64,000 nt of DNA from Actinomycetota bacterium. GTDB lineage: Bacteria > Actinomycetota > JAHEXW01. The position numbers were made by a program, and so were the translations under genes. Shown here in pieces: positions 1-64,000 of this stretch. The first letter of the stretch is position 1; each line of letters starts with the position of its first letter. The stretch spans positions 62,001-126,000 of the forward strand of contig JANXYU010000010.1 of assembly GCA_025355855.1 (NCBI GenBank). Reading direction: 5' to 3'. The notes beneath the pieces are model-generated. The model did no database searches and had not been told where the DNA came from. It saw only the letters and a program-made list of their open reading frames with translations.

Positions 1-575
1 AGCAACTCAGAGCCGGACGCGGTGATAATTTTTCCGCTGACCCAATCAGATAAAACTAGATCCATGCAGCCAAGTTTTCGAATCGTCACGTAATAGCGAT
101 CGGCCGCTGGCGGGACTATTATGTGACATCGACTCCCCTCATAAAGATCGCAATCACAGGTTGGATTCATGACATCCACTCGTTTGCCGACTCTAGCTGT
201 GATCCTATCAATGACTCGAAGAACGTCGTTTACCGACCCAAACCCTTCCTGTACTTTGCGACGCGAGTCCCCGGTTACTATGAAAATGTCGACATCTTCA
301 ATCAATATGTCCGTGACTTTTTCGTTACGCAGCAATGGTTCAATAGGCCCGAGTCCAAACATATCGTCGGAAACGTACTCTAGTAACGCGCCGTATGTAT
401 CGTTGCCGCGTCTTCCGGCAAAATCTACAAGTTCGTCGCGTACCGTTTTTTCAGCAATGTTTCTCGACATTGCTTCGTAATTGCCGTCTTCGCCTTCGAA
501 CGACTCCAGCGCGATTTGCACGCGGTTTTTGATGTGCTTAAGGACCGTCTGTCTATCGTGCGCAAGTGTTCTCAT
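1..575 (-). CDS. cpaF: Tad pilus assembly ATPase CpaF/TadA, N-terminal part (cut by window start)
   Basis: The reading frame opens at an ATG at 575 and is still open at position 1, so only about the first 191 residues are present. Translation shows the CpaF family N-terminal region: a helical start, then LGPIEPLLRNEKVTDILIED, a conserved strand with RVGKRVDVMNP, and the basic segment ending VTIRKL that precedes the RecA-like ATPase core. The Walker motifs lie outside the window. A GAGGGG ribosome-binding site sits 6 bases before the ATG, and only 10 bases separate it from the cpaB stop codon, so the two are co-transcribed. Family role: hexameric cytoplasmic motor that drives Flp/Tad pilin assembly. 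A type IVb or type II secretion motor is the only real alternative. Confidence 0.88.
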   Translation of the reverse strand, partial: MRTLAHDRQTVLKHIKNRVQIALESFEGEDGNYEAMSRNIAEKTVRDELVDFAGRRGNDTYGALLEYVSDDMFGLGPIEPLLRNEKVTDILIEDVDIFIVTGDSRRKVQEGFGSVNDVLRVIDRITARVGKRVDVMNPTCDCDLYEGSRCHIIVPPAADRYYVTIRKLGCMDLVLSDWVSGKIITASGSEL

Positions 576-585
576 CGCGGTCCCC

Positions 586-1224
586 TCAGTCGTTGACATG
601 ACCGGCCACGGCGATGCTAATCGACCCTGTATCCAAAGCCTCCGCCAATCGTTCACTTTCAATTTTTGTCACTTTAACCAAAACTCCTTGCATATCTTTT
701 AAGCCGCCACGTTGCGTATTATAAGTAGTCTTAATTACTTCAACGTTCGCCAGAATCGTTTGGCTTTTGAACGTGTCTTGGCTGGCCTGCGACGGAATAG
801 CGATAATATTTATCTTTGCGCCTGGGCGAAGAAACCCAGCGAATGCACTTGCATTAGAAATAGGGATAAGAAAAACATATTTGTCTGTTTCTATCGAATT
901 AGCTCCACCCTTTCTCGTTGTGCCGCTACGAAAGCAATTGGGTGACAAATAATCGCCGGGCATCCTCGTCGTTGAAACAGTCTTACCAATTACTTCATCC
1001 GGCTTGCGAAGTATATTTTTGCCAAGCGTGCTAGAAGGAACGTCAATATTTTCGATCATTGCGGCTGTAACTTTGGATCCGGCCAAAATCGTTGTTCTAG
1101 CCGCAATAACTGTTGTCGTACTAAAAAAGGATTGCAAGATAATTAACGCTACAACCATGGCCGCGAAGCCAGCTAGCGCAGCGTAGGCAAACGTTTGACT
1201 CGGCTTTTGTCCTTTCCTTAGCAT
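586..1224 (-). CDS. cpaB: Flp pilus assembly protein CpaB/RcpC
   Basis: A 212-residue protein with one N-terminal membrane segment (about residues 12-34), a SAF-type domain (about 38-105) and an RcpC/CpaB C-terminal region (about 112-208) containing the typical FLRPGAKINIIAI strand. Family role: periplasmic or cell-surface factor linking the Tad secretion channel to the wall. The start has AGGAGAG 4 bases upstream. The gene has its own promoter and lies behind a terminator, so it begins a cpaB-cpaF transcription unit separate from the genes upstream. Confidence 0.88.
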   Translation of the reverse strand: MLRKGQKPSQTFAYAALAGFAAMVVALIILQSFFSTTTVIAARTTILAGSKVTAAMIENIDVPSSTLGKNILRKPDEVIGKTVSTTRMPGDYLSPNCFRSGTTRKGGANSIETDKYVFLIPISNASAFAGFLRPGAKINIIAIPSQASQDTFKSQTILANVEVIKTTYNTQRGGLKDMQGVLVKVTKIESERLAEALDTGSISIAVAGHVND

Positions 1225-1272
1225 TCGCTCTCCTTTTTGTGTCTGTTGCTTTTTCTTTACGTTCTAGGTTTG

Positions 1273-1300
1273 CTTATAGTGTGTGCCCATTTCCTTGCAA
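1273..1300 (-). promoter_or_regulatory. Promoter of cpaB-cpaF
   Basis: On the minus strand TTGCAA (1300-1295) is followed by a 16-base spacer and TATAAG (1278-1273). It lies between the terminator of the upstream unit and the cpaB start. Predicted from sequence only. Confidence 0.5.
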
Positions 1301-1304
1301 AGGT

Positions 1305-1339
1305 AAAAAAGGGTGGCGGCGGGGATGCCCCGCTGCCAC
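1305..1339 (-). terminator. Rho-independent terminator after the double-HTH gene
   Basis: On the minus strand 12-base arms GTGGCAGCGGGG and CCCCGCCGCCAC (one mismatch) enclose a CAT loop and are followed by CCTTTTTT. This ends the unit that runs from amrB/tadE through the HTH gene. Confidence 0.8.
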
Positions 1340-1380
1340 GCCTTGCGCAAACGGTAATATATTGGTTCAACAGGCTATAT

Positions 1381-1863
1381 TTACTTGCCCAACGACCTTT
1401 CACGCTGTGACACAATGTATTCATCCAAATCGCTTTTTTGGACTCTCCACGACCCGGCGCCGGCACCGATCCTAAACCCAAGCAGGATCTTCTTGTTGAG
1501 CATGTCGTAGACCTGCGCCTCCGAAAACCTTAGCGAGTAGGCAACCTCTGACACAGTCAATAGGCGTTTCGGATCAGCCATCCTGGCTTCTTCCTCGGCC
1601 GCGGCTTTCTCGTGGTAATTCTTGACGTCGTCGGCGTGAATGAACTTACGGCGACCGATGCGACTAGTCCTGAATTCGCCCCGCCGCATCATCTTGCGAA
1701 CCGTGTTTGGCTCCAGTTCCATGATATCGGCAGCTTCTTCCACACTGATATACCCTGATTTGCCAGGTGTCATCGTGCTGCTATGTGATTCTTGCTTGTC
1801 TTCCATCTCGCGAATGAGGCTTCTGAGATCGTCGTTTTTTGTGACTTTCGCCATTTCGGGCAC
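1381..1863 (-). CDS. Protein with two MerR/excisionase-type helix-turn-helix domains
   Basis: A 160-residue protein with two similar HTH units: about residues 38-83 (YISVEEAADIMELEPNTVRK, then a winged basic segment) and about 100-152 (LLTVSEVAYSLRFSEAQVYD, then a wing). The N-terminus is charged and probably flexible. AGGAGG lies just before the start. The gene follows cpaE by 4 bases and precedes a terminator, so it is the last gene of its unit. Such domains bind DNA in excisionases and BldC/MerR-like regulators. A role in controlling the adjacent pilus genes is inference from position only. Confidence 0.75.
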   Translation of the reverse strand: MPEMAKVTKNDDLRSLIREMEDKQESHSSTMTPGKSGYISVEEAADIMELEPNTVRKMMRRGEFRTSRIGRRKFIHADDVKNYHEKAAAEEEARMADPKRLLTVSEVAYSLRFSEAQVYDMLNKKILLGFRIGAGAGSWRVQKSDLDEYIVSQRERSLGK

Positions 1864-1867
1864 CTCC

Positions 1868-3136
1868 TTAACCGGTCATCCCCGCTATCGCGCCACGAAT
1901 TCTTTTAACAATCGTCCTACGCGGTTGGTGGGACACCAAATCTAGCCCAAACAATAGCTTCAAGATATCACTAACTGCCGGATATGTCATTTCACACCAA
2001 TATTTTATAAAATCGTCTTTCCCACCTTCTGATGGACCTTTGTCGCATTCTGTAACAGTGCCTGCCAGCGGCATCTCCAGCCAATGTGCGTATTCCCGGG
2101 CTCTTCTTACTCCATTCTTTAATCTGTTTATTGTCAGTGCTTTAGTAGTGTCGGAACGCACAAAACTCTTTCTTGCCTCCACTCGGGCCAACCCGCCAAT
2201 ACTTTCTGATGAGACAAACAACACGGCTGTTGAGAGATCTAAAGCCTCTAAAGTAATAGGGCTCAAGTCGTTTGGTAAATCTATAATTACTATCTGGAAC
2301 ATTCGCCTAGCTTGATCAATGAGATCGACAACGTCGTCAATACTGATACTCTCTGCCTGATCAATTGTAGGAGGCGGCTGCACAACCGCAAAATCGGCCC
2401 GCCTTGGCTTTATTAAGGAATCAATAAAGCCCTGGCGCCGGTCGGTGACATTGTCTACAAGCCTGCCGATGTGCGGCAAGACTGGCAGATCGAGAATCGT
2501 TGCGATGTCACCGGGCCCCTCTGTAAAGTTCAGATCAATCAACAAGACATCAAACTCGTGGAGTCGTTCTGCTAGACATAATGCTAAAGTGGTTCTGCCC
2601 TCCCCGCCTTTCGCACCCCAAACCGCGATTACTTCTTGGCTTACCACTGATACCGCGTCGCTGTTGCGAGTCTGGCGTTCAGTTAATGGTTCTTTAGGCT
2701 CTCCAGGTTCATCGCTCTGACTGAATCCGGGAGCCAAGCTGCCGGTAATGTCCCAGAACTTGGCCTCCAGATCGCCGTCGATAATGCTTGTCTGTGCGTC
2801 GTCTGCGCATCCAGCTTGGACTAATGCCGCACCAATTTTGTCCGCCGTTATCGGACCGCAAATATTTGCGGCAGCGCCGAAAAAGGTATGTTCTTGCGAT
2901 TCTGTCTGCTGAACCGCGACAACTCTACAACCAGTTTCGCTTTGCGCCCACTTTATGAAGTCTCGCGCGGCCGGCAATTCAACGTCCACGAAAAGAGCCC
3001 GCGGGTTAAGCTCCTCGGCTAAAGCGGTCGCAGCCATGATGGAAGATACGGCAATCGCTTCGTGCCCGCAGGCCTTAATTCCTGCCGTGCTGGCGATTTC
3101 GAGATTCTGATCATTCGTGAGCACTAAGCACAGCAT
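1868..3136 (-). CDS. cpaE: CpaE-like MinD-family ATPase of the Tad pilus locus
   Basis: A 422-residue protein: receiver-like N-terminal domain (about 1-110), a charged linker rich in Glu and Pro (about 130-165) and a MinD/ParA-type ATPase (about 166-400). The deviant Walker A motif reads KGGEGRTT at residues 176-183: the signature lysine (176) is kept, but the usual P-loop lysine is arginine (181). LLIDLNF and IVIIDLP supply the Walker B-like strands. Family role: localises pilus assembly at the membrane. Its ATG overlaps the tadE stop by one base (TAATG), indicating translational coupling. Confidence 0.8.
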   Translation of the reverse strand: MLCLVLTNDQNLEIASTAGIKACGHEAIAVSSIMAATALAEELNPRALFVDVELPAARDFIKWAQSETGCRVVAVQQTESQEHTFFGAAANICGPITADKIGAALVQAGCADDAQTSIIDGDLEAKFWDITGSLAPGFSQSDEPGEPKEPLTERQTRNSDAVSVVSQEVIAVWGAKGGEGRTTLALCLAERLHEFDVLLIDLNFTEGPGDIATILDLPVLPHIGRLVDNVTDRRQGFIDSLIKPRRADFAVVQPPPTIDQAESISIDDVVDLIDQARRMFQIVIIDLPNDLSPITLEALDLSTAVLFVSSESIGGLARVEARKSFVRSDTTKALTINRLKNGVRRAREYAHWLEMPLAGTVTECDKGPSEGGKDDFIKYWCEMTYPAVSDILKLLFGLDLVSHQPRRTIVKRIRGAIAGMTG

Positions 3137-3549
3137 TATGGTCTCTCTTCGATTGACATCTTGGCAGATCCGTACACGACGAGGCCCTTGGCAGATGAAG
3201 AAATTCCTGGAACGATTCCTGTTAGGAAACCGGGTACTTGATATGTCACTCTAACGTCGATATCATCGCCTGGCTTTGGATTATCCGGCGCCTCTATAAC
3301 GACAGCAACTCGTTCTCCTTTGTGCCACCCAGGCAGAGTGCTGTCCGCAAATCCGTACGCGACATCTTCCGCCGCCTGAGCAGGATCAGCTGCGATGGAA
3401 GCTTGTCGTGCCGCTTCGAATGAGGCGGCCTGGACCGCGGTTTCTGCGTTGAAGTATAGGCCAAATTGGACAACCGCTCCCAAAAGCACCAATAACACGG
3501 GAAGCCATATAATCATTTCGATAGTGGCGCTTCCATGCTCCTCATTCAC
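3136..3549 (-). CDS. TadE-like pseudopilin
   Basis: A 137-residue protein with a short polar start, the GSATIEMIIWLPVLLVLLGA segment typical of TadE/TadF (glutamate next to a hydrophobic stretch, about residues 6-30), and an extracellular domain. TadE proteins are cleaved by a prepilin peptidase and act as minor pilins. The gene lies 1 base after amrB and overlaps cpaE by one base. The peptidase encoded at 15490-16320 is a candidate processor. Confidence 0.8.
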   Translation of the reverse strand: MNEEHGSATIEMIIWLPVLLVLLGAVVQFGLYFNAETAVQAASFEAARQASIAADPAQAAEDVAYGFADSTLPGWHKGERVAVVIEAPDNPKPGDDIDVRVTYQVPGFLTGIVPGISSSAKGLVVYGSAKMSIEERP

Positions 3550-3550
3550 C

Positions 3551-4381
3551 TTATTCGATCACCATTCCGCCGTAGCCAACGACACTCGACTCGTCGCGGC
3601 TAAAGTCGGCACTGGAGCCGTACTTCATCAGTTCGGCCTTGCTCACACCGAGTTTGTTAACCGCGTATAGCATGGTGGCCACCGGTCCATAACCGCACAT
3701 TGTAATGTCATTTTCATAAACGGTACTTAGTAATCGATCTGGGTCAAGGGCCAAAATCGCGTCAATCGCCAGTTTATCCATCTTAGCGGCGTAGGCGCGG
3801 GGTTCGTAATGAGTAAAGTCGGTTGAGGCGACGATGATAATCTCTTCGTGAGATTCGGCGACGACGTCTGCTAGGTCGAGCCCGACGCGGCGATATTCCC
3901 GGGCATCCGCAAGGCCTTGCATAGAAATGGGGGCGAACGCGAAATCGTTCGTCGTTAAGACCTGGAGAAATGGAAGTTGGACCTCAATAGAGTGTTCCAG
4001 GCGATGCGCGTCACGACTAATTTGCACTGTAGGCGCTGCGGCAACTATCTTCTCGACCAACTCTTGGTCAACTCTGGCGTCACCTAGCGGCGTCTTCCAC
4101 ACGTCGCTATCGTCCAACGAGACCGGCAAGCCGAAACCGGAGTGATTTGGCCCGATAATAATATATTTTTTGGCAGGCTTTATGCGTCCGTAGACCGCGC
4201 CCGCCTCGGGACCCGAGTATTCGTAGCCGGCGTGAGGAACAATAATGCCTTTCGCCCCAATCTTATTCCCGGCGGCCGCGCCAGCCTCGATTAGTTTGGT
4301 CACCTCACGACGCAGGCCTTCCTCGTAGCCGAGATAGAAAAGTCCAGACGCATAGGGCATTCGTCGGTCTATCGCTACCAT
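3551..4381 (-). CDS. amrB: MEMO1/AmmeMemoRadiSam system protein B
   Basis: A 276-residue protein covering the whole MEMO fold: GIIVPHAGYEYSGPEAGAVY near residue 45, IIIGPNHSGFG, LEHSIEVQLPFLQ, and ASTDFTHYEPRAYA, which together carry the conserved His, Asp and Glu residues of the family. The usual partners (AMMECR1 and a radical SAM protein) are not adjacent here. The start overlaps the dprA stop by 7 bases. Biochemical role in bacteria is unsettled. Confidence 0.85.
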   Translation of the reverse strand: MVAIDRRMPYASGLFYLGYEEGLRREVTKLIEAGAAAGNKIGAKGIIVPHAGYEYSGPEAGAVYGRIKPAKKYIIIGPNHSGFGLPVSLDDSDVWKTPLGDARVDQELVEKIVAAAPTVQISRDAHRLEHSIEVQLPFLQVLTTNDFAFAPISMQGLADAREYRRVGLDLADVVAESHEEIIIVASTDFTHYEPRAYAAKMDKLAIDAILALDPDRLLSTVYENDITMCGYGPVATMLYAVNKLGVSKAELMKYGSSADFSRDESSVVGYGGMVIE

Positions 4382-5286
4382 AAATCCTCCGTTTGCTTAG
4401 AAAGTGAAACGTATTCGCCTTCGAGTGAACGTGTTATATATTTTTGTATTTCCAGCAAAACTAAGATACTACTCACTTTATCGCATTGCAAGCCCGTTTC
4501 GTAAATTATCTTGTCAATTGTTTTTGGCATATTAACAACAGTCGATAGCACGGCTGTTTCATCGGCCGATAATTGCGGTGTGTTTTTCGATGGGATTCCT
4601 TTATTTTTTTCGGAGAGATTTGTATGCGCCGGCAGACCTAGTTCGTCAAGTATATCGCGAGCTGTCTCCACGAGACAGGCGCCGGCTCGTAACAGCTTAT
4701 GCGGCGTTTTTGTGTTACGGCTACCGGCCGGTCCAGGGAGAGCGTAGACGTCTCTGCCTTGTGACAATGCGGTATCGGCGGTAATCAACGTGCCGCTTCG
4801 CTCCGCGCCTTCCACGACTAATACTCCTGTTGACAACCCGCTAATAATTCTATTTCGTGAGGGGAAATGTTTCCCTTGCGGGCGCGCCCCTGATGGAAAC
4901 TCGCTTAGCAGAACCCCCTCGCGCCCTATTCTCTCTTGCAGGGCTTTGTTCGCATAAGGATAATAGACGTCCAATCCGCAGCCAAGAACCGCGACTGTGC
5001 CTGATCCACCATCTAGTGCGCCTTTGTGCGCCGCGGCGTCAATACCCTCTGCCAACCCGCTGACAATAATGATGCCGTACTTCGATAACTCAAGGGCTAT
5101 CTCGTATGCCATATCCAGCCCGTATCGCGTCGCCCGACGCGAACCAACAATTGCGACGGTCAACGCGGTTGGCTCGTTTAGTCGATCAAATAATGGCCCT
5201 TGATAGTAAAGGATCTTCGGCGATTGAGGAACTGTGCGCAGAAGTATCGGGAACTTCTTGTCGGCATTGACGATAGCTTTGATCAT
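4375..5286 (-). CDS. dprA: DNA processing protein DprA
   Basis: A 303-residue protein with the Rossmann-like DprA core: VAIVGSRRATRYG near residue 45, IIVSGLAEGIDAAAHKGAL, FPSRNRIISGLSTGVLVVE, RSGTLITADTAL. A C-terminal winged-helix-like domain (about 230-290) follows a linker. Family role: binds single-stranded DNA taken up by competence machinery and loads RecA. It overlaps comM by 4 bases (ATGA) and amrB by 7. Confidence 0.93.
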   Translation of the reverse strand: MIKAIVNADKKFPILLRTVPQSPKILYYQGPLFDRLNEPTALTVAIVGSRRATRYGLDMAYEIALELSKYGIIIVSGLAEGIDAAAHKGALDGGSGTVAVLGCGLDVYYPYANKALQERIGREGVLLSEFPSGARPQGKHFPSRNRIISGLSTGVLVVEGAERSGTLITADTALSQGRDVYALPGPAGSRNTKTPHKLLRAGACLVETARDILDELGLPAHTNLSEKNKGIPSKNTPQLSADETAVLSTVVNMPKTIDKIIYETGLQCDKVSSILVLLEIQKYITRSLEGEYVSLSKQTEDLW

Positions 5287-6818
5287 ACTATTCTTATTTC
5301 TCTATCAAGTGACCGATATTGTAGCGCTTCGGCAATATGATTTGTACAAATATCAGCCTCTCCTGTAAGATCTGCAATCGTTCGGGCGATACTTGTAATC
5401 TTCGAATACGAACGGGCCGACATCGCTAGTCGATCGACTGCTTGTCCCAGGAAATCTTTTGTCTTTACGTCCATAGGACAAAACTGCGCAAGATGTCGAT
5501 TCTTCATCCTCGCGTTTACATTTATGTTTGTACCCGCGAAGCGCTTCTTTTGGCACGCTCTTGCTTTCGCGACGCGATGCCTGACGGTTATTGACGACTC
5601 CCCGGCTAAATCCGACGTCAATTGGTCTCGTGATACCCTGGCTACTTCGACATGCATATCGATACGATCACGAAGCGGCCCGCTGATTCTAGCTCGGTAG
5701 CGACGGATTTCCTGCGGTGTGCAAGCGCAGTCCACAACAGGATCACCAAGGTAGCCGCAAGGACAAGGATTCATCGCTGCCAGCAAGACAAAATCTGAAG
5801 GATAGCTTATGACCCCCGCCGCGCGCGAAATTGTGACGCATCCGTTCTCGAGAGGTTGTCGCAAAACTTCTAGCACATGCTTCTGAAACTCATTTACTTC
5901 ATCAAGAAACAGGACACCATTGTGACTTAGGCTAATCTCGCCGGGGCGAGGGATAGCGCCTCCTCCAATTAGACCAATATCCGAGATTGTATGATGTGGG
6001 CTTCTAAACGGCCTGGTTACGACTAGGGCCGTAGTCGCCTCAAACGTACGAGCAGCGCTGTATATTCTAGTTGTCTCAATAGCCTCCTCTAATGAGAGGC
6101 CTGGCAACAACCCGGCAAACGCCTCTGCCATCATCGTCTTTCCAGACCCTGGCGGACCAAACATCAGGAGGTTGTGACCGCCGGCGGCAGCGATTTCTAA
6201 AGCCCGCCGGGCGGCGTGCTGTCCTCTAACCTCTGCTATATCGCGCTGGACGTTCTCCGGGAACCTTGAGGTTGGAGACTTGTCGGGTACATACGGCATA
6301 ATTTCCGCCTCGCAAGACAAGAAAGAGACGCATTCGTATAGGTTGGCGACAGGTATGACTTTTACTCCTGAGACGAGCGCCGCTTCCGCCGCGTTTTCGC
6401 GTGGAACGATCAGACCGTCAAGCTTTTGCTCGCGAACCAGGATTGCGAATGCCAAAGCTCCCGCGACCCGCCGTATGGAACCGTCTAAAGCAAGTTCCCC
6501 AACAATGGCATACCGCCCAGGTCGACGAATGCTCATCTGACGGGTCGTGGCGAGAACGCCGATGGCGATAGGCAGATCAAAAGCTGGCCCTTCTTTTTTG
6601 ACATCCGCCGGCGCCAGGTTGACAATAATACGTCGCTTGGGGAATTCAAACTCCGCGTTAAGTATCCCAGCCTTCACTCGCTCGCGAGACTCTCTGATTG
6701 CTGCGTCCGGCAGTCCCACTATTGAGAAGTTTGGCAATCCAGACGATACATGTGCCTCAACGTCAACTGGCATCGCGTCGATACCGAATAGTGAGGCCGA
6801 CAATATTCTGGCAATCAT
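5283..6818 (-). CDS. comM: ComM/YifB-family Mg-chelatase-like AAA+ ATPase
   Basis: A 511-residue protein with an N-terminal Lon-like ChlI domain (about 20-145), an AAA+ core with Walker A GPPGSGKTMM (about residue 220) and Walker B VLFLDEVNEF, and a C-terminal Mg-chelatase-like domain (about 400-505). A CxCx cluster at PCPCGYLGDPVVDCAC matches the family. ComM is a hexameric helicase promoting branch migration in natural transformation. One-base overlap with yraN and 4-base overlap with dprA. Confidence 0.93.
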   Translation of the reverse strand: MIARILSASLFGIDAMPVDVEAHVSSGLPNFSIVGLPDAAIRESRERVKAGILNAEFEFPKRRIIVNLAPADVKKEGPAFDLPIAIGVLATTRQMSIRRPGRYAIVGELALDGSIRRVAGALAFAILVREQKLDGLIVPRENAAEAALVSGVKVIPVANLYECVSFLSCEAEIMPYVPDKSPTSRFPENVQRDIAEVRGQHAARRALEIAAAGGHNLLMFGPPGSGKTMMAEAFAGLLPGLSLEEAIETTRIYSAARTFEATTALVVTRPFRSPHHTISDIGLIGGGAIPRPGEISLSHNGVLFLDEVNEFQKHVLEVLRQPLENGCVTISRAAGVISYPSDFVLLAAMNPCPCGYLGDPVVDCACTPQEIRRYRARISGPLRDRIDMHVEVARVSRDQLTSDLAGESSITVRHRVAKARACQKKRFAGTNINVNARMKNRHLAQFCPMDVKTKDFLGQAVDRLAMSARSYSKITSIARTIADLTGEADICTNHIAEALQYRSLDREIRIV

Positions 6819-7201
6819 TATGAGAAAGCGTCCTGAATATGGTCAATCTTCACAATCGTACCGCCCTGTGTCATTTGTACACCGATTACATCAATTCGCA
6901 CATCCGAAAAAACGCTTTCCAAATTATGAACTCCGCCAAACGATAGATACCCATTTATTACATTGCGAAGTTTTCGCTGTTTTGCGGGTCCAACCGCCTC
7001 GAACGCCTCACCTGCCCATGTTCCAGATCGGGTCTTGACTTCCACAAAAACTAACGTTTTATCGATCGATGCCACAATATCAAGTTCCCCAATCTTAGAC
7101 CTGAGATTTCGGCCGATGATCATATATCCGCGTTTGCGTAGATATCTAGCGGCGGCAAGCTCGCCACGTCTGCCGGTTTCATGTGATATACATTTCGTCA
7201 T
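6818..7201 (-). CDS. yraN: YraN/UPF0102 family nuclease-like protein
   Basis: A 127-residue protein with the restriction-endonuclease-like UPF0102 fold: GRRGELAAARYLRKRGY, KIGELDIVA and FVEVKTRSG carry the conserved Glu, Asp and Lys of the PD-(D/E)xK type site. First gene of the yraN-comM-dprA-amrB row. No ribosome-binding site precedes the ATG. The promoter -10 ends 6 bases upstream, so the message should be leaderless. Confidence 0.88.
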   Translation of the reverse strand: MTKCISHETGRRGELAAARYLRKRGYMIIGRNLRSKIGELDIVASIDKTLVFVEVKTRSGTWAGEAFEAVGPAKQRKLRNVINGYLSFGGVHNLESVFSDVRIDVIGVQMTQGGTIVKIDHIQDAFS

Positions 7202-7207
7202 TACTCT

Positions 7208-7236
7208 AATATGTCGTGTATGTTACAGTCTGTCAA
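7208..7236 (-). promoter_or_regulatory. Promoter of the yraN operon
   Basis: Minus strand: TTGACA (7236-7231), 17-base spacer, CATATT (7213-7208). Six bases separate the -10 from the yraN ATG, which places the predicted transcription start at the start codon itself. Confidence 0.75.
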
Positions 7237-7394
7237 CTGTTTTTGACAATTTATGCGCATTTTAAGTAGATTTGGAGTGACTTGAAAATCTATTCTATGA
7301 CGACGCCGCGCGTTTAAGCGCTAAAATCATTGACAGCGAAAGATCTTTCTATTTTCCGGATTTGCTTGTAGACGTCCTGACGCCGGACTTGCCT

Positions 7395-7420
7395 ACTTCA
7401 GCGCTACGTAGCGCTGAAGT
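7395..7420. repeat. Perfect 26-base palindrome
   Basis: The left arm ACTTCAGCGCTAC is followed immediately by its exact reverse complement GTAGCGCTGAAGT, with no loop. It could be a dyad operator or a cruciform/hairpin. No neighbour clearly depends on it. Confidence 0.85.
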
Positions 7421-7537
7421 GTTTGAACGTCAAGACGTTGCGGCTGTGATTGAAGCGAACATGTATTTCGCCTAAATGACGACGACAGACGCTTAAGCGG
7501 CGTGATTTGGCTGATAAGTGCTGTGCATTTTCAAGCG

Positions 7538-7561
7538 CTTTAGTGCTTTAAAGCGCTAAAG
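7538..7561. repeat. 24-base CTTTAG...CTAAAG palindromic repeat, copy 1
   Basis: 12-base arms CTTTAGTGCTTT and AAAGCGCTAAAG with one T/G non-complementary position, which is a G-U pair in RNA. Near-identical copies occur at 53765-53788 (inside RNase P RNA) and 63155-63178 (across the mtaB stop). Here it lies 48 bases past the end of the radical SAM gene. Confidence 0.8.
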
Positions 7562-7609
7562 TGTCGCTACCGAAAGCGCATTCGCACGTTGCGTGGCTTG
7601 TTCGGATCT

Positions 7610-8662
7610 CTAGATTGCGGAGACTTTGGCCTTCAGGCATTGCGGGTCGTCGGCCAGGTAGTCGGGGGCGCCAGATGCTAAGGTGGCGGCGTATGCGATG
7701 GCGCGGCAGCCGCGGCAAACTTCCCAGCGGTCGCAGTCCCCACACTGGCCCGTGTACGCGGATTTCTCACGCAGGTGTTCCAGGATAGGATTGGTCGCCC
7801 AGATCTCTCGCAAGGAAGTTTCTTTAATATTGCCGATGGCGATATTCAGTCGGCGGCAAGGCATCACCGTGCCGTCGGGCAGGATCGTTACTCCGGACAA
7901 ACCGGCCGCGCAGCCGGCGACGGCGGTCGAACCGCAGGAACACGGATCGGGGTCGTCGTTGATCGAGCATGAGAGCGGATCACGGGTTATGGCGGCGATA
8001 CCGTCAACCCTTAGGCTATGAATGAGGCTGAACGCTTCGGCCAGTTCCTCAGCCGATAACATCTCGTTGATCATGTCCAGTCCGCGGCCTTCCGGAACCA
8101 GCCGCCCGAAGCCGATCCGTTTCGCCCCCACCTCGGCGGCAAGACGCGTTACTTTTTCTATCTGATCTACATTCTTCTTGGACAGCGTGACGTTGGCGGT
8201 CGCGTCGACGTCAGCCTCGGCCAGCGCCCGGAAGCCCTCCGCGGTACGGGCGAAAGAGCCTTGTCCGCGGATGTAGTCGTGTGTTGAGGGAACGCCCTCT
8301 AAAGATATCTGCACGGCTTCTACTCCAGTCTCCGCCAGCCGGGCAGCGACGACCGCGTCGATGAGGGTGCCGTTGGTCATGAGAAAGGTCTTGAAGTTTG
8401 CCACCCGGGCGGCGTCCAGGATGGCGAAGATGTCGTCGCGCAGCAGCGGTTCCCCGCCCGTGAATTGATAAGACCCGGTAACGTCCAGATCATAGTCGGC
8501 CGCCCAGTCGTCCAACATGGCCCGGTGGTCGTCCATAAACGAAAGAATCTGGCTTGTCGGCATCTCAATGTAACCAACGCCTTGCTGGTAACAATGCCGG
8601 CAAGCCAGATTACATCGGTCCGTTAGGTGCCACTGAATAAAGTAATCGTAGCTTTGTCTCAT
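7610..8662 (-). CDS. Radical SAM/SPASM domain enzyme, candidate peptide maturase
   Basis: A 350-residue protein. The radical SAM cluster motif CNLACRHC is at residues 17-24 after a FIQWHLTDR segment, followed by FTGGEPLL (SAM binding). The C-terminal SPASM region (about 225-345) has many cysteines, including GCAAG, MPCRR and QCGDCDRWEVCRGC, for auxiliary Fe-S clusters. Length and architecture match SPASM enzymes that modify ribosomal peptides, but haem-pathway enzymes share the same C-terminal pattern. A 37-residue peptide gene lies 60 bases upstream and an ArsM-like methyltransferase follows further upstream, both on the same strand. The specific substrate is unknown. Confidence 0.85.
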   Translation of the reverse strand: MRQSYDYFIQWHLTDRCNLACRHCYQQGVGYIEMPTSQILSFMDDHRAMLDDWAADYDLDVTGSYQFTGGEPLLRDDIFAILDAARVANFKTFLMTNGTLIDAVVAARLAETGVEAVQISLEGVPSTHDYIRGQGSFARTAEGFRALAEADVDATANVTLSKKNVDQIEKVTRLAAEVGAKRIGFGRLVPEGRGLDMINEMLSAEELAEAFSLIHSLRVDGIAAITRDPLSCSINDDPDPCSCGSTAVAGCAAGLSGVTILPDGTVMPCRRLNIAIGNIKETSLREIWATNPILEHLREKSAYTGQCGDCDRWEVCRGCRAIAYAATLASGAPDYLADDPQCLKAKVSAI

Positions 8663-8722
8663 ATTATTTTGACCCTACCCGTTAGCGCCGACCGGCGCCG
8701 TTTATGAACCTTTTCAGCTGTC

Positions 8723-8836
8723 TCAGCTGCGACAAAAAGCCCGGCCGCTTCTCTCGGTATAAGCCTTCTTCAGGTTGCGGAAGAATGATGTTTCTTTAGC
8801 CTTGGTTGACTTAGCCAAGTCTTTGATGCGTTTCAT
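8723..8836 (-). CDS. 37-residue peptide, candidate substrate of the adjacent radical SAM enzyme
   Basis: The ATG at 8836 has a strong site, GGAGGTG, with 6 bases to the start. The frame reads 37 codons to TGA: a lysine-rich leader-like start (MKRIKDLAKSTKAKETS), then FFRNLKKAYTERSG and the tail RAFCRS with a single cysteine three residues from the end. The gene ends 60 bases before the SPASM enzyme. Small basic peptides with a C-terminal cysteine next to SPASM enzymes are typical precursor candidates, but no known family is recognised and the product is inferred from position, the ribosome-binding site and composition. Confidence 0.6.
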   Translation of the reverse strand: MKRIKDLAKSTKAKETSFFRNLKKAYTERSGRAFCRS

Positions 8837-8897
8837 CCGCATCACCTCCATGCCACTCACGATAACACTATATGGGGGTAATACTCAATGAAAGCGC

Positions 8898-8911
8898 AGG
8901 TTATATAACCT
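8898..8911. promoter_or_regulatory. 14-base palindrome upstream of the 37-residue peptide
   Basis: AGGTTATATAACCT is a perfect dyad 62 bases before the peptide start and 19 bases beyond the methyltransferase stop. It could be an operator. No strong -35/-10 pair was found beside it, although TATAGT occurs downstream of it on the minus strand. Confidence 0.4.
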
Positions 8912-8929
8912 ATTGGTAATGCTTATGGG

Positions 8930-9769
8930 TTATGGTCGAGTCGCTTGCACCTTGACGACCATTAGGGCGCCGGCCATTATCGGCAGGACGGACTCGTCTA
9001 TGTCGCCGGACTGGAGAAGGGCGGCGGTTTTGTCATCGCGGCCCACGCGGTCGGCGGGCAGCGCGGTTTCGTCAACAACCCGGCTTTTCTTGAACCCGGT
9101 TTTTTTTAGCATACGCAGGTAATCGTCGGCTGAAAGGTGGCCTTCCAAAAACTCCGTCCCCGAGCGGACGGCTGCGGCGGCTTCCTTGGCGGCGTCGCGG
9201 CGCAGAACAGGCTCGCACAAAATCAAGCGTCCGCCCGGTTTAAGGGCGCGGAGGATTTCCCTCAAGACGCGTTGTTTGTTGAAAGAATACGTGACCGCGC
9301 AATTGGTAACGGCTACATCGAATGTTTTGTCCGCTACGGGGAGGTTCTCGTCCTCGCCAACCCTGACCTCGACCTTGCCCAAGTCAACGGCGCGAGCGGC
9401 GGCCCTGATCGTGGAGACCACGTCCGGTGATTCCTCGACCCCTACGACATGGCCTTTCGGCCCGGCGGCTCGGCCAGCTAGAAAGATATCGGCTCCCGTC
9501 CGGTAACCAACGACCAGAACGGATTCGCCGGGCTTGATCGCGGCGACGGCCATCGGGTTGCCGCAGCCGGCGTTAACGGTGATCCCGTCCGGCAGTTGCG
9601 CGATCTCATCGAGAGAATACCCAAGGTCCTCGGCCTGGCGAACAAACCGCGCGGTCGCTTGTTCCTCCGTCTCGGCCCGGTTGGCCTGGCGTATCGCTTC
9701 GTCGGCCGCCTCTTCCGTGTAACCTCGGCGGGTCATCTTCCTTATCTCGTGCAGCTCTTCATAATCCAT
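8930..9769 (-). CDS. Diverged ArsM-like SAM-dependent methyltransferase
   Basis: A 279-residue protein. The start (helical, about 1-55) and LGYSLDEIAQLPDG, GCGNPMAVAAIKPGESV, NCAVTYSFNKQRVLREILRA and LKPGGRLILCEPV follow the ArsM arrangement. The SAM loop that is normally close to LDLGSGxGxD reads LVVGYRTGAD, and the acidic end of strand 2 is GVE. Only the CGNP cysteine is kept; the downstream cysteine pair expected for arsenite binding is absent. It is therefore probably not an arsenite methylase. A TATAAT box ends 6 bases before the ATG (leaderless), and a terminator-like hairpin lies just upstream. Confidence 0.75.
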   Translation of the reverse strand: MDYEELHEIRKMTRRGYTEEAADEAIRQANRAETEEQATARFVRQAEDLGYSLDEIAQLPDGITVNAGCGNPMAVAAIKPGESVLVVGYRTGADIFLAGRAAGPKGHVVGVEESPDVVSTIRAAARAVDLGKVEVRVGEDENLPVADKTFDVAVTNCAVTYSFNKQRVLREILRALKPGGRLILCEPVLRRDAAKEAAAAVRSGTEFLEGHLSADDYLRMLKKTGFKKSRVVDETALPADRVGRDDKTAALLQSGDIDESVLPIMAGALMVVKVQATRP

Positions 9770-9775
9770 ACGTCC

Positions 9776-9781
9776 ATTATA
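9776..9781 (-). promoter_or_regulatory. -10 box of the methyltransferase gene (leaderless)
   Basis: Minus-strand TATAAT at 9781-9776 with exactly 6 bases to the ATG at 9769. No convincing -35 element is visible. Confidence 0.55.
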
Positions 9782-9787
9782 GAGAAA

Positions 9788-9809
9788 GAGAGCGGCTCAC
9801 GCCGCCCTC
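9788..9809 (-). terminator. Terminator hairpin after the lipoprotein genes
   Basis: Minus strand: GAGGGCGGC-GTGA-GCCGCTCTC (nine-base arms, one mismatch) followed by TTTCTCT. It separates the lipoprotein pair from the methyltransferase promoter. Confidence 0.6.
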
Positions 9810-9856
9810 TTATATTTTTCGTATTTCGCCCTATCAACCTAAGTCAGATTATCTTC

Positions 9857-10372
9857 TTAGGTGTTTAGATCGACGTAGGCGTAGCTGCGTGACTGGATGT
9901 CGATGTCTTTCATTTTTGCCCGCAGGCCCTTGGCGTCTTTACTGACGTCAAAAATCAAATATCCGGTAACCGTTTGGCCCGGTTCGATGGCCGCCTTGGT
10001 CAGGCTGGTCTTGCCCATCGCGTTGATATAGACGTTGTTGTTTCTAGAATCAAAGGCGTAAGAGTTGCTCGCGTCATCAGCTATCTCAACCTCGTCTCCC
10101 GTGATGTTCGCGGTTTCGGTACCGTCGTTTTTCAGCTGCAGGTTTAGAATCACAAAATTGCCCTCGGCTGTAAATTTTCCCGTGGCATCGGCGCGTTGAA
10201 TGGTCTGGGTGATTTGGACGCCCAAGACTTTCCACGTTGCCTTGCCGACCTTGAATTCGTCCTTGACCTTGTACGTCTGAGTTGTCGAGCCGCCCCCGCC
10301 GCAGGCTACGACTAAAACAAAAAGAATAATGACGGCAATCGCCGCGGCGCCATATCTAAAGCTCTTCTTCAT
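9857..10372 (-). CDS. DUF4352-type lipoprotein, copy 2
   Basis: A 171-residue protein with a lipoprotein signal: positive MKKSFR start, hydrophobic stretch, lipobox VVAC with cysteine near residue 24, then a Gly-rich spacer. The rest is an immunoglobulin-like domain of the DUF4352/telokin-like kind (WKVLGVQITQTI, FVILNLQLKNDGTETANITG, GYLIFDV). AAGGAGGTG precedes the start. It resembles the gene upstream (10473-10973) throughout and is probably a tandem duplicate. Anchored outside the membrane; function unknown. Confidence 0.8.
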   Translation of the reverse strand: MKKSFRYGAAAIAVIILFVLVVACGGGGSTTQTYKVKDEFKVGKATWKVLGVQITQTIQRADATGKFTAEGNFVILNLQLKNDGTETANITGDEVEIADDASNSYAFDSRNNNVYINAMGKTSLTKAAIEPGQTVTGYLIFDVSKDAKGLRAKMKDIDIQSRSYAYVDLNT

Positions 10373-10472
10373 ATTTCCACCTCCTTCTAAGAACGCTCTT
10401 CAATACTACAATCGGTTATCGACTAACTAACGCTGTAACTTAAATACAAAACCATACCGGTGGGAAGGGCGC

Positions 10473-10973
10473 CTAGATCTTAAGATCGATCAACGCGGAT
10501 TTGGAAGACGTAATATCTAGGTCACGGACCTTTAGTTTGATTCCGTTGGCGTCCGCGGACACGTCAAAGGCAACCCAGCCGGACACGGTTTCGCCCGGCT
10601 CGACACGGCCTTTTATTAGGCTGTCCTTGCCCATTGACGTCAGAAAATCGCTATTTTGCTGGGAGTCGAAATTGTAGGTGTTGTTGTCCGCGTCGACCAG
10701 CTCGATCTCGACGCCGGTTAGATTGGCAGCTTCGTTACTGATGTTCTTAAGTTGCATATTGATGAAGACGAACTCTCCGTTGGCTTTGGCGCCGGAGGTG
10801 GTTTGTTTGACGCGCTCGACGCCGATGACTTTCCAGGCGCCGGTACCCACGACTACCTGCTCATTCATGAGGTGTGTATCGGTTCCGCTGCCGTTTGAGA
10901 CGGCGCAGCCAGTGATGATGGCCGCAGCCACAAGAACTAAGATGAGGCCGGTCCAAATAAATATGCGCTTCAA
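10473..10973 (-). CDS. DUF4352-type lipoprotein, copy 1
   Basis: A 166-residue protein with lipobox ITGC (cysteine near residue 23) and a DUF4352-like domain: WKVIGVERVKQT, FVFINMQLKNISNEAANLTG, FDSQQNSDFLTSMGKDSLI, VSGWVAFDVS. The start is TTG with AAAGGGGG upstream. An extended -10 (TGCTATACT) lies about 50 bases before the start. Paralogue of the next gene; exported, function unknown. Confidence 0.78.
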   Translation of the reverse strand: MKRIFIWTGLILVLVAAAIITGCAVSNGSGTDTHLMNEQVVVGTGAWKVIGVERVKQTTSGAKANGEFVFINMQLKNISNEAANLTGVEIELVDADNNTYNFDSQQNSDFLTSMGKDSLIKGRVEPGETVSGWVAFDVSADANGIKLKVRDLDITSSKSALIDLKI

Positions 10974-11075
10974 GATGCCAACCCCCTTTGTATCCTATGT
11001 TACGAAGTTAGTATAGCATAATTGTCGGTATAAGTTATGAGAACCTTAAGGTATTCGGGAACACAGGGGAAAAGA

Positions 11076-12086
11076 TTACGCCAGTTCGTCGCTTTCTTCT
11101 CTAGCGCTTCGGCTCATCAATGCGGGCACGAGCTCAGCCGGCGGGCGGCCTTCATATAGCACTTCGTAGACGTGGTGAGTTATCGGCATGACAACGCCCA
11201 TCTTTTTGGCTAGGTCGTGTAGGGCGTGCGATGTCTGGACGCCTTCGGCGATCATATGTATATCGTCGTAGATTTCCTGCACCGTTTGGCCCTTGGCGAG
11301 GCGTTCTCCCACCAAGCGGTTGCGGCTATGCCGGGAGAAACAAGTCACTACCATGTCTCCCACGCCGGCCAGCCCGCTAAACGTCATCGGGCGCGCGCTC
11401 AATGCTATACCCAAACGGGTCGCTTCCGCCAACCCGCGGGTCAAAAGAGACGCTTTGGAGTTGTCGCCGAAGCCCAGGCCATCGCTCATTCCGGCGGCCA
11501 AAGCAACGACGTTCTTGGTCGCGCCGGCGATCTCTACACCGATGATATCAGGATTGGTATAAACGCGAAAATACGGCGTCATATATATTTCCTGCAGGCG
11601 TTTGCCGACGGCATCATCGTGGGCGGCGACAACTGTCGCACTGGGAATCTCGGCGCCGACTTCCTCGGCGTGGTTGGGTCCAGACAGGACAGCCACGCGA
11701 GGCCGCACATCGGCCCCTAAAACATCTTCAACAACCTCGCTCATCCGCATCATCGTGCCGTTTTCGACACCTTTAGTCTGGCTGACGATTATCGTGTCCG
11801 GCCCGATATGATTCTTAAGCTTTTGGACTACCTCACGCATGGCGTGCGAGACCACGACCAGTATGGCCACCTCGGCGCCTTGCAGAGCGACAGCCATGTC
11901 GTTGGTCGCGACGACAGTTTCGGGCAAAACCAGGTCTTTTAGATAGACGGGGTTGTGGTGGGCGGCGTTTATGCCGGCCGCGACGTTTTCCTCCAAGGCC
12001 CATAACGCGACATCGAAACCTTTTTTTCCGAGCAAGGCGGCAGTTGCCGTTCCCCAGCTGCCCGCTCCGATGACCGCTATTCTCAC
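11076..12086 (-). CDS. gpsA: Glycerol-3-phosphate dehydrogenase [NAD(P)+]
   Basis: 336 residues from a GTG start at 12086, which overlaps the plsY stop (GTGA). A longer frame to 12356 exists, but the extra 90 residues lie on top of plsY and look non-coding. Rossmann motif GAGSWGTATA near residue 7; the catalytic lysine region GATKNVVALAAGM and FSGLAGVGDMVVTC match the family. It reduces dihydroxyacetone phosphate to sn-glycerol 3-phosphate, the substrate of the neighbouring PlsY. Confidence 0.95.
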   Translation of the reverse strand: MRIAVIGAGSWGTATAALLGKKGFDVALWALEENVAAGINAAHHNPVYLKDLVLPETVVATNDMAVALQGAEVAILVVVSHAMREVVQKLKNHIGPDTIIVSQTKGVENGTMMRMSEVVEDVLGADVRPRVAVLSGPNHAEEVGAEIPSATVVAAHDDAVGKRLQEIYMTPYFRVYTNPDIIGVEIAGATKNVVALAAGMSDGLGFGDNSKASLLTRGLAEATRLGIALSARPMTFSGLAGVGDMVVTCFSRHSRNRLVGERLAKGQTVQEIYDDIHMIAEGVQTSHALHDLAKKMGVVMPITHHVYEVLYEGRPPAELVPALMSRSAREESDELA

Positions 12087-12718
12087 TTGTCTTCTGCCGC
12101 CTTCCGTTTTCTCACTTCGACTTTTTGCCCGATCCGGGACTCTTGTCCCTTGATCAACCGCACCAGGTTTTTCCGATGCGTCAGAAATATCCCGCCGCCT
12201 CCGATGACAGCGAAGATTACAATCGGCCACTCGTAGTGCAACAAGATTATCACAACGGGATATGCCAGGCTGACAATTATACTGCCTAACGAAACGTACC
12301 GGGTCACTAATATTATCAAGACCCAAGCCACGAATAGAACCAACGATACCTGCCACGTCAACCCTAGGCTGACGCCAAAACCCGTGGTCACCCCGCGTCC
12401 GCCCTTAAAGCGCAAAAAGACCGGCCAAATGTGGCCGGCCACGACGGCCAGCCCGGCCAGGACAACGGCGTACTGCGGCAGATTTAATTGCCAGGCCGCG
12501 ACAGCGACCAAGACACCTTTTAGGAAATCCCCGAAAACCGTGAACCCGGCGGCCCAGATACCCGCGGTACGCAGAACATTTGTCGCGCCGGTGCTGCCGC
12601 TGCCAAACTTGCGAACGTCAATGCCTTTGACCACGCGAGCCGCGACATAGCCGAACGATATCGAACCGATAAGATACGCGGCCGCCAGGGCGAGCACTGT
12701 CTGCAGACCGACGTTCAC
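12083..12718 (-). CDS. plsY: Acyl-phosphate:glycerol-3-phosphate acyltransferase PlsY
   Basis: A 211-residue integral membrane protein with the family motifs YLIGSISFGY, GSGSTGATNVLR and FKGGRGVTTGFG. It makes lysophosphatidate in the inner membrane. It overlaps der by 4 bases (ATGA) and gpsA by 4 bases, so substrate-producing and substrate-using enzymes are translationally coupled. The C-terminus is basic. Confidence 0.95.
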   Translation of the reverse strand: MNVGLQTVLALAAAYLIGSISFGYVAARVVKGIDVRKFGSGSTGATNVLRTAGIWAAGFTVFGDFLKGVLVAVAAWQLNLPQYAVVLAGLAVVAGHIWPVFLRFKGGRGVTTGFGVSLGLTWQVSLVLFVAWVLIILVTRYVSLGSIIVSLAYPVVIILLHYEWPIVIFAVIGGGGIFLTHRKNLVRLIKGQESRIGQKVEVRKRKAAEDK

Positions 12719-14049
12719 TCAGCGGCCCTCCTGGCCTCGGTCCGGTTTTCTTTCGAGCGAAAACGCAGTTTGATCGGGCAGCCTATAAAATCGAAATTCT
12801 CGCGCAACCGGTTCTCCACCTGTTTTTTGTAGTTTCTGGTGACGGCCTTGGGATCCAGGCGCGACGTGGTGAAGAAAATAAGTGTCGGCGGCTCGGCTTT
12901 GACCTGGGTGCCGTACATAATACGAAAAGATTTGCCCTGGGTGTGGCCTTCCAACGGGCCCGCGTTATCCTCGACGAAACGGTTAAGGTCGGCGGTGGGA
13001 ATGCGATCGCGATAAGCGGCTATAACCTGATCAACCAGTTTAAACAGCTTATCCAAGCCGCGGCCGGTCAAGGCCGAGGCCGTAATGAACGGGGCGTAAT
13101 CGACGAACCGCAGTTTATATTTCATATCCATCAGGCGTTGTTCCGCCACTTCACCATCCACCAAGTCCCACTTGTTAAGAATGATGATGCAGGCCCGGCC
13201 GCGTTTTTCAATTGCCGCGGCGACTCGCTGGTCTTGATCGGTGACGCCCTCTTCGGCGTCGATTACCAGCAGAGCGATGTCGCAGTGTTCCAGGGCTTCC
13301 ATGACGCGGATCGAGCTGTAGTATTCGACGTCGTCCGTTACTTTGGCTTTACGGCGCAAACCCGCCGTATCGACGACAACGTACTGACGGCCTTCGTAGA
13401 TAATGGTTGAATCAATGCTGTCCCGAGTGGTCCCGGCCATGTCGCTGACGATAGCCCGGTCGGCATTGTTGAGTTTGTTCAGCAAGCTCGATTTGCCCAC
13501 GTTCGGGCGACCGACAATCGCCAGGCGGGCGGCCGGCTCGGCCTCGACGCGGTCGTCGACCGGCAACGCTTTGACCACCACATCCAAGACGTCACCGATA
13601 CCGATGCCGTGGATCGCGGATATGCTGAACGGATCGCCCAGGCCAAGCTTATAGAAAATGCTTTCATGCGGCGGTTGGGCGGGATTGTCCCACTTGTTTA
13701 CGACCAGCACGACCGGTTTCTCCGTACGTCGCAATATGTCAGCCACCTCTTCGTCAGGGCCGATCAACCCGGTCACGGCGTCGACAACAAAGATTATGGC
13801 ATCGGCCTCGCGGATGGCAAAGAGGGCCTGGGCCCGTATGTCGCGCGTCAGATTCTGGCTTTCGTCAAAGTCCAGCCCGCCTGTATCGACAAGCGTGAAA
13901 TTTTTACCGGCCCAATCAGCCGGCAGATATTTGCGGTCGCGCGTCACACCCGGCGTTTCTTGCACGATCGTCTCGCGCCGTCCGATGATACGATTGATCA
14001 ATGTTGATTTTCCAACGTTCGGCCGTCCAACGACAGCAACGAGTGCCAT
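12715..14049 (-). CDS. der: Ribosome-assembly GTPase Der (EngA)
   Basis: 444 residues from the ATG at 14049, which has AAAGGA 9 bases upstream. An open extension to 14235 overlaps ispH and is rejected. Two tandem GTPase domains, with P-loops GRPNVGKSTL (about residue 8) and GRPNVGKSSLL (about 182) and NKWD motifs in each, are followed by the KH-like C-terminal domain. It acts in 50S subunit maturation. Confidence 0.96.
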   Translation of the reverse strand: MALVAVVGRPNVGKSTLINRIIGRRETIVQETPGVTRDRKYLPADWAGKNFTLVDTGGLDFDESQNLTRDIRAQALFAIREADAIIFVVDAVTGLIGPDEEVADILRRTEKPVVLVVNKWDNPAQPPHESIFYKLGLGDPFSISAIHGIGIGDVLDVVVKALPVDDRVEAEPAARLAIVGRPNVGKSSLLNKLNNADRAIVSDMAGTTRDSIDSTIIYEGRQYVVVDTAGLRRKAKVTDDVEYYSSIRVMEALEHCDIALLVIDAEEGVTDQDQRVAAAIEKRGRACIIILNKWDLVDGEVAEQRLMDMKYKLRFVDYAPFITASALTGRGLDKLFKLVDQVIAAYRDRIPTADLNRFVEDNAGPLEGHTQGKSFRIMYGTQVKAEPPTLIFFTTSRLDPKAVTRNYKKQVENRLRENFDFIGCPIKLRFRSKENRTEARRAAE

Positions 14050-14075
14050 ATTAATGGATTCCTTTCGTTTGTAAG

Positions 14076-14930
14076 TTAGCTGACTTTTTCCAGCGCGGCG
14101 ATCACGTCGCGCAGAATATCGGGAGACGTGGAAGCGCCTGTTGTGACTCCAACGATGTTGCCAGGCGTGAACCAGTCGTTCTGTATCTCGTCGGCGGTCT
14201 CTATATGATGCGTAGGCGTCCCCGCCTCCCGGCACATCTGCGCCAGGCGAGATGTATTGGCGCTATTCTTGCCGCCAACCACAACCATTACATCGACCTT
14301 TTCCGTTAGCTCCAGGGCGTCGGTTTGGCGCCGCGCCGTCGCGTTGCAGATAGTATTAAAGACCTTGAGCTCGGCGACCTGAGTCGATAACGCGCCGGCC
14401 ACCGCTTGCAGTTTCTCCGCTGATTGGGTCGTCTGGGTCACCAGGCCGATCTTTCGCTCGCGCAGCGGAATCAGGTTCAGGTCGGCGGGTTGTTCGATAA
14501 CTAACGCACGTCCGCCCGCGTGCCCCATTATTCCCAAGACCTCCGGATGATCCTTCTCACCTAGGATAACGACAAAATATCCCTGCGCGGTCATCTCTGC
14601 CGCTCGTTTTTGGGCCTTCTTGACGAATGGGCACGTCGCGTCCATGACAGTAATATCTCGATCCTGCGCATCTAGAATGACCGACGGCGCCACGCCGTGC
14701 GATCGGATGATGACCGTCCCGCCTCCGATCGAATCGAGGCTGTCGGTCGTGTCAATACCTTTGGCGCGGAGAGATTCTACGACCTGCGGGTTATGAATGA
14801 GTGGGCCCAAGGTGTAGATCGGCTTACGGCCTGATTCGGCTGCCGAGCCGGCCATATCCAACGCTCTTTTGACGCCGTAGCAGTAGCCTACCTGTCGGGC
14901 GACCTTGATTTTTAGTTTCTTAGCGGACAA
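14076..14930 (-). CDS. ispH: 4-hydroxy-3-methylbut-2-enyl diphosphate reductase
   Basis: A 284-residue protein with the three cluster cysteines in VGYCYGVKRA, DATCPFVKKA and NTICNATARR, and the RSHGV and GEKDHPEV motifs. It catalyses the last step of the non-mevalonate isoprenoid pathway. It starts with TTG preceded by GGAG. The spacer upstream is AT-rich and includes TTGACA, but without a well-spaced -10. Confidence 0.95.
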   Translation of the reverse strand: MSAKKLKIKVARQVGYCYGVKRALDMAGSAAESGRKPIYTLGPLIHNPQVVESLRAKGIDTTDSLDSIGGGTVIIRSHGVAPSVILDAQDRDITVMDATCPFVKKAQKRAAEMTAQGYFVVILGEKDHPEVLGIMGHAGGRALVIEQPADLNLIPLRERKIGLVTQTTQSAEKLQAVAGALSTQVAELKVFNTICNATARRQTDALELTEKVDVMVVVGGKNSANTSRLAQMCREAGTPTHHIETADEIQNDWFTPGNIVGVTTGASTSPDILRDVIAALEKVS

Positions 14931-15101
14931 GACAAACGCTCCGTTCGTTATTAAACAATATATGTCAATTCTAACAGCTCGAAGTATTTGTCGTGTCCGG
15001 AGTTAAAAAGCGCCGACCATGACGTTGTATATTAAACGCTTTCATCTGTTGAAAACGACGTGGATATCGCGCGTAACGAACTGGACCAGGGATTAGGTGG
15101 C

Positions 15102-15130
15102 TTGACTAGCGTCCAGCAATACCGTATAGT
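15102..15130 (+). promoter_or_regulatory. Promoter of the cold-shock gene
   Basis: TTGACT (15102-15107), 17-base spacer, TATAGT (15125-15130). The predicted start near 15137 gives an untranslated leader of about 80 bases. Confidence 0.75.
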
Positions 15131-15132
15131 TT

Positions 15133-15217
15133 CCTTGTTCGCGAAATCTGGCCGAATAACTGTGGTATTAGCGAGCAAGACCGCAAGTGCAAGTCATGAA
15201 TTGGAGGTAAGAAGAAC
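15133..15217 (+). promoter_or_regulatory. Structured 5' leader of the cold-shock gene
   Basis: CTTGTTCGC near 15134 can pair with GCGAGCAAG near 15172 (eight Watson-Crick pairs and one G-U). The ribosome-binding site GGAGG (15203-15207) follows. Long structured leaders are typical of cold-shock mRNAs; a thermosensor role is inference. Confidence 0.4.
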
Positions 15218-15421
15218 TTGGAAAGCGGAAAAGTGAAATGGTTTGACAACAAGAAAGGCTACGGCTTCCTGGAAAGGGAGGGTGGCGATGATGTGTTTGT
15301 CCACTTCAGCGCCATTGAAGGCGACGGCTACAAAAGCCTGAGCGAAGGCCAAGCTGTCGAATTCGAAATCGTCGACGGCGACAAGGGCAAGCAAGCCAGC
15401 AACGTTAAAATTAGCGAATAA
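15218..15421 (+). CDS. Cold-shock protein, CspA family
   Basis: 67 residues, the usual length of a single OB-fold cold-shock domain. RNP1 KGYGFLE and RNP2 VFVHFSAI are intact. The start is TTG at 15218, with GGAGG 10 bases upstream; this gives the family's usual N-terminus (M-x-x-GKVKWF). It is a single-gene unit bounded by its own promoter and terminator and acts as an RNA chaperone. Confidence 0.93.
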
Positions 15422-15444
15422 AGCTTCTTTGCGTGCCATATAAA

Positions 15445-15473
15445 GAGGGGCTCTTCGGAGCCCCTCTTTTTTT
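15445..15473 (+). terminator. Rho-independent terminator of the cold-shock gene
   Basis: Perfect nine-base arms GAGGGGCTC and GAGCCCCTC around a TTCG tetraloop, followed by seven T residues. Confidence 0.95.
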
Positions 15474-15489
15474 ATGCTATATTGCTTTC

Positions 15490-16320
15490 ATGCTATTAGA
15501 CACCTACATCCCAGCCGCATTCATCTTTCTCTACGGGCTGGCCATTGGCAGCTTTCTGAATGTGGTCATCTTTCGGCTGCCGCGCCACCAAGGGATAGCC
15601 AAAGGCGGCAGCGCTTGCCCGGGTTGCGGCAACGCGATAAAGTGGTACGACAACATTCCTGTCCTGAGCTATATCATTCTGCGAGGAAAATGCCGGGCTT
15701 GCGGCACACGCATCTCTCCTCGATACCCGGTGGTCGAATTATTAACAGCCGTGCTGTTGACGGCGATCTATTTTCAACTAGTCTGGATCGGTTCACCGTA
15801 CGGGGGCCTGGAGCCGGCTTGGACCGCGGCCTGGATTCTGCGATTGCTGGCTTACCTCTGGTTTGGCGCCGCGTTGATTGCTTGCGCCTTTATCGACGCC
15901 GAGCATCGCATTATTCCTAACCGGATCGTCTTTCCAACGTTCGTTATCGGCTTAGTCCTTTTGTTAGGCGCCAATTATCATGCTTGGACTCGGATGTTGC
16001 TAGGCATTCTCGCCGGCGGCGGCATTCCGCTCTTGCTGTTATTGCTGAGCCCACTATTGCTAAAACGGCAAGGCATGGGCATGGGCGACGTCAAACTGGG
16101 CGCGACAATGGGTTTGTTTCTGGGGTGGCAGCTGGTATTGCTGGCCATCTTTTTCGCCAGTTTGTTCGGATCGTTCTATAACTTACCAAAGATGTTCGGC
16201 GGCCCCGAAAAGCGCCGTCAGGTTTTCCCTTTTGGACCGTTCCTGGCTATTGGCGCGCTCACCGCTTTCTTCGTAGGAATGCCGATCATCACCTGGTATC
16301 TAGGCCTATTCAGCCTATAG
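15490..16320 (+). CDS. Prepilin peptidase/N-methyltransferase (A24 family)
   Basis: 276 residues from the ATG at 15490. A GTG at 15433 would place the terminator of the preceding gene inside the coding sequence and is rejected. About eight membrane segments. The N-terminal domain has the paired CPGC and CRAC zinc motifs of bifunctional PilD enzymes. The catalytic aspartates are in FIDAEHRIIP and GMGMGDVKLGA. It cleaves type IV pilins and is a plausible processor of the TadE-like protein at 3136-3549, although Tad systems often use a shorter enzyme. No ribosome-binding site or promoter is evident between the terminator and the start, so the start is less certain than the product. Confidence 0.9.
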   Translation: MLLDTYIPAAFIFLYGLAIGSFLNVVIFRLPRHQGIAKGGSACPGCGNAIKWYDNIPVLSYIILRGKCRACGTRISPRYPVVELLTAVLLTAIYFQLVWIGSPYGGLEPAWTAAWILRLLAYLWFGAALIACAFIDAEHRIIPNRIVFPTFVIGLVLLLGANYHAWTRMLLGILAGGGIPLLLLLLSPLLLKRQGMGMGDVKLGATMGLFLGWQLVLLAIFFASLFGSFYNLPKMFGGPEKRRQVFPFGPFLAIGALTAFFVGMPIITWYLGLFSL

Positions 16321-16343
16321 TTATCGGTGTGTCGCTTTACTTC

Positions 16344-16378
16344 CATTGCGAGGAGCGCAAGCGACGCAGCGACCTCCC
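16344..16378. repeat. CATTGCGAGG-type dispersed repeat, intergenic copy
   Basis: The segment starts CATTGCGAGGAGCGCAAGCG, continues with a GACGCAGC core and ends ACCTCC. GAGG and CCTC arms can pair. Related copies are inside divIVA (25178-25221, 25658-25702), inside ecfA (56872-56915) and in the spacer at 28806-28868. Confidence 0.75.
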
Positions 16379-16389
16379 GGTTGCCTTTC

Positions 16390-16504
16390 CCCTCTAAAAA
16401 TGCAGAGATGCCTTATAAGCCTTGGAGCAGACAGCCGAGCAACATGGGGGTGTTGCGCGGTTCCAGGTGGCGTTTAAGACATCTCCGCTGTAGGGTTTTG
16501 AGAG
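16390..16504 (-). ncRNA. Candidate structured RNA: long irregular hairpin
   Basis: Read on the minus strand, 5' CTCTCAAAA pairs with TTTTTAGAG, GCGGAGATG with CATCTCTGC (9 pairs, one G-U), TCTTAAACGCC with GGCTTATAAGG (9 of 11), TGGA with TCCA, and CCGCGCAACA with TGTTGCTCGG around a CCCCCA loop. Together these form one interrupted hairpin of about 115 bases preceded by a promoter and a LexA box. The shape resembles 6S-type RNAs, but no family is recognised and a small open frame crosses the same segment. Confidence 0.5.
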
Positions 16505-16511
16505 CGAACAT
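16413..16511 (-). CDS. Possible 32-residue basic/hydrophobic peptide under LexA control
   Basis: An ATG at 16511 lies inside the LexA box with AAAGG 8 bases upstream. The frame runs 32 codons to TAA: basic first half (KTLQRRCLKRHLEPR) and hydrophobic second half (MLLGCLLQGL). Size and composition recall SOS-induced membrane peptides, but the frame coincides with an RNA hairpin, so it may be fortuitous. Confidence 0.3.
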   Translation of the reverse strand: MFALKTLQRRCLKRHLEPRNTPMLLGCLLQGL

Positions 16512-16518
16512 CTGTTCG
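16505..16518 (-). promoter_or_regulatory. LexA (SOS) box
   Basis: CGAACAGATGTTCG on the minus strand matches the Gram-positive LexA/DinR consensus CGAACRNRYGTTYG at every position. It lies at about +5 to +18 of the predicted transcript, a position suited to repression. It can also form a small hairpin. Confidence 0.6.
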
Positions 16519-16528
16519 CCTTTATTCA

Positions 16529-16557
16529 ATGATACCAGATAGACAATTCTGTTGCAA
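16529..16557 (-). promoter_or_regulatory. Promoter of the orphan transcript
   Basis: Minus strand: TTGCAA (16557-16552), 17-base spacer, TATCAT (16534-16529), with TG one base before the -10 (extended -10). It lies just past the fba stop codon and points away from fba into the spacer that holds the hairpin. Confidence 0.6.
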
Positions 16558-16565
16558 TACTGTTT

Positions 16566-17423
16566 TTACGCTTTGTCGTCGCTGCCGAACAGGCGTATCT
16601 TCCTTTCTACTACCTTTTGTACCGCCTCTATCCCCAGCGGCATGTATTTATAAGGGGTGACGTTATCCGGATCATCGGCAAACTCGAGTTTCAACCCGTC
16701 ATGGAAGGCGATGCGCAGCTCGGTGCTCACATTGATCTTCGATACACCTAGCTCGATGGCTCGCCGTATTTGATCCGCCGGGATACCCGAGCCGCCGTGC
16801 AGTGAAAAATATGTCGTGACGCGTCCCGTTATCTCAGCCAAACGATCGAAATCGAGTGTCGGCGGGTTCTTATAGACACCGTGGATGTTGCCTATGGCCA
16901 CCGCCAAAACGTCGACTTTGGTCGCCTCGACAAAAGCGACCGCCTCATCCGGAACGGTCAACGTGTCGGGTGAGATCTTAATTTCTTCCGCGTGCGACTC
17001 GGACGCGCCGGTGATGTGGCCGATTTCGCCCTCCACCAGCAATCCTTTCTCATGCGCCAGCGCAACGACTTGTTTGGTAAGGCTGACGTTCTCGGCATAT
17101 GGCAACGCCGAGCCATCCAGATGGATGGATGTGTAACCGGCCTCAATGGCCTGACGGGCTTGTTCTAAATGTTTGCCATGGTCCAGATGCAGGACAACCG
17201 GGACAGCCACTGTTTCAGCTAGTGCTTTGACCTCAGCGAACGATATTGCGGGTGACATATACCCCATTTCGCCCTCGGACGTTTCGATAATCACAGGAGC
17301 GTTGAGTTTCTCCGCCGCCGCGATAATCGCTTTCGAGACCTCGAGCAGAGATGTATTGAAAGCGCCGATGGCGTAACGACCGGCGCGCGCCTTCTTATAC
17401 AGTTCAGCAGACGTTACCAGCAT
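16566..17423 (-). CDS. fba: Class II fructose-bisphosphate aldolase family protein
   Basis: A 285-residue protein. Metal and substrate sites are visible in HLDHGKHLEQA, EGEIGHITG, NIHGVYK and SLHGGSGIP, and a phosphate loop in KINVSTELR. It fits the class II (zinc) aldolases, including tagatose-bisphosphate aldolases, and the exact sugar cannot be settled from sequence. AAAGGAG precedes the ATG. It lies downstream of a PfkB-family kinase in the same direction, a pairing that supports phosphorylation of a sugar phosphate followed by aldol cleavage. Confidence 0.9.
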   Translation of the reverse strand: MLVTSAELYKKARAGRYAIGAFNTSLLEVSKAIIAAAEKLNAPVIIETSEGEMGYMSPAISFAEVKALAETVAVPVVLHLDHGKHLEQARQAIEAGYTSIHLDGSALPYAENVSLTKQVVALAHEKGLLVEGEIGHITGASESHAEEIKISPDTLTVPDEAVAFVEATKVDVLAVAIGNIHGVYKNPPTLDFDRLAEITGRVTTYFSLHGGSGIPADQIRRAIELGVSKINVSTELRIAFHDGLKLEFADDPDNVTPYKYMPLGIEAVQKVVERKIRLFGSDDKA

Positions 17424-17451
17424 ATTAGTCTCCTTTTTTGAGCGAGGGTTT

Positions 17452-18468
17452 TTATACGAGCGTTTTTACCTTAATGTCTTTGTAACGCGCGGCCAGTTGC
17501 TCGGCGGCCGCAACGGTCAAAGAGCCGGCATGCGCTCCATCATTGGCGACTACGGAAGCGGCATTTGCCGAGGCCAGCCGCAGCGCCTCCGCGACGTCAC
17601 CGGCGGTGTGGACTAGCCCGGCTACGTAGGCGGCGCCGAACGCGTCGCCCGCCCCAGTCGTGTCAATCACTCTGGCCGGATAGGCTGGCATGAAGTAGAT
17701 TCTATCGCCAGTGGCCGCGTATACGCCGGCGGCTCCGTCCGTGATTACTACGTGACGCGCTCCCCAGCCCCGCATCGAGCCCAGGAGATCGGGAATCATC
17801 CCCGTTGCCGCGCTTGCGTCAGCCGAGTGAACAAGTTCAGCGGCTTCTCTGCGATTAACTATCAAGACATGAGCGGCAGCGATCAGACCGCGCAAAGCCG
17901 GGTAGCCAGCGGCGATTTGAGTCGCCCCTGGATTTAAAACAAGCTGGATGGAATCGGCCAGCACCTTGGCTTCAATTTGCGGCAACAACTCGGTCGAAGC
18001 GCCGATCAATGAGGTCAGATAGAGCCAGCGGGTATCGATGCCAGCCAGGTTATCTATCGTCAGGCCCGCCCCGGCTCCAGGATAGTGAAACAGGACATGG
18101 TCTGCTCCAGGCACGGTTATAACGAAAGAAAGGCCGGTGTGCAAAGTACGGTCTCTCTCGACATAGCGGTGGTCGACGTGCCGCTTGGCCATTTCCTCCA
18201 GCAAAACGTCTCCGGTTCCTTCGCTGCCTATGCGAAAAGCGGCGGCCACGTTTAAGTCCATTTTTGCCAGAGCGAGCGCCGTGTTCAGCGCTCCGCCGCC
18301 ATACGAGAACGCAGCGTCGTTGGTCACTATCTTTGCGCCGTACTCGAATCCGAGATAGAGAGGACTGGCCGACCCAGCTGGCGGGCCGGACAAGACCTTG
18401 CCCTCTGTGACGCGAAAGAAGATGTCCCGAGTTCCGGTTCCGATGGTTACAAAATCAAACACACTCAT
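17452..18468 (-). CDS. PfkB-family carbohydrate kinase
   Basis: A 338-residue ribokinase-fold protein. YGGGALNTALALAKM is the first family signature (about residue 56), and DTTGAGDAFGAAYVAGL contains the anion hole and catalytic aspartate (about 270). It precedes the aldolase by 28 bases. The substrate (for example a fructose or tagatose phosphate) is not determined by sequence. Confidence 0.88.
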   Translation of the reverse strand: MSVFDFVTIGTGTRDIFFRVTEGKVLSGPPAGSASPLYLGFEYGAKIVTNDAAFSYGGGALNTALALAKMDLNVAAAFRIGSEGTGDVLLEEMAKRHVDHRYVERDRTLHTGLSFVITVPGADHVLFHYPGAGAGLTIDNLAGIDTRWLYLTSLIGASTELLPQIEAKVLADSIQLVLNPGATQIAAGYPALRGLIAAAHVLIVNRREAAELVHSADASAATGMIPDLLGSMRGWGARHVVITDGAAGVYAATGDRIYFMPAYPARVIDTTGAGDAFGAAYVAGLVHTAGDVAEALRLASANAASVVANDGAHAGSLTVAAAEQLAARYKDIKVKTLV

Positions 18469-18480
18469 ACTCCCATGTCA

Positions 18481-18514
18481 TCTTCGTGCTCCTTGTAATC
18501 CTCGTACTCTTTCC
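18481..18514. repeat. GTAATCCTCGTACTC-type repeat, copy 1
   Basis: The segment holds CGTGCTCCTTGTAATC followed directly by CTCGTACTCTTT. It matches segments at 40250-40288 and 51650-51677 almost base for base. It fills the spacer between the acylphosphatase stop and the pfkB-type gene. Confidence 0.7.
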
Positions 18515-18515
18515 C

Positions 18516-19007
18516 TTAAAACGTATGCCTCGTCTCAAACGCCGCAAACTCGCCCGTCGACTGTTCCCAAAATACCTCTACACCGATGACGTGAGCGGCC
18601 GGCGGCCCGGTATAGGACCAATCGATCACGTGCTGGACATCCTCCTTAGGACCCTCCAGAGTGAGTTCGACCGAACCGTCCGCCCGGTTCCTCACCCAGC
18701 CGGTAAGGCCGGTGGCGCTCGCCTGCTCCTGCGCTTGGGCACGAAAGAAAACCCCTTGCACCTTGCCAGTCACAATCACCCTTGCCCTTATCGCCTGAGT
18801 TCCGCTCTTGCGTGCCTCGTAATCCTGACGGTCTTTGTCGCCCCGGCGCTTCGCTTCGTCGGGGTAATCGTCAAGATAGTCTTCGCTGTCCTGAATCTTT
18901 CGCCTCTGATCCGGAATCACGCGCTCGGAAGGCGCGGTCGGTTTGCGAACCTTCCTGTACGCTTCTAGAAAGTCCTTTTTTTTCGCTGGGTCTTTTTCTG
19001 CTTTCAT
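18516..19007 (-). CDS. acyP: Acylphosphatase with a charged N-terminal extension
   Basis: 163 residues. The C-terminal 90 form a complete acylphosphatase domain: VTGKVQGVFFRAQAQ with catalytic Arg89 and GWVRNRADGSVEL with Asn107. The first 72 residues are an uncommon, highly charged extension (KPTAPSERVIPDQRRK, then Asp/Tyr-rich). Part of it (DKDRQDYEAR) resembles translation of the neighbouring GTAATCC repeat. It would hydrolyse acyl phosphates. TATAAT lies 6 bases before the ATG, with no ribosome-binding site, so the mRNA is probably leaderless. Confidence 0.85.
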   Translation of the reverse strand: MKAEKDPAKKKDFLEAYRKVRKPTAPSERVIPDQRRKIQDSEDYLDDYPDEAKRRGDKDRQDYEARKSGTQAIRARVIVTGKVQGVFFRAQAQEQASATGLTGWVRNRADGSVELTLEGPKEDVQHVIDWSYTGPPAAHVIGVEVFWEQSTGEFAAFETRHTF

Positions 19008-19013
19008 AGCCGT

Positions 19014-19019
19014 ATTATA
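19014..19019 (-). promoter_or_regulatory. -10 box of the acylphosphatase gene (leaderless)
   Basis: Minus-strand TATAAT at 19019-19014, six bases before the ATG at 19007. The -35 region is not recognisable. Confidence 0.55.
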
Positions 19020-19113
19020 GGTTGGCTGGGGGCCAAAATGCTAAATGTTTCACATAACAAGCCGATATTATTATTAACCCCGTCGGTGGGGAATACCCGA
19101 AAGCTGGTGTACT

Positions 19114-19599
19114 ATGAAAGAAGATTATATCGAACTTAAACTTCAGTTCCTGAAGGGGCAAGTCGAGATCAAAGACAGCAAGGATCCCGATTTCCCGGAT
19201 GGCCAGTATCAGTCATATTCCCGTCTGGTGCGCAAGGTCGGCGACAAACTCTACCTCGAGATGGTCATGTCGAATAAGAATTCGCACTTGCGTTGCCGCA
19301 AGTGCAAACGGCGCATTCCGCTGTTCTATCCTTTTGGTTACGTCTACAAGCAAATTGCCTGCAGCGAGGGCGAATCGATCGTAGTCTGCCTTGACTGCAT
19401 GAGCAAAACAGCCGACCGCGAGATGTCCGCGTTTATCATGACCTACGGTCAGGCTGACCTGCCCCCTAGCTGTGACAATTGTCCGGACAAAAATGACCCG
19501 GCCACCTGCCCCGTTAAACAGAAATGGGACAAGATAGGCGGCGAAGTCACGGAAGAGATTGAGACGTTCTTAGACGAGAGGGAACGAAAAAAGCGTTAA
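19114..19599 (+). CDS. Cysteine-rich protein of unknown function
   Basis: A 161-residue soluble protein. The N-terminal half is basic and beta-like (DYIELKLQFLKGQVEIKD). Two cysteine pairs, CRKC (about residue 60) and CLDC (about 92), and a further CDNC with a nearby Cys (about 126-137), suggest zinc or another metal centre. The C-terminus is a charged helix. No known family is recognised. It is divergent from the acylphosphatase gene and followed by strong hairpins. Confidence 0.65.
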   Translation: MKEDYIELKLQFLKGQVEIKDSKDPDFPDGQYQSYSRLVRKVGDKLYLEMVMSNKNSHLRCRKCKRRIPLFYPFGYVYKQIACSEGESIVVCLDCMSKTADREMSAFIMTYGQADLPPSCDNCPDKNDPATCPVKQKWDKIGGEVTEEIETFLDERERKKR

Positions 19600-19613
19600 G
19601 ACGTCTAGACAAC

Positions 19614-19648
19614 GGACGGCCGGGTTTCGGGGAGGTTCCCGGCCGCCC
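19614..19648 (+). terminator. GC-rich hairpin after the cysteine-rich gene
   Basis: Eleven-base arms GGACGGCCGGG and CCCGGCCGCCC (one mismatch) separated by 13 bases. No T-run follows, so it may be an mRNA 3' structure rather than a complete terminator. Confidence 0.45.
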
Positions 19649-19657
19649 TACTTTGGC

Positions 19658-19708
19658 GGAGAGCTTGCTGGTGCGCGCGAAAGCGTCCGGCGAGCTCTCT
19701 TCCTTTTG
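19658..19708 (+). terminator. Rho-independent terminator candidate
   Basis: GAGAGCTTGC pairs with GCGAGCTCTC (one mismatch) across an inner hairpin, followed by TTCCTTTT. It lies between the plus-strand cysteine-rich gene and the convergent rluD. Confidence 0.6.
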
Positions 19709-19718
19709 CAGGGATTCC

Positions 19719-20642
19719 TTAGCGGTTTAGTCTCGCTAAGGCTGCCGTCAGGTCGGCGGGCAGGTCGTCTTGAAAACGTAGCCGCTCGCCGGTCAGCGGG
19801 TGGTTGAACGTTATGCCGGAGGCATGCAGAAATTGCCGTTTCAGACCTAGCGCCGCGTCGGCCTTTTCGCCGCCCCCATAAAGCGGATCCCCCGCAACCG
19901 GATGCCCAAGATGCAGCATGTGGACACGGATCTGGTGGGTCCGTCCGGTCATTAATGAAATCTCTATTAGCGTATAGCCTTTGAGCCGTTCAATCACGCG
20001 CCAGCGAGTTTCTGCCGACCGGCCTCGTTTCGGCGCCACAGCCATTTTTTTGCGGTCCTTGGGGTGCCGGCCGATCGGTTCGGTGATTACCCCGCTGTCC
20101 GCGGGCAATTTGCCACGCACAAGAGCGGTATACGTCTTCGCGATCGTCCGACTCTTTAGTTGATTGGATAGGCCGTGGTGCGCGGCGTCGGTCTTAGCGA
20201 CCAATATCAGCCCTGAGGTGTCTTTATCCAGACGATGCACGATACCCGGGCGATCTGTGCCGCCGACCCCGGACAAACCTCGAGTATGACTCAACAAAGC
20301 GTTAACCAGCGTTCCGGAGGGGTGGCCCGGTGCCGGATGTACGACCAGTCCGGCCGGCTTGCTCAGGACTATCATGTCGTCGTCCTCGAATTTGATTTCT
20401 AAGGGTATGTCTTGCGCGGTCATTGAGGACTCGGTCGGCTCGGGTATCTGGATTTCCAGAATCATGCCGCCCGCGGGCAGATCCGCTTTGGCAGCCGGAC
20501 GGCCATCCAATTGAACCATTTCAAGGTCAACGAGTTTCTGAATGCGGGCGCGTGATAAACCGGAATGCCGGGACGCCAGAACGTCTAATCGCTCACCCGA
20601 CTCCTCAGCGGTAATCTTAAAGCGCAGACGCTCGACGGCCAC
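19719..20642 (-). CDS. rluD: RluA/RluD-family 23S rRNA pseudouridine synthase
   Basis: A 307-residue protein: N-terminal S4 domain (about 12-60) and catalytic domain with HRLDKDTSGLILVAK (catalytic Asp near residue 145) and GRTHQIRVHMLHLGHPVAGD. The start is GTG, 2 bases after the lgt stop. Downstream of lspA and lgt, as in many Gram-positive genomes. The exact uridine targets cannot be read from sequence. Confidence 0.92.
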   Translation of the reverse strand: MAVERLRFKITAEESGERLDVLASRHSGLSRARIQKLVDLEMVQLDGRPAAKADLPAGGMILEIQIPEPTESSMTAQDIPLEIKFEDDDMIVLSKPAGLVVHPAPGHPSGTLVNALLSHTRGLSGVGGTDRPGIVHRLDKDTSGLILVAKTDAAHHGLSNQLKSRTIAKTYTALVRGKLPADSGVITEPIGRHPKDRKKMAVAPKRGRSAETRWRVIERLKGYTLIEISLMTGRTHQIRVHMLHLGHPVAGDPLYGGGEKADAALGLKRQFLHASGITFNHPLTGERLRFQDDLPADLTAALARLNR

Positions 20643-20644
20643 AG

Positions 20645-21403
20645 CTATAGAGAATGGGTCTGGCGGCGGCGGATCAGCAGAAAAAGCGCGACAGCGAAGA
20701 GCGCGACACTTATCAACTGCGCGAACGTGAATATGCCAAACAGATGCCAGGTCGCGAACCGCGCGAACTCAATGAAAAAGCGACCGACGCTGTAGAGCAA
20801 AATGTAGACCAAAAAGATGGAGCCGTCCTTCCTAAAACTCTTTCCGCGCTCGAGCCAGCCATAGATAATACCAAACATCGCCAGCGCCCAAAGCATCTCG
20901 ACAAGCTGGGTCGGTAGGTATCGTCCGGCGTAACCGTTGCCTACGAAATGCAAAGCCAGCGGTGAATTACTGGCGATACCGTAGCAGCAGCCGTTCAAAA
21001 AGCAACCGACGCGTCCGATGGCTGTGCCGATGGCCAGCGGAGCGGCGACGCAGTCCGCCAGCTGGATGACGTTAAGGTTGCGAACACGCCCCATGACGTA
21101 CATGGCGATTCCGCCCCCCAGAAGGCCGCCGTAAAAGATCAGGCCGCCCTTCCAGATAGCCAAGATATCACCAGGCGCCTTCGCGTAATAATCGGCCCAG
21201 TGGGCAACCACAAAGAACAGTCTAGCGCCGACCAGGGCACCGACCGCTACGGCCAGCACTAAGTCGTAGGCGATATCCGGATCCATGCCTCGTTTGGCCA
21301 TCTCGCGCCGCATGAAATAGAGGCCAACCAGAAAGGCTAAGGCCAGCATCACCCCAAATGACGTGACGGTAACCCCGCGCAGATTAAACAGAATCGGGTG
21401 CAT
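20645..21403 (-). CDS. lgt: Prolipoprotein diacylglyceryl transferase
   Basis: A 252-residue, seven-helix membrane protein with the Lgt signature GRVGCFLNGCCYG (about residue 130), the N-terminal YFMRREMAKRG and late VGRFFIEFAR motifs. It transfers diacylglycerol to the lipobox cysteine, matching the lipoproteins encoded here (PstS and the two DUF4352 proteins). It overlaps lspA by 20 bases. Confidence 0.95.
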   Translation of the reverse strand: MHPILFNLRGVTVTSFGVMLALAFLVGLYFMRREMAKRGMDPDIAYDLVLAVAVGALVGARLFFVVAHWADYYAKAPGDILAIWKGGLIFYGGLLGGGIAMYVMGRVRNLNVIQLADCVAAPLAIGTAIGRVGCFLNGCCYGIASNSPLALHFVGNGYAGRYLPTQLVEMLWALAMFGIIYGWLERGKSFRKDGSIFLVYILLYSVGRFFIEFARFATWHLFGIFTFAQLISVALFAVALFLLIRRRQTHSL

Positions 21404-21863
21404 CAGGCTCTTCCTTTCCCGGGTTGCGCCGGATATCGACGATCATGGCGATGATAAGCAGGATCACGCCGGAAACAATGGCGGAATCAGCTACGTTAAA
21501 GACGGGAAAATGGGTGACGTGCACAAAATCCGTCACCCAGCCCAAGCTGACGCGGTCGATCAGGTTCCCTATGGCGCCGCCTAATTCCAAACCTAACGCG
21601 ACATTAAACCACGCGTTCGATTCCTTGGTTTGCAGATAATAGAACAATATGAGGCCGATGGCAATTACTGTCGCGATGACGAATAAAGGTTGACGGTGCG
21701 AAAACAAACCGAAAGCGGCGCCGGTGTTGCGTACGTAGGTCAACTGTAGCCAGCCGTTGATAAGCGGAATGGTCTGGCCTTGTTCCAAAGCCGCCCGCAA
21801 AGCGAACTTCGACGCTTGGTCTGCCGCTAGGACAAAGCCCGCTACCCCTAATAGCCAATACAT
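21384..21863 (-). CDS. lspA: Lipoprotein signal peptidase II
   Basis: 159 residues from the ATG at 21863, which overlaps the upstream TAA stop (TAATG). A frame extending to 21956 lies over the TraR/DksA gene and is rejected. Four membrane helices; the catalytic aspartates are in NLIDRVSLGWVTDF and FNVADSAI, with YVRNTGAAFGLF also conserved. It cleaves diacylglyceryl-modified prolipoproteins. Confidence 0.95.
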   Translation of the reverse strand: MYWLLGVAGFVLAADQASKFALRAALEQGQTIPLINGWLQLTYVRNTGAAFGLFSHRQPLFVIATVIAIGLILFYYLQTKESNAWFNVALGLELGGAIGNLIDRVSLGWVTDFVHVTHFPVFNVADSAIVSGVILLIIAMIVDIRRNPGKEEPDAPDSV

Positions 21864-22255
21864 TACCTTTTGCTTTCCTCGGCCGTTTTGCAGGCCAGGC
21901 AAAGGTTGGCATACGAAACAGCTTTCAAACGAGCCGGGTCGATAGCGCCGCCGCAACGATCACAAACCCCATAGGTGCCGCTGCTCAGTTTGGCAATCGC
22001 TATCTCGACCTTGGCCAGCATGTCTTTGATGTTGTTTTCCAGTGTTAGGTCGCGCTCCCGTTCAAAACGGGCGTTACCATTGTCAGCCGGATGCTCGCCG
22101 TGGGCTGTCTCCCCGCTCATGTCCGACTGCAACATCTCGAGGTTACCCTCGTTAATCTCTTTGAGTTCAGCCAGGAGCGTCGCTTTCTCCTGGTTCAGCC
22201 GGGCCAGATACGTCTCATGCATCTTAGCTTCGGTTTCTTTGCTCGGTTCCATCAT
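21863..22255 (-). CDS. DksA/TraR-type zinc-finger protein
   Basis: A 130-residue protein with a helical N-terminus (about 8-80) and a four-cysteine zinc finger: CDRCGGAIDPARLKAV and LCLACK. It contains the TYGVCDRCG motif of the DksA/TraR/YteA group. Family members bind RNA polymerase through the secondary channel, though the Gram-positive YteA type is less studied. It overlaps both ileS (4 bases) and lspA (1 base). Confidence 0.85.
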   Translation of the reverse strand: MMEPSKETEAKMHETYLARLNQEKATLLAELKEINEGNLEMLQSDMSGETAHGEHPADNGNARFERERDLTLENNIKDMLAKVEIAIAKLSSGTYGVCDRCGGAIDPARLKAVSYANLCLACKTAEESKR

Positions 22256-25056
22256 TCACTTCCTTCGGTAGGCCATTTCTTTACCGTGGCCGCGCACCGT
22301 GGACATAGTGTCGGGTGCTCACTATCGGCCCCTACCTCTTCATTATAGTTCCAACAGCGCTCGCATTTCTCTCCGGATGCCTTACTGACGCGAATCGACA
22401 GACCGGGCTGAGTGGCAGCCGGGAACGCGTCGGAGGGGACCGCCGCGTCGCTCACGTCGATCTGGCTGACAATAAAAAGCATCGGAAGAAGCTTCTTGTT
22501 GTCTTCCAGCACGGCTAACGTCTCGCCAGAAGAATAAAGCTCTACTTTAGCTTCAAGCGCGTTGCCGATCAGTTTCTCGTTGCGAGCGGCCTCTAGAACC
22601 TTTAGCACGTCGTCGCGTACGCCGATGAGGCGGCGCCATTTATCCAGCATCGTATCCGGCTCCAACGACTCGCCGGTGATCGTCTGCCACATCCCCGTGA
22701 GGTGCACGCTGTCGACAACTCGCCACGATTCCGGCAGCGTCTGCCAAACCTCTTCCGCGGTGAACGACAGGATCGGCGCAATCGCCGTTACCAGGGTCAT
22801 TAAGATCTCGCGGAGCGCGGTCTGGGTGCTGCGGCGTTCGCGGCTGGCCGGCAAATATGTGTAAAGCCTATCCTTCATCACGTCAAGGTAGAAGGCGCTC
22901 ATATCGACGGAACAGTAATTGTACAACTCTCGATAAACGTCATGGAATTGATAAGCGTCATAGGCTGTGGTTACGACGGACATCAGACTTGCCGTTCGGC
23001 GAACGGCCCACTGGTCTATCTCATCCATATCCGCGTACGGAACAGCGTCTTGGACCGGATCAAAATCCGCTAAGTTTCCCAGTAAAAAGCGAATGGTATT
23101 GCGAATCCGCCGGTAAGACTCTCCCACCTGGCTGATGATCTCGTCTGATATGGCAACGGCCGGGCTGGAATAGTCGCCTGACGCGACCCACAAACGCAGA
23201 ATATCGGCCCCGTTGGTAGCCATTAGGTCTAGCGGATTGGTAACATTGCCGAGTGATTTTGACTCTTTTCGGCCTTGACCGTCAACGGTGAAGCCATGTG
23301 TCAAGACATTCTTAAAAGGCGCGGCGTCGCCCACTCCGACGGAAACGAGGAGCGATAGCTGAAACCAACCCCGGTGCTGATCGCTGCCTTCCAGATATAG
23401 ATCAGCCGGCCAGCGCTGATCGGCGCGGGTGCGCAGAACCGCTTCGTGACTGGTTCCGGATTCAAACCAGACGTCCAGTATATCCATGCCTTTGCGCAGC
23501 TCGGTGCCGCCGCAATGGCCGCACACGGCGTCGGCGGGCGCAATCTCACGCGCCGACTTGACATACCACATGTCGGCGCCTTCGCTGCGAAAAAGATCCT
23601 CGATGGCACTCAGACTGCCTTCCGTCACAACCGGTTCTCCGCAGGCCTCGCAGTAGAAGATGGGCAAAGGCACACCCCAGGTTCGTTGGCGAGAAATACA
23701 CCAGTCTGGACGGTCCTCAACCATAGCGGTTATTCGTCTCTCGCCGCTTGCGGGGATCCAGTTGACCGTCTTTATCGCCGCCAAGGCTTTTTGACGCACG
23801 CCGCCGGCTTCCATGCTGACAAACCACTGGCGGGTCGCCCGGAAAATGACTGGATTTTTGCAGCGCCAACAATGCGGATAGGAGTGCATGACTTGGCCCG
23901 AGGCAACCAACAAACCTCGCTTATCGAGGTCGGCTACAATCAAAGGATTTGCTTTAGTGATGTGTTGTCCGGCCCACTGGCCTGCTTCGTCAGTAAAGAC
24001 GCCGGCGTCATCGACAGGCATTATGATCGGGAGGCTGTTCTCTTGCCCGACCTGATAGTCCTCAACGCCATGCCCCGGAGCGATATGCACGCAGCCAGTA
24101 CCTGTATCCAACGTAACGTAGTCGGCCGTGACCACAACAGATTCTTTGTCCAAAATCGGGTGCTTTACCCGCAGTCCGGCCAGCTCCTTGCCGGAGAAAG
24201 TCGCGATCACTTTAGTGTCTTTCAGACCAGCGGCATCAGCTACGTCATTGACGAGGCTGGCGGCCACAATCAGGACATCGGCGGCGGTTTCGACGGCCGC
24301 GTATTCCTCGGTAGGGTGCACGGCGACGGCTACGTTGGCCGGTAGAGTCCAGGGAGTGGTAGTCCAAATGACTATGCTCGCAGGTTTCTTTACTCCGGCG
24401 AGCGCTGGGAATTCAGAGACAAGCGGAAAACAAACGTATATAGATGGTGACGGTTCGTCCGCGTATTCAATCTCGGCTTCCGCCAGCGCGGTCTTATCGT
24501 GGTAACACCAATAGACAGGCTTGAGACCTTCGTAGATAAGGCCTTTCTTATACATCTCGGCGAACACTCTGACGATCGTCGCTTCGTATTCGTGATTCAA
24601 GGTTAGGTAGGGGTCAGCGAAGTTACCTCTGATGCCCAAACGCTTAAACTCGTCGGCCTGGCGTTTTACGAATCGTAGAGCGTAGTCTCGGCACAGGGCT
24701 CGAAATTCCGCCGCCGGAACCTCTCGGCCGTCAAGCTGCTTTTCAACTTGGTGATCAATCGGTTGCCCGTGACAATCCCACCCGGGCACGTAGGGCGCCC
24801 AAAAACCGCGCATAGACTTGTAGCGGACGGTGATATCTTTTAGGACTTTGTTGAGCGTGTGACCCATGTGGATATCGCCGTTGGCATAGGGCGGCCCGTC
24901 GTGCAGAATAAAAGACGGACGTGATTCGTCGGCGATGCTGCGACCGTAATTATCAGTGGTTTCCCACATTTCTAAAATCGCCGGCTCCCGATTAGCCAGG
25001 TTGGCCTTCATCGGAAAAGATGTAGCCGGCAGATTAAGGGTCTTCTTATATTCCAT
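22252..25056 (-). CDS. ileS: Isoleucyl-tRNA synthetase
   Basis: 934 residues, normal for bacterial IleRS. The HIGH-type motif is HMGH after DGPPYANGDI. The second signature reads KESKS rather than the usual KMSKS. The editing domain (about 190-400) has WTTTPWTLPANVA. A C-terminal zinc site, CERC with CPRC, identifies the bacterial zinc-containing type. It sits in the order divIVA-ileS-dksA-lspA-lgt-rluD, which is common in Gram-positive genomes. Confidence 0.96.
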   Translation of the reverse strand: MEYKKTLNLPATSFPMKANLANREPAILEMWETTDNYGRSIADESRPSFILHDGPPYANGDIHMGHTLNKVLKDITVRYKSMRGFWAPYVPGWDCHGQPIDHQVEKQLDGREVPAAEFRALCRDYALRFVKRQADEFKRLGIRGNFADPYLTLNHEYEATIVRVFAEMYKKGLIYEGLKPVYWCYHDKTALAEAEIEYADEPSPSIYVCFPLVSEFPALAGVKKPASIVIWTTTPWTLPANVAVAVHPTEEYAAVETAADVLIVAASLVNDVADAAGLKDTKVIATFSGKELAGLRVKHPILDKESVVVTADYVTLDTGTGCVHIAPGHGVEDYQVGQENSLPIIMPVDDAGVFTDEAGQWAGQHITKANPLIVADLDKRGLLVASGQVMHSYPHCWRCKNPVIFRATRQWFVSMEAGGVRQKALAAIKTVNWIPASGERRITAMVEDRPDWCISRQRTWGVPLPIFYCEACGEPVVTEGSLSAIEDLFRSEGADMWYVKSAREIAPADAVCGHCGGTELRKGMDILDVWFESGTSHEAVLRTRADQRWPADLYLEGSDQHRGWFQLSLLVSVGVGDAAPFKNVLTHGFTVDGQGRKESKSLGNVTNPLDLMATNGADILRLWVASGDYSSPAVAISDEIISQVGESYRRIRNTIRFLLGNLADFDPVQDAVPYADMDEIDQWAVRRTASLMSVVTTAYDAYQFHDVYRELYNYCSVDMSAFYLDVMKDRLYTYLPASRERRSTQTALREILMTLVTAIAPILSFTAEEVWQTLPESWRVVDSVHLTGMWQTITGESLEPDTMLDKWRRLIGVRDDVLKVLEAARNEKLIGNALEAKVELYSSGETLAVLEDNKKLLPMLFIVSQIDVSDAAVPSDAFPAATQPGLSIRVSKASGEKCERCWNYNEEVGADSEHPTLCPRCAATVKKWPTEGSE

Positions 25057-25062
25057 TAGAGC

Positions 25063-26316
25063 CTATATGTCTTTCCAGAAGCTCTCGTCTTCGACAATCT
25101 CTATATCGTCTAAGTTGGTCTTGCCGGTCTTGGCTTCGGCCTTCGGCTCAGTTTTATCATTAACGTCGGTAACGGACGCGTCATTGCTAGGAGACTGAGT
25201 TTTTGGCGACGAGGCAACCCCATCGGCTACGACCTTAGTTTCTTTAACTTCAGGTTTTTTGTCCGCTGGTTTCGGAACCTCCGCCTTTGCCGGCGCCGGT
25301 TTCTCGGCTTCCTTGACCGCTTCAGCCACGGCTTCTTGCAGTTTCGCCCACTCGGGCGTGACAGCGCTGGCCTTTGCGTTTTCCGTATCGAACGGCGGTT
25401 TCTCGGCCTCTGCCTTGGCTTCCTTGTCAGCCTTGGCCTTCGCCGCTGTCGCCTTCTCTTCTGCCTCAGCGTCGGCGGCTTGCTGCGCTATCTCTGCCAT
25501 CAAGGCCGCTGCATTCGCTTTGGCATCCTCGGCCTTTTTGTCCAGCGTCGCCTTATCCTCGGCCGCTTTCTCGTCGGCTGACGCCTTGCTCGCTGGAGCG
25601 GCTTCTTTCTTAGCGGCCGGCTTGTCAGCCGCCGCCATCGCTCCCGTATCGTCCGAAGCGTCATTGCGAGGAGTCTGCTCTTTAGGCGACGAAGCAACCT
25701 CCGCCGGTATCTCAGTAATCGTGCCCGGAATACTGCTGGCCGCCGGCATTACTGATGGCTCGACCGGACGCGCGGCCGGCGCCGCGTCCGCTTCCATCTC
25801 ACGACGGCGTTCGTCAAGAACAGTCATGTCTTCCGGCAATATCCATTTCTGAATCTCTTTCTTGTCGCCCAAGGCGACCTCGTCTAAGAGCTTCAGATAG
25901 GACTGCAACGTAGATTTTAGTTTAAAACGGAATTCCTCTTCGATCTGCTTGACGACTGCTAGAGATTTTTGCAGTTCGCGATGTTGGTCGCGAGACGCTT
26001 GGACTAATTTATGCGCTTTGATCTCCGCTTCGCGCAGGATGTTCTCAGCTTCTTTGGTCGCGTTCTTGCGCACGTCGTCAGCCGTCTCTTGCGCGGCGAC
26101 TAGGGCCGCCTGCATCCGCTCACCGATCAACTCGTATTTCTTGTTTTCCTCCAGTAAACGGTCAACCTCTTCTTTGACGTCGATGTTTTCTTTGAATACT
26201 TCTTCGTATGACGCGGTTACCCGGTCGAGAAACTCGTCGACGTCTTGTTCTTTGTAACCCCGAAAACCGGAGCTAAACTCCTTTTCCTGGATATCGCGCG
26301 GCGTAAGCCTGGCCAT
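25063..26316 (-). CDS. divIVA: DivIVA-like cell-pole/division protein with long repeat-bearing linker
   Basis: 417 residues. The N-terminal DivIVA domain (about 1-60) has LTPRDIQEKEFSSGFRGYK and EVDEFL-like text, followed by a coiled coil to about residue 150. A long Ala/Lys/Glu-rich linker (about 180-400) ends in an acidic tail (IEIVEDESFW). Two segments of the linker, residues about 206-220 and 366-380, are translations of CATTGCGAGG-type dispersed repeats in frame. DivIVA recognises curved membrane and organises polar growth or division. AGGAGG precedes the ATG. Confidence 0.9.
   Translation of the reverse strand: MARLTPRDIQEKEFSSGFRGYKEQDVDEFLDRVTASYEEVFKENIDVKEEVDRLLEENKKYELIGERMQAALVAAQETADDVRKNATKEAENILREAEIKAHKLVQASRDQHRELQKSLAVVKQIEEEFRFKLKSTLQSYLKLLDEVALGDKKEIQKWILPEDMTVLDERRREMEADAAPAARPVEPSVMPAASSIPGTITEIPAEVASSPKEQTPRNDASDDTGAMAAADKPAAKKEAAPASKASADEKAAEDKATLDKKAEDAKANAAALMAEIAQQAADAEAEEKATAAKAKADKEAKAEAEKPPFDTENAKASAVTPEWAKLQEAVAEAVKEAEKPAPAKAEVPKPADKKPEVKETKVVADGVASSPKTQSPSNDASVTDVNDKTEPKAEAKTGKTNLDDIEIVEDESFWKDI
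25178..25221. repeat. CATTGCGAGG-type repeat inside divIVA, copy 2
   Basis: GCGTCATTGCTAGGAG at the left, GGCGACGAGGCAACCCC at the right. It encodes the VASSPKTQSPSNDAS segment of DivIVA on the minus strand. Confidence 0.7.
25658..25702. repeat. CATTGCGAGG-type repeat inside divIVA, copy 1
   Basis: GCGTCATTGCGAGGAG at the left, GGCGACGAAGCAACCTCC at the right. It encodes VASSPKEQTPRNDAS. It has the same orientation, frame and nearly the same length as the copy at 25178. Confidence 0.8.
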
Positions 26317-26360
26317 AGTGTTTCCTCCTTAAAAGACACAAACAAAAGTGTGAACGGGGC

Positions 26361-26648
26361 TTAGAAAATCATCAGAAGTAATCTGACGACGAAGTAGCGT
26401 AAAACCTCTAGAGTAATTATAGCTATCAAGGGTGAAAAATCAATGCCGGCACCGCCTACCGCCACCGCGGGTATCATGCGTCTGAACAGCGCCAAAAACG
26501 GCTCCGTGATGTCAATGACGAACAGGGCGACGGGTCGGAGTGGACCGGCGTTGCCGAGCTGCGGCACCCAGGAAAGCAGAATCCTGACGATTAGCAGCCA
26601 GTAATAAACGTAGAACGCAGCGTCTACGATCTGTACAAATAGTGTCAT
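26361..26648 (-). CDS. yggT: YggT family membrane protein
   Basis: 95 residues with two hydrophobic regions and the YggT motif RILLSWVPQL plus DITEPFLALFRRMIP. It lies between proC and divIVA and overlaps proC by 4 bases. YggT proteins cluster with sepF/divIVA in Gram-positive genomes and with division or osmotic genes elsewhere; the molecular role is unclear. Confidence 0.88.
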   Translation of the reverse strand: MTLFVQIVDAAFYVYYWLLIVRILLSWVPQLGNAGPLRPVALFVIDITEPFLALFRRMIPAVAVGGAGIDFSPLIAIITLEVLRYFVVRLLLMIF

Positions 26649-27484
26649 GCTAGGCCTTCGCCCGCTTTGACCTCTTGTTCAATGGCCCACGCGCGGTCGG
26701 CGGCGGCCTTAACGCCACGTTTGATAATGTCTTCTAGTCCGTCGGCGGAAAATGAGTCCAAAGCGGCCGCGGTCGTACCGTTCGGCGAACGCACAGCCTC
26801 GATTAACTCGCTCGGCGTTTTCTTCGCGTATTTAAGCATCCGGGAGGCGCCGAACATCGTCTCATGCGCTAACCGGTAGGCTGTTTCGTGGTCCAAACCC
26901 AACTCGACGCCCGCCTCCGTCAAAGCCTTGATAACCAGATAGAAATAAGCCGGGCCGCTCCCGTTTAAGGCTGTCGCCGCGTTCTGCAGAGATTCGTCGA
27001 TGACGACCGCTAAGCCAACTGCCGAGAAAATGGCCGTGACGGACGCAATGTCTTCGTCGGTCGCGTGCGTCCCTCGGCTGATCGCGGCCATGCCAGCACC
27101 TTTTTCTGCGGGAGAATTGGGCATCACGCGAACAACCCGAGCGCCAGGTTTCAGTTTGGCTTCGATGACGGTGGCCGGAATTCCGGCCGCGATAGAGATG
27201 ACTGGTTTAGCTGTGTCCACCGCGTCCGCAATATCGGTAGCGACGGCCGGGATAAGAGCGGGCTTAACGGCCAGTATGACTAAGTCGGCCGCGCGTGCGG
27301 CGGCCGCGTTAACCGCGGACGTCATAACATTGTATTGGGACGCTACCTGTTCGAGCCGTTGGGGATCAGGATCGGCGACTGTTAGATTATCTGGTTGCGC
27401 ACCTGACCGTATTAAACCGCGGACGAGAGCCTCCCCCATCCGGCCGGACCCGATAACGGCGATTCTCATATCTTGTATGGTCAT
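26645..27484 (-). CDS. proC: Pyrroline-5-carboxylate reductase
   Basis: 279 residues: Rossmann motif AVIGSGRMGEALVRG, AVKPALIPAV, RVMPNSPAEKGAGM and the C-terminal ALNGSGPAYFYLVI and SPNGTTAAAL motifs. Makes proline from pyrroline-5-carboxylate with NAD(P)H. An alternative start is the second Met (27469). It sits between sepF and yggT, a common arrangement. Confidence 0.93.
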   Translation of the reverse strand: MTIQDMRIAVIGSGRMGEALVRGLIRSGAQPDNLTVADPDPQRLEQVASQYNVMTSAVNAAAARAADLVILAVKPALIPAVATDIADAVDTAKPVISIAAGIPATVIEAKLKPGARVVRVMPNSPAEKGAGMAAISRGTHATDEDIASVTAIFSAVGLAVVIDESLQNAATALNGSGPAYFYLVIKALTEAGVELGLDHETAYRLAHETMFGASRMLKYAKKTPSELIEAVRSPNGTTAAALDSFSADGLEDIIKRGVKAAADRAWAIEQEVKAGEGLA

Positions 27485-27486
27485 GA

Positions 27487-27993
27487 TTAGAATTGGTTGA
27501 AGAGACCTTGCTCTTGCATTTTGAGCTTATCTTCCGCGGAGACTTCCATTTGAGCCGGCACTAACAGGAAGACTTTATCGGCGGCGCGTTGAATACTACC
27601 GCCCAATCCATACGTCAAGCCGCTGGCGAAATCTATCAGGCGTTTAGCTAAATCAGTATCGACATACTGCAGATTCATGAGGACCGGCACATTTTGGCGA
27701 TACTTTTCGCCTATTTGTTCGGCGTCCCCGAAGCCTTTCGGGTCGATTATATGCATCGCGTTCTTCAAGCCGCCGTTCGCGCCGCCTGCGGGTCGAACAG
27801 GACCCCCGGCGGGAGCGTTAACGGGCGCGACTATATTGCGCCTGACCTCTCGCGGATGAAGTTTGCGGACGTTGGGTTCGGTTTTGTACGGCGGCTGCGG
27901 CGGCGCTTCTTCCGCCGATTGTTCCTCGTAGTCATCGAACTCCTCGTCATCCACCAGACCGAGATACACCATGGACTTACGCCAAAAACTCAT
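27487..27993 (-). CDS. sepF: Cell-division protein SepF
   Basis: 168 residues from the ATG at 27993, chosen because GGAGG lies 11 bases upstream and translation begins MSFWRKSMVYLGL, the amphipathic membrane-binding start of SepF. A longer frame from 28011 would include that ribosome-binding site. The C-terminal domain (about 75-160) holds VLMNLQYVDTDLAKRLIDFA and GLTYGLGGSIQRA. It anchors and bundles FtsZ; FtsA is also encoded here, so both anchors are present. Confidence 0.93.
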   Translation of the reverse strand: MSFWRKSMVYLGLVDDEEFDDYEEQSAEEAPPQPPYKTEPNVRKLHPREVRRNIVAPVNAPAGGPVRPAGGANGGLKNAMHIIDPKGFGDAEQIGEKYRQNVPVLMNLQYVDTDLAKRLIDFASGLTYGLGGSIQRAADKVFLLVPAQMEVSAEDKLKMQEQGLFNQF

Positions 27994-28055
27994 CTTTCGT
28001 GTCGCCTCCATTTTCGTCTAAAAGAGTTACTCTAACCCCAAATAGTATAGCAGTA

Positions 28056-28778
28056 TCAACATGTAAGTGGCCTGGCTCCCATTATGGCCCGGCCGACCCG
28101 AACAATGGTCGCGCCCTCTTCCACGGCGACCTCGAAATCATCAGTCATTCCCATAGACAGCTCGTCACAATCCGGCAAAACGCCTGCTTTTAGTTTGTCT
28201 CGCCACTCGCGCAGGGCGGCGAATACCGGTCTGGCCGCGTTGGGATTGTCAACTAGCGGAGCCATGGTCATTAGGCCTTTTACGACAATATTCGGTAGTC
28301 GAGCCGCGGTCTCCGCCAGCGCCGTAAGGCGCGCCGGCTTAACGCCGGACTTGGCTTCTTCTCCGGCGATGTTGAGTTCCAGCAATACCGGTTGCACCCG
28401 ATCGGCCGCGCGCGCGCGCTTGTCAATGGCGAGCGCCAGCTCAGGGCTGTCAACGGAATGAATCAGATCAACCCAGTCGGTGACGAGTTTAACCTTGTTG
28501 GTTTGAAGGTGACCGATGAAGTGCCAGGCGACCTGGCGGCCATTAACGATGTTGCCTAAAGCGGCGTATTTGTCGGCCGCTTCACGGGCGCGATTCTCGC
28601 CTAACGCGGTGGCTCCGGCCGCAATGGCCGCCGCGACCTTGTCAATAGGAAAAGTCTTGGTTACCGTCACCAGCGTGATCTCCCCGGGAGCGCGGCCGGT
28701 CCGCGCGGCCGCCGCGTCAATGCGTTCATTAACGACGGAAAGCCTGCCTCTAATTATATCGATGTCGTGATTATTCAC
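28056..28778 (-). CDS. Pyridoxal-phosphate homeostasis protein (YggS/PLPBP)
   Basis: A 240-residue alanine-racemase-type barrel protein. [12 protein letters not shown] carries the PLP lysine (about residue 42), with [34 protein letters not shown] and [22 protein letters not shown]. The start is GTG. First gene of the row leading to sepF, proC, yggT and divIVA. Confidence 0.92.
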
Positions 28779-28805
28779 AGCGAGGGGCCCCTTGTCGCAT
28801 CATTC

Positions 28806-28868
28806 CGTCATTGCCTGCCTGCTGGCAGGCAGGCGAGGGGCTCAAGAGGTGAGCCCCGAAGCAAACTC
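28806..28868. repeat. CATTGC...CGAGG-type repeat with a nested hairpin, intergenic
   Basis: The CGTCATTG and CGAGGGGCTC...CCGAAGCAAACTC parts match the CATTGCGAGG family, but CCTGCCTGC-TG-GCAGGCAGG (9-base arms) is inserted between TTG and CGAG. A second hairpin, GGGGCTC...GAGCCCC, follows. It fills the spacer between phoU and the PLP-homeostasis gene. Confidence 0.7.
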
Positions 28869-28914
28869 ACCCGCGAGCCTCAGCGTCGCGAACCTGGAGA
28901 ATCAAAAACCGTGC

Positions 28915-29571
28915 CTACGCCAGTTCTTCCATCTCGCCGGTAATCATGAATATAACCTGCTCAGCGACATCAACGGCGTGATCAGCCATGCGTTCGATGT
29001 TCCGGCTGGCCAGAATGATTGAGGTCGACCAGTTAGCTTCGCACGCTTCATCCCCTAGACACACGCCCAGCTCGCGGATGAGACGTTTAAAGCTCTCATC
29101 GATAGCGGCGTCCATATCCGGCAGGGCATGGGCCAACTCCAGGTCTTTTTCCTTAAAAACCTTCAGGCTGGCGGCGACGACTTCTTTGGTCTTGACGCTC
29201 ATGACGCTGATGATCTCTTGGATCGATTCCGCCTCTTCGCCGGCCTTCAAACGTTTGGAGATCTTCGCGATATTAAAAGCGTAGTCGCCCATTCTTTCCA
29301 GGTGGATTACGATTTTGAGAATCGAGCTGATCAGCCTAAGGTCTTTGGCAACCGGTTGCTGGCGGGCCAGCATATGCAAACTGCGCTCCTCGATGTTCAT
29401 GTTCATCTCATCGATCACGTCGTCTTCGGCAATGACCTGCTCGGCCAGCTCTTTATCCGGACCCATCAGGGCATCCAAACTCTTGTCGACGGCGACCTCG
29501 ACCAGCTCGCCCATGCGGACGACTTCCTGGCGCAGATCCTCTAGTTCCTCTTGAAATGTCTTACGCGGCAA
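28915..29571 (-). CDS. phoU: Phosphate-specific transport regulator PhoU
   Basis: 218 residues with two PhoU helical repeats (about 5-100, 115-210). Each has the metal-binding E/D-x-x-x-D pattern: LIRELGVCLGDE, NIERMADHAVDVAEQ, and HLERMGDYAFNIAK. TTG start with GGAGG upstream. It modulates the Pst transporter and a PhoR-type kinase (none in the window). Last gene of the pst unit. Confidence 0.94.
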   Translation of the reverse strand: MPRKTFQEELEDLRQEVVRMGELVEVAVDKSLDALMGPDKELAEQVIAEDDVIDEMNMNIEERSLHMLARQQPVAKDLRLISSILKIVIHLERMGDYAFNIAKISKRLKAGEEAESIQEIISVMSVKTKEVVAASLKVFKEKDLELAHALPDMDAAIDESFKRLIRELGVCLGDEACEANWSTSIILASRNIERMADHAVDVAEQVIFMITGEMEELA

Positions 29572-29588
29572 AGGGTCCTCCTGATAGT

Positions 29589-30407
29589 CTAGCCAAAGCG
29601 GCCGGTGATGTAGTTTTCCGTCCGTTTGTCAGTGGGGTTGGTAAATACAATGTCTGTCATATCGTATTCTATCAATTTGGCCGGCAGATTAGTATCTTCG
29701 GCCAGAAAAAAGGCGGTGTAGTCGGAAACTCGCGCCGCCTGTTGCATATTGTGAGTCACGATAACGATCGTGAAATTGTCTTTCAGCTTGTCCATCAAAT
29801 CCTCGATCTTTTGGGTCGAAGTCGGATCGATGGCCGAACACGGCTCGTCCATCAGCAGCACCTCCGGATTAACAGCCAGCACTCGGGCGATGCACAACCG
29901 CTGCTGTTGACCTCCTGAAAGATCCGTGCCGGGCTGTCCCAGCTTATCTTTGACCTCTTTCCAGAGGTTGGCTTTGGTCAGACTGTCCTCAACTATGGTG
30001 TCCAGCTCGGCTTTGTTGCGTAAACCGTGAATCCGCGGTCCGTAAGCGATGTTTTCGTAAATCGACAGAGGGAAAGGGTTGGCCTGCTGAAAAATCATTC
30101 CGACTCGGCGGCGCAGATCGACAACGTCGACGTCCTCCGCGTAGATGTCTTTGCCGTCCAACAACACTGTGCCTTCCACCCGCGTGCCGTCTATTAGATC
30201 GTTCATCCTGTTGAGCGAACGCAAGAATGTCGATTTACCGCAACCGGACGGGCCGATGAACGCGGTTATCGCGTTGCGTTTTATGCCGACGGTCACGTCT
30301 TCCAAGGCCTTGAAATCACCATAGTAAAAGTCCAAATCGTGAACGTCGATCTTGTCTCCGCTCAACATGTTTGCTTGGATCGCGTCCGCGTGTACTGCCT
30401 CCGCCAA
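29589..30407 (-). CDS. pstB: Phosphate ABC transporter ATP-binding protein
   Basis: 272 residues: Walker [13 protein letters not shown]-loop [20 protein letters not shown], signature [16 protein letters not shown] and Walker B VLLMDEP. SALDP is replaced by SAIDPTST, as usual for PstB. TTG start with AGGAGGAAG. Powers PstA-PstC. Confidence 0.96.
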
Positions 30408-30416
30408 AACTTCCTC

Positions 30417-31238
30417 CTAACGTTGTGTCTTGTTGAATATCTTACGGGCGCTCAGGTTGAAAAGCAAAATGATGACCATCAACAACAGAGCCGTTCCATA
30501 CGCTGTTTTCATTGAGATGCCCTCTGTCGCCAGCAAATACAGATGCGTGGTCATGGCCCGGCCCGGCTCGTTCGGAAATATCGGCAGGTTTATAGCCATA
30601 CCTACGGTGAACATTAAGACCGCCGTTTCGCCAAAGACCCGTCCCACGGCCAATACGACGCCCGTCAGGATGCGCGGCATCGCGGCCGGCAGGATAACGC
30701 GGCGAATCGTCTGCCACTTGGTCGCGCCTAAACCCATGCTGCCCTGCCGCCAAGCGTTAGGAACCGCCTTCAGGGCGTCTTCCGTCGTCCGCATAAGGAT
30801 AGGCAGCGCCATTAACGTCAGCGTCAAGGCGCCTGACAACATCGACCAACCGAAACCAAGGATATAGACGAACAACGCCAAGCCGAACAGGCCGAGTACG
30901 ATTGACGGCACCCCGCTTAAGGTGTCAGCGCCAAAGCGGATTATTGTTACCAGACGACCCTGCTTGACGTACTCGGACAGATAGACGGCCGCGCCGACGG
31001 CGATCGGCGTGGTAAATATCACGGTCAAGATCGTTACATATAGGCTGGCGACGATGGTCGGGAAAATGCCGCCGGATTGTTCGATGCCGTGCGGCGATGT
31101 AAATATGAAGCTTAAGCTCATGGCCGGCAAACCTTTAACGACAACATAACCGATAATCATGGCGAGAATGGCAATCGTCAGAAAACCGTTTGCCCATAAT
31201 ATGCCCATCGCGATCTTGTCCATTATTCGGCTGCGCAT
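30417..31238 (-). CDS. pstA: Phosphate ABC transporter permease PstA
   Basis: 273 residues from the ATG at 31238, with GAGGAG 6 bases upstream; an earlier in-frame start at 31262 would overlap pstC. Six membrane segments and the EAA-type loop with TEDALKAVPNAWRQGSMGLG and TKWQTIRRVILPAAMPRIL. Ends of pstC and pstA are one base apart. Confidence 0.94.
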   Translation of the reverse strand: MRSRIMDKIAMGILWANGFLTIAILAMIIGYVVVKGLPAMSLSFIFTSPHGIEQSGGIFPTIVASLYVTILTVIFTTPIAVGAAVYLSEYVKQGRLVTIIRFGADTLSGVPSIVLGLFGLALFVYILGFGWSMLSGALTLTLMALPILMRTTEDALKAVPNAWRQGSMGLGATKWQTIRRVILPAAMPRILTGVVLAVGRVFGETAVLMFTVGMAINLPIFPNEPGRAMTTHLYLLATEGISMKTAYGTALLLMVIILLFNLSARKIFNKTQR

Positions 31239-31239
31239 A

Positions 31240-32094
31240 TCAGCTCCTCTTCCGCGAAACAAACCTGATCAACGCAACAAAAAAGAACGAGATCATGAAA
31301 AGCACTATACCCATGCCAAACAATGCAGTCTGATGATCGCCCGAGGCATATGACATGTTGAGGGCTATTATGCTGGTCAAAGCACCGACCGGGCCAACCA
31401 GGCTTTTCGGGATGATGGGCGCGTTGCCCAAAACCATCAAGACGGCCATTGTTTCGCCGATGGCGCGCCCCATGCCTAGAATGGTCGCGCCGATCAAGCC
31501 GTTTTTCGCGGCGGGCAGTACGACCCGCCAAATCGTTTGCCACCGGGTAGCGCCCATGCCGAAACTGGCTTCGCGAAAACTCTTCGGCACGGCTCGGATC
31601 GCGTCTTCTGATATCGTGGCGATAGTCGGAAGGATCATGATGGCCAGAATTATCCAACCGGTCAATAGACCGAGACCGGAACCGCCAAACAGCGTCCGGA
31701 CGACGGGCACGATGATGAGAATACCGAAGAACCCATAAACCACCGAGGGGATGCCGGCTAACAGCTCGACAGCCGGCCGTACTAACTTCTGGACGCGTTT
31801 TGGCGCTATTTCACTCAGAAAGATTGCGGTCATTATCGCCATCGGCGCCCCCAGCGCCAGGGCGCCGGCGGTCACCAAAAAGCTGCCGATGATAAACGTC
31901 AAGATGCCGAATTGGTTGTCACTCGGTGACCAGTCCAGACTGAACAAGAATTTAAGGACTCCGACTTTCTCGAAAATCGGAAAACCCTTGATGGTAACGA
32001 AAATGAAGACCAACAGGACTCCGACAATCGCCGTCAGGGCGCAGATTAAGAAAACCGACTCGAGTGCTCGTTCGCGCCATTTTAAGAAGTTCAT
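31240..32094 (-). CDS. pstC: Phosphate ABC transporter permease PstC
   Basis: 284 residues, six membrane segments, EAA-type loop SEDAIRAVPKSFREASFGMG and RWQTIWRVVLPAAKNGLI. It overlaps pstS by 4 bases (ATGA), so the pst genes are translationally coupled. Confidence 0.94.
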   Translation of the reverse strand: MNFLKWRERALESVFLICALTAIVGVLLVFIFVTIKGFPIFEKVGVLKFLFSLDWSPSDNQFGILTFIIGSFLVTAGALALGAPMAIMTAIFLSEIAPKRVQKLVRPAVELLAGIPSVVYGFFGILIIVPVVRTLFGGSGLGLLTGWIILAIMILPTIATISEDAIRAVPKSFREASFGMGATRWQTIWRVVLPAAKNGLIGATILGMGRAIGETMAVLMVLGNAPIIPKSLVGPVGALTSIIALNMSYASGDHQTALFGMGIVLFMISFFFVALIRFVSRKRS

Positions 32095-32945
32095 TTGGGC
32101 ACCCGCACGAATTCATGGCTGACGATCCCCGTTTGTATTTTGTCGCTCAGGATAAACTCGGTAAAGGCCTTGGCCTCGCCCTTCGGTTTTCCCTTCGTCA
32201 GGAAGTGCAGCTTGCGCTGCAGCTGATACTTGCCGTTAATGATGTTCGTTTTGCTCGGTAACACACCCGCGTACTTAATCATTTTGACGTCGCTGGTGAC
32301 ATAGCCTAATGAGATGTAACCGATCGCGGCCGGAGTGCTGCCCACTATGGATCGAACCTGGCCGGTGCCGGGCTGAATCACCGCGTCCTTAGTGAACGGG
32401 GTCTTGTCCAGCGCTTTTTTTAGAAACGCTTCTCGGGTTCCCGAAGCTTCGTCTCGGTTGATAAGCACGATTTGAAGGTCACGACCGCCGACCTGCCTCC
32501 AGTTGGTTAGCCGACCCGTAAATATGTCTTTGACCTGCGTTTTGCTAAGATGGTCGATGGGATTACCAGGGTTAACGATGATAGCGATGGCGTCGATGGC
32601 GACGACAGTATCCACCAAACCGAGATTGGTCTCGTCAGGCGTCAGGTCGCGTGACGATGTGCCGATATCCGAAGCGCCGGTAACGGCCGCCTCGATGCCG
32701 GCGCTTGAGCCGCCGCCCTGGACGCCGACTTTGATGCCCGGATGCTCGGCTTGATATTCCTCTCCCGCCGCTGTAACCATGGGCAAGACAGTTGTTGAAC
32801 CGGATATGTTTAGGACTTTTCCATTCGTGGCGCGCGTACACCCGGTCGCGACTAGCGAGGAAGTGATGAGGATAAGCAGTCCTAAGACGGCCGCGTAGCC
32901 GCCTCGGCGGGATTTGATTGTTGTCTTGCCAGCCTTAAGTGTTAT
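32091..32945 (-). CDS. pstS: Phosphate-binding lipoprotein PstS (non-canonical start)
   Basis: The PstS core is clear: LNISGSTTVLPMV, GGGSSAGIEAAVTG, SRDLTPDE, INRDEASGTREAF and AIGYISLGYV. Its signal peptide (KSRRGGYAAVLGLLILI) and lipobox VATGC lie upstream of the first ATG/GTG/TTG in the frame (TTG at 32786). The frame stays open to a TGA at 32963-32961 with no usual start; GGGAG at 32955-32951 stands 5 bases before an in-frame ATA at 32945, which I take as the likely start. ATC at 32918 is an alternative. Length from ATA is 284 residues. Confidence 0.8.
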   Translation of the reverse strand: MTLKAGKTTIKSRRGGYAAVLGLLILITSSLVATGCTRATNGKVLNISGSTTVLPMVTAAGEEYQAEHPGIKVGVQGGGSSAGIEAAVTGASDIGTSSRDLTPDETNLGLVDTVVAIDAIAIIVNPGNPIDHLSKTQVKDIFTGRLTNWRQVGGRDLQIVLINRDEASGTREAFLKKALDKTPFTKDAVIQPGTGQVRSIVGSTPAAIGYISLGYVTSDVKMIKYAGVLPSKTNIINGKYQLQRKLHFLTKGKPKGEAKAFTEFILSDKIQTGIVSHEFVRVPK

Positions 32946-32988
32946 CTTCGCTCCCGGTAATCAAGGCCTTGTCTGACGCGGCCTCGAT

Positions 32989-33741
32989 CTAGAGTATCGC
33001 CGCTATCGTTGCCTGCCGTCCGCACACCTTGGCGCGGCGGTATGAAAAGAACAGGTCTTCCCGGCAGGCGGTGCATAGCCCGCTGACGGAGATATTCTCG
33101 GCCGGTATTCCCGCGGCTTGAATCTCGTCGGCCGCGATGCCCGGCGTATCAAGATATATCTTTCCGCCGCGGCGCTCCGTTCTGGCGGGCGCAAAAAGAG
33201 CCGCTCGCTCGGGATCTACGTCGTAGCAACACTTCCCGATTGCCGGACCGACAAAGGCGATTATATCACCTACGCGCCCGCCGCTGTCGGCCACCAACAC
33301 ATCGATCGCGGCCGTAACAATTCTAGAGTATAAACCCTTGTAGCCGGCGTGGACAACAGACGTGTAACGGGTAACAGGATCGACCAGGATCACCGGGACG
33401 CAATCGGCGGTGAATACAGCGATCGGTGTGTTCTGAAGGCCGGTGACCAGAGCGTCCGTGTCCGGGATGGCGGAGTCGTAATCGGTCGCGCCGGCGCCGT
33501 TATTCGCCTGGTCGACTAGAGCGATGTTACGGCTGTGCGTTTGTTGAGCGGTCGTGAGCCGAGTCGCGTCCAGCTCCAGCGCGGCCGTCAACCGCAGCCG
33601 GTTGGCTAGAACGTTGTTTTGATCTTCATCGACGTGTGCGGCCAGATTCAAGGTGTCATAGGGAGCCGGACTGACGCCGCCCCGGCGAGTCGTGAAAGCG
33701 ATAAGTATTGACCTCTCACGGAGTAATTCCGGAGAGGCCAA
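32989..33741 (-). CDS. pgeF: YfiH/PgeF polyphenol oxidase-like nucleoside phosphorylase family protein
   Basis: 250 residues from a TTG at 33741. Motifs: FTTRRGGVSPAPYDTLNL, QQTHSRNI, ADALVTG-like text, TADCVPVILVDP, VHAGYKGL and FVGPAIGKCCYDV, with the zinc-binding His/Cys set. The coding similarity seems to extend upstream (ELELTTINGLPVLASPELL), where no ATG/GTG/TTG exists, so the true start may be non-canonical. It follows ftsZ, as in many Gram-positive genomes. Family members act on purine nucleosides or peptidoglycan precursors. Confidence 0.9.
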   Translation of the reverse strand: MASPELLRERSILIAFTTRRGGVSPAPYDTLNLAAHVDEDQNNVLANRLRLTAALELDATRLTTAQQTHSRNIALVDQANNGAGATDYDSAIPDTDALVTGLQNTPIAVFTADCVPVILVDPVTRYTSVVHAGYKGLYSRIVTAAIDVLVADSGGRVGDIIAFVGPAIGKCCYDVDPERAALFAPARTERRGGKIYLDTPGIAADEIQAAGIPAENISVSGLCTACREDLFFSYRRAKVCGRQATIAAIL

Positions 33742-33784
33742 TACAGGTAAACCGTTTATGGTTGTAAGTTCAAGTTCGTACGTT

Positions 33785-34852
33785 TTAGTCTCGTCTCAAG
33801 AACGTCGGAATGTCGAGATCCTTGTCGTCCCCAAAGAGAACCTCTTCATGCGGCTCCTCGTCGCCTTCGATCGTTTCCGCCAGCTTCTTCGTGCCGCCGC
33901 TCGCTTTGTCAAAACCGGTCGCGATAACCGTGACCCTCACTTCGTCCTTTAAGGTCGGATCGATAACCGCGCCGAAGATAATGTTAGCTTCGGGGTCAGC
34001 CGCGCCAGAAATAATCTCCGCCGCTTCGTTAACCTCGAACAGGCCCAAGTTGTCCCCGCCGCTAATATTGAGCAGCACACCGCGCGCGCCTTCAATGCTC
34101 GCTTCCAGCAGCGGACTGGAAATGGCTGCTTTGGCCGCGGACACGGCCCTCTCTTCCCCACTGGAGATGCCGATGCCCATCATCGCCGTACCGGCGTCTG
34201 TCATGATCGTTCTCACGTCGGCGAAGTCAAGATTGATCAGACCGGGAACGGTAATCAGATCGGTAATGCCCTGAACGCCTTGGCGCAGAACGTCGTCGGC
34301 GACTCGGAAGGCTTCAATAATAGAGGTTTGCTTATCAACGACCTGCAACAGACGGTCGTTCGGAATGACGATCATAGTGTCGACTTTTTCCTTGAGTTTC
34401 AAGATGCCGTCATCAGCCTGGAAGGCGCGTTTGCGTCCCTCGAATCCGAACGGGCGAGTGACGACTCCTACTGTAAGGGCGCCGATCTCTTCCTTAGCTA
34501 TCTCGGCGATAATGGGAGCCGCGCCGGTGCCCGTGCCGCCGCCTTTACCGGCAGTGACGAAAACCATGTCCGCGCCCGCTAGCGCCGCCTTGAGCTCATC
34601 TCGGCTTTCCTCGGCCGCCGCCCGGCCTACCTGCGGGTCGCTGCCGGCTCCTAAGCCGCGAGTCAGTTGGTCGCCGATGTGGACCTTTTGGTCGGCGTCG
34701 CTCATCAGCAACGCCTGTGCGTCTGTGTTGACGGCGATAAACTCAACGCCCTTTAGACCGGCGTCGATCATGCGGTTAACGGCGTTGGTGCCGCCGCCGC
34801 CAACGCCAACAACCTTGATGACGGCCAAATACGTTTGTGTCGTATCAGTCAC
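33785..34852 (-). CDS. ftsZ: Cell-division GTPase FtsZ
   Basis: 355 residues from a GTG at 34852, chosen because GAGGAGG lies 8 bases upstream; a TTG at 34873 would put that site inside the gene. Tubulin signature [10 protein letters not shown], nucleotide loops [15 protein letters not shown]7 loop [11 protein letters not shown]. Short C-terminal linker and the conserved tail DIPTFLRR that binds FtsA/SepF. Confidence 0.97.
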
Positions 34853-34970
34853 TTTTGTTACCTCCTCAGGCAAGTGTTTAACCTTGATTTACGGCTACAG
34901 TTCGTTACTACATATTAAAGTAAACCTAAAGTAAGGATATAAGTCAAGTTGAAAAATTGCAGAGCTCAAG

Positions 34971-36257
34971 TTATGGTTTAGTGTTCTTGCCGCTAAGCAA
35001 TGTGAATGAGATGTCCTGCGTAAACCAGTTCTTGATGCGAGCGGTAATGTCTGCCAGTCCCCCGTCGCCGGCCACGTCATGTTTTTCATCGTCCGTGTGC
35101 GCGGCGCTATACAGCAAGAGGCCGACGCCGGTGGCGTAAACCCCATTCTTGACGATGGCTGCGGGACCGACGATGTTTGTGGGACGGCCGACACGGGCCG
35201 GCACGCCCAGCGATTCGTGAGCCAGCTTCTCAATCCCTTTGAGCTGGCTGGCGCCGCCTGTTAAAACTATCCCTCCGGCCAGTAGTTTTGTCATTCCCGC
35301 CGCGTCCAGTTCCCGTTTAACCATAGCGAACATCTCTTCCATGCGCGCCCCGATGATATCGGCTAAATTTGCCGTCAGGACGCTGCGCGCTCTATGGCTG
35401 TAGATGTCTTTGACCTTGATCACCGCAGTCGGGTCGGCTAGCCGGCGCGACGCCAAGCCGTTTTTGAGCTTGATCGCTTCCGCTTCCTCGAGCGATACTC
35501 GCAGTCCGACGGCGACGTCCCGCGTCACGTGATTCCCCCCGAACGGCAGGACCTTTGTGTGACAGATATTGCCTTCGTTGAACACAGCCAGATCCGTGGT
35601 TCCACCTCCGATATCGATCAAGGCCGTGCCCAGCTCGCGTTCGTCCGGTGTTAAGACGGCCTCCGCCGAAGCGATCGGCTCCAACACGATATCACTGACA
35701 CCGATTCCCGCCAGTTGTACGCACTTCACCAGATTGGCGATTGACGGAATCGCGCCTAGCACGATATGTGTTTTGACCTCGATGAGCTTAGCTGACATGC
35801 CTAACGGTTCTAGAACGCCGTCGACTCCGTCTAAAATGAACTCACGAGGAATCGCGTGGATGACGCGATACCCTCGGGGTACCTGGGCGTTCAGGGATTT
35901 GTGAATGACGCGGTCGCGCAGGTTCGGATCTATCACGCGGCCGCTCTTACGGACTGTCAGGCCGGCTGAACTATTTGTCGACATGACGTGATCGCCGGCG
36001 ATACCAACAACCGCGTGCTCCGGGACTAGACCGGCGGATTGCGCGGCTTCCTCGAGGGCCCCGCGAATCGAGGCGACCGTCTTGGCAATGTCGACAACAA
36101 CGCCCTTACGTAAACCTCGGCTTGGACTTTGCCCCACCCCGATGATCTCAGGCGGCTGTCCCGGGCCCTTGCGGGCTACCAGCGCGCAAACCTTTGTTGT
36201 GCCAACATCTAGCCCGACGATTATTCTATTTTGAGCTTCAAATAGGGATTCGGCCAT
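34971..36257 (-). CDS. ftsA: Cell-division protein FtsA
   Basis: 428 residues of the actin-like FtsA fold: IIVGLDVGTTKVCALVA, subdomain 1C (about 85-165), IDIGGGTTDLAVF and GIVLTGGASQLKGI. The C-terminal amphipathic helix (FTQDISF region) is present. FtsA is missing from most well-known Actinobacteria, so together with SepF it points to a deep Gram-positive lineage. Confidence 0.95.
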   Translation of the reverse strand: MAESLFEAQNRIIVGLDVGTTKVCALVARKGPGQPPEIIGVGQSPSRGLRKGVVVDIAKTVASIRGALEEAAQSAGLVPEHAVVGIAGDHVMSTNSSAGLTVRKSGRVIDPNLRDRVIHKSLNAQVPRGYRVIHAIPREFILDGVDGVLEPLGMSAKLIEVKTHIVLGAIPSIANLVKCVQLAGIGVSDIVLEPIASAEAVLTPDERELGTALIDIGGGTTDLAVFNEGNICHTKVLPFGGNHVTRDVAVGLRVSLEEAEAIKLKNGLASRRLADPTAVIKVKDIYSHRARSVLTANLADIIGARMEEMFAMVKRELDAAGMTKLLAGGIVLTGGASQLKGIEKLAHESLGVPARVGRPTNIVGPAAIVKNGVYATGVGLLLYSAAHTDDEKHDVAGDGGLADITARIKNWFTQDISFTLLSGKNTKP

Positions 36258-36264
36258 TGCGCCC

Positions 36265-37044
36265 TTATCCTATTGCTTTCGCCGCGGGATTGGACGGCAC
36301 TCTGACATCGATGTATTGCCAACTCTTACCCTCGTTGGCGGCTTCAGTCAAGATAACCTTGATCGCGTAGTTCTTCTGTTTTGTCATTTCCGCCTTTCCG
36401 TACATGATCGTCGGGCCGCTTTTTAGCTTGAACGCCAAGCCGTCAATTGACGGGGCCGTCACCGATTCCACAGACGGTGCCAGTTCCTTGTCCAGGACTG
36501 CCAGCGCTTTCAGGGCATTACGAATCGATGCGCCAGTGAAACGCTGACCAATCTCACGTTCATCTTCCGGCGGAGCGTTTAAGACGACTGCTTGACCCGT
36601 AAAAATGTTCGTGTTTTGGCGCTTGATGACAACCAGATTCTCATCTACCAGGTAGAACCAGGTCCCCATCACGATAACCGCCGCCGGCTGTCGCTCCGCG
36701 ACCTTGATCGTGACCCGCAGAGGAAACCGCCGCGTAACGCTCGCTGATTCTAGCCACGGCTCGGTCAACAAACGCCGCCTGACATCACTCGAACGCCAGT
36801 CAAAGATATTGGTCTTAGTGGTCAGCCTAGACAATTTTAAGATCTGGGCCGTTGCTATCCGCTTGTTGCCGCTGATATCGATGCGCCTGATATCCAAGTA
36901 ATCCGATTTTGCCAGAATAAACAGCGCTTCGGCGACAATGGCTAGCAAAAGAAGAGCGCTCAGCCACTTCAGCTGTTTGTTTCGGCGTTGTTCGATAAGT
37001 ATGCGGCGTTTGGCAGCCGCGCTTGACGTTTTGGCTTTTTTCAA
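36265..37044 (-). CDS. ftsQ: Cell-division protein FtsQ/DivIB
   Basis: 259 residues: short cytoplasmic basic tail, one membrane helix (about 28-45), POTRA domain (about 50-120; IRRIDISGNKRIATAQIL) and FtsQ-type beta domain. TTG start. It lies between ddl and ftsA. Part of the FtsQLB divisome complex. Confidence 0.9.
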   Translation of the reverse strand: MKKAKTSSAAAKRRILIEQRRNKQLKWLSALLLLAIVAEALFILAKSDYLDIRRIDISGNKRIATAQILKLSRLTTKTNIFDWRSSDVRRRLLTEPWLESASVTRRFPLRVTIKVAERQPAAVIVMGTWFYLVDENLVVIKRQNTNIFTGQAVVLNAPPEDEREIGQRFTGASIRNALKALAVLDKELAPSVESVTAPSIDGLAFKLKSGPTIMYGKAEMTKQKNYAIKVILTEAANEGKSWQYIDVRVPSNPAAKAIG

Positions 37045-37055
37045 TTGTTACTTCT

Positions 37056-38000
37056 TTATTGTTTGGGCTTAAGCTTAAGGGAGGCGCCGCGCAATATGGT
37101 CTCAACCAGGTCTTCGAACTTGACTCCGGCGGCGGCGGCTGCTTTAGGAACCAGACTCGTCTCGGTCAGACCAGGCATCGTGTTAACCTCGAGACAGACA
37201 AACCGACCGCTCGGTTCCAGGATAAAATCAACTCTCGACACATCAGAGCAGCCGATCGCCTCGTGGGCTGCTACCGCTTGTTCTTGCAGACGAGACGTCA
37301 ACGTTTGATCAAGATCCGCCGGACAGATATATTCGGTCATCCCTGGGGTATATTTCGATTCATAATCGTAAAACCCGCCAGCCGCCCGCACCTCGACCAA
37401 GGGCAAAGCGCGCGGGGGTGTGCCAATCACAGCCGCGGTCAACAACCGGCCGTCGACGAATTCTTCTACTAGAATCAAATCATCATATCTGTAGGCTTCA
37501 GCCACCGCCGGCGCCAAGCCCGCTTCGTCTTTGACAACCGTCACCCCGATCGTCGACCCTTCTCGACTTGGCTTTACGATTACCGGATATTTAGCTACCG
37601 GACCAGTCGTCGGGTAATCATCCGCCACCGGGATATCCAGGGAACGAAAAACCGCCTTGGTCATGATCTTATCCATTGCCAGTGAACTGGACATGACGCC
37701 CGAGCCCGTATAGGGGATGTCCATCAGCTCTAATAAACCCTGGATGGTGCCGTCTTCGCCATAACGGCCGTGCAGGGCGATAAACACCGCGTCGGGTCGT
37801 ATTTCGTCCAAACGCTTCCAGACAGGCCCGGCCGCGTCGATTTTGCAGACATCGTAGCCGCGCGCTGTCAGCGCTCTATAAACGGCTTCTCCCGTCTTTA
37901 ACGAGACTTCTCTTTCGGCCGATCGGCCGCCCAGCAACAAACCTATCTTGCCGAGTATAACCGGCGTCGCGGCATAGCGTCCTGCCCTATCGTCAACCAT
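37056..38000 (-). CDS. ddl: D-alanine--D-alanine ligase
   Basis: 314 residues of ATP-grasp fold: GGRSAEREVSLKTG, GRYGEDGTIQGLLEL, PYTGSGVMSSSLAMDK, VKPSREGSTIGVTVV and EVNTMPGLTETSLVP. Its ATG overlaps the murB stop (TAATG). Makes the D-Ala-D-Ala dipeptide used by MurF. Confidence 0.95.
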   Translation of the reverse strand: MVDDRAGRYAATPVILGKIGLLLGGRSAEREVSLKTGEAVYRALTARGYDVCKIDAAGPVWKRLDEIRPDAVFIALHGRYGEDGTIQGLLELMDIPYTGSGVMSSSLAMDKIMTKAVFRSLDIPVADDYPTTGPVAKYPVIVKPSREGSTIGVTVVKDEAGLAPAVAEAYRYDDLILVEEFVDGRLLTAAVIGTPPRALPLVEVRAAGGFYDYESKYTPGMTEYICPADLDQTLTSRLQEQAVAAHEAIGCSDVSRVDFILEPSGRFVCLEVNTMPGLTETSLVPKAAAAAGVKFEDLVETILRGASLKLKPKQ

Positions 38001-38869
38001 TAAAACTCGCCGACCAATTCGATTTCCCGCTCCAGGTCGATATGGCTATGTTCCTTGACTTTCTCTTGCACCTGTTCAACCAGTATCAGCACGTCCTGCG
38101 CGGTTGCCCCGCCGACGTTCAAAATAAAGTTGGCATGCATTCGGCTAACCACGGCTCCGCCTACTTGCATTCCTTTGCATCCGGCCTTTTCAATCAGCTG
38201 AGCCGCGTGTTTGAATTGCGGGTTCTTGAAGACACTGCCCGCCGTCTTAGCCTCGATCGGCTGAGTGCGCCGCTTTAAATCCAGAGCCTCCACTATCTCG
38301 GCGGTTACTTCAGCCGGATCACCCGGTTCCAAACGAAACGTCGCGCTCAGGATAATACCTTTCTCCTTGATGTTACTCATCCGATAACCAAGCTTAATAT
38401 CGGCCACCGTAAGCATCTCAACCTCACCTTGAGGATTAAGTATTGTTAAAGTCTCGGCGATGTCGGACATTGTGCCGTCGTGGCCCCCCGCGTTCATAAC
38501 CATAGCACCTCCGACCGTACCCGGAATACCCGCCGCGAACGCGATGCCTTCCAGACTCTTCTTGCGAGCGCTGGTCACTAATGTGCCCAACTTGACGCCG
38601 GCCTCGGCCATGATGACGTTATGCTTGATGCCGACCCCCGTAAAGCTGCCTCGCAGCTTTATGACCAAACCCTTGTATCCTTTGTCGCCGACCAAAAGGT
38701 TGCTCCCATTGCCGATCACGAAGTATGGAACGCCCAGTCGACTTGCCTCGTTGACCGCCTCGATCAACTCTTCGGTGTCTACCACCTGAGCGAAGTATTG
38801 GGCCGGCCCACCGATCTGCCAGGTCGTGTGTTCCGCCAGATTCTCGTTCTTTACGATATTAAGCTTCAT
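38000..38869 (-). CDS. murB: UDP-N-acetylenolpyruvoylglucosamine reductase
   Basis: 289 residues from the ATG at 38869 (GGAGGAG 10 bases upstream), overlapping murC by 11 bases. FAD-binding motifs TTWQIGGPAQYF, GNGSNLLVGDKGY, GIPGTVGGAMVMNAGGH; catalytic SVFKNP with serine. Produces UDP-MurNAc. Confidence 0.95.
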   Translation of the reverse strand: MKLNIVKNENLAEHTTWQIGGPAQYFAQVVDTEELIEAVNEASRLGVPYFVIGNGSNLLVGDKGYKGLVIKLRGSFTGVGIKHNVIMAEAGVKLGTLVTSARKKSLEGIAFAAGIPGTVGGAMVMNAGGHDGTMSDIAETLTILNPQGEVEMLTVADIKLGYRMSNIKEKGIILSATFRLEPGDPAEVTAEIVEALDLKRRTQPIEAKTAGSVFKNPQFKHAAQLIEKAGCKGMQVGGAVVSRMHANFILNVGGATAQDVLILVEQVQEKVKEHSHIDLEREIELVGEF

Positions 38870-40277
38870 TGTCGGCAAGCTCCTCCAATAGCTCTTCCCC
38901 GAGCGCCCAGATGTCGCCGGCGCCTAACGTCAGGAAGATATCTCCCCCGGCCAACCGGCCGGCCGCGTAATCGCTTATATCCGCCTTCTTAGGAAAGTAG
39001 GCGACGTCCTTGAATGGATCTTCTGCCAAAATGTAGTCAACGATCAGTTTGCCGTCAACACCGGGAATCGGCTCTTCGCCGGCCGCGTAGACATCGGTCA
39101 CGATCACCGTGTCCGCGTCCCCGAACGCACGGCCGAAATCGGCCCCTAGAAGACTGGTGCGGCTGTAGCGATGCGGTTGAAAAGCCGCGACCACCCGCCG
39201 CCAGTCACCGCTCTTGGCAGCCCGCAAAGTGGCGGCTACCTCGCTAGGATGATGCGCATAATCGTCGACCACTGTTATCTCGTTTTCAAAGCCCTTAACC
39301 TGGAACCGCCGCCGCACACCCGTGAAAGCCCCCACACCCGCCGCAGCCGCTTCGAATGTTAAGCCCAACGTCAGGCCCAAGACGATGACCGCTAGCGCGT
39401 TAGAGACGTTGTGGACGCCTGGTTGAGCGATGGTCGCCTCCCCGAGCCGCTCGAGACCTTGCCAGACCGAGAAAGTTGAGCCGGCCGCGCCGGTCTCGAT
39501 ATCCGACACACGCCAATCAGCGTCATCGTTCTCCAGCCCGTAAGTGATAAAGCTCCTCTTAAGCGCGGGCATTATCTCGCGCAAAGCGGGACTGTCGGCG
39601 CAGACTATCGCGATGCCGTTAGCCGGCAAATTATTGACGAATTCGATGAATACTTTTTGGATGTCGGCCAGCGAGTCATAAAAATCAAGGTGATCCGCTT
39701 CAATATTGGTGATAACCGCGATTTCGGGCCGGAGGTTCAACAAGCTCGCATCGCTTTCGTCCGCTTCCGCGACTATGAATTCGCCCGCGCCGTTCTTAGC
39801 GCCGCTGCCGACGTCGTTTAACTCCCCGCCGATGAGGTAAGTCGGCTCCAACCCGCCCGCTTCCATCATCACGGCCGCCATTGATGTTGTGGTCGTTTTG
39901 CCGTGCGTGCCCGCGATAGCAATGCCGCGCTTGGTTTCCATCAACCTTGCCAGAAGTTGCGCTCTTTGTATTATCTCCGCTCCTGCTTCGCGCGCGGCGC
40001 CCAGCTCAGGGTTGTCCGAACGGATAGCGGAAGATACTACGACTGTGGCGCCCGGGGTGACGTTTTTCGCCGCGTGTCCGATCTTTACTTTTGCACCCAT
40101 GCCGGACAGAGCTTTCGTGTTGGCGCTTTCCTTTATATCGGACCCGGAAACGGCGTAGCCAATCGAGAGAAAGACTTGGGCCAAAGAGCTCATCCCCGCC
40201 CCGCCGATCCCTATGAAATGCAGATTCTTGTTGTCCGGCTTCGTTTGCTTCGTAATCCTCGTGCTCCTTGTAATCAT
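38859..40277 (-). CDS. murC: UDP-N-acetylmuramate--L-alanine ligase
   Basis: 472 residues: HFIGIGGAGMSSLAQ, AGTHGKTTTTSM, EADESDASL, NIEADHLDFY and VDDYAHHPSEV. The first 15 or so residues (MITRSTRITKQTK) are encoded by a copy of the GTAATCC repeat and are not part of the normal family N-terminus. No other ATG, GTG or TTG lies between them and the conserved start, so the repeat appears to supply the initiation codon. Confidence 0.94.
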   Translation of the reverse strand: MITRSTRITKQTKPDNKNLHFIGIGGAGMSSLAQVFLSIGYAVSGSDIKESANTKALSGMGAKVKIGHAAKNVTPGATVVVSSAIRSDNPELGAAREAGAEIIQRAQLLARLMETKRGIAIAGTHGKTTTTSMAAVMMEAGGLEPTYLIGGELNDVGSGAKNGAGEFIVAEADESDASLLNLRPEIAVITNIEADHLDFYDSLADIQKVFIEFVNNLPANGIAIVCADSPALREIMPALKRSFITYGLENDDADWRVSDIETGAAGSTFSVWQGLERLGEATIAQPGVHNVSNALAVIVLGLTLGLTFEAAAAGVGAFTGVRRRFQVKGFENEITVVDDYAHHPSEVAATLRAAKSGDWRRVVAAFQPHRYSRTSLLGADFGRAFGDADTVIVTDVYAAGEEPIPGVDGKLIVDYILAEDPFKDVAYFPKKADISDYAAGRLAGGDIFLTLGAGDIWALGEELLEELADNEA

Positions 40278-40288
40278 TGTAATCTTCG
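40250..40288. repeat. GTAATCCTCGTGCTC-type repeat at the murC start
   Basis: CGTAATCCTCGTGCTCCTTG followed by TAATCATTGTAATC. It shares CTCGTGCTCCTTGTAATC (one difference) with the copy at 18481 and spans the murG-murC junction including the murC ATG. Confidence 0.7.
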
Positions 40289-40291
40289 GGT

Positions 40292-41395
40292 CTATTCTAC
40301 TTTATTCGCTAGCCCTATAACCAGATTCGCCAACGTCGACGCGGCATCCGGATAACCTGTGGTCAAGGCCGCCCTCGTCATAGTCGCGAGTTTGTGGCCG
40401 TTGCTCAGTAGTTCTGAGGCCACAGCGCTTAGTGATTCGGCCGTCAGATCAGCGTCCGGTAGTAGGACGGCCGCACCGGCGTTAACCGCTATAGCGGCGT
40501 TTTTGGTTTGATGATCATGTGTCGCATGTGGGTATGGAATCAGGATGGCTGGTACGCCATAGGCTGCCAACTCCGCCAACGTGCTGGCGCCTGCCCGACA
40601 GATTACGAGATCGGACGCCCGGTAGGCTAGTCCCATATCGTCCAAATATGGGAGCATTTTAACGTGAGGATTGGCGCCGGCCGCGCTCCAGCCATTTACA
40701 ATGTCGGCGAAATCGCGGGCTCCGGTCAAGTGCAGAATCGTCGTATCCGGCCCCGCCAGCGTCGCGTAAGCCCGAACGGCCTCGTTGTTCAGGTGACGTG
40801 CTCCCTGGCTGCCCCCGAAGATGGTTACCACACGGCCTGCAGCCGGCAGATCAAGCTCGCGCCGCGCCGCGCCGCGTTTGGTGCCGAGGCGATCCAGCCG
40901 GATGGGATTTCCGGTCACGACGACGCGTCTGTTTTTTGGCCAGCTCTTTATCGCGGCCGGTCCCGCAACCGCGATAGCGTTCGCCAGGCGGCCAAGATAA
41001 CGATTGGCCATACCGGGAACCGCGTTTTGTTCCTGGATCGCTACCGGTAACCCGCGGGCCGCGGCTGTTCTGATGACCGGAAACGTAACGGCGCCCCCAA
41101 ATCCTACAGCTACGTCCGGCTTGAATTCGTCGAGCCAGACCGCGACGCGTTTGGTGGCACGCTTGATCTTAAAAGCGTTTGTCACCAGCTCGGGGGAAAG
41201 TTTCCGGCGGAAACCGGGCACATCCAAACGACGGAAGGCGTATCCGGCCTGCTCAATGAGGCTGCTTCCCAGTTCACCCGAAGCGGTTATGAATAGAATG
41301 TCCTCGCGTTTAACTCGTGGCTCTAGTGCCGCGGCTAGAGCGAGCGCGGGATACAGGTGTCCGCCTGTTCCGCCCGCGGAAATAATCACTCGCAT
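40292..41395 (-). CDS. murG: Lipid II synthase MurG
   Basis: 367 residues: GGTGGHLYPALALAAAL at the N-terminus, GSQGARHLN in the C-domain and CRAGASTLAELAAYGVPAILIP. Adds GlcNAc to lipid I at the inner face of the membrane. Its start overlaps ftsW by 86 bases. Confidence 0.95.
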   Translation of the reverse strand: MRVIISAGGTGGHLYPALALAAALEPRVKREDILFITASGELGSSLIEQAGYAFRRLDVPGFRRKLSPELVTNAFKIKRATKRVAVWLDEFKPDVAVGFGGAVTFPVIRTAAARGLPVAIQEQNAVPGMANRYLGRLANAIAVAGPAAIKSWPKNRRVVVTGNPIRLDRLGTKRGAARRELDLPAAGRVVTIFGGSQGARHLNNEAVRAYATLAGPDTTILHLTGARDFADIVNGWSAAGANPHVKMLPYLDDMGLAYRASDLVICRAGASTLAELAAYGVPAILIPYPHATHDHQTKNAAIAVNAGAAVLLPDADLTAESLSAVASELLSNGHKLATMTRAALTTGYPDAASTLANLVIGLANKVE

Positions 41396-42548
41396 CGATT
41401 ATCCCTTCATTTGATTTTCTCTCGCGTGAGGCGATGTTTAAGAGTACCCCGATCGCGGCCAGCGTAAAAGACAATGACGTGCCGCCATAACTGACAAACG
41501 GCAGCGGTACGCCGGTGATGGGCAGGATGCCTGAAACCGCCCCCATGTTCAAGATGGCCTGGACGAGTATCATGGCCGTGATGCCTGTCGCGATAAGGCG
41601 GTCAAAATGTGTGGTCGCGCGCAGGGCGATCTTGACCCCGGCATAGGCTAGCGCACCGAAAGCGATCACGACGGCTATGGTTCCTAAGAGTCCGAATTCC
41701 TCCCCGATTATCGCCAGAATAAAATCGGTATGCGCCGCCGGCAGATAGAAGAATTTCTGTTTACTCATACCCAATCCAACGCCGAACCAGTGGCCGCTGC
41801 CAAGCGCGATCAAAGACTGGATGATTTGAAAACCGCTGTTCTGCGGGTCTTTCCAGGGATTTAGAAATGATGTAAAACGGGTCAAACGATAGCCTTCGGT
41901 GGCAATCAAAACCGCGACAGCCCCTACCGCGGTACCGCCCAAAGCTAGAAGATGTCGCCAGCGTGCCCCTGCGACCAGTAGCATTATGAAAATAACGCCC
42001 GCGGCTATCAAGGTTGTGCCAAGGTCCGGCTGCAGCATGATCAGTGTCGCCATCACTACGAAAGCGGGTAACACGGGCATTGCCATCTCCCGCCACTCCC
42101 CGATATTCTCTCTTTTCCTAGCCAGGTAGGTCGCGGCGAATAGAATCAGCGCGAACTTGGCAATCTCGGACGGCTGGAAACGGACCGGCCCCAAATCGAT
42201 CCACCGGCTGGCGCCGTTAGCCGCAACGCCATATCCCGTTACCAAAACCATCGCTAGCAAACCGGCTGTTATGACGTACAAAATGAGGGCATAGCGCCGG
42301 ACAAAACGCCAGTCCGTGCGGGCGAGAATAAACATCCCGACGAACCCGATAATCATCCAGACCAGTTGTTTCTTGATAAAATAAAAGCTGTCGCCGTAAT
42401 CGGCAAGAGCGGTTGCGTGACTGGCGCTAAATACCATGACCACGCCGAATAAAGACAGAGCGACAACGACGCCCAGCAACAGATAATAGCTTCCGCCTGT
42501 TTCCGCCGGCGCCCGGCGAGCCGGACGTTTTGCCGCCGGCTTAGCCAT
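41310..42548 (-). CDS. ftsW: Peptidoglycan glycosyltransferase FtsW
   Basis: 412 residues with about ten membrane helices of the SEDS family: FGVVMVFSASH, GANGASRWIDLGPVRFQPSEI (catalytic region), LLQPDLGTTLI-like and PFVSYGGTSL. A basic C-terminal tail (after about residue 375) is encoded across the start of murG. It pairs with the class B PBP encoded at 47844-49559. Confidence 0.94.
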   Translation of the reverse strand: MAKPAAKRPARRAPAETGGSYYLLLGVVVALSLFGVVMVFSASHATALADYGDSFYFIKKQLVWMIIGFVGMFILARTDWRFVRRYALILYVITAGLLAMVLVTGYGVAANGASRWIDLGPVRFQPSEIAKFALILFAATYLARKRENIGEWREMAMPVLPAFVVMATLIMLQPDLGTTLIAAGVIFIMLLVAGARWRHLLALGGTAVGAVAVLIATEGYRLTRFTSFLNPWKDPQNSGFQIIQSLIALGSGHWFGVGLGMSKQKFFYLPAAHTDFILAIIGEEFGLLGTIAVVIAFGALAYAGVKIALRATTHFDRLIATGITAMILVQAILNMGAVSGILPITGVPLPFVSYGGTSLSFTLAAIGVLLNIASRERKSNEGIIDASDYFRGRNRRTPVSRARSSRGTRATS

Positions 42549-43953
42549 TGCCGTTCGGCGGCTGGCTGATGATGTTCAACTGCCGCACCTCCGCTTGGAA
42601 ATCGTCACCGCGAGCGGCATAACCCGGATACATATCGAAGCTGGCGCAACCCGGGCTCAGCAGAACAACATCCCCGGGACTCGCCAGGTCTCGTGCCGCC
42701 GCCACGGCTTCGTGCATCGTAGCTGCGCGCGCCAACTCGACTCCCCGCCCTGGTCCGGCCTCCGCTACAACCGCGGCTATCTCATCGGCTGACTCGCCGA
42801 ACGCGACAACTGCCTTAACGCGCTCTTTTAGAATCGGAATAAGCAGGCTGAAGTCCATACCTTTGTTCCGGCCGCCGGCCAGTAGCACCACTGGTTCGCC
42901 GAATGCCTCGATGGCGCGGCGAGTCGCGTCTGGATTGGTCGCTTTGCTGTCGTCAAAGTAAACCACCCCGTCTATCTCCGTGACGCGTTCAACGCGATGC
43001 GCCAGCCCCTTGAATGCTTGCACGGCCTCAGTTACCCGAGCCGCCGGGATGCCCCATAAAAGAGCGGCCGCCGCCGCCGCCAAGACATTTTCAAGGTTGT
43101 GGGCGCCCTGCAGCGCGAGGTCGGCCACGACGCCGTCAACTACCGGCATGTAACGGGGCGGTAAGACCGCCCAAATGCGTCCGCCATCAACGAACACTCC
43201 CCGGTCGGTTGCTTTATAGATGCTATAAGGAACAACGGTCGAGGGCACAACGTCCATGACCTCCGCGGCTAATTCGTCGTCCAGATTTATGACGGCGAAG
43301 TCCTCGTTCGTTTGTTGAGCGAATAACTTGGTTTTAACGTCTTGATAGGCGAACATGGTCCCGTGTCTGTCAAGATGGTCGGGGGTGATGTTCAGAAGAA
43401 TGCCGATCTTGGGCCGGAACTCTATCACTGTCTCCAGTTGGAAACTGGACACCTCGGCGATGATAACCGCCTGCGGCGCCAACCCCTGGATCGCGTCAAC
43501 CATCGGCAGGCCGATATTGCCGGCAACAATGTTGGGGATACCGGCCGCGCTAAATATCTCTCCCAACAGTGTCACTACGGTGCTCTTACCGTTCGTCCCC
43601 GTAACCGCGATGATCGGATGGGCCGTAAGGCGGTAGGCGAGTTCGAGCTCCCCGATCACTTCGGCCCGGCTGCGTTTAGCCATCTTTACCGCGGCCGAGT
43701 TGATGGCTACTCCAGGGCTGACAACCACAATGTCATAGCCGCGCGCCATCGAGCCGTTGGTCTTCCAGGCAACGTTTTTAACTCCCAGTCCGGTGAGTTC
43801 ATCCGCTGACGCTTCCGTGGCGGTTTGATTGGAGTCAGTGACACTGACATCAGCGCCCAAGCGCGCCAAGGCCTTGGCCGCGGCCGTTCCGCTCCTTCCC
43901 ATGCCCAGCACGAGCGCCCGGGTATTCGCGTAGTCGCGCGTCTCCTTGATCAT
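42541..43953 (-). CDS. murD: UDP-N-acetylmuramoylalanine--D-glutamate ligase
   Basis: 470 residues from the ATG at 43953 (ATGA overlap with mraY); an extension to 44019 lies on mraY and is rejected. Motifs: VLGMGRSGTAAAKAL, TGTNGKSTVV, NITPDHLDRHG, DDSKATNPDATRRAI and LAGGRNKGMDF. Confidence 0.95.
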   Translation of the reverse strand: MIKETRDYANTRALVLGMGRSGTAAAKALARLGADVSVTDSNQTATEASADELTGLGVKNVAWKTNGSMARGYDIVVVSPGVAINSAAVKMAKRSRAEVIGELELAYRLTAHPIIAVTGTNGKSTVVTLLGEIFSAAGIPNIVAGNIGLPMVDAIQGLAPQAVIIAEVSSFQLETVIEFRPKIGILLNITPDHLDRHGTMFAYQDVKTKLFAQQTNEDFAVINLDDELAAEVMDVVPSTVVPYSIYKATDRGVFVDGGRIWAVLPPRYMPVVDGVVADLALQGAHNLENVLAAAAAALLWGIPAARVTEAVQAFKGLAHRVERVTEIDGVVYFDDSKATNPDATRRAIEAFGEPVVLLAGGRNKGMDFSLLIPILKERVKAVVAFGESADEIAAVVAEAGPGRGVELARAATMHEAVAAARDLASPGDVVLLSPGCASFDMYPGYAARGDDFQAEVRQLNIISQPPNGNG

Positions 43954-44957
43954 AGCTTGAGAATCTCCACGAAAAAGATCGTGAACCCGGCGGCCGCCAT
44001 AATCGCGGCAATAATCCAAAACCGCACGACAACCTTAAGCTCGCTCCAGCCGGACAATTCGAAATGATGATGCAACGGAGCCATCTTAAAAACACGTTTG
44101 TGGCGCGTTTTATAAGACAATATCTGGATAATTACCGACAAGACCTCCACGACTAAAACGCCGGCGATCAGAATCAATAATATCTCCGTCTTGGTGAAGA
44201 TGGCGATCGCGGCAATAGCGCCTCCCAAGCCCAAAGAACCTGTATCGCCCATGAATATCTCAGCCGGATGGCTGTTGTACCATAGGAACCCGACACAGGC
44301 CCCGATGACTGCGGCGCCGAACACGGCCATGTCCAGACCGTAAACGATATGAAGATGCCGATATTGCATGAAGCCGATGATCGAATAGACGCCGGCGATA
44401 ATTACCACATTGCCCGCCGCCAACCCGTCTAAACCGTCGGTAAAATTAACGCCGGTCGTTGTCGCCAATAGAACTATGAAGACAAAGAGAAAGTAAAAAA
44501 CGCCGATGTCGATTGTCAGCCCGAGCTGAGGGATACCGACCACCGAGGCCTGCGGATAAGCGAACTGAGTTGCCCCCCAGGTCAAGAACAGCGATACCAG
44601 GAAGAGCAGGAATATCTTCCACTGTACGGTAAGCCCTAGCGACCTTGCTTTATGATTTTTTATAAAATCGTCGGCGAATCCGATGCCGCCACACATGAGC
44701 GTGGTCAATAGCACGACCAGGCCGGCTTTGGTAAACGGCGCACCTAATAGCTCACCAGCAATAAAGGCTACCGTTATCGCGCCTAGCACCAAAACTCCGC
44801 CCATGGTCGGAGTGCCGCTCTTAGCTAGATGCCGTTCCGGTCCTTCTTCGCGGATCTGCTGGCCTATCCCTTCCCGGATGACAAACTTAATCCATAGCGG
44901 GCCCAGCAAAAGCGCGATGGCCAGAGCAATAACGGCCGCGACGATTATTTGATACAC
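43950..44957 (-). CDS. mraY: Phospho-N-acetylmuramoyl-pentapeptide transferase
   Basis: 335 residues, ten membrane helices, with GTPTMGGVLVLGAI, GFADDFIK (Mg site), NFTDGLDGLAAGNV and the PLHHHFELSGW motif. Makes lipid I. Its start overlaps murF by 13 bases. Confidence 0.96.
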   Translation of the reverse strand: MYQIIVAAVIALAIALLLGPLWIKFVIREGIGQQIREEGPERHLAKSGTPTMGGVLVLGAITVAFIAGELLGAPFTKAGLVVLLTTLMCGGIGFADDFIKNHKARSLGLTVQWKIFLLFLVSLFLTWGATQFAYPQASVVGIPQLGLTIDIGVFYFLFVFIVLLATTTGVNFTDGLDGLAAGNVVIIAGVYSIIGFMQYRHLHIVYGLDMAVFGAAVIGACVGFLWYNSHPAEIFMGDTGSLGLGGAIAAIAIFTKTEILLILIAGVLVVEVLSVIIQILSYKTRHKRVFKMAPLHHHFELSGWSELKVVVRFWIIAAIMAAAGFTIFFVEILKL

Positions 44958-46351
44958 TCGACGATCCTTTCGAGACCCAGAGCTCGCGAGGCCTTGACGA
45001 GCACAACGTCGCCCTCACCCAACTCTCTTTTCAATATTTCGCAAGCTTCTTCCAGCGACTGTGGAGCGAAAACCGCGCCTGGCGCAAGGCCGCCTGCCGT
45101 CGCTCCCGCGGCGACCACCGCGGCGTTGTCACCCAAAACCAGCAGCATGTCTACACTGTTAGCGGCGCATAACCCGCCGACCGCTTGATGCGCTGCTTCG
45201 CTTATGTCTCCCAATTCAAGCATGTCGCCAAGGACGGCGATCTTACGGCTGCCCCGCAGCGCGGCCAACGTAGCCAGCGCCGCCTCCATCGCGGCCGGCG
45301 ACGCGTTATACGTATCGTTCAATATTGTTGTCCCGCCTGCATTTACAAGCACCGCCATTCGGTTGGCACTAGGCGTGACAGCGGCTAGACCCGCGATTAC
45401 GTCCGAAGGAGCGGCGCCGACACTCAAAGCCGCCGCGGCCGCTGCCAAAGCGTTCATCACGTTATGAGCGCCTGGGACAGGTAATGTCACGGGCATCTCT
45501 AGCGGCTGACCGGCTAGAACAGCCCTGATCGTAAAACTGGCTCGGGCCATTTCATCGAGCCCGATATCGCCTACGGTAACGTCGGCGGCCGGTCCAAAAG
45601 TAATTAGGGTCGCCGTCGTTTTAGCCTTGATCTTAGGTGTGTACGGGTCGTCGGAGTTTAGCACAAGCGTCGTTTTCTCCGTCATCGCCTCGGCCATCTC
45701 CGCCTTGGCCGCGGCAATGTTGTCGCGGCTGCCCAGCAGCTCCATATGTGAATCCCCGATATTGGTGATAACGCCTGTGTGCGGTCGCGCGATGGTCATA
45801 AGTTCCGTGATCTGGCCGGGCCCTCGCATTCCCATCTCAACTACGATGAACTTTGTGTCTTCCTCGACCGCCGTGAACGTCGCCGGTAAACCCAACTCGT
45901 TGTTGAAGTTGCCCGATGCCGCTACCGTCGGGCCGGTAAAGCTCAGAATGGAGGCGATCATGTCCTTCGTTGTCGTCTTGCCAGCGCTGCCGGTTACAGC
46001 CACGACTCTGGCCTCAGTCTTACGCCGGATTAAGCGCGCAATGTCTTGATAAGCCTTCAGGGCGTCGTCTACCTCGATCAAAGTTATGTGGGTATACATC
46101 TCAGGAATCGTTTTAAGGAACGGGAATGCTTCGTCCGGTTGGGCGATGATACCCATAGCGCCGCGATCAACGGCTTGCTCGATGTGCGCTCGGCCATCCG
46201 TTTGCGCGCCCGGGAACGCGATGAACAGGTCGCCGACGTTCGTCGTCCGGCTATCAGTCGAAATGCCCGTAAACGCGGTCATGTTGCTCATTCCCGAGGT
46301 CATATGGCCGCCACATTCGCGTGTGATCTCGCCTGCTGTCAGTTCAATCAT
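44945..46351 (-). CDS. murF: UDP-MurNAc-tripeptide--D-Ala-D-Ala ligase
   Basis: 468 residues: DSRTTNVGDLFIAFPG near the start, VTGSAGKTTTKDM, NFNNELGLP, NIGDSHMELLGS and DTYNASPAAMEAAL. Uses the dipeptide made by the Ddl encoded in the same cluster. It overlaps murE by 8 bases. Confidence 0.95.
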   Translation of the reverse strand: MIELTAGEITRECGGHMTSGMSNMTAFTGISTDSRTTNVGDLFIAFPGAQTDGRAHIEQAVDRGAMGIIAQPDEAFPFLKTIPEMYTHITLIEVDDALKAYQDIARLIRRKTEARVVAVTGSAGKTTTKDMIASILSFTGPTVAASGNFNNELGLPATFTAVEEDTKFIVVEMGMRGPGQITELMTIARPHTGVITNIGDSHMELLGSRDNIAAAKAEMAEAMTEKTTLVLNSDDPYTPKIKAKTTATLITFGPAADVTVGDIGLDEMARASFTIRAVLAGQPLEMPVTLPVPGAHNVMNALAAAAAALSVGAAPSDVIAGLAAVTPSANRMAVLVNAGGTTILNDTYNASPAAMEAALATLAALRGSRKIAVLGDMLELGDISEAAHQAVGGLCAANSVDMLLVLGDNAAVVAAGATAGGLAPGAVFAPQSLEEACEILKRELGEGDVVLVKASRALGLERIVECIK

Positions 46352-47792
46352 CTAATTGCCAACGCTCCTTTAGGATTTCCTCCGTTACCGACCTATCGTC
46401 GAATGCCACCGTCTTGTCGGCGAAAATCTGTTCTTTTTCGTGGCCTTTGCCTGCGACTAAAACAATGTCACCGGCTTCCGCCAGCTCTATCGCCCGCCGA
46501 ATGGCGTCGCGCCGGTCTGCCACTGTGACGCAATCGTCATCAATGCCGCTCTTGATATCGTTTATTATGGCTTCCGGGTCCTCTCCCCGAGGGTTGTCCG
46601 AAGTAATCACCACAATATCAGAACCTGCCGCAGCCACTGCTCCCATCAGAGACCGTTTGCCTTTGTCCCGGTCACCGCCACAACCGAACACGGTTATCAC
46701 GCGGCCGGCCGCCAGCTCTCGCGCCGCCGCCGTGGCTCGGGCGAGACTATCCGGCGTATGAGCATAGTCTATGACAACCGAGAAACCGCGGCCGCTATCC
46801 AGACGTTCGAAGCGCCCTGGAATCTGGCGTAATTGCGCCAGTCCAGCCGCGACAGCCTCCCAAGAAATACCTTGCGTTCGCGCCGTCGCCGCGGCCGCCA
46901 GCGCGTTAATGACGTTAAACGCGCCCGGCACTGGTGAGACGACGGCCTGTTCTTGGTCCGGGGCGACGATTGTAAAGCGCGCTCCGGCAATGTCTATATC
47001 CACGCCGGTGACGCGATATTCGGCCGTCTTATCCCGTCCGTAAGTAATTGTGTTAGCCGTCTCTTTGGCCAGGCGTCGACCGTAAGGATCGTCAATATTG
47101 ATGACGGCGGGTTCGGCCGCACCGGCAAAGAACGCCCGTTTAGCCTCATAATAACCCTCCATACTGCCATGATAGTCCAAATGGTCTTGGGTCAGATTGG
47201 TAAACGTCCGGACGGCGAAGGTCACGGCCGCCGCTCGATGCTGCACTATCGCGTGCGACGAGACTTCCATCGCCGCCATTCGTACGCCCGCGTCCGCCAT
47301 CTGCCGCAACAGCTTCTGCAGCTCATATGACTCCGGCGTGGTCCTGGTGACGGGAACTGTCGTGTTGCCTATTCGGTACTCGACGGTTCCTATCAAGCCT
47401 GTCGCAAATCCCGCGGCTCGGTATATGCTTTCCAGCATATACGCCGTAGTCGTCTTCCCGTTCGTACCGGTTATCCCAGCGAGGCTGAATTTGTTCGACG
47501 GCCTACCGAAAAAACCGGCACTCATCACGGCCAGCGCCAGTCTGGTGTCGCTGACGATCCATTGCGGCGCGCCCACCTCGGGCAGCGCGTGATCGACTAC
47601 TAACGCCGCGCATCCCGCCGCGACAGCCGCGGCCGCGTAATCATGGCCGTCCGCTTGTGCCCCTCGTAGCGCCACAAAAACCGTCTCCGCCCGAGCCCTT
47701 CGGCTGTCGTAGACGATATCTTTCACCCTGACGACAGGAAGGCCGGCTGGTTCGGACGCGTTCAACCCGGTCAACAGCTCGGTTACGGACAT
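46344..47792 (-). CDS. murE: UDP-MurNAc-tripeptide synthetase MurE, meso-DAP type
   Basis: 482 residues: YDSRRARAETVFVALRG, GITGTNGKTTTAYML, TNLTQDHLDYHGSM and DYAHTPDSL. The substrate loop reads SDNPRGEDPE: DNPR marks meso-diaminopimelate specificity, so the wall is predicted to be of the meso-DAP type. No clear ribosome-binding site is seen beside the ATG. Confidence 0.95.
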   Translation of the reverse strand: MSVTELLTGLNASEPAGLPVVRVKDIVYDSRRARAETVFVALRGAQADGHDYAAAAVAAGCAALVVDHALPEVGAPQWIVSDTRLALAVMSAGFFGRPSNKFSLAGITGTNGKTTTAYMLESIYRAAGFATGLIGTVEYRIGNTTVPVTRTTPESYELQKLLRQMADAGVRMAAMEVSSHAIVQHRAAAVTFAVRTFTNLTQDHLDYHGSMEGYYEAKRAFFAGAAEPAVINIDDPYGRRLAKETANTITYGRDKTAEYRVTGVDIDIAGARFTIVAPDQEQAVVSPVPGAFNVINALAAAATARTQGISWEAVAAGLAQLRQIPGRFERLDSGRGFSVVIDYAHTPDSLARATAAARELAAGRVITVFGCGGDRDKGKRSLMGAVAAAGSDIVVITSDNPRGEDPEAIINDIKSGIDDDCVTVADRRDAIRRAIELAEAGDIVLVAGKGHEKEQIFADKTVAFDDRSVTEEILKERWQLDD

Positions 47793-47843
47793 GCGTTTTG
47801 CGCTTTGAATAGGCCCTCCATTTACACCAATTCTACCATATGA

Positions 47844-49559
47844 CTAGCGCGGAGCCCGCCCGCCGGGGGCGATCTTTAGCCGCTTAATGCTGAATTCAGC
47901 GACGTCGCGAAACACAGGTGCGGCGATGGTCGCAGCGTAGAGCGGCTGCGGTCCGGTAGCTTGAGGTTCGTCAATGGAGACGATTATCGCCAACTGGGGG
48001 TCCAGGTTAGACACATATCCGGCAAATGTCACGATCAGCTTGCCCGCTTCGTAGCCGTCCGGCCCCGATTTTTGCGCTGTTCCCGTCTTGCCGCCAACGT
48101 CATACCCGGCGATGCGGGCGTTCTTGCCGGTGCCGTTTTCCACCGTATCGATCATGATTTCCTGCATGTGACTGGCCGTATCTTCCGATATGACGCGGCT
48201 ATCCTGGGATTTGAATGTCTCAGACGCGCGGCTGTGCGCCGAACGGTCGACGCGTTGCAAAACATGCGGCCGCGGTTTTTTACCGTTGTTGGCAATCGTG
48301 GCCACGACGTCTACCATCTGCAGCGTGGTGCCGCTGACGCCCTGCCCGTAGGGGATGGTCGCTATGCTAGTGTCTGACCAATCATTTGGCTGCGGCAAAA
48401 TGCCCGCTTCTTCACCGGTCAGATCAACGCCGGTAGTATTGCCCAAACCGAAAGCCGTCATGTACTTGTAGAGCTTGTTCTTGCCAAGTCTTTGACCTAG
48501 CTCAATGGTGCCGACGTTACTGGACAGTGCGACGATGCCCGAAATGGTTTGATCGCCCTTGCCTTCCCCGTCGTATTCGCCAAACTGCTGGCCGGCTACG
48601 GTGATTTCGGCCGGCAGACTGAAAACCTCATCCAATCCGACGGCTTTTTCTTCCAGGGCTGCCGACGCGGTTATGACCTTGGCCGTCGATCCAGGCTCGT
48701 AGACCTGACCAACCGCCCGATCCAACAACTGGACGTCGGTCACCGAGCCGATATTGTTGGGATCGAAACCCGGCGCGCTAGCCAAAGCCAGAATCTCGCC
48801 TGTGGTTGGATTCATGACGATGATGCTGCCGCCTTGGGCGCTGTAGTCTTGAACGACTTTATTAAGCTCTACTTCAGCTTTATATTGGATATCCTTATCT
48901 ATTGTCAGATAGACCGGGTCGCCCTCCGTGGCGTCTTGCCGGGAATATATGCCGCCCGGGATGGGGTCTCCGGCTGGATCACCCTCGACCAGCAGTCTAC
49001 CTGCTTTTCCCTTGAGTGCGTCGTCATACACGCTTTCCACTCCGGCTAGCCCCTGGTTATCTATGCCGGCAAACCCTAAGGCGTGCGCCGCCAATGTCCC
49101 GTTCGGATAGTATCGTTTGCGTTCCGGCAGATAATTGATGCCATCCAGTTTTAGGGCTTTGATCTCGTTGACCGCGTCCATATCAACCTGACGCGCCACA
49201 TATATGAATCCGGTTTTTTGGCGCAGCTTAGCTTCGATGTCACTGGGTTTCTGACCCAGGATGGGCGCCAGCTTAAAAGCGGTCGTCGCGGGATCCTTAA
49301 TGAAGTACGGGGTAGCGTAAACGCTGGCCGCTTCCCTGTTAACGGCCAACTCGGCGCCGTTGCGGTCATAAATGTTGCCGCGTTCTCCCGACAGCTGCAC
49401 CTCGCGCACGCGTTGGCCAAGCGCCAGCGCCGCGTATTTCTTCGCTTCCACGCTCTGAACGATAACAAGCCTCGCGGAAATTGCCGCGAGGCTTGCTATG
49501 AAGACGATTAAGAGAAAAATTAGTCTTGTTTGAGCGCTATCCTTCCGTCTGGCCGCCAT
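47844..49559 (-). CDS. ftsI: Class B penicillin-binding protein (FtsI/PBP2-like)
   Basis: 571 residues: one N-terminal membrane helix (about 12-30), dimerisation domain, and transpeptidase with GSTAK (SxxK serine near residue 293), SSN and KTGTAQ. No PASTA domains follow, unlike many Gram-positive SpoVD/PBP2x proteins. It cross-links septal peptidoglycan with FtsW. A 104-base spacer separates it from the FtsL-like gene. Confidence 0.94.
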   Translation of the reverse strand: MAARRKDSAQTRLIFLLIVFIASLAAISARLVIVQSVEAKKYAALALGQRVREVQLSGERGNIYDRNGAELAVNREAASVYATPYFIKDPATTAFKLAPILGQKPSDIEAKLRQKTGFIYVARQVDMDAVNEIKALKLDGINYLPERKRYYPNGTLAAHALGFAGIDNQGLAGVESVYDDALKGKAGRLLVEGDPAGDPIPGGIYSRQDATEGDPVYLTIDKDIQYKAEVELNKVVQDYSAQGGSIIVMNPTTGEILALASAPGFDPNNIGSVTDVQLLDRAVGQVYEPGSTAKVITASAALEEKAVGLDEVFSLPAEITVAGQQFGEYDGEGKGDQTISGIVALSSNVGTIELGQRLGKNKLYKYMTAFGLGNTTGVDLTGEEAGILPQPNDWSDTSIATIPYGQGVSGTTLQMVDVVATIANNGKKPRPHVLQRVDRSAHSRASETFKSQDSRVISEDTASHMQEIMIDTVENGTGKNARIAGYDVGGKTGTAQKSGPDGYEAGKLIVTFAGYVSNLDPQLAIIVSIDEPQATGPQPLYAATIAAPVFRDVAEFSIKRLKIAPGGRAPR

Positions 49560-49663
49560 CTGCCTTTACGCGGCCCTGGTAGCGCGTTGGCATTTCGCGG
49601 ACGCGCTCTTCAGGCAAAAATTCTTTGACGCTGACAGATAAGGGCAACCGCTACAATTCATGC

Positions 49664-50104
49664 TTATCTCTCCTCCTCCGTATTTAGGAAAGCGTATTCC
49701 GGGGAGGTAACGCCATTTCCGGGCAGGCTAATAATCTTAGCGTCGACTGTCGGCTCCGTCATGGCCAGTTTGTCGACCGCGACGCTCTTAATGCGTTCTA
49801 AAGATGACATTTTCGCGTTGGCGATACGGATATCCTCGCTCAACTGCTTCTCAGTCTCAATATTGTTTTCCAAACGTTGGATGCGGTAGCTATTCTCGGC
49901 CACCATCGCTTTGGCGCTGACGTTAATCAAAGCCAAAGGCGCCAGAACAAGTGATGAGGCGATTAGGAGCCCGCATAACGATCCCGACAGCGCCCGTCGA
50001 GAAGTATTTTGAGGGAGGGGCCGACGAGAGGGTCTGGAAGTTGCTTTTCGGGGGTAAGCGGGGTAATAGGGGATATTCCCAATTGCTTTTGGCGCTGCTT
50101 GCAT
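49664..50104 (-). CDS. ftsL: FtsL-like division protein
   Basis: 146 residues: Pro/Arg-rich cytoplasmic start, one membrane helix (about 40-62), then a heptad-like coil (AENSYRIQRLENNIETEKQL). Sequence conservation is low, so the call rests on topology and on the position between rsmH and ftsI. GGAGGAGG lies just before the ATG. Confidence 0.75.
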   Translation of the reverse strand: MQAAPKAIGNIPYYPAYPRKATSRPSRRPLPQNTSRRALSGSLCGLLIASSLVLAPLALINVSAKAMVAENSYRIQRLENNIETEKQLSEDIRIANAKMSSLERIKSVAVDKLAMTEPTVDAKIISLPGNGVTSPEYAFLNTEEER

Positions 50105-50120
50105 CTTCGGACCTCCTCCC

Positions 50121-51029
50121 TCAAACTCTTTCGGCCGCCCGGAGCTTCGCGCTTTCCGCTCTCGGGTTGGAAGCCACCTCGTCGGCGGCCGGCCGTAACG
50201 GTCTTTTTGTCAGAATGAGCAGCCGCTCGCCTGTTTCTAGCGACGTCTCTTCCGCGTATTCCTTGAAAGTCGTTTTAACGATCCTGTCTTCCAGCGAGTG
50301 GTAAGCGATCACTACAATCCGCCCCTTTTTGGCTAAACAAGATATTCCTTCCCGGAGCGCTTCCTCGAGGGCCTTGAGTTCCTCATTGACCTCGATGCGA
50401 AGCGCTTGAAACGTTCGCCTCGCCGGGTGGGGACCGCCTTTGCGGGCCCCGGCCGGGATAGCCGCCCGAATGACGTCCACCAGTTCGAACGTCGTCGTGA
50501 TCGGCCGGGTTTTTCTCCGTTCCACGATGAACTGCGCGATCCGCGCGGCCCATCTTTCTTCTCCGTACTGCCTGATGACTATGGTCAAGTCACGCTCGTT
50601 GTAGTTTCTGACCACATCCGCCGCCGTTACGGAACCTGTCTCGTCCATCCGCATGTCCAGCGGCCCGTCCTGTCTAAAACTGAATCCTCGTTCTCCTGAA
50701 TCGAGTTGGTGGGAGGAGACCCCGAGATCTATCAGTATGCCATCTAGTTGCTTGATTCCCAGGTTCTGGAGGGTGTGCCTAACGTTCCTAAAATCCGTTT
50801 TGACCAGCGCGAGCTGTTCGTTATATGAAGCCAATCTCGTCTCGGTTTCGTGCAGCGCGGCGGAGTCCTTATCGAATCCTATGAGTCTCCCCGCCGGGCC
50901 GACGGCCTTGAGGATCAGCTCCGCGTGGCCCCCTCCCCCAACAGTCAAATCTGCTATCACACCGCCGGGCCGGGGGTCCAAGTATTCCATGACCTCCCGC
51001 GGCATTACCGGGGTGTGCCCGTATTTCAT
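50121..51029 (-). CDS. rsmH: 16S rRNA (cytosine-1402 N4)-methyltransferase
   Basis: 302 residues from the ATG at 51029 (MKYGHTPVMPREVMEYL, the family N-terminus); a longer frame runs into mraZ. Motifs: ADLTVGGGGHAELIL, DKDSAALHETE, GILIDLGVSSHQLD and GRIVVIAYHSLEDRIVK. Confidence 0.95.
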   Translation of the reverse strand: MKYGHTPVMPREVMEYLDPRPGGVIADLTVGGGGHAELILKAVGPAGRLIGFDKDSAALHETETRLASYNEQLALVKTDFRNVRHTLQNLGIKQLDGILIDLGVSSHQLDSGERGFSFRQDGPLDMRMDETGSVTAADVVRNYNERDLTIVIRQYGEERWAARIAQFIVERRKTRPITTTFELVDVIRAAIPAGARKGGPHPARRTFQALRIEVNEELKALEEALREGISCLAKKGRIVVIAYHSLEDRIVKTTFKEYAEETSLETGERLLILTKRPLRPAADEVASNPRAESAKLRAAERV

Positions 51030-51042
51030 TGTCAAGATCCGG

Positions 51043-51474
51043 TTAAATCCCCAAACCGGCCAACTGCTCCGCAATTTCCGAGTAGCTGGATTCGGTCTCG
51101 GCGCTATACTTGGTCCACTTCTCTTTGTCCCAGATCTCCGCGCGAGCGCCGACGCCGATAACGACGACGTCTTTGTTTAAACCGGCATAATCGCGCAAAT
51201 TCTGAGGCAAAGACACGCGGCCCTGTTTATCGGGAGTACCCTTTGCGGCGCCGGAGAAGAAGTTACGGGTGAACGCCCGGGCATTTTGATTGGTGAGGGG
51301 CATCTCGCGGATCTTATCTTCGAGTTTGCTCCACTCCACGGGGGTATAGACGAAAAGGCAATCTTCCAGGCCCTTGGTGACAACCAAACCGTCAGCCAGC
51401 TCCTCCCGGAATTTAGCCGGCAGAATGACCCGTCCCTTGCCGTCGATGAGATGTTGAAATTCCCCCAAAAACAT
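51043..51474 (-). CDS. mraZ: Transcriptional regulator MraZ
   Basis: 143 residues from the ATG at 51474, with GAGGAGGAG upstream; the frame extends further but without support. Two SpoVT-AbrB-type halves: FLGEFQHLIDGKGRVILPAKFRE and KGTPDKQGRVSLPQNLRDYA. MraZ represses the dcw operon by binding repeats in its own promoter, and such repeats are present at 51491-51520. Confidence 0.95.
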   Translation of the reverse strand: MFLGEFQHLIDGKGRVILPAKFREELADGLVVTKGLEDCLFVYTPVEWSKLEDKIREMPLTNQNARAFTRNFFSGAAKGTPDKQGRVSLPQNLRDYAGLNKDVVVIGVGARAEIWDKEKWTKYSAETESSYSEIAEQLAGLGI

Positions 51475-51490
51475 CTGTCTGCTCCTCCTC

Positions 51491-51520
51491 AAAACCACTA
51501 CGTTCCACAATTTACCACTT
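51491..51520 (-). promoter_or_regulatory. MraZ operator: three GTGG boxes at 10-bp period
   Basis: On the minus strand GTGG occurs at 51518-51515, 51508-51505 and 51498-51495, exactly 10 bases apart, overlapping and following the -10 element. MraZ of other bacteria binds three such direct repeats in the same place. A degenerate fourth unit (GTGT) lies one period upstream. Confidence 0.8.
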
Positions 51521-51537
51521 TGTGACACTTAAGTCAA
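51509..51537 (-). promoter_or_regulatory. Promoter of the dcw cluster
   Basis: Minus strand: TTGACT (51537-51532), 17-base spacer, TAAATT (51514-51509). The predicted start is about 30 bases before the mraZ ATG. Confidence 0.75.
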
Positions 51538-51649
51538 CTATATTATCGGTTTTAGGGATAGATACTTTAATCCTGTGACCAGGCATAACAAAATTTATTT
51601 GGGGTTGTTTGAAGGATATTTCACTTATTTCGGGGTTTAAGGGTGCCTT

Positions 51650-51677
51650 ATACTCTTTGTAATCCTCGTACTCTTTG
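51650..51677. repeat. GTAATCCTCGTACTC-type repeat, copy 3
   Basis: ACTCTTTGTAATCC then TCGTACTCTTTGG. It shares TGTAATCCTCGTACTCTTT with the copy at 18481. It lies in the spacer between the ubiB stop and the dcw promoter. Confidence 0.7.
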
Positions 51678-51685
51678 GACCCTTA

Positions 51686-53332
51686 TTACGGATGAAATCT
51701 GGGACGGCGTTTTTTGGCGACCAACGAACCGGCCACCAGAAGAGCGCTCAGGATAGCGGCCGCGAGGGCGGCGTCGTTGTAGGTATTGACGAAGAATATG
51801 GTGGCAATGATTGCCGCTCCTCCGCCGTATCCAGCCAGCAGACTGCGCCGATGGCTCTCTTGTTGGTGCTCTATGGCGCGCAGAAGCTCGGTTTGACCCT
51901 CGACCTTGACCCGCAGTTCGCCCCGTTCCGCCAGGCCGATGACGCGTTCCATGTCGACGGGCAGCTTTAATAACGCCTTCCCTATCCGTTTAACTTGTTT
52001 AAGGATGTAGTCGTTGCGCACCTCGCGCACCAGTTTGTCGACTGCCGGTTTGGCCTCGGCCAATAGATCGAAGCTAGCGTCCAGACCCGCCAAGAGCCCG
52101 ATCATGGTTGCGAACGCCTTGCCGACGTAGGCGAAATGCACAGGGATCGTAAACGGGTTGTCCCGCATCAGCGTCCGGATATCTTCCTGGACGGCGTCAA
52201 AGCTTTCAGACGAAATGTCGCGGGGCGTTGAAATGCCGCTATAGCGGTCGAAGAGCCATGTCAGGGCGTTACGAAGAGGCGCGGGGTTCAAGCCTGGTCG
52301 AACAAACTTAAGGGCTACCGCCGCCGTTATCAGGTCGTCCGGGTCTTTCTGGACAACGGCGACGACCGCGTCTACAAATCGACCCCGATCAGCCAGGGTA
52401 ATCTCCCCCATCATGCCGAAATCGAGGAATGTGACAACCGGGCCAGGATTGACGAAGAGGTTGCCGGGATGCGGGTCGGCGTGAAAGAAGCCCGTCTCGA
52501 GGAACTGGCTCATGTAGATACTCACCAGGTGACGGGCCAGCTCGGTGCGGTCGATTCCGGCGGCGTCCAGGCCCGTATAGTCGTTTACCTTTACGCCGGT
52601 GATATATTCCATCGTTATGACCCGCTCTGTGCTCAGCGCGTCATATATCAACGGCACACGGACATCCGCGCGCGATGCGAAATCACTGGCAAATCGCCGG
52701 GCGCTCTCGGCCTCACGAGCCAGGTCCAACTCCTCGCCCAGCACCCTCTGGAACTCATCCACCAACCCGCTGACGTCAACTTTATCGCCTACCGCCGTGA
52801 ACCGCCGGACGCCTTCCATCAGATAAATGAATGTCGCCAGGTCGATATCGATCAGGCGCTCAATCCCGGGGCGCTGCACCTTGACGGCGACTCTGGTTCC
52901 GTCGGCCAAAAAGGCCTCGTGCACCTGAGCCAAACTGGCGGCTGCGATCGGGATAGGATTGAACGTGGTATATATGTCGGCCAGCGGACGGCCAAAATCC
53001 TGTTCGATGAGCTGTTTGACGGCGGCGTAGTCCTCCGGCGGCACCTCGTCCTGGAGCTTCATCAGCTCTTGGATGTAGGCTTCCGGCATGACGTCGACGC
53101 GGCTGCCGAAGAACTGGCCCAATTTGATCAGCACACCGCCCAGCTGGACAGCGGTTTCGCGGAACTGGATGGCGCGCTTGCGGTGACGCGCGGCCATGCG
53201 CTCTTCCGCCACCCGCAGGTCGGTCTGGCGAGCTATCCTAGCCTCACGCCAGAAATCCCAGACAATGCCGAGAAATAACCGGGAGAAGGCCCAGGTCCTG
53301 GCCCGCTTATTGATCCTACCGTTCGTCGCCAT
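51686..53332 (-). CDS. UbiB/ABC1 (AarF) family protein kinase-like membrane protein
   Basis: 548 residues. Family signatures: KLGQFFGSRVDVMPEAYIQE (KxGQ), EVPPEDY, AAASLAQVHEA (Ala-rich loop), VAVKVQRPG, FHADPHPGN and FLDFGMMG. Two C-terminal hydrophobic segments (about 492-530) anchor it. In ubiquinone makers these ATPases support quinone biosynthesis; in Gram-positives the substrate is unknown. Confidence 0.88.
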   Translation of the reverse strand: MATNGRINKRARTWAFSRLFLGIVWDFWREARIARQTDLRVAEERMAARHRKRAIQFRETAVQLGGVLIKLGQFFGSRVDVMPEAYIQELMKLQDEVPPEDYAAVKQLIEQDFGRPLADIYTTFNPIPIAAASLAQVHEAFLADGTRVAVKVQRPGIERLIDIDLATFIYLMEGVRRFTAVGDKVDVSGLVDEFQRVLGEELDLAREAESARRFASDFASRADVRVPLIYDALSTERVITMEYITGVKVNDYTGLDAAGIDRTELARHLVSIYMSQFLETGFFHADPHPGNLFVNPGPVVTFLDFGMMGEITLADRGRFVDAVVAVVQKDPDDLITAAVALKFVRPGLNPAPLRNALTWLFDRYSGISTPRDISSESFDAVQEDIRTLMRDNPFTIPVHFAYVGKAFATMIGLLAGLDASFDLLAEAKPAVDKLVREVRNDYILKQVKRIGKALLKLPVDMERVIGLAERGELRVKVEGQTELLRAIEHQQESHRRSLLAGYGGGAAIIATIFFVNTYNDAALAAAILSALLVAGSLVAKKRRPRFHP

Positions 53333-53351
53333 TAGCGACTGAACGCCCCGT

Positions 53352-53657
53352 CTATTTCTTGTCCTGGGCGTCGAGACGTTTGACGACTTTGTCTAACGCT
53401 TTCTTGAGTTCAGTTATATCGTCTTTGGTCGCCAGGTTGGCCTCCGCGACCATTTGCTTCAGGTATTCTTCTTGATGCTGTTTCATCTCTTGCTTGCGCT
53501 CATGCCACTCGGTCTTTACCTTTTGCCCGGTTTCGGCCCGTTTGGCGCGCCACTCTTCCATCCTGGCGCGTCGCTCTTGCGCCACTTCCTCTGCCATTTC
53601 ATCGATGCGTCCTGTCGCGTCATAGGCGTACAGAAAAACGTCTCTCCAATTACCCAT
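53352..53657 (-). CDS. Small coiled-coil protein, phasin/PhaE-like tail
   Basis: 101 residues from the ATG at 53657, with AAAGGAG upstream. The protein is a charged helix (about 20-75; ARMEEWRAKRAETGQK) ending in DDITELKKALDKVVKRLDAQ, a segment seen at the end of PHA-synthase-associated and phasin-like proteins. It follows the UbiB-type gene's direction and lies 19 bases before it. Function not assigned. Confidence 0.65.
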   Translation of the reverse strand: MGNWRDVFLYAYDATGRIDEMAEEVAQERRARMEEWRAKRAETGQKVKTEWHERKQEMKQHQEEYLKQMVAEANLATKDDITELKKALDKVVKRLDAQDKK

Positions 53658-53735
53658 CCCTATCGTCTCCTTTCTCACGTCCCCCACATTGCTTGCAAAG
53701 CCTACGTCAGGTATCGGTTGAAGAAGTCATGATGT

Positions 53736-54141
53736 GGGAGCAGGTCTGTAAGCCGGGTTCTGTGCTTTAGTGCTTTTAAGCGCTAAAGCGATGACCATCT
53801 ATCTAGGACCGGCGTTGCCGCCGGCCTCAAGCGACCGACCCGGGAGTCTAGGGACGGGCCGCCCCCTCGCCAAAGGCGAGCTCCCCTACACGGTCTTGCT
53901 CCAAACGGGGTTTACCCCACCAACCGGTCACCCGGCCGGCGCGTGCGCTCTTACCGCACGTTTTCACCCTTACTCCGCGTGAAAATGCGGAGCGGTACGT
54001 TTCTGTGGCACTTTCCCTAAGGTCGCCCTCGGTCGCCGTTAGCGACCGTTCTGCCCTGCGGAGCCCGGACTTTCCTCTCACGCCGGTCCGGCAGGCCGAA
54101 GCTCACCGAAACCAAAGCAAGCGGTCATCCGACCCGCTCCC
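53736..54141 (-). ncRNA. rnpB: RNase P RNA, bacterial class A
   Basis: Minus strand: the 5' arm GGGAGCGGGTC pairs with the 3' GACCTGCTCCC (helix P1). Universally conserved parts are present in order: GAGGAAAGTCCGGGCTCC, CCACAGAAACG, GGTAAACCCC, AGATAGATGGTCATC and ACAGAACCCGGCTTA. The helix just before ACAGAA (P19) is a copy of the 24-base CTTTAG...CTAAAG repeat. Catalytic RNA that matures tRNA 5' ends. Confidence 0.97.
53765..53788. repeat. 24-base CTTTAG...CTAAAG repeat forming helix P19 of RNase P RNA
   Basis: Eleven-base arms CTTTAGTGCTT and AAGCGCTAAAG around TT. Identical at 22 or more of 24 positions to the copy at 7538. Within rnpB it forms the hairpin between the AGATAGATGGTCATC element and the conserved 3' ACAGAACCCGGC. 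Confidence 0.85.
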
Positions 54142-54148
54142 GTATATA

Positions 54149-54177
54149 AGCATACGGCTGTCAGGCCGAGATTACAA
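54149..54177 (-). promoter_or_regulatory. Promoter of rnpB
   Basis: Minus strand: TTGTAA (54177-54172), 17-base spacer, TATGCT (54154-54149). The expected start, 7-8 bases further, falls on the GGGAG that begins helix P1. Confidence 0.75.
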
Positions 54178-54184
54178 AGCGGGT

Positions 54185-55066
54185 CTAGTTCTTGCCTTTT
54201 TTCTTGGGTGGAGGATCTTCGGCCGCTAACACCTTAGCCACGGCGACATTGTCCAGCGGTTCGTCCAGCTGGTCGTCAAGCTGTTCGGCGCGGCGCGGGT
54301 CGATTTGTTCCTCAACCTCTTCGTCTTCTTCGTAATATTCGTCGTAGTCTTCTTCCCAATATTGGCGCCGCAGGCCAAAGAAAATCATCAACGCCGGGAA
54401 GTCTTCGACGAACGACAGACAGATATGAATGAGTGTGACCGTGATAATCAGCGCGGCCAGAGTGAAGTGAATCACCCGAGCCAAAGCGGCGGCCGACGCC
54501 ACCGACCCTGTCCAACCTAGGAACTGGTTGGGCCAGAACATCGACAGACCCGTGATGGCCAGAAACGTCAACAGCACCGGAAAAGCATAGCCATAGGTCA
54601 GCTTCTGCATGCCGTTGTATTTGCTGAGATGGGGATAATGCTTGCGTACAAACATGTAATACATCATCGCCTGGGGCATGACCTTCGCGTCCTGCTTGGT
54701 AAAGGTGAATGCCTTACGGTCGATGAAGATAGCGTAGACTATGCGGATAATCATGAATACGATGACGGCCCACATCGCGATGTAATGAACCTGCTGGTTA
54801 AAAGGTTTCAACCCCGGATAGAAAGGAAAACGGATGTAAATACCGCTGACCGCCAGCATTATCATGTTCACGACGTGCAGGAAATGGATCAGGCGCGGAA
54901 ATACCGGGATGACCTCGTCGTGTTCCGGCCATTGTCCGAAGCGGAATTTCTGACGGAACCGTCCGCTGACACCGTTGCCGACCAGCTGAACTATCCAAAA
55001 CAAAACCGCGGCCCCGACCAATCCCGCCGCGATGACGTCGGCCCAGACGTTTAACGATGCTAACAT
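54185..55066 (-). CDS. Membrane cytochrome b (b561/formate-dehydrogenase-gamma-like)
   Basis: 293 residues with about five membrane helices (about 5-25, 60-80, 95-118, 160-182, 195-225). Candidate haem ligands: LIHFLHVVNM, QVHYIAMW, RVIHFTLAALIITVTLIHI. The C-terminal 70 residues are cytoplasmic and very acidic (EEDYDEYYEEDEEVEE), then Pro/Lys-rich. Such proteins pass electrons between quinones and periplasmic multihaem cytochromes; the seven-haem protein at 60293-61201 is a possible partner. GAGGAG precedes the ATG. Confidence 0.75.
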   Translation of the reverse strand: MLASLNVWADVIAAGLVGAAVLFWIVQLVGNGVSGRFRQKFRFGQWPEHDEVIPVFPRLIHFLHVVNMIMLAVSGIYIRFPFYPGLKPFNQQVHYIAMWAVIVFMIIRIVYAIFIDRKAFTFTKQDAKVMPQAMMYYMFVRKHYPHLSKYNGMQKLTYGYAFPVLLTFLAITGLSMFWPNQFLGWTGSVASAAALARVIHFTLAALIITVTLIHICLSFVEDFPALMIFFGLRRQYWEEDYDEYYEEDEEVEEQIDPRRAEQLDDQLDEPLDNVAVAKVLAAEDPPPKKKGKN

Positions 55067-55138
55067 TCCGCTCCTCTAAGACGTGTGTTTACCTTGAGAA
55101 ATCTATCGTCAAGAATACTATAGTACTTTACACCCTGC

Positions 55139-55675
55139 CTAATACTCGATGCCAGGACGAGCGGTAATCCCGGCGTCATAGGGGTGTTTAATGTTCCTCA
55201 TCTCGGTGACCAAGTCGGCCAGATCGAGCAGTGACTGGGGCATGTCGCGTCCGGTCAAGACCATCTCAACGTCGGTCGGCCGGCCGGCCACCAGCGCAAC
55301 CACGGCGGCCTCAGTCACGATGCCCTGGTTAATCACATGGCTTATTTCGTCCAAGACAAGCATCTCCAGCCTGCCTTTGAGCAGCAGTGTTTCCGCGCGA
55401 GCGAAACCTTCGGCCACCCGGCCGGCGACGCGCGCGCGTTTAACGTCCGTGACCTCGCCCATCAGGTCCTCGCCATATTGTTCCAAATCAATAGGCAGGA
55501 TAGCCAGTTTTGTAGCGGCCGCTTCTCCCGTACCTCGCGCGTCTTCCTTAAGGAACTGGATTATGACAACGCGTTGGCCGTGTCCAGCCGCGCGCAATGC
55601 CAGGCCCAGCGCCGCCGTCGTCTTGCCTTTGCCGTCTCCCGTGTAGACCTGGACCATACCTTTTTTCTTAGCCAC
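55139..55675 (-). CDS. cobO: Corrinoid adenosyltransferase (CobO/BtuR type)
   Basis: 178 residues: P-loop GDGKGKTTAALGLALRAAGH near residue 14, VIIQFLK, LVLDEI and TGRDMPQSLLDLADLVTEM, all typical of CobO/CobA/BtuR. Converts cob(I)alamin to adenosylcobalamin with ATP. It lies 8 bases after the S component, ending the cobalamin unit. Confidence 0.94.
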   Translation of the reverse strand: MAKKKGMVQVYTGDGKGKTTAALGLALRAAGHGQRVVIIQFLKEDARGTGEAAATKLAILPIDLEQYGEDLMGEVTDVKRARVAGRVAEGFARAETLLLKGRLEMLVLDEISHVINQGIVTEAAVVALVAGRPTDVEMVLTGRDMPQSLLDLADLVTEMRNIKHPYDAGITARPGIEY

Positions 55676-55683
55676 GACGTCTC

Positions 55684-56439
55684 CTATAGATACTCGACTT
55701 CGAACCGTTTCTTAAAACGCTCAAAAACACGCAAAATCGGTCCGCCTAAAAACAGTACCAACAAGAAGTTTACAACAGCGCGTCCCGTATCCCAAAAAGC
55801 AGACGTGGCTAGGTAGAACACGCCATATTGTGTGATCGCCGCCACGCCGTGCCCCGCGTGCCCCAGATAAGGCCAAAACCACAGGTTCATGATGCCCCCA
55901 TACAAGTAACCCCAGATGAGACTAATAATCGCCAAAATCGCCACGCCGCCGCGCCGGGGTCCGCCGGCAACGATCAACGGCCGGAATAGAGCGCCTGACA
56001 TTCCGACCCAGCCGGTCGCGACCATTTGGAAAGGCACCCAAGGACCGAGACCCCCGGCCCAGAAAGCGGAGATCAGAATCGTCAAACTACCCAGAGCGAA
56101 CCCGAAAGACGCCCCCCACGTACACCCTGCCAGGATCAATAGAAAGAATATCGCGGATCCGCCCAGCGGCATAGGTACGAAGCGCAGGGTAACATTTATC
56201 GCGGTCAGCGCGGCGAGCAGGGCAATCTCTTTGGAGCCGCCCTGGCGCAACAAGCCGCCGAATATCAGCGCGACCAATGCCGGCATCAACAAAAGGAACA
56301 TGAGCGGCGCGGCGTTACCGCTCTGAACGCCGGTGCCTTGGCTTGCCGCCGGCGGAAAGATGAACGGATAGGCGAACGCCGCCACCCCGACCAGGGAAGC
56401 GATTATCAGAATGATTGCGTTGACCGTCCGCTTATTCAT
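55684..56439 (-). CDS. ECF transporter S component, probably cobalamin-specific
   Basis: 251 residues with about six to seven membrane helices and the S-component features ALTAINVTLRFVPMPLGG and GPWVPFQMVATGWVG. The substrate is inferred from neighbours: EcfT, fused EcfA and corrinoid adenosyltransferase in the same direction, and a transcobalamin-like secreted protein upstream. CbrT-like specificity is plausible, but cobalt or another vitamin cannot be excluded. Confidence 0.8.
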   Translation of the reverse strand: MNKRTVNAIILIIASLVGVAAFAYPFIFPPAASQGTGVQSGNAAPLMFLLLMPALVALIFGGLLRQGGSKEIALLAALTAINVTLRFVPMPLGGSAIFFLLILAGCTWGASFGFALGSLTILISAFWAGGLGPWVPFQMVATGWVGMSGALFRPLIVAGGPRRGGVAILAIISLIWGYLYGGIMNLWFWPYLGHAGHGVAAITQYGVFYLATSAFWDTGRAVVNFLLVLFLGGPILRVFERFKKRFEVEYL

Positions 56440-56541
56440 GCCTTCTGTCGCCTCATGTTCTCTTGGAGCAAAGGCGCCGGGCGGCCGCGTCGCGAAGTTA
56501 AGTTCTCGACTCGCAGGCTCACTCGAACAGCAATATCGTTT

Positions 56542-58038
56542 CTATATATCACTGTGCATGCTCCCGCCTTCCAGATGTAGCACCCGATCCGCCACAAGCG
56601 CGGTCATGTCGCTGTCGTGAGTCGCCAGAACAACCGCCGCTCCGGCCGCGGCCTGGGCGCGTAGTATCTGCGCCAATCGTACTTTTGCGCCATGATCTAG
56701 ACCATGCGTCGGCTCGTCGAGCAGTAATAAGGACGGTTGGCCCGATAGCACGGCGGCCAGGGCGACCCTTTGTTGCTCACCTAAGCTTAGATCTCGCGGG
56801 TAGTCGTTGACGTGACTATCCAGATCAAACTCTTTCATTAAACTATCTGAGCTTCTCATTGAGTCGCTATACGTCATTGCGAGATGGTCGGTTCCGGACC
56901 GATGAGGCAACCTCCCATGGCGCGCGTTAGCTTGAACGTCGACGCCTGTATTCAGCTCCTCGCCCACAGTCTCGGCGAAGAGCAGCGCGCTTGGACGCTG
57001 CGGCACATACCCCGCGTCGCGCAAAATATCCGCTGCGGACATGCCGACCGTGTCCCGACCATTTATAACAACTTGGCCGGCAAACGGTTTGATAAAACCA
57101 GTGATGGTTCTAAAGAGCGTCGTCTTTCCTGAACCGTTGTTGCCCATCAGAGCAACTATCTCCCCGGCGCGGACACTGAACGCGGCTCCGTCCAACACTT
57201 GCCGTCCGTCGTAAGCAACCGATAAATCACTTACATCAAGCACAAACGGTTGGTTTTGGCTTTTGTCCTTTTGTAGGAGCCGGTCTTTAGACCGGCTCTC
57301 CGTGGCGCCGACCTGAAGGTTGGCGCCTACATTAGGACTGGGGCTTAGCCGCCCCTGTTTGATCTCGACAACCCGGTCCGCCGCTGGCAGCAAAAGATCC
57401 AACCTGTGTTCCGCCACGATAACCGTCAATCCCAACCGCTTATTTAAGTCTTGCAGTAGTTTAACCAGATGGGCGGCGCTAACCGGGTCCAATTCCGCGA
57501 GAGGTTCGTCAAGCGCCAGAATCTTGGGCTCCAGACTCAAAACCGACGCGATTACGACCTTTTGTTTTTCCCCACCCGACAAGGTAGCGGTCCGGCGACC
57601 GGTTAGTCCGGCCAGGCTCATCTCACGCATGGCTCGCTCTACCCGCTCGGCGACTTCAACGCCGCCTAACCCTAGATTACGCGGGCCGAAGGCGATCTCT
57701 TCCTCAACGGTCTCCGTCACGAGCTGGGCGCCTGAATCCTGAAACACCAGGCCGACGTGCGGGCTTAGCTCGGCCACCGCGGCCGTCTTCGTGTCGATGC
57801 CGTTGACGGTGATTTGTCCGCCGAACTTGCCTCCGTAGAAATGCGGTACCAACCCGTTCAGACACCTAAGCAAAGTCGACTTGCCCGACCCGGAATCGCC
57901 GGCGATCAGAATGAACTCCCCGTCATTGATTTCCAGGTTGATTCGGTCCAAGGCCAGTCGGTCGGCAGCGGCGTAACTAAAACGAACATCGTTGAACCGG
58001 ATCAATTCGGCCACACCGCCGGTACCGCGTACAAACAT
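56542..58038 (-). CDS. ecfA: Fused energy-coupling factor ATPase (EcfA-EcfA') carrying two repeat-derived segments
   Basis: 498 residues with two ABC ATPase domains: first about 10-235 (GDSGSGKSTLL, LSGGEKQKV, LALDEPLAELDP), second about 268-498 (GNNGSGKTTLF, LSLGEQQRV, LLLDEPTHGLDH). The linker at about 237-256 is translated from a TGTAGG-family repeat. Residues about 375-389, between Q-loop and signature of the second domain, come from a CATTGCGAGG repeat. Both are in frame. The start is uncertain: ATG at 58038, GTG at 58014, or TTG at 58005, which would overlap the ecfT stop as TTGA. Confidence 0.9.
   Translation of the reverse strand: MFVRGTGGVAELIRFNDVRFSYAAADRLALDRINLEINDGEFILIAGDSGSGKSTLLRCLNGLVPHFYGGKFGGQITVNGIDTKTAAVAELSPHVGLVFQDSGAQLVTETVEEEIAFGPRNLGLGGVEVAERVERAMREMSLAGLTGRRTATLSGGEKQKVVIASVLSLEPKILALDEPLAELDPVSAAHLVKLLQDLNKRLGLTVIVAEHRLDLLLPAADRVVEIKQGRLSPSPNVGANLQVGATESRSKDRLLQKDKSQNQPFVLDVSDLSVAYDGRQVLDGAAFSVRAGEIVALMGNNGSGKTTLFRTITGFIKPFAGQVVINGRDTVGMSAADILRDAGYVPQRPSALLFAETVGEELNTGVDVQANARHGRLPHRSGTDHLAMTYSDSMRSSDSLMKEFDLDSHVNDYPRDLSLGEQQRVALAAVLSGQPSLLLLDEPTHGLDHGAKVRLAQILRAQAAAGAAVVLATHDSDMTALVADRVLHLEGGSMHSDI
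56872..56915. repeat. CATTGCGAGG-type repeat inside ecfA
   Basis: CGTCATTGCGAGATGG, a GTTCC-GGACC hairpin and GATGAGGCAACCTCC. It matches the ends of the divIVA copies and interrupts the second ATPase domain. Confidence 0.75.
57272..57331. repeat. TGTAGG...CCTACA repeat inside ecfA (60 bases)
   Basis: Outer TGTAGG and CCTACA are inverted. Inside are two hairpins: GCCGGTC-TTTA-GACCGGC and GGCGCCGACC-TGAA-GGTTGGCGCC. Sixty bases equals 20 codons, so the reading frame is kept. The related copy is at 60076-60142. Confidence 0.85.
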
Positions 58039-58880
58039 AAGACGAAACCGATCAAAGGGTTAAAGGCGGGCGCGGTCAAGACCGGATAGGGCTGATAGCC
58101 TAAAGAGGCCCACCCCGTGACAGAAGCGGCGACAATCGCGCTGACTGCCGCCAACGCCGTGCCGAGCAGAACCAGGTTCCCCGCTGTCCAGGGCTCCCTC
58201 TCCAGCCGCACCGAGGCCGCGGCCGGATTTCCGTAGGCGCGTGATTCCATAGACTCAGCGGTCGTAATCGCCTTTTCTAAGCCCGTCACGACCAGCGGGG
58301 TTAATACTGCGCCGGCTCTTTTGACCCGGCCGGCCACTCCGCCGCCATAGTCTAGCCCGCGGATGAGCTGCGCTTCCTGTATCTCGGCCGCCGCCGCGCC
58401 GGTCGCCGGGATAAAACTAAAGGTGACCGAGATAACGGTCGCGGCCGAACGCCAGGCTCGAGGCAATAACCGCACCAGCTCAACCGCCCGGACCTGTAGA
58501 TTAAACGCGGCAAAACCCAGCATGCCCAACAAAAAGGTCAGCCCGAAAACGGCGCCGAAAACGGCGGCCTCAGCGGTTACGTTGCCCCCGATGATCGGCG
58601 CCCATTGCGGAATCTTAAGGAGAATCGTTTCGCCGGTGTGGGAAATCAGAACGTTATAGATAAGAGAGATAAGAATGAATGCCAAGCCCAACTTGAGAAA
58701 CGAGCCCCAGACGCGGCTCTGGTCGGCCGGACGAGGCGAGGCGGTGAAAACAACACCGACGGCACCCAGTAGAATTATCTGGTAGAGCGGGTTCTTGATC
58801 AGCGAAGCGGCTGCCAGGACTGACGCCAACCAGACGCACCACGCCGCGGTCCTCGGCCTGCGCCCCGCTACGTTTTTAAT
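58002..58880 (-). CDS. ecfT: ECF transporter transmembrane component EcfT (start uncertain)
   Basis: About 292 residues if begun at an ATT at 58880; the first conventional start is TTG at 58829. Residues before that TTG (RPRTAAWCVWLASVLAAASL) are typical of the EcfT N-terminus, so the TTG appears too late. The ATT lies 3 bases after the previous gene's stop with AGAAGG upstream. Membrane helices plus the signature loop LIRGLDYGG and ESMESRAYGN (Ala-Arg-Gly-type coupling motifs). Confidence 0.85.
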   Translation of the reverse strand: MKNVAGRRPRTAAWCVWLASVLAAASLIKNPLYQIILLGAVGVVFTASPRPADQSRVWGSFLKLGLAFILISLIYNVLISHTGETILLKIPQWAPIIGGNVTAEAAVFGAVFGLTFLLGMLGFAAFNLQVRAVELVRLLPRAWRSAATVISVTFSFIPATGAAAAEIQEAQLIRGLDYGGGVAGRVKRAGAVLTPLVVTGLEKAITTAESMESRAYGNPAAASVRLEREPWTAGNLVLLGTALAAVSAIVAASVTGWASLGYQPYPVLTAPAFNPLIGFVLCLYAVPAVWPN

Positions 58881-58883
58881 CCC

Positions 58884-59993
58884 CTACGCCTTCTTCCTCA
58901 TAAAGCCGAAGTACAGCCCGATCAAGATTATGGCCAGCAGTGCCGCGACCCCGAAGCCAATATACAAAGCCCGAGCGCTGCTGTCGATGCCGCTAACCTT
59001 CTTGGGAGCCGGCGGCTGGTGATACGGGAATGTGGCCACAGCCAGCGCCGGCACCGCCGCGCAAGTGGTTGACAGATTGTCGTCAGTCACGGTTCTTTGA
59101 TAAGCGACAGCGCCGTCCGCGTTCTGCAAACTCATCAAGAAGCCCATGGGCGTGACGTTAGTCTTTACCCAGGTGTGGGATTCGATATCCTGACCGGCCG
59201 CCAGCAGGGCCTGAATGACCCAAGCCGTTGAGTTTCCGTCCGAGTCGGTGCCATAGGTCGACGGCGTCACGAACGGAAAACCGCCGTCTTTATTTTGCTG
59301 AGTCTTGAGAAAATCAAGTGCCTTCTTGACGGCCGTTGACGTGGGTTTCTCGCCCGCCCCTATCAATGCCTGAATGGCCAGGGCAGTTGTATTCGTGTCA
59401 GCTCCCAGACTGTTCTTTTTGTCCAGCGCGAAGCCGCCGTTGTCTTCCTGGTTTTGGGTCAGCCAACCGACCGTGGCCGGGTCGATCCTTTGACCGGCCG
59501 ATTCCAGGGCCAGCATGACCCAGCAATGAACGATCTCGGATGTGCCGTACCAGCCGGTCGCTTTCTCCCGCCCTTTTTCCAGCACCGCCAGCCAATTCGT
59601 ATCGCCGAAGGTCTTCGGGTTCTCACCCGCGTATTCCAGCGCCATGACCAACTGAGCGATTTTGCCGGCGTTGTTGACCACGGCCGTCGGATCCGTGTCG
59701 GTCAAGTCTGAGACGTTCGACACCAAGTAGCCGATCGCCGTCTTGCCAGCCGCCGTCTTGGGTAATTTGGCACCCGCCGACCTTATAGCGATTATCGCTT
59801 GGCACGTCTCGGTAACAGTACTGTCCGTGACCCCAAAACCGCCGTCATCATGAATCTTTGTCTTCAGATAGGCCGCGCCCCGCAAACTCGCGCTTTGGCT
59901 GCCGGTCGACGCCAGGGCCGCGCCTTGTCCGAATAGCATGGCCATAGCGACGGTGGCCGAAGCCACTTGAATTGCGATATTTCGTTTCATCAA
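58884..59993 (-). CDS. Secreted, membrane-anchored alpha/alpha-toroid protein (squalene-cyclase-like repeats), candidate cobalamin binder
   Basis: 369 residues: signal peptide (about 1-28), then at least five repeats of the prenyltransferase/squalene-oxidase type (LKTKIHDDGGFG, LTQNQEDNGGFALDKKN, LKTQQNKDGGFPFVTPSTYG, LMSLQNADGAVAYQ), then a C-terminal helix (about 342-365) ending in RKKA. The same toroid forms the alpha domain of intrinsic factor and transcobalamin, and here it heads an ECF-cobO unit. No terpene-cyclase aspartate motif is evident. AAGGGG precedes the ATG. Confidence 0.8.
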   Translation of the reverse strand: MMKRNIAIQVASATVAMAMLFGQGAALASTGSQSASLRGAAYLKTKIHDDGGFGVTDSTVTETCQAIIAIRSAGAKLPKTAAGKTAIGYLVSNVSDLTDTDPTAVVNNAGKIAQLVMALEYAGENPKTFGDTNWLAVLEKGREKATGWYGTSEIVHCWVMLALESAGQRIDPATVGWLTQNQEDNGGFALDKKNSLGADTNTTALAIQALIGAGEKPTSTAVKKALDFLKTQQNKDGGFPFVTPSTYGTDSDGNSTAWVIQALLAAGQDIESHTWVKTNVTPMGFLMSLQNADGAVAYQRTVTDDNLSTTCAAVPALAVATFPYHQPPAPKKVSGIDSSARALYIGFGVAALLAIILIGLYFGFMRKKA

Positions 59994-60075
59994 ATTACCC
60001 CTTCTCTTGTCTGTCCCTAAATGTCACGGTGGTTACGAAAGATTACAACGCAACCCATCCCTGGTGCTTGGTTTT

Positions 60076-60142
60076 TGTAGGTGCCAACCTTTAGGTCGGC
60101 ACCCGGCGATTTCTATCGCCGGTCTGAAGACCGGCGCCTACA
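60076..60142. repeat. TGTAGG...CCTACA repeat, intergenic (67 bases)
   Basis: Outer TGTAGG and CCTACA, with hairpins GGTGCCAACC-TTTA-GGTCGGCACC and CGCCGGTC-TGAA-GACCGGCG. Same design as the copy in ecfA with the two hairpins in reverse order, so the copies are inverted relative to each other. It lies in the divergent spacer (59994-60292), which holds nothing else recognisable apart from the -10 box at 60281. Confidence 0.85.
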
Positions 60143-60280
60143 TTGCCTTTTACATTATCCTAGGTTTACCACCCGGAATGCAAAGAGTCTTATTCCAGAT
60201 AGCGGCCCGCCGAGTTGTCAAACACAGTTTTTGCTGGTAATATCAAAAACCATGTTAAGTCACCAAGCTCTTGAGTCGAT

Positions 60281-60286
60281 TACAAT
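60281..60286 (+). promoter_or_regulatory. -10 box of the seven-haem cytochrome gene (leaderless)
   Basis: TACAAT with exactly 6 bases to the ATG at 60293 and no ribosome-binding site between. Confidence 0.45.
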
Positions 60287-60292
60287 ACTATT

Positions 60293-61201
60293 ATGATCCG
60301 CAAACCGACTATCACCCGTCTTGCCGCCTCTGCCATTTTTCTGGGCGCGCTCATGCTGGCTCAAACCGGCACCGCGTTCGGGATTATTGACGCGTCTGTG
60401 GCTGTGACCGGCAATACTGTCAGCATTAACCCGAATCCGGTGTGGGCGCAAGGACTGCCGCCCGCGATGCAATGCCTGGTCTGTCACGCCGATCCCCAGC
60501 TTAAGGATGACAAGGTGCTTAAGTCGCTGTATTTCGGGCGTGAAGAGATTTCGAAATCGGCCCATTTGAACCTCGGCTGTGCCGGCTGCCACTCCAACTA
60601 CACCGACCCGCCGGCTTCCGCCCATGAGGCAATCAGTAAACGCGACAACAAGATATCCTCATCAATCGCCCGCGCCTCGTGCGTGAAGTGCCACAATCAC
60701 ACCGACGAACAGGCGGCGCTTAAGGCCAGTGCCCACGGCGGCACGCCGACGATCGATGCGACTCACGCCCAACCGACTTGCCTGGATTGCCATACGTTTC
60801 ACAGTATGTCGGTCGCCAAGAAGGATCCCGCGTGGGCGCTAGACAAACATATGAGTTCGAAAGAGGTCTGCGGCAAATGCCATGAGGCTGAGTGGGCCTC
60901 CTATAATGATTATTACCATGGGCGCGCCTATAAAGCGAAGGACTCTCGTGCTCCGGCCTGCTGGGATTGTCACACCAATCACAACGCCCGCTATATCGAT
61001 GAGACGGAGTCTTCAGTATCGAAGAAAAACATTAAGAAAACTTGCGGCAAATGCCACGACAAGGTTGATGATTCGTTTGTCAGCTACGCTCCGCTGATCC
61101 ACCAGCACGATTCTCTGGTGGCCAAGAACCCCCTGGTGGTTTGGTTCCTTGAGCTTCTCAAAAAGCTTAGCCCTAAACCCGCTTTAAAGGTCGAGTCGTA
61201 A
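60293..61201 (+). CDS. Secreted seven-haem c-type cytochrome
   Basis: 302 residues: signal peptide (about 1-28, ending near GTAFG) and seven CxxCH haem sites in order CLVCH, CAGCH, CVKCH, CLDCH, CGKCH, CWDCH, CGKCH. A C-terminal hydrophobic/basic helix (NPLVVWFLELLKKL) may bind the membrane. Arrangement recalls NapC/NrfH- or cytochrome c3-type electron carriers, but no subgroup is certain. The gene is on the opposite strand to its neighbours. Confidence 0.88.
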   Translation: MIRKPTITRLAASAIFLGALMLAQTGTAFGIIDASVAVTGNTVSINPNPVWAQGLPPAMQCLVCHADPQLKDDKVLKSLYFGREEISKSAHLNLGCAGCHSNYTDPPASAHEAISKRDNKISSSIARASCVKCHNHTDEQAALKASAHGGTPTIDATHAQPTCLDCHTFHSMSVAKKDPAWALDKHMSSKEVCGKCHEAEWASYNDYYHGRAYKAKDSRAPACWDCHTNHNARYIDETESSVSKKNIKKTCGKCHDKVDDSFVSYAPLIHQHDSLVAKNPLVVWFLELLKKLSPKPALKVES

Positions 61202-61207
61202 GAGTAT

Positions 61208-63004
61208 CTAATCTATCTTCAACAGGCTTAAGAACGCCTCTTGCGGGATGTCGACCTTACCGATCGTCTTCATCCTCTTCTTGCCTTTCTTTTGTTTTTG
61301 GAGAAGTTTGTTCTTGCGGGTCACGTCCCCGCCGTATAACTTGGCAGTAACGTCCTTGCGCATAGCGGAAATGGTTTGCCGGGCAATGATCTTGCCGCCG
61401 ATAGCCGCCTGGATAGCCACGTCAAACATCTGGCGATTGATGGTCTCTTTCAGCTTGTCGACCAGCTTCCGGCCCTCGAAAGGCGCCGTGTCCTTATAGG
61501 TGATCATGCTCAGCGCGTCGACCTTGGAACCGGCCAATAGAATGTCCACCCTCACCAGGTCGCTTGTCTTATAGTCCGTGACCTCATAATCGTAGGTCGC
61601 GTAGCCTTTAGAAACCGACTTCAACGCGTTAAAGAAATCCTTGATTATTTGGGAGAGAGCAAATTCGTAAACAACCTCGGTCGTTCGGGCGCTGATGTAA
61701 TGGATGTTTTGTAAGTTGCCGCGCCGCTTTTGACACAGTTCCATCACGGGCCCCATGAACTCCGACGGCGTTAGGATCGTCGTCTGCACGAAAGGTTCCT
61801 GGATATGGTCGATGTCGCCGAAAGACGGAAACTCGCTCGGGTTGTTAATCATCTTGTCAGTCCCGTTTTTCAGAAACACGTGGTAGTTAACGTGAGGCGC
61901 TGTGACCAGGAGGCTGACGCCGAACTCCCGTTCCAACCGTTCTTGGACTATCTCCATGTGCAGCAGGCCGAGAAATCCGCAGCGAAAACCAAAACCCAAG
62001 GCCGGGCTGCTTTCCGGCTCGAACACCAGGCTGGCGTCGTTTAGTTTTAATTTGTCGAGCGCGTCACGCAGGTCGGCATAGGCGTCACCGTCGATCGGAT
62101 AAAGGCCCGCGTAGACCATCGGTTTGGGGTCGCGGTAGCCGGCCAGAGACGCGTCGGCGCGGCGCTTCTCTTCCGTGATAGTGTCGCCGACTTTCATGTG
62201 ACTGACGTCTTTGACGCCGGTGATGATATAACCGACCTCGCCGGATCCTAACACGTCGACCTTGGTCATGTCAGGTGATATGACGCCGACCTCCTCGACC
62301 TCGGCCGTAAAGTTCGTGGCCATCAACCGCAGTTTCATACCCGGCCGGACCTCGCCGTCCACCACGCGGATAAACGCCACAACGCCGCGGTAGGCGTCGT
62401 AGGAGCTGTCGAAGATAAGGGCGCGCAAGGGCGCTGCGGCGTCGCCTCGCGGCGCCGGCACCTGTTCAACGATCGCTTCTAAGAGCTCCGGCACACCAGT
62501 CCCGGCCCGGGCGCTGACCTCGAGAGCCCCGGTCGCGTCCATCCCCAAGGCCTGCTCGATTTCTTCCTTGACTGTGTCGGGGTCGGAGTTGGGCATATCA
62601 ATCTTGTTAATCACGGGAATGATCGTCAAGCCGGCGTTATCGGCAAGATGCGTGTTGGCGACCGTCTGCGCTTGAACGCCTTGGGTAGCATCGACCAGCA
62701 GCACCGCGCCTTCGCAGGCCGCCAGACTACGGCTGACCTCGTATGAGAAGTCAACGTGACCCGGGGTATCGATTAGATTAAGAACATATTCTCGACCGTC
62801 GCGCGCGGTGTGTTTCAGCCGGACCGACTGGGCTTTGATGGTTATGCCTCGTTCTTTCTCGAGATCCATCTTATCCAAATACAAATCGACGTGCTGACCT
62901 TGCGGAAACATATGGGTCATTTCCATGAGCCGGTCAGCCAGGGTCGATTTGCCGTGGTCAACGTGCGCGACGATACAGAAGTTCCTGATGAGTTGGGGAT
63001 CCAT
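61208..63004 (-). CDS. lepA: Elongation factor 4 (LepA)
   Basis: 598 residues from the ATG at 63004 (MDPQLIRNFCIVAHVDHGKS); a frame to 63037 has no support. G1 HVDHGKST, G3 DTPGHVDF and G4 NKID, and the C-terminal LepA domain with the KNKLLQKQKKGKKRM basic end. It back-translocates stalled ribosomes. TATAAT with an extended TG lies 6 bases before the ATG and no ribosome-binding site is seen, so the mRNA is probably leaderless. Confidence 0.96.
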   Translation of the reverse strand: MDPQLIRNFCIVAHVDHGKSTLADRLMEMTHMFPQGQHVDLYLDKMDLEKERGITIKAQSVRLKHTARDGREYVLNLIDTPGHVDFSYEVSRSLAACEGAVLLVDATQGVQAQTVANTHLADNAGLTIIPVINKIDMPNSDPDTVKEEIEQALGMDATGALEVSARAGTGVPELLEAIVEQVPAPRGDAAAPLRALIFDSSYDAYRGVVAFIRVVDGEVRPGMKLRLMATNFTAEVEEVGVISPDMTKVDVLGSGEVGYIITGVKDVSHMKVGDTITEEKRRADASLAGYRDPKPMVYAGLYPIDGDAYADLRDALDKLKLNDASLVFEPESSPALGFGFRCGFLGLLHMEIVQERLEREFGVSLLVTAPHVNYHVFLKNGTDKMINNPSEFPSFGDIDHIQEPFVQTTILTPSEFMGPVMELCQKRRGNLQNIHYISARTTEVVYEFALSQIIKDFFNALKSVSKGYATYDYEVTDYKTSDLVRVDILLAGSKVDALSMITYKDTAPFEGRKLVDKLKETINRQMFDVAIQAAIGGKIIARQTISAMRKDVTAKLYGGDVTRKNKLLQKQKKGKKRMKTIGKVDIPQEAFLSLLKID

Positions 63005-63010
63005 TTGTTG

Positions 63011-63019
63011 ATTATAGCA
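63011..63019 (-). promoter_or_regulatory. Extended -10 promoter of lepA (leaderless)
   Basis: Minus strand: TGC followed by TATAAT (63016-63011), with 6 bases to the lepA ATG. The predicted start is at the ATG. Confidence 0.7.
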
Positions 63020-63154
63020 GATAGGACAGGGTGTCACGCAGCGTATCGACTCCTGCCAAGGCTCTTATCAGCCTTCGCATATCGAGACGCCGCCGACCCT
63101 ATCGAGTCGCCGGCAACGCGGGCAACGACAAACAAGCAATTGTTGCGCGATAAC

Positions 63155-63178
63155 GCTTTAGCGCTCTAAAGCGCTAAA
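63155..63178. repeat. 24-base CTTTAG...CTAAAG repeat across the mtaB stop codon
   Basis: Eleven-base perfect arms, with one flanking base, GCTTTAGCGCT and AGCGCTAAAGC around CTAA. On the minus strand its first six bases CTTTAG give the final leucine codon and TAG stop of the mtaB-like gene; the rest would be a 3' hairpin of its mRNA. Confidence 0.85.
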
Positions 63179-64000
63179 GCGCGCGGCGGATGATGTCTCC
63201 GGGCTTCGCGTCCGCTGCGTCAAACGATACGGCCAGGTAGGTTTCGGTGGTGCCCGTCGCGACGCCGTCTTTAACTCGCTCAACCAAAACCTCTACTTCC
63301 CGACCGGTAAACGACGCGCGATATTCCGCCGCGTACCGCTCGCCCGCTTCTCGAGCCTGCCGGCTCCGGGCCGCTTTTACACTGTCAGCCACCTGATCGG
63401 GCATATCGGCCGCCGGCGTTCCGGCGCGGCGCGAGTACTGGAAAACATGCATCCTGGCCGGTCGCACGGCATCTAAGAACCGCATCGTGTTGGCAAATTC
63501 CTCGTCCGTTTCGCCCGGAAAACCCACAATCAGGTCGGTTGTAAAGGCAGCGTCGGGATTGGCGTGGCGAATGCTATTAATCAAGCGCTGGAACTCTCCC
63601 GTTACGTAGCGCCGCCCCATTCGCTTAAGCGTCCGGTTATCTCCGGCCTGCAGCGGTATATGCAGGTGAGGGCATAGATAAGGAATACTTTCATTCCGAC
63701 TTTCCAGACTGTCGTTCCGAGCGTCAGCGAGAAATCCTATCAAATCCAACGTCACGTCTTCTGGCTCGATGGAACTCAACCTGACCCGCGCGACATCGGG
63801 AACCGTCAAGACTTTTGCGATCAATTCTGCCAAGTTTGTGGCTTTGTCTTTGCGAGGCTGGTTTGTCGCCGTGGCTGTCTCAGCAGGGCGGTTACCGTAC
63901 TTTCCCACATTTATCCCCGTCAAAATGATTTCTCTGGCTCCGGCCCCTGTGAGATCACCGGCTCGCATCAATACCTCCGACTCCGGCACACTGACCGGGT
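63174..64000 (-). CDS. mtaB: tRNA t6A37 methylthiotransferase MtaB-like, C-terminal part (cut by window end)
   Basis: The frame is open at 64000, so the N-terminal domain and the radical SAM CxxxCxxC motif lie outside. Visible: REIILTGINVGKYG, RVRLSSIEPEDV, LCPHLHIPLQAGDNRTLKRM, TTDLIVGFPGETDEEF, RPARMHVFQYSRRAGTPAA and a C-terminal TRAM-like domain. It most resembles MtaB/YqeV; MiaB and RimO are less likely. Two atypical insertions (GKYG followed by a Thr/Ala/Lys-rich segment, and ARNDSLESRNES) look repeat-derived. The stop codon is supplied by a dispersed repeat. Confidence 0.85.
   Translation of the reverse strand, partial: PVSVPESEVLMRAGDLTGAGAREIILTGINVGKYGNRPAETATATNQPRKDKATNLAELIAKVLTVPDVARVRLSSIEPEDVTLDLIGFLADARNDSLESRNESIPYLCPHLHIPLQAGDNRTLKRMGRRYVTGEFQRLINSIRHANPDAAFTTDLIVGFPGETDEEFANTMRFLDAVRPARMHVFQYSRRAGTPAADMPDQVADSVKAARSRQAREAGERYAAEYRASFTGREVEVLVERVKDGVATGTTETYLAVSFDAADAKPGDIIRRAL

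Follow-up and report, generated by a model that had tools for sequence, protein, structure and literature searches.

In the 64,000-nucleotide stretch analysed here (the window), part of a 1.34-Mb genome of 35 contigs (G000), a 245-bp spacer at 16321-16565 contains a transcription unit that probably specifies a LexA-repressed, damage-induced non-coding RNA, which would act by base-pairing through a C-rich loop and a 5' linker; we put the probability of this reading at about 0.7. The unit was compared with its counterpart in the single available genome of the same genus (G001, metagenome-assembled), and a genome of the same order (G002) was also searched. Read at the level of sequence, this comparison establishes the operator's identity, the promoter, the shape of the RNA, its terminator-like end and the lack of a conserved peptide. 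Gene calls agreed with a first-pass annotation that the spacer is convergent, the 3' ends of a prepilin-peptidase and an aldolase gene facing each other across it (Table 1).

Table 1. Features of the spacer and its surroundings, in window coordinates
Feature	Position	Strand	Remarks
Prepilin peptidase gene (Peptidase_A24)	one side of spacer 16321-16565	+	convergent
Class II fructose-bisphosphate aldolase gene	other side of spacer 16321-16565	-	convergent
-35 hexamer TTGCAA	16552-16557	-	consensus scan; TTGCGC at the same position in G001
Extended -10 TGG-TATCAT	16529-16537 (hexamer 16534-16529)	-	TGA-TATCAT in G001
Putative LexA operator CGAACAGATGTTCG	16505-16518	-	about +5 to +18; CGAACACGTGTTCG in G001
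Predicted RNA, ~129 nt	16394-16522	-	predicted ends, from promoter and terminator
32-codon frame MFALKTLQRRCLKRHLEPRNTPMLLGCLLQGL, AAAGG upstream	16413-16511	-	not conserved, judged non-coding
Unpaired 5' linker UCUCAAAACCCUACA	16489-16503	-	identical in G000 and G001
Long interrupted hairpin with 14-bp basal stem, doubling as terminator stem	16402-16488 (87 nt)	-	from folding
C-rich apical loop CCCCCA	16445-16450	-	candidate seed for G-rich ribosome-binding sites
U-tract UUUUU after the stem	16396-16400	-	intrinsic-terminator-like; UUUAU in G001

A genome-wide count of the strict motif CGAACANNTGTTYG gave six sites; the reversed control gave none, and base composition predicts about 0.26. The spacer box is the only one of the six without a protein gene after it, the other five lying upstream of recA, lexA, a Y-family (dinB-type) polymerase operon, a Cys/His-rich gene and an ORF6N gene; in addition, the near-match CGAACATATGTTCA is found upstream of ruvC. 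A looser motif, GAACN4GTTC, was dropped as uninformative, with 17 sites against 24 in the reversed control. The host encodes LexA (TIGR00498, E 1.5e-68, over cut-off), as do both related genomes. Moreover, boxes of the same kind stand before recA, lexA and the polymerase operon of G001; in G002 they are found upstream of recA and of a polymerase operon, and lexA has a variant box. Because the same motif stands at recA, lexA and the polymerase operon, the spacer box, already proposed at first pass to lie at about +5, is the organism's own LexA motif; judged by sequence, it belongs to the host's LexA (SOS) motif class and is a putative binding site for the repressor. Its arms are identical in the two congeneric genomes, and its two central bases differ (GA vs CG), as expected of a palindrome bound by a protein.

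Several genes behind boxes of this type deserve mention in their own right. The Cys/His-rich gene (104 residues, no Pfam match, HNH-nuclease-like by eye) directly follows a LexA-type box in both G000 (L070:1305-1648, contig C27) and G002 (L035:1501-1832), and is a candidate uncharacterised SOS gene. The ORF6N-domain gene at L071:985-1501 (G000, contig C33) has a similar gene at L046:959-1522 in G002, each of them at a LexA-type box. The Y-family polymerase operon is found at L068:1501-3012 (G000, contig C16), L050 (G001) and L040 (G002), and a short frame between its box and the polymerase gene, MIEEIKE in G000 and G001 and MITEISEQ in G002, may be a small co-transcribed SOS gene. At L055:1501-2148 of G002, the LexA-type box CGAACGTATGTTTG precedes a gene whose product resembles BrnT, with a score below the Pfam cut-off, and a second small gene comes after it; the two may form an SOS-controlled toxin-antitoxin pair.

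A consensus scan of 16200-16700 returned one promoter-like site, the same minus-strand TTGCAA-17-TATCAT with an extended -10 that had been noticed at first pass; as shuffled sequences give 0.4 sites on average, it is not significant alone. Alignment with G001 showed that the hexamers and their 17-nt spacing are kept while the spacer sequence has diverged, and the TG of the extended -10, one base before the hexamer, is also retained. Transcription would start near 16522, so that the operator overlaps or abuts the promoter, and both elements are kept in G001. On the plus strand, the consensus scan of the same interval found no promoter-like site that might serve an antisense antitoxin RNA, and there is no protein gene downstream of the spacer promoter as its possible target.

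The predicted transcript folds into a long interrupted hairpin with an MFE of -53.4 kcal/mol and a z-score of -5.05 (no shuffle out of 200 reached this stability), and its G001 counterpart folds with a z-score of -5.57. Five paired blocks of 14, 3, 4, 3 and 6 bp could be recognized, in line with the first-pass annotation, but the robust part spans 87 nt and reaches the 115 bases originally described only when a weak outer CCCU/AGGG pairing is included. Both genomes' sequences share the 14-bp basal stem, the small asymmetric internal loops and the apical CCCCCA loop; the U-tract of G001 is weak. Since the folding is about equally stable on the two strands, energy alone does not choose between them. 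Two changes within the consensus stems bear on the strand: C-G has become U-G, and A-U has become G-U, both of which are pairs on the minus strand and A-C mismatches on the plus strand, so pairing in the stems is preserved only for an RNA with the minus-strand sequence. A covariance search in relatives, advocated at first pass, recovered the G001 spacer with its hairpin, but the two sequences contain no compensatory double changes in their stems.

The element is syntenic in G001, lying in the same aldolase-peptidase spacer with the convergent arrangement kept. The 129-nt predicted transcript is 94% identical between the two genomes, compared to 58% for the adjoining 38 nt upstream, 53% for the 72 nt downstream and an average of 82% for coding DNA over the same contig pair. 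This jump in identity indicates that conservation starts and stops where the promoter and the terminator place the ends of the RNA. In a 52-kb comparison, 3.4% of all 129-nt segments and 6.8% of the non-coding ones are as similar as the element. The promoter hexamers, operator arms, linker and C-rich apical loop are all kept; the identity of linker and loop in both genomes is more than a mere terminator would need. Altogether, of the SOS unit making a structured RNA that was proposed at first pass, the core stands, with the organism's own LexA motif (shared with recA, lexA, the dinB-type gene and ruvC) and a promoter, operator and hairpin kept in G001, but the peptide and 6S-like readings attached to it do not.

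A competing account takes the hairpin for nothing more than the terminator, or a 3' UTR structure, of the aldolase operon, which the peptidase gene might share; the promoter and palindrome would then be a coincidence or the stem of a plus-strand terminator. The palindrome itself could alternatively fold as RNA or end plus-strand transcription. A stem followed by a U-tract in a convergent spacer fits this account, as does the plus strand, where the palindrome is followed by CTTTATT and scores as terminator-like; furthermore, no other terminator was noted for the aldolase gene. However, the expected count of the strict box in the 245-bp spacer is about 5e-5, and G001 retains the box but has a broken plus-strand T-run (CTTTCCT). 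The conserved promoter hexamers, unpaired linker and loop are likewise unneeded by a terminator. We therefore consider a terminator alone unlikely. A cis-acting antisense role of the RNA against the 3' end of the prepilin-peptidase transcript, by pairing or transcription collision, is very improbable: the convergent arrangement is present in both genomes and plus-strand read-through would be fully complementary to the RNA, but some 75 nt separate the predicted end of the RNA from the stop codon of the peptidase gene, and the conservation of loop and linker points to a sequence-specific partner elsewhere. We know of no SOS role for prepilin peptidase.

The first-pass annotation had also suggested a small SOS peptide in the size class of TisB or SidA. 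The 32-codon frame is indeed present and preceded by AAAGG, and a transcript serving as mRNA for its 32-residue product would make use of both. Nevertheless, in G001 the ATG is replaced by GTG, and one inserted base puts the sequence out of frame from about residue 13 onwards, so that the product (VFALKTLQWRCLNKPPRTAQHPHVARLSAQTGL) has lost the hydrophobic end and its second half is unrelated. The element therefore lacks the conserved small hydrophobic open reading frame of SOS type I toxins such as TisB and DinQ. Moreover, the AAAGG would fall at the extreme 5' end of the transcript, and between G000 and G001 neither strand preserves a reading frame across the element. A peptide-coding role thus appears very unlikely, and a non-coding RNA is the preferred reading.

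A covariance model of the element matched 2 of 397 genomes of the phylum, both of the genus, and a DNA search of 100 relatives likewise recovered it only in two genomes of the genus. An exact-pattern scan of genome contigs returned the G001 record JAHEXW010000006.1 only, and the same scan of viral contigs returned none. The search of G002 was negative at E ≤ 10; that genome has no aldolase match, and the synteny of the spacer is not comparable there. The RNA family is so far confined to one genus. No paralogue was found within G000, the weak matches at the 3' edge being a REP-like repeat. This repeat (16343-16388; CATTGCGAGGAGC...GCGACG.AGC) lies directly past the terminator of the RNA, has similar copies at C11:36732, C20:27840 and C20:5316 of G000, and was not seen in the G001 spacer. 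A mobile element with the inverted arms as its terminal repeats was ruled out, as the element is single-copy and syntenic in both species.

Comparison with Rfam gave no match at the locus, either at the gathering threshold or at E ≤ 10. The 6S-like shape proposed at first pass finds a parallel in the long interrupted hairpin, and an RNA of that kind binding RNA polymerase would occupy a slot not visibly filled, as 6S (RF00013) has no match anywhere in the genome at E ≤ 1. Nonetheless, such a role is scarcely credible: RF00013 has no match at the locus at E ≤ 10, the transcript of 129 nt compares with a model of 187 positions, and the fold has a 14-bp base with small asymmetric loops and no large central bubble. 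Elsewhere in the window, the class A RNase P RNA (RF00010, E 2.1e-94) lies at 53733-54140 on the minus strand.

We propose the following model for the LexA-repressed RNA. In undamaged cells, LexA dimers would sit on the operator just past the start site and block transcription. Upon DNA damage, RecA would trigger the self-cleavage of LexA, allowing the extended -10 promoter to fire and produce an RNA that ends at its own hairpin and U-tract. The RNA would most likely pair in trans with G-rich translation-initiation regions via its CCCCCA loop and linker, lowering the translation of target mRNAs during the SOS response; by analogy with the 6C/B11 RNAs, repression at G-rich start regions is the most likely outcome of pairing. 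When 48 gene starts in the window, ftsZ and most of the division cluster among them, were scanned for duplexes, no target stood clearly above shuffled controls. The best conserved duplex (-24.7 kcal/mol), close to where mraW was first called to start, falls within the final part of the gene upstream, and 9% of shuffles equal the best duplex match of the apical-loop segment. Since shuffled seeds do equally well, the ftsZ/dcw cluster (27-52 kb in the window) was rejected as a target.

The candidate SOS regulon is very small, comprising recA, lexA, the polymerase operon, ruvC and two small genes, and the RNA would be among the few units that DNA damage appears to induce in this reduced 1.34-Mb genome. 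If so, the SOS response of this uncultured actinobacterial lineage, for which no non-coding arm has been described, would gain one. The interest of the RNA lies in its being tied to neither a toxin nor a parent mRNA, and the operator, promoter and terminator-like stem delimit it to within a few bases, making a clean and testable case. At slightly less than even odds, we tentatively regard it as a purely non-coding SOS effector in the full sense: a small RNA restricted to the genus, transcribed from its own promoter under direct LexA control, with no link to a toxin, whose C-rich loop mediates its action in trans.

Among known systems, IstR is the RNA component of the toxin locus tisB, and IstR-2 belongs to the size class of roughly 100-150 nt. 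The predicted RNA resembles IstR-2 in this size class and in the putative LexA operator on its own promoter, but differs in having no toxin gene adjacent and no Rfam family match. IstR-2 of E. coli is a LexA-repressed small RNA, as cited in PMC2527527. DinR of Klebsiella is an SOS-induced trans-acting RNA under LexA, as we propose for the present RNA; RNase E releases it from the dinI mRNA, and it represses ftsZ using Hfq (PMC10907235), whereas the RNA described here has its own promoter, and, with no ftsZ pairing above background, a DinR-like route to ftsZ is without support. ChvR of Caulobacter is a small RNA with its own promoter that is likewise induced by DNA damage, but under ChvI-ChvG control and with no SOS box (PMC6237742), compared to the putative LexA box here. 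The actinobacterial 6C/B11 RNAs share with the element a C-rich loop, which in their case is reported to pair with ribosome-binding sites (PMC10470900), and 6C RNA of Corynebacterium glutamicum rises about two-fold after mitomycin C, as stated in PMC6789036, citing Pahlke 2016. However, the element has one C-rich apical loop in place of the two C-rich-loop stem-loops of 6C, and a LexA box of its own; RF01066, which is over cut-off in other genomes of the phylum, finds nothing at E ≤ 1 in G000, G001 or G002, nor at the locus. Livny et al. 2008 predicted 113 LexA-box-associated small RNA loci (PMC2527527); to such a prediction the present case adds the identity of the operator within one genome, a promoter and cross-species conservation. 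Thus, LexA-controlled small RNAs are already known (IstR-2, DinR) or predicted (the 113 loci), and what is new here is the family.
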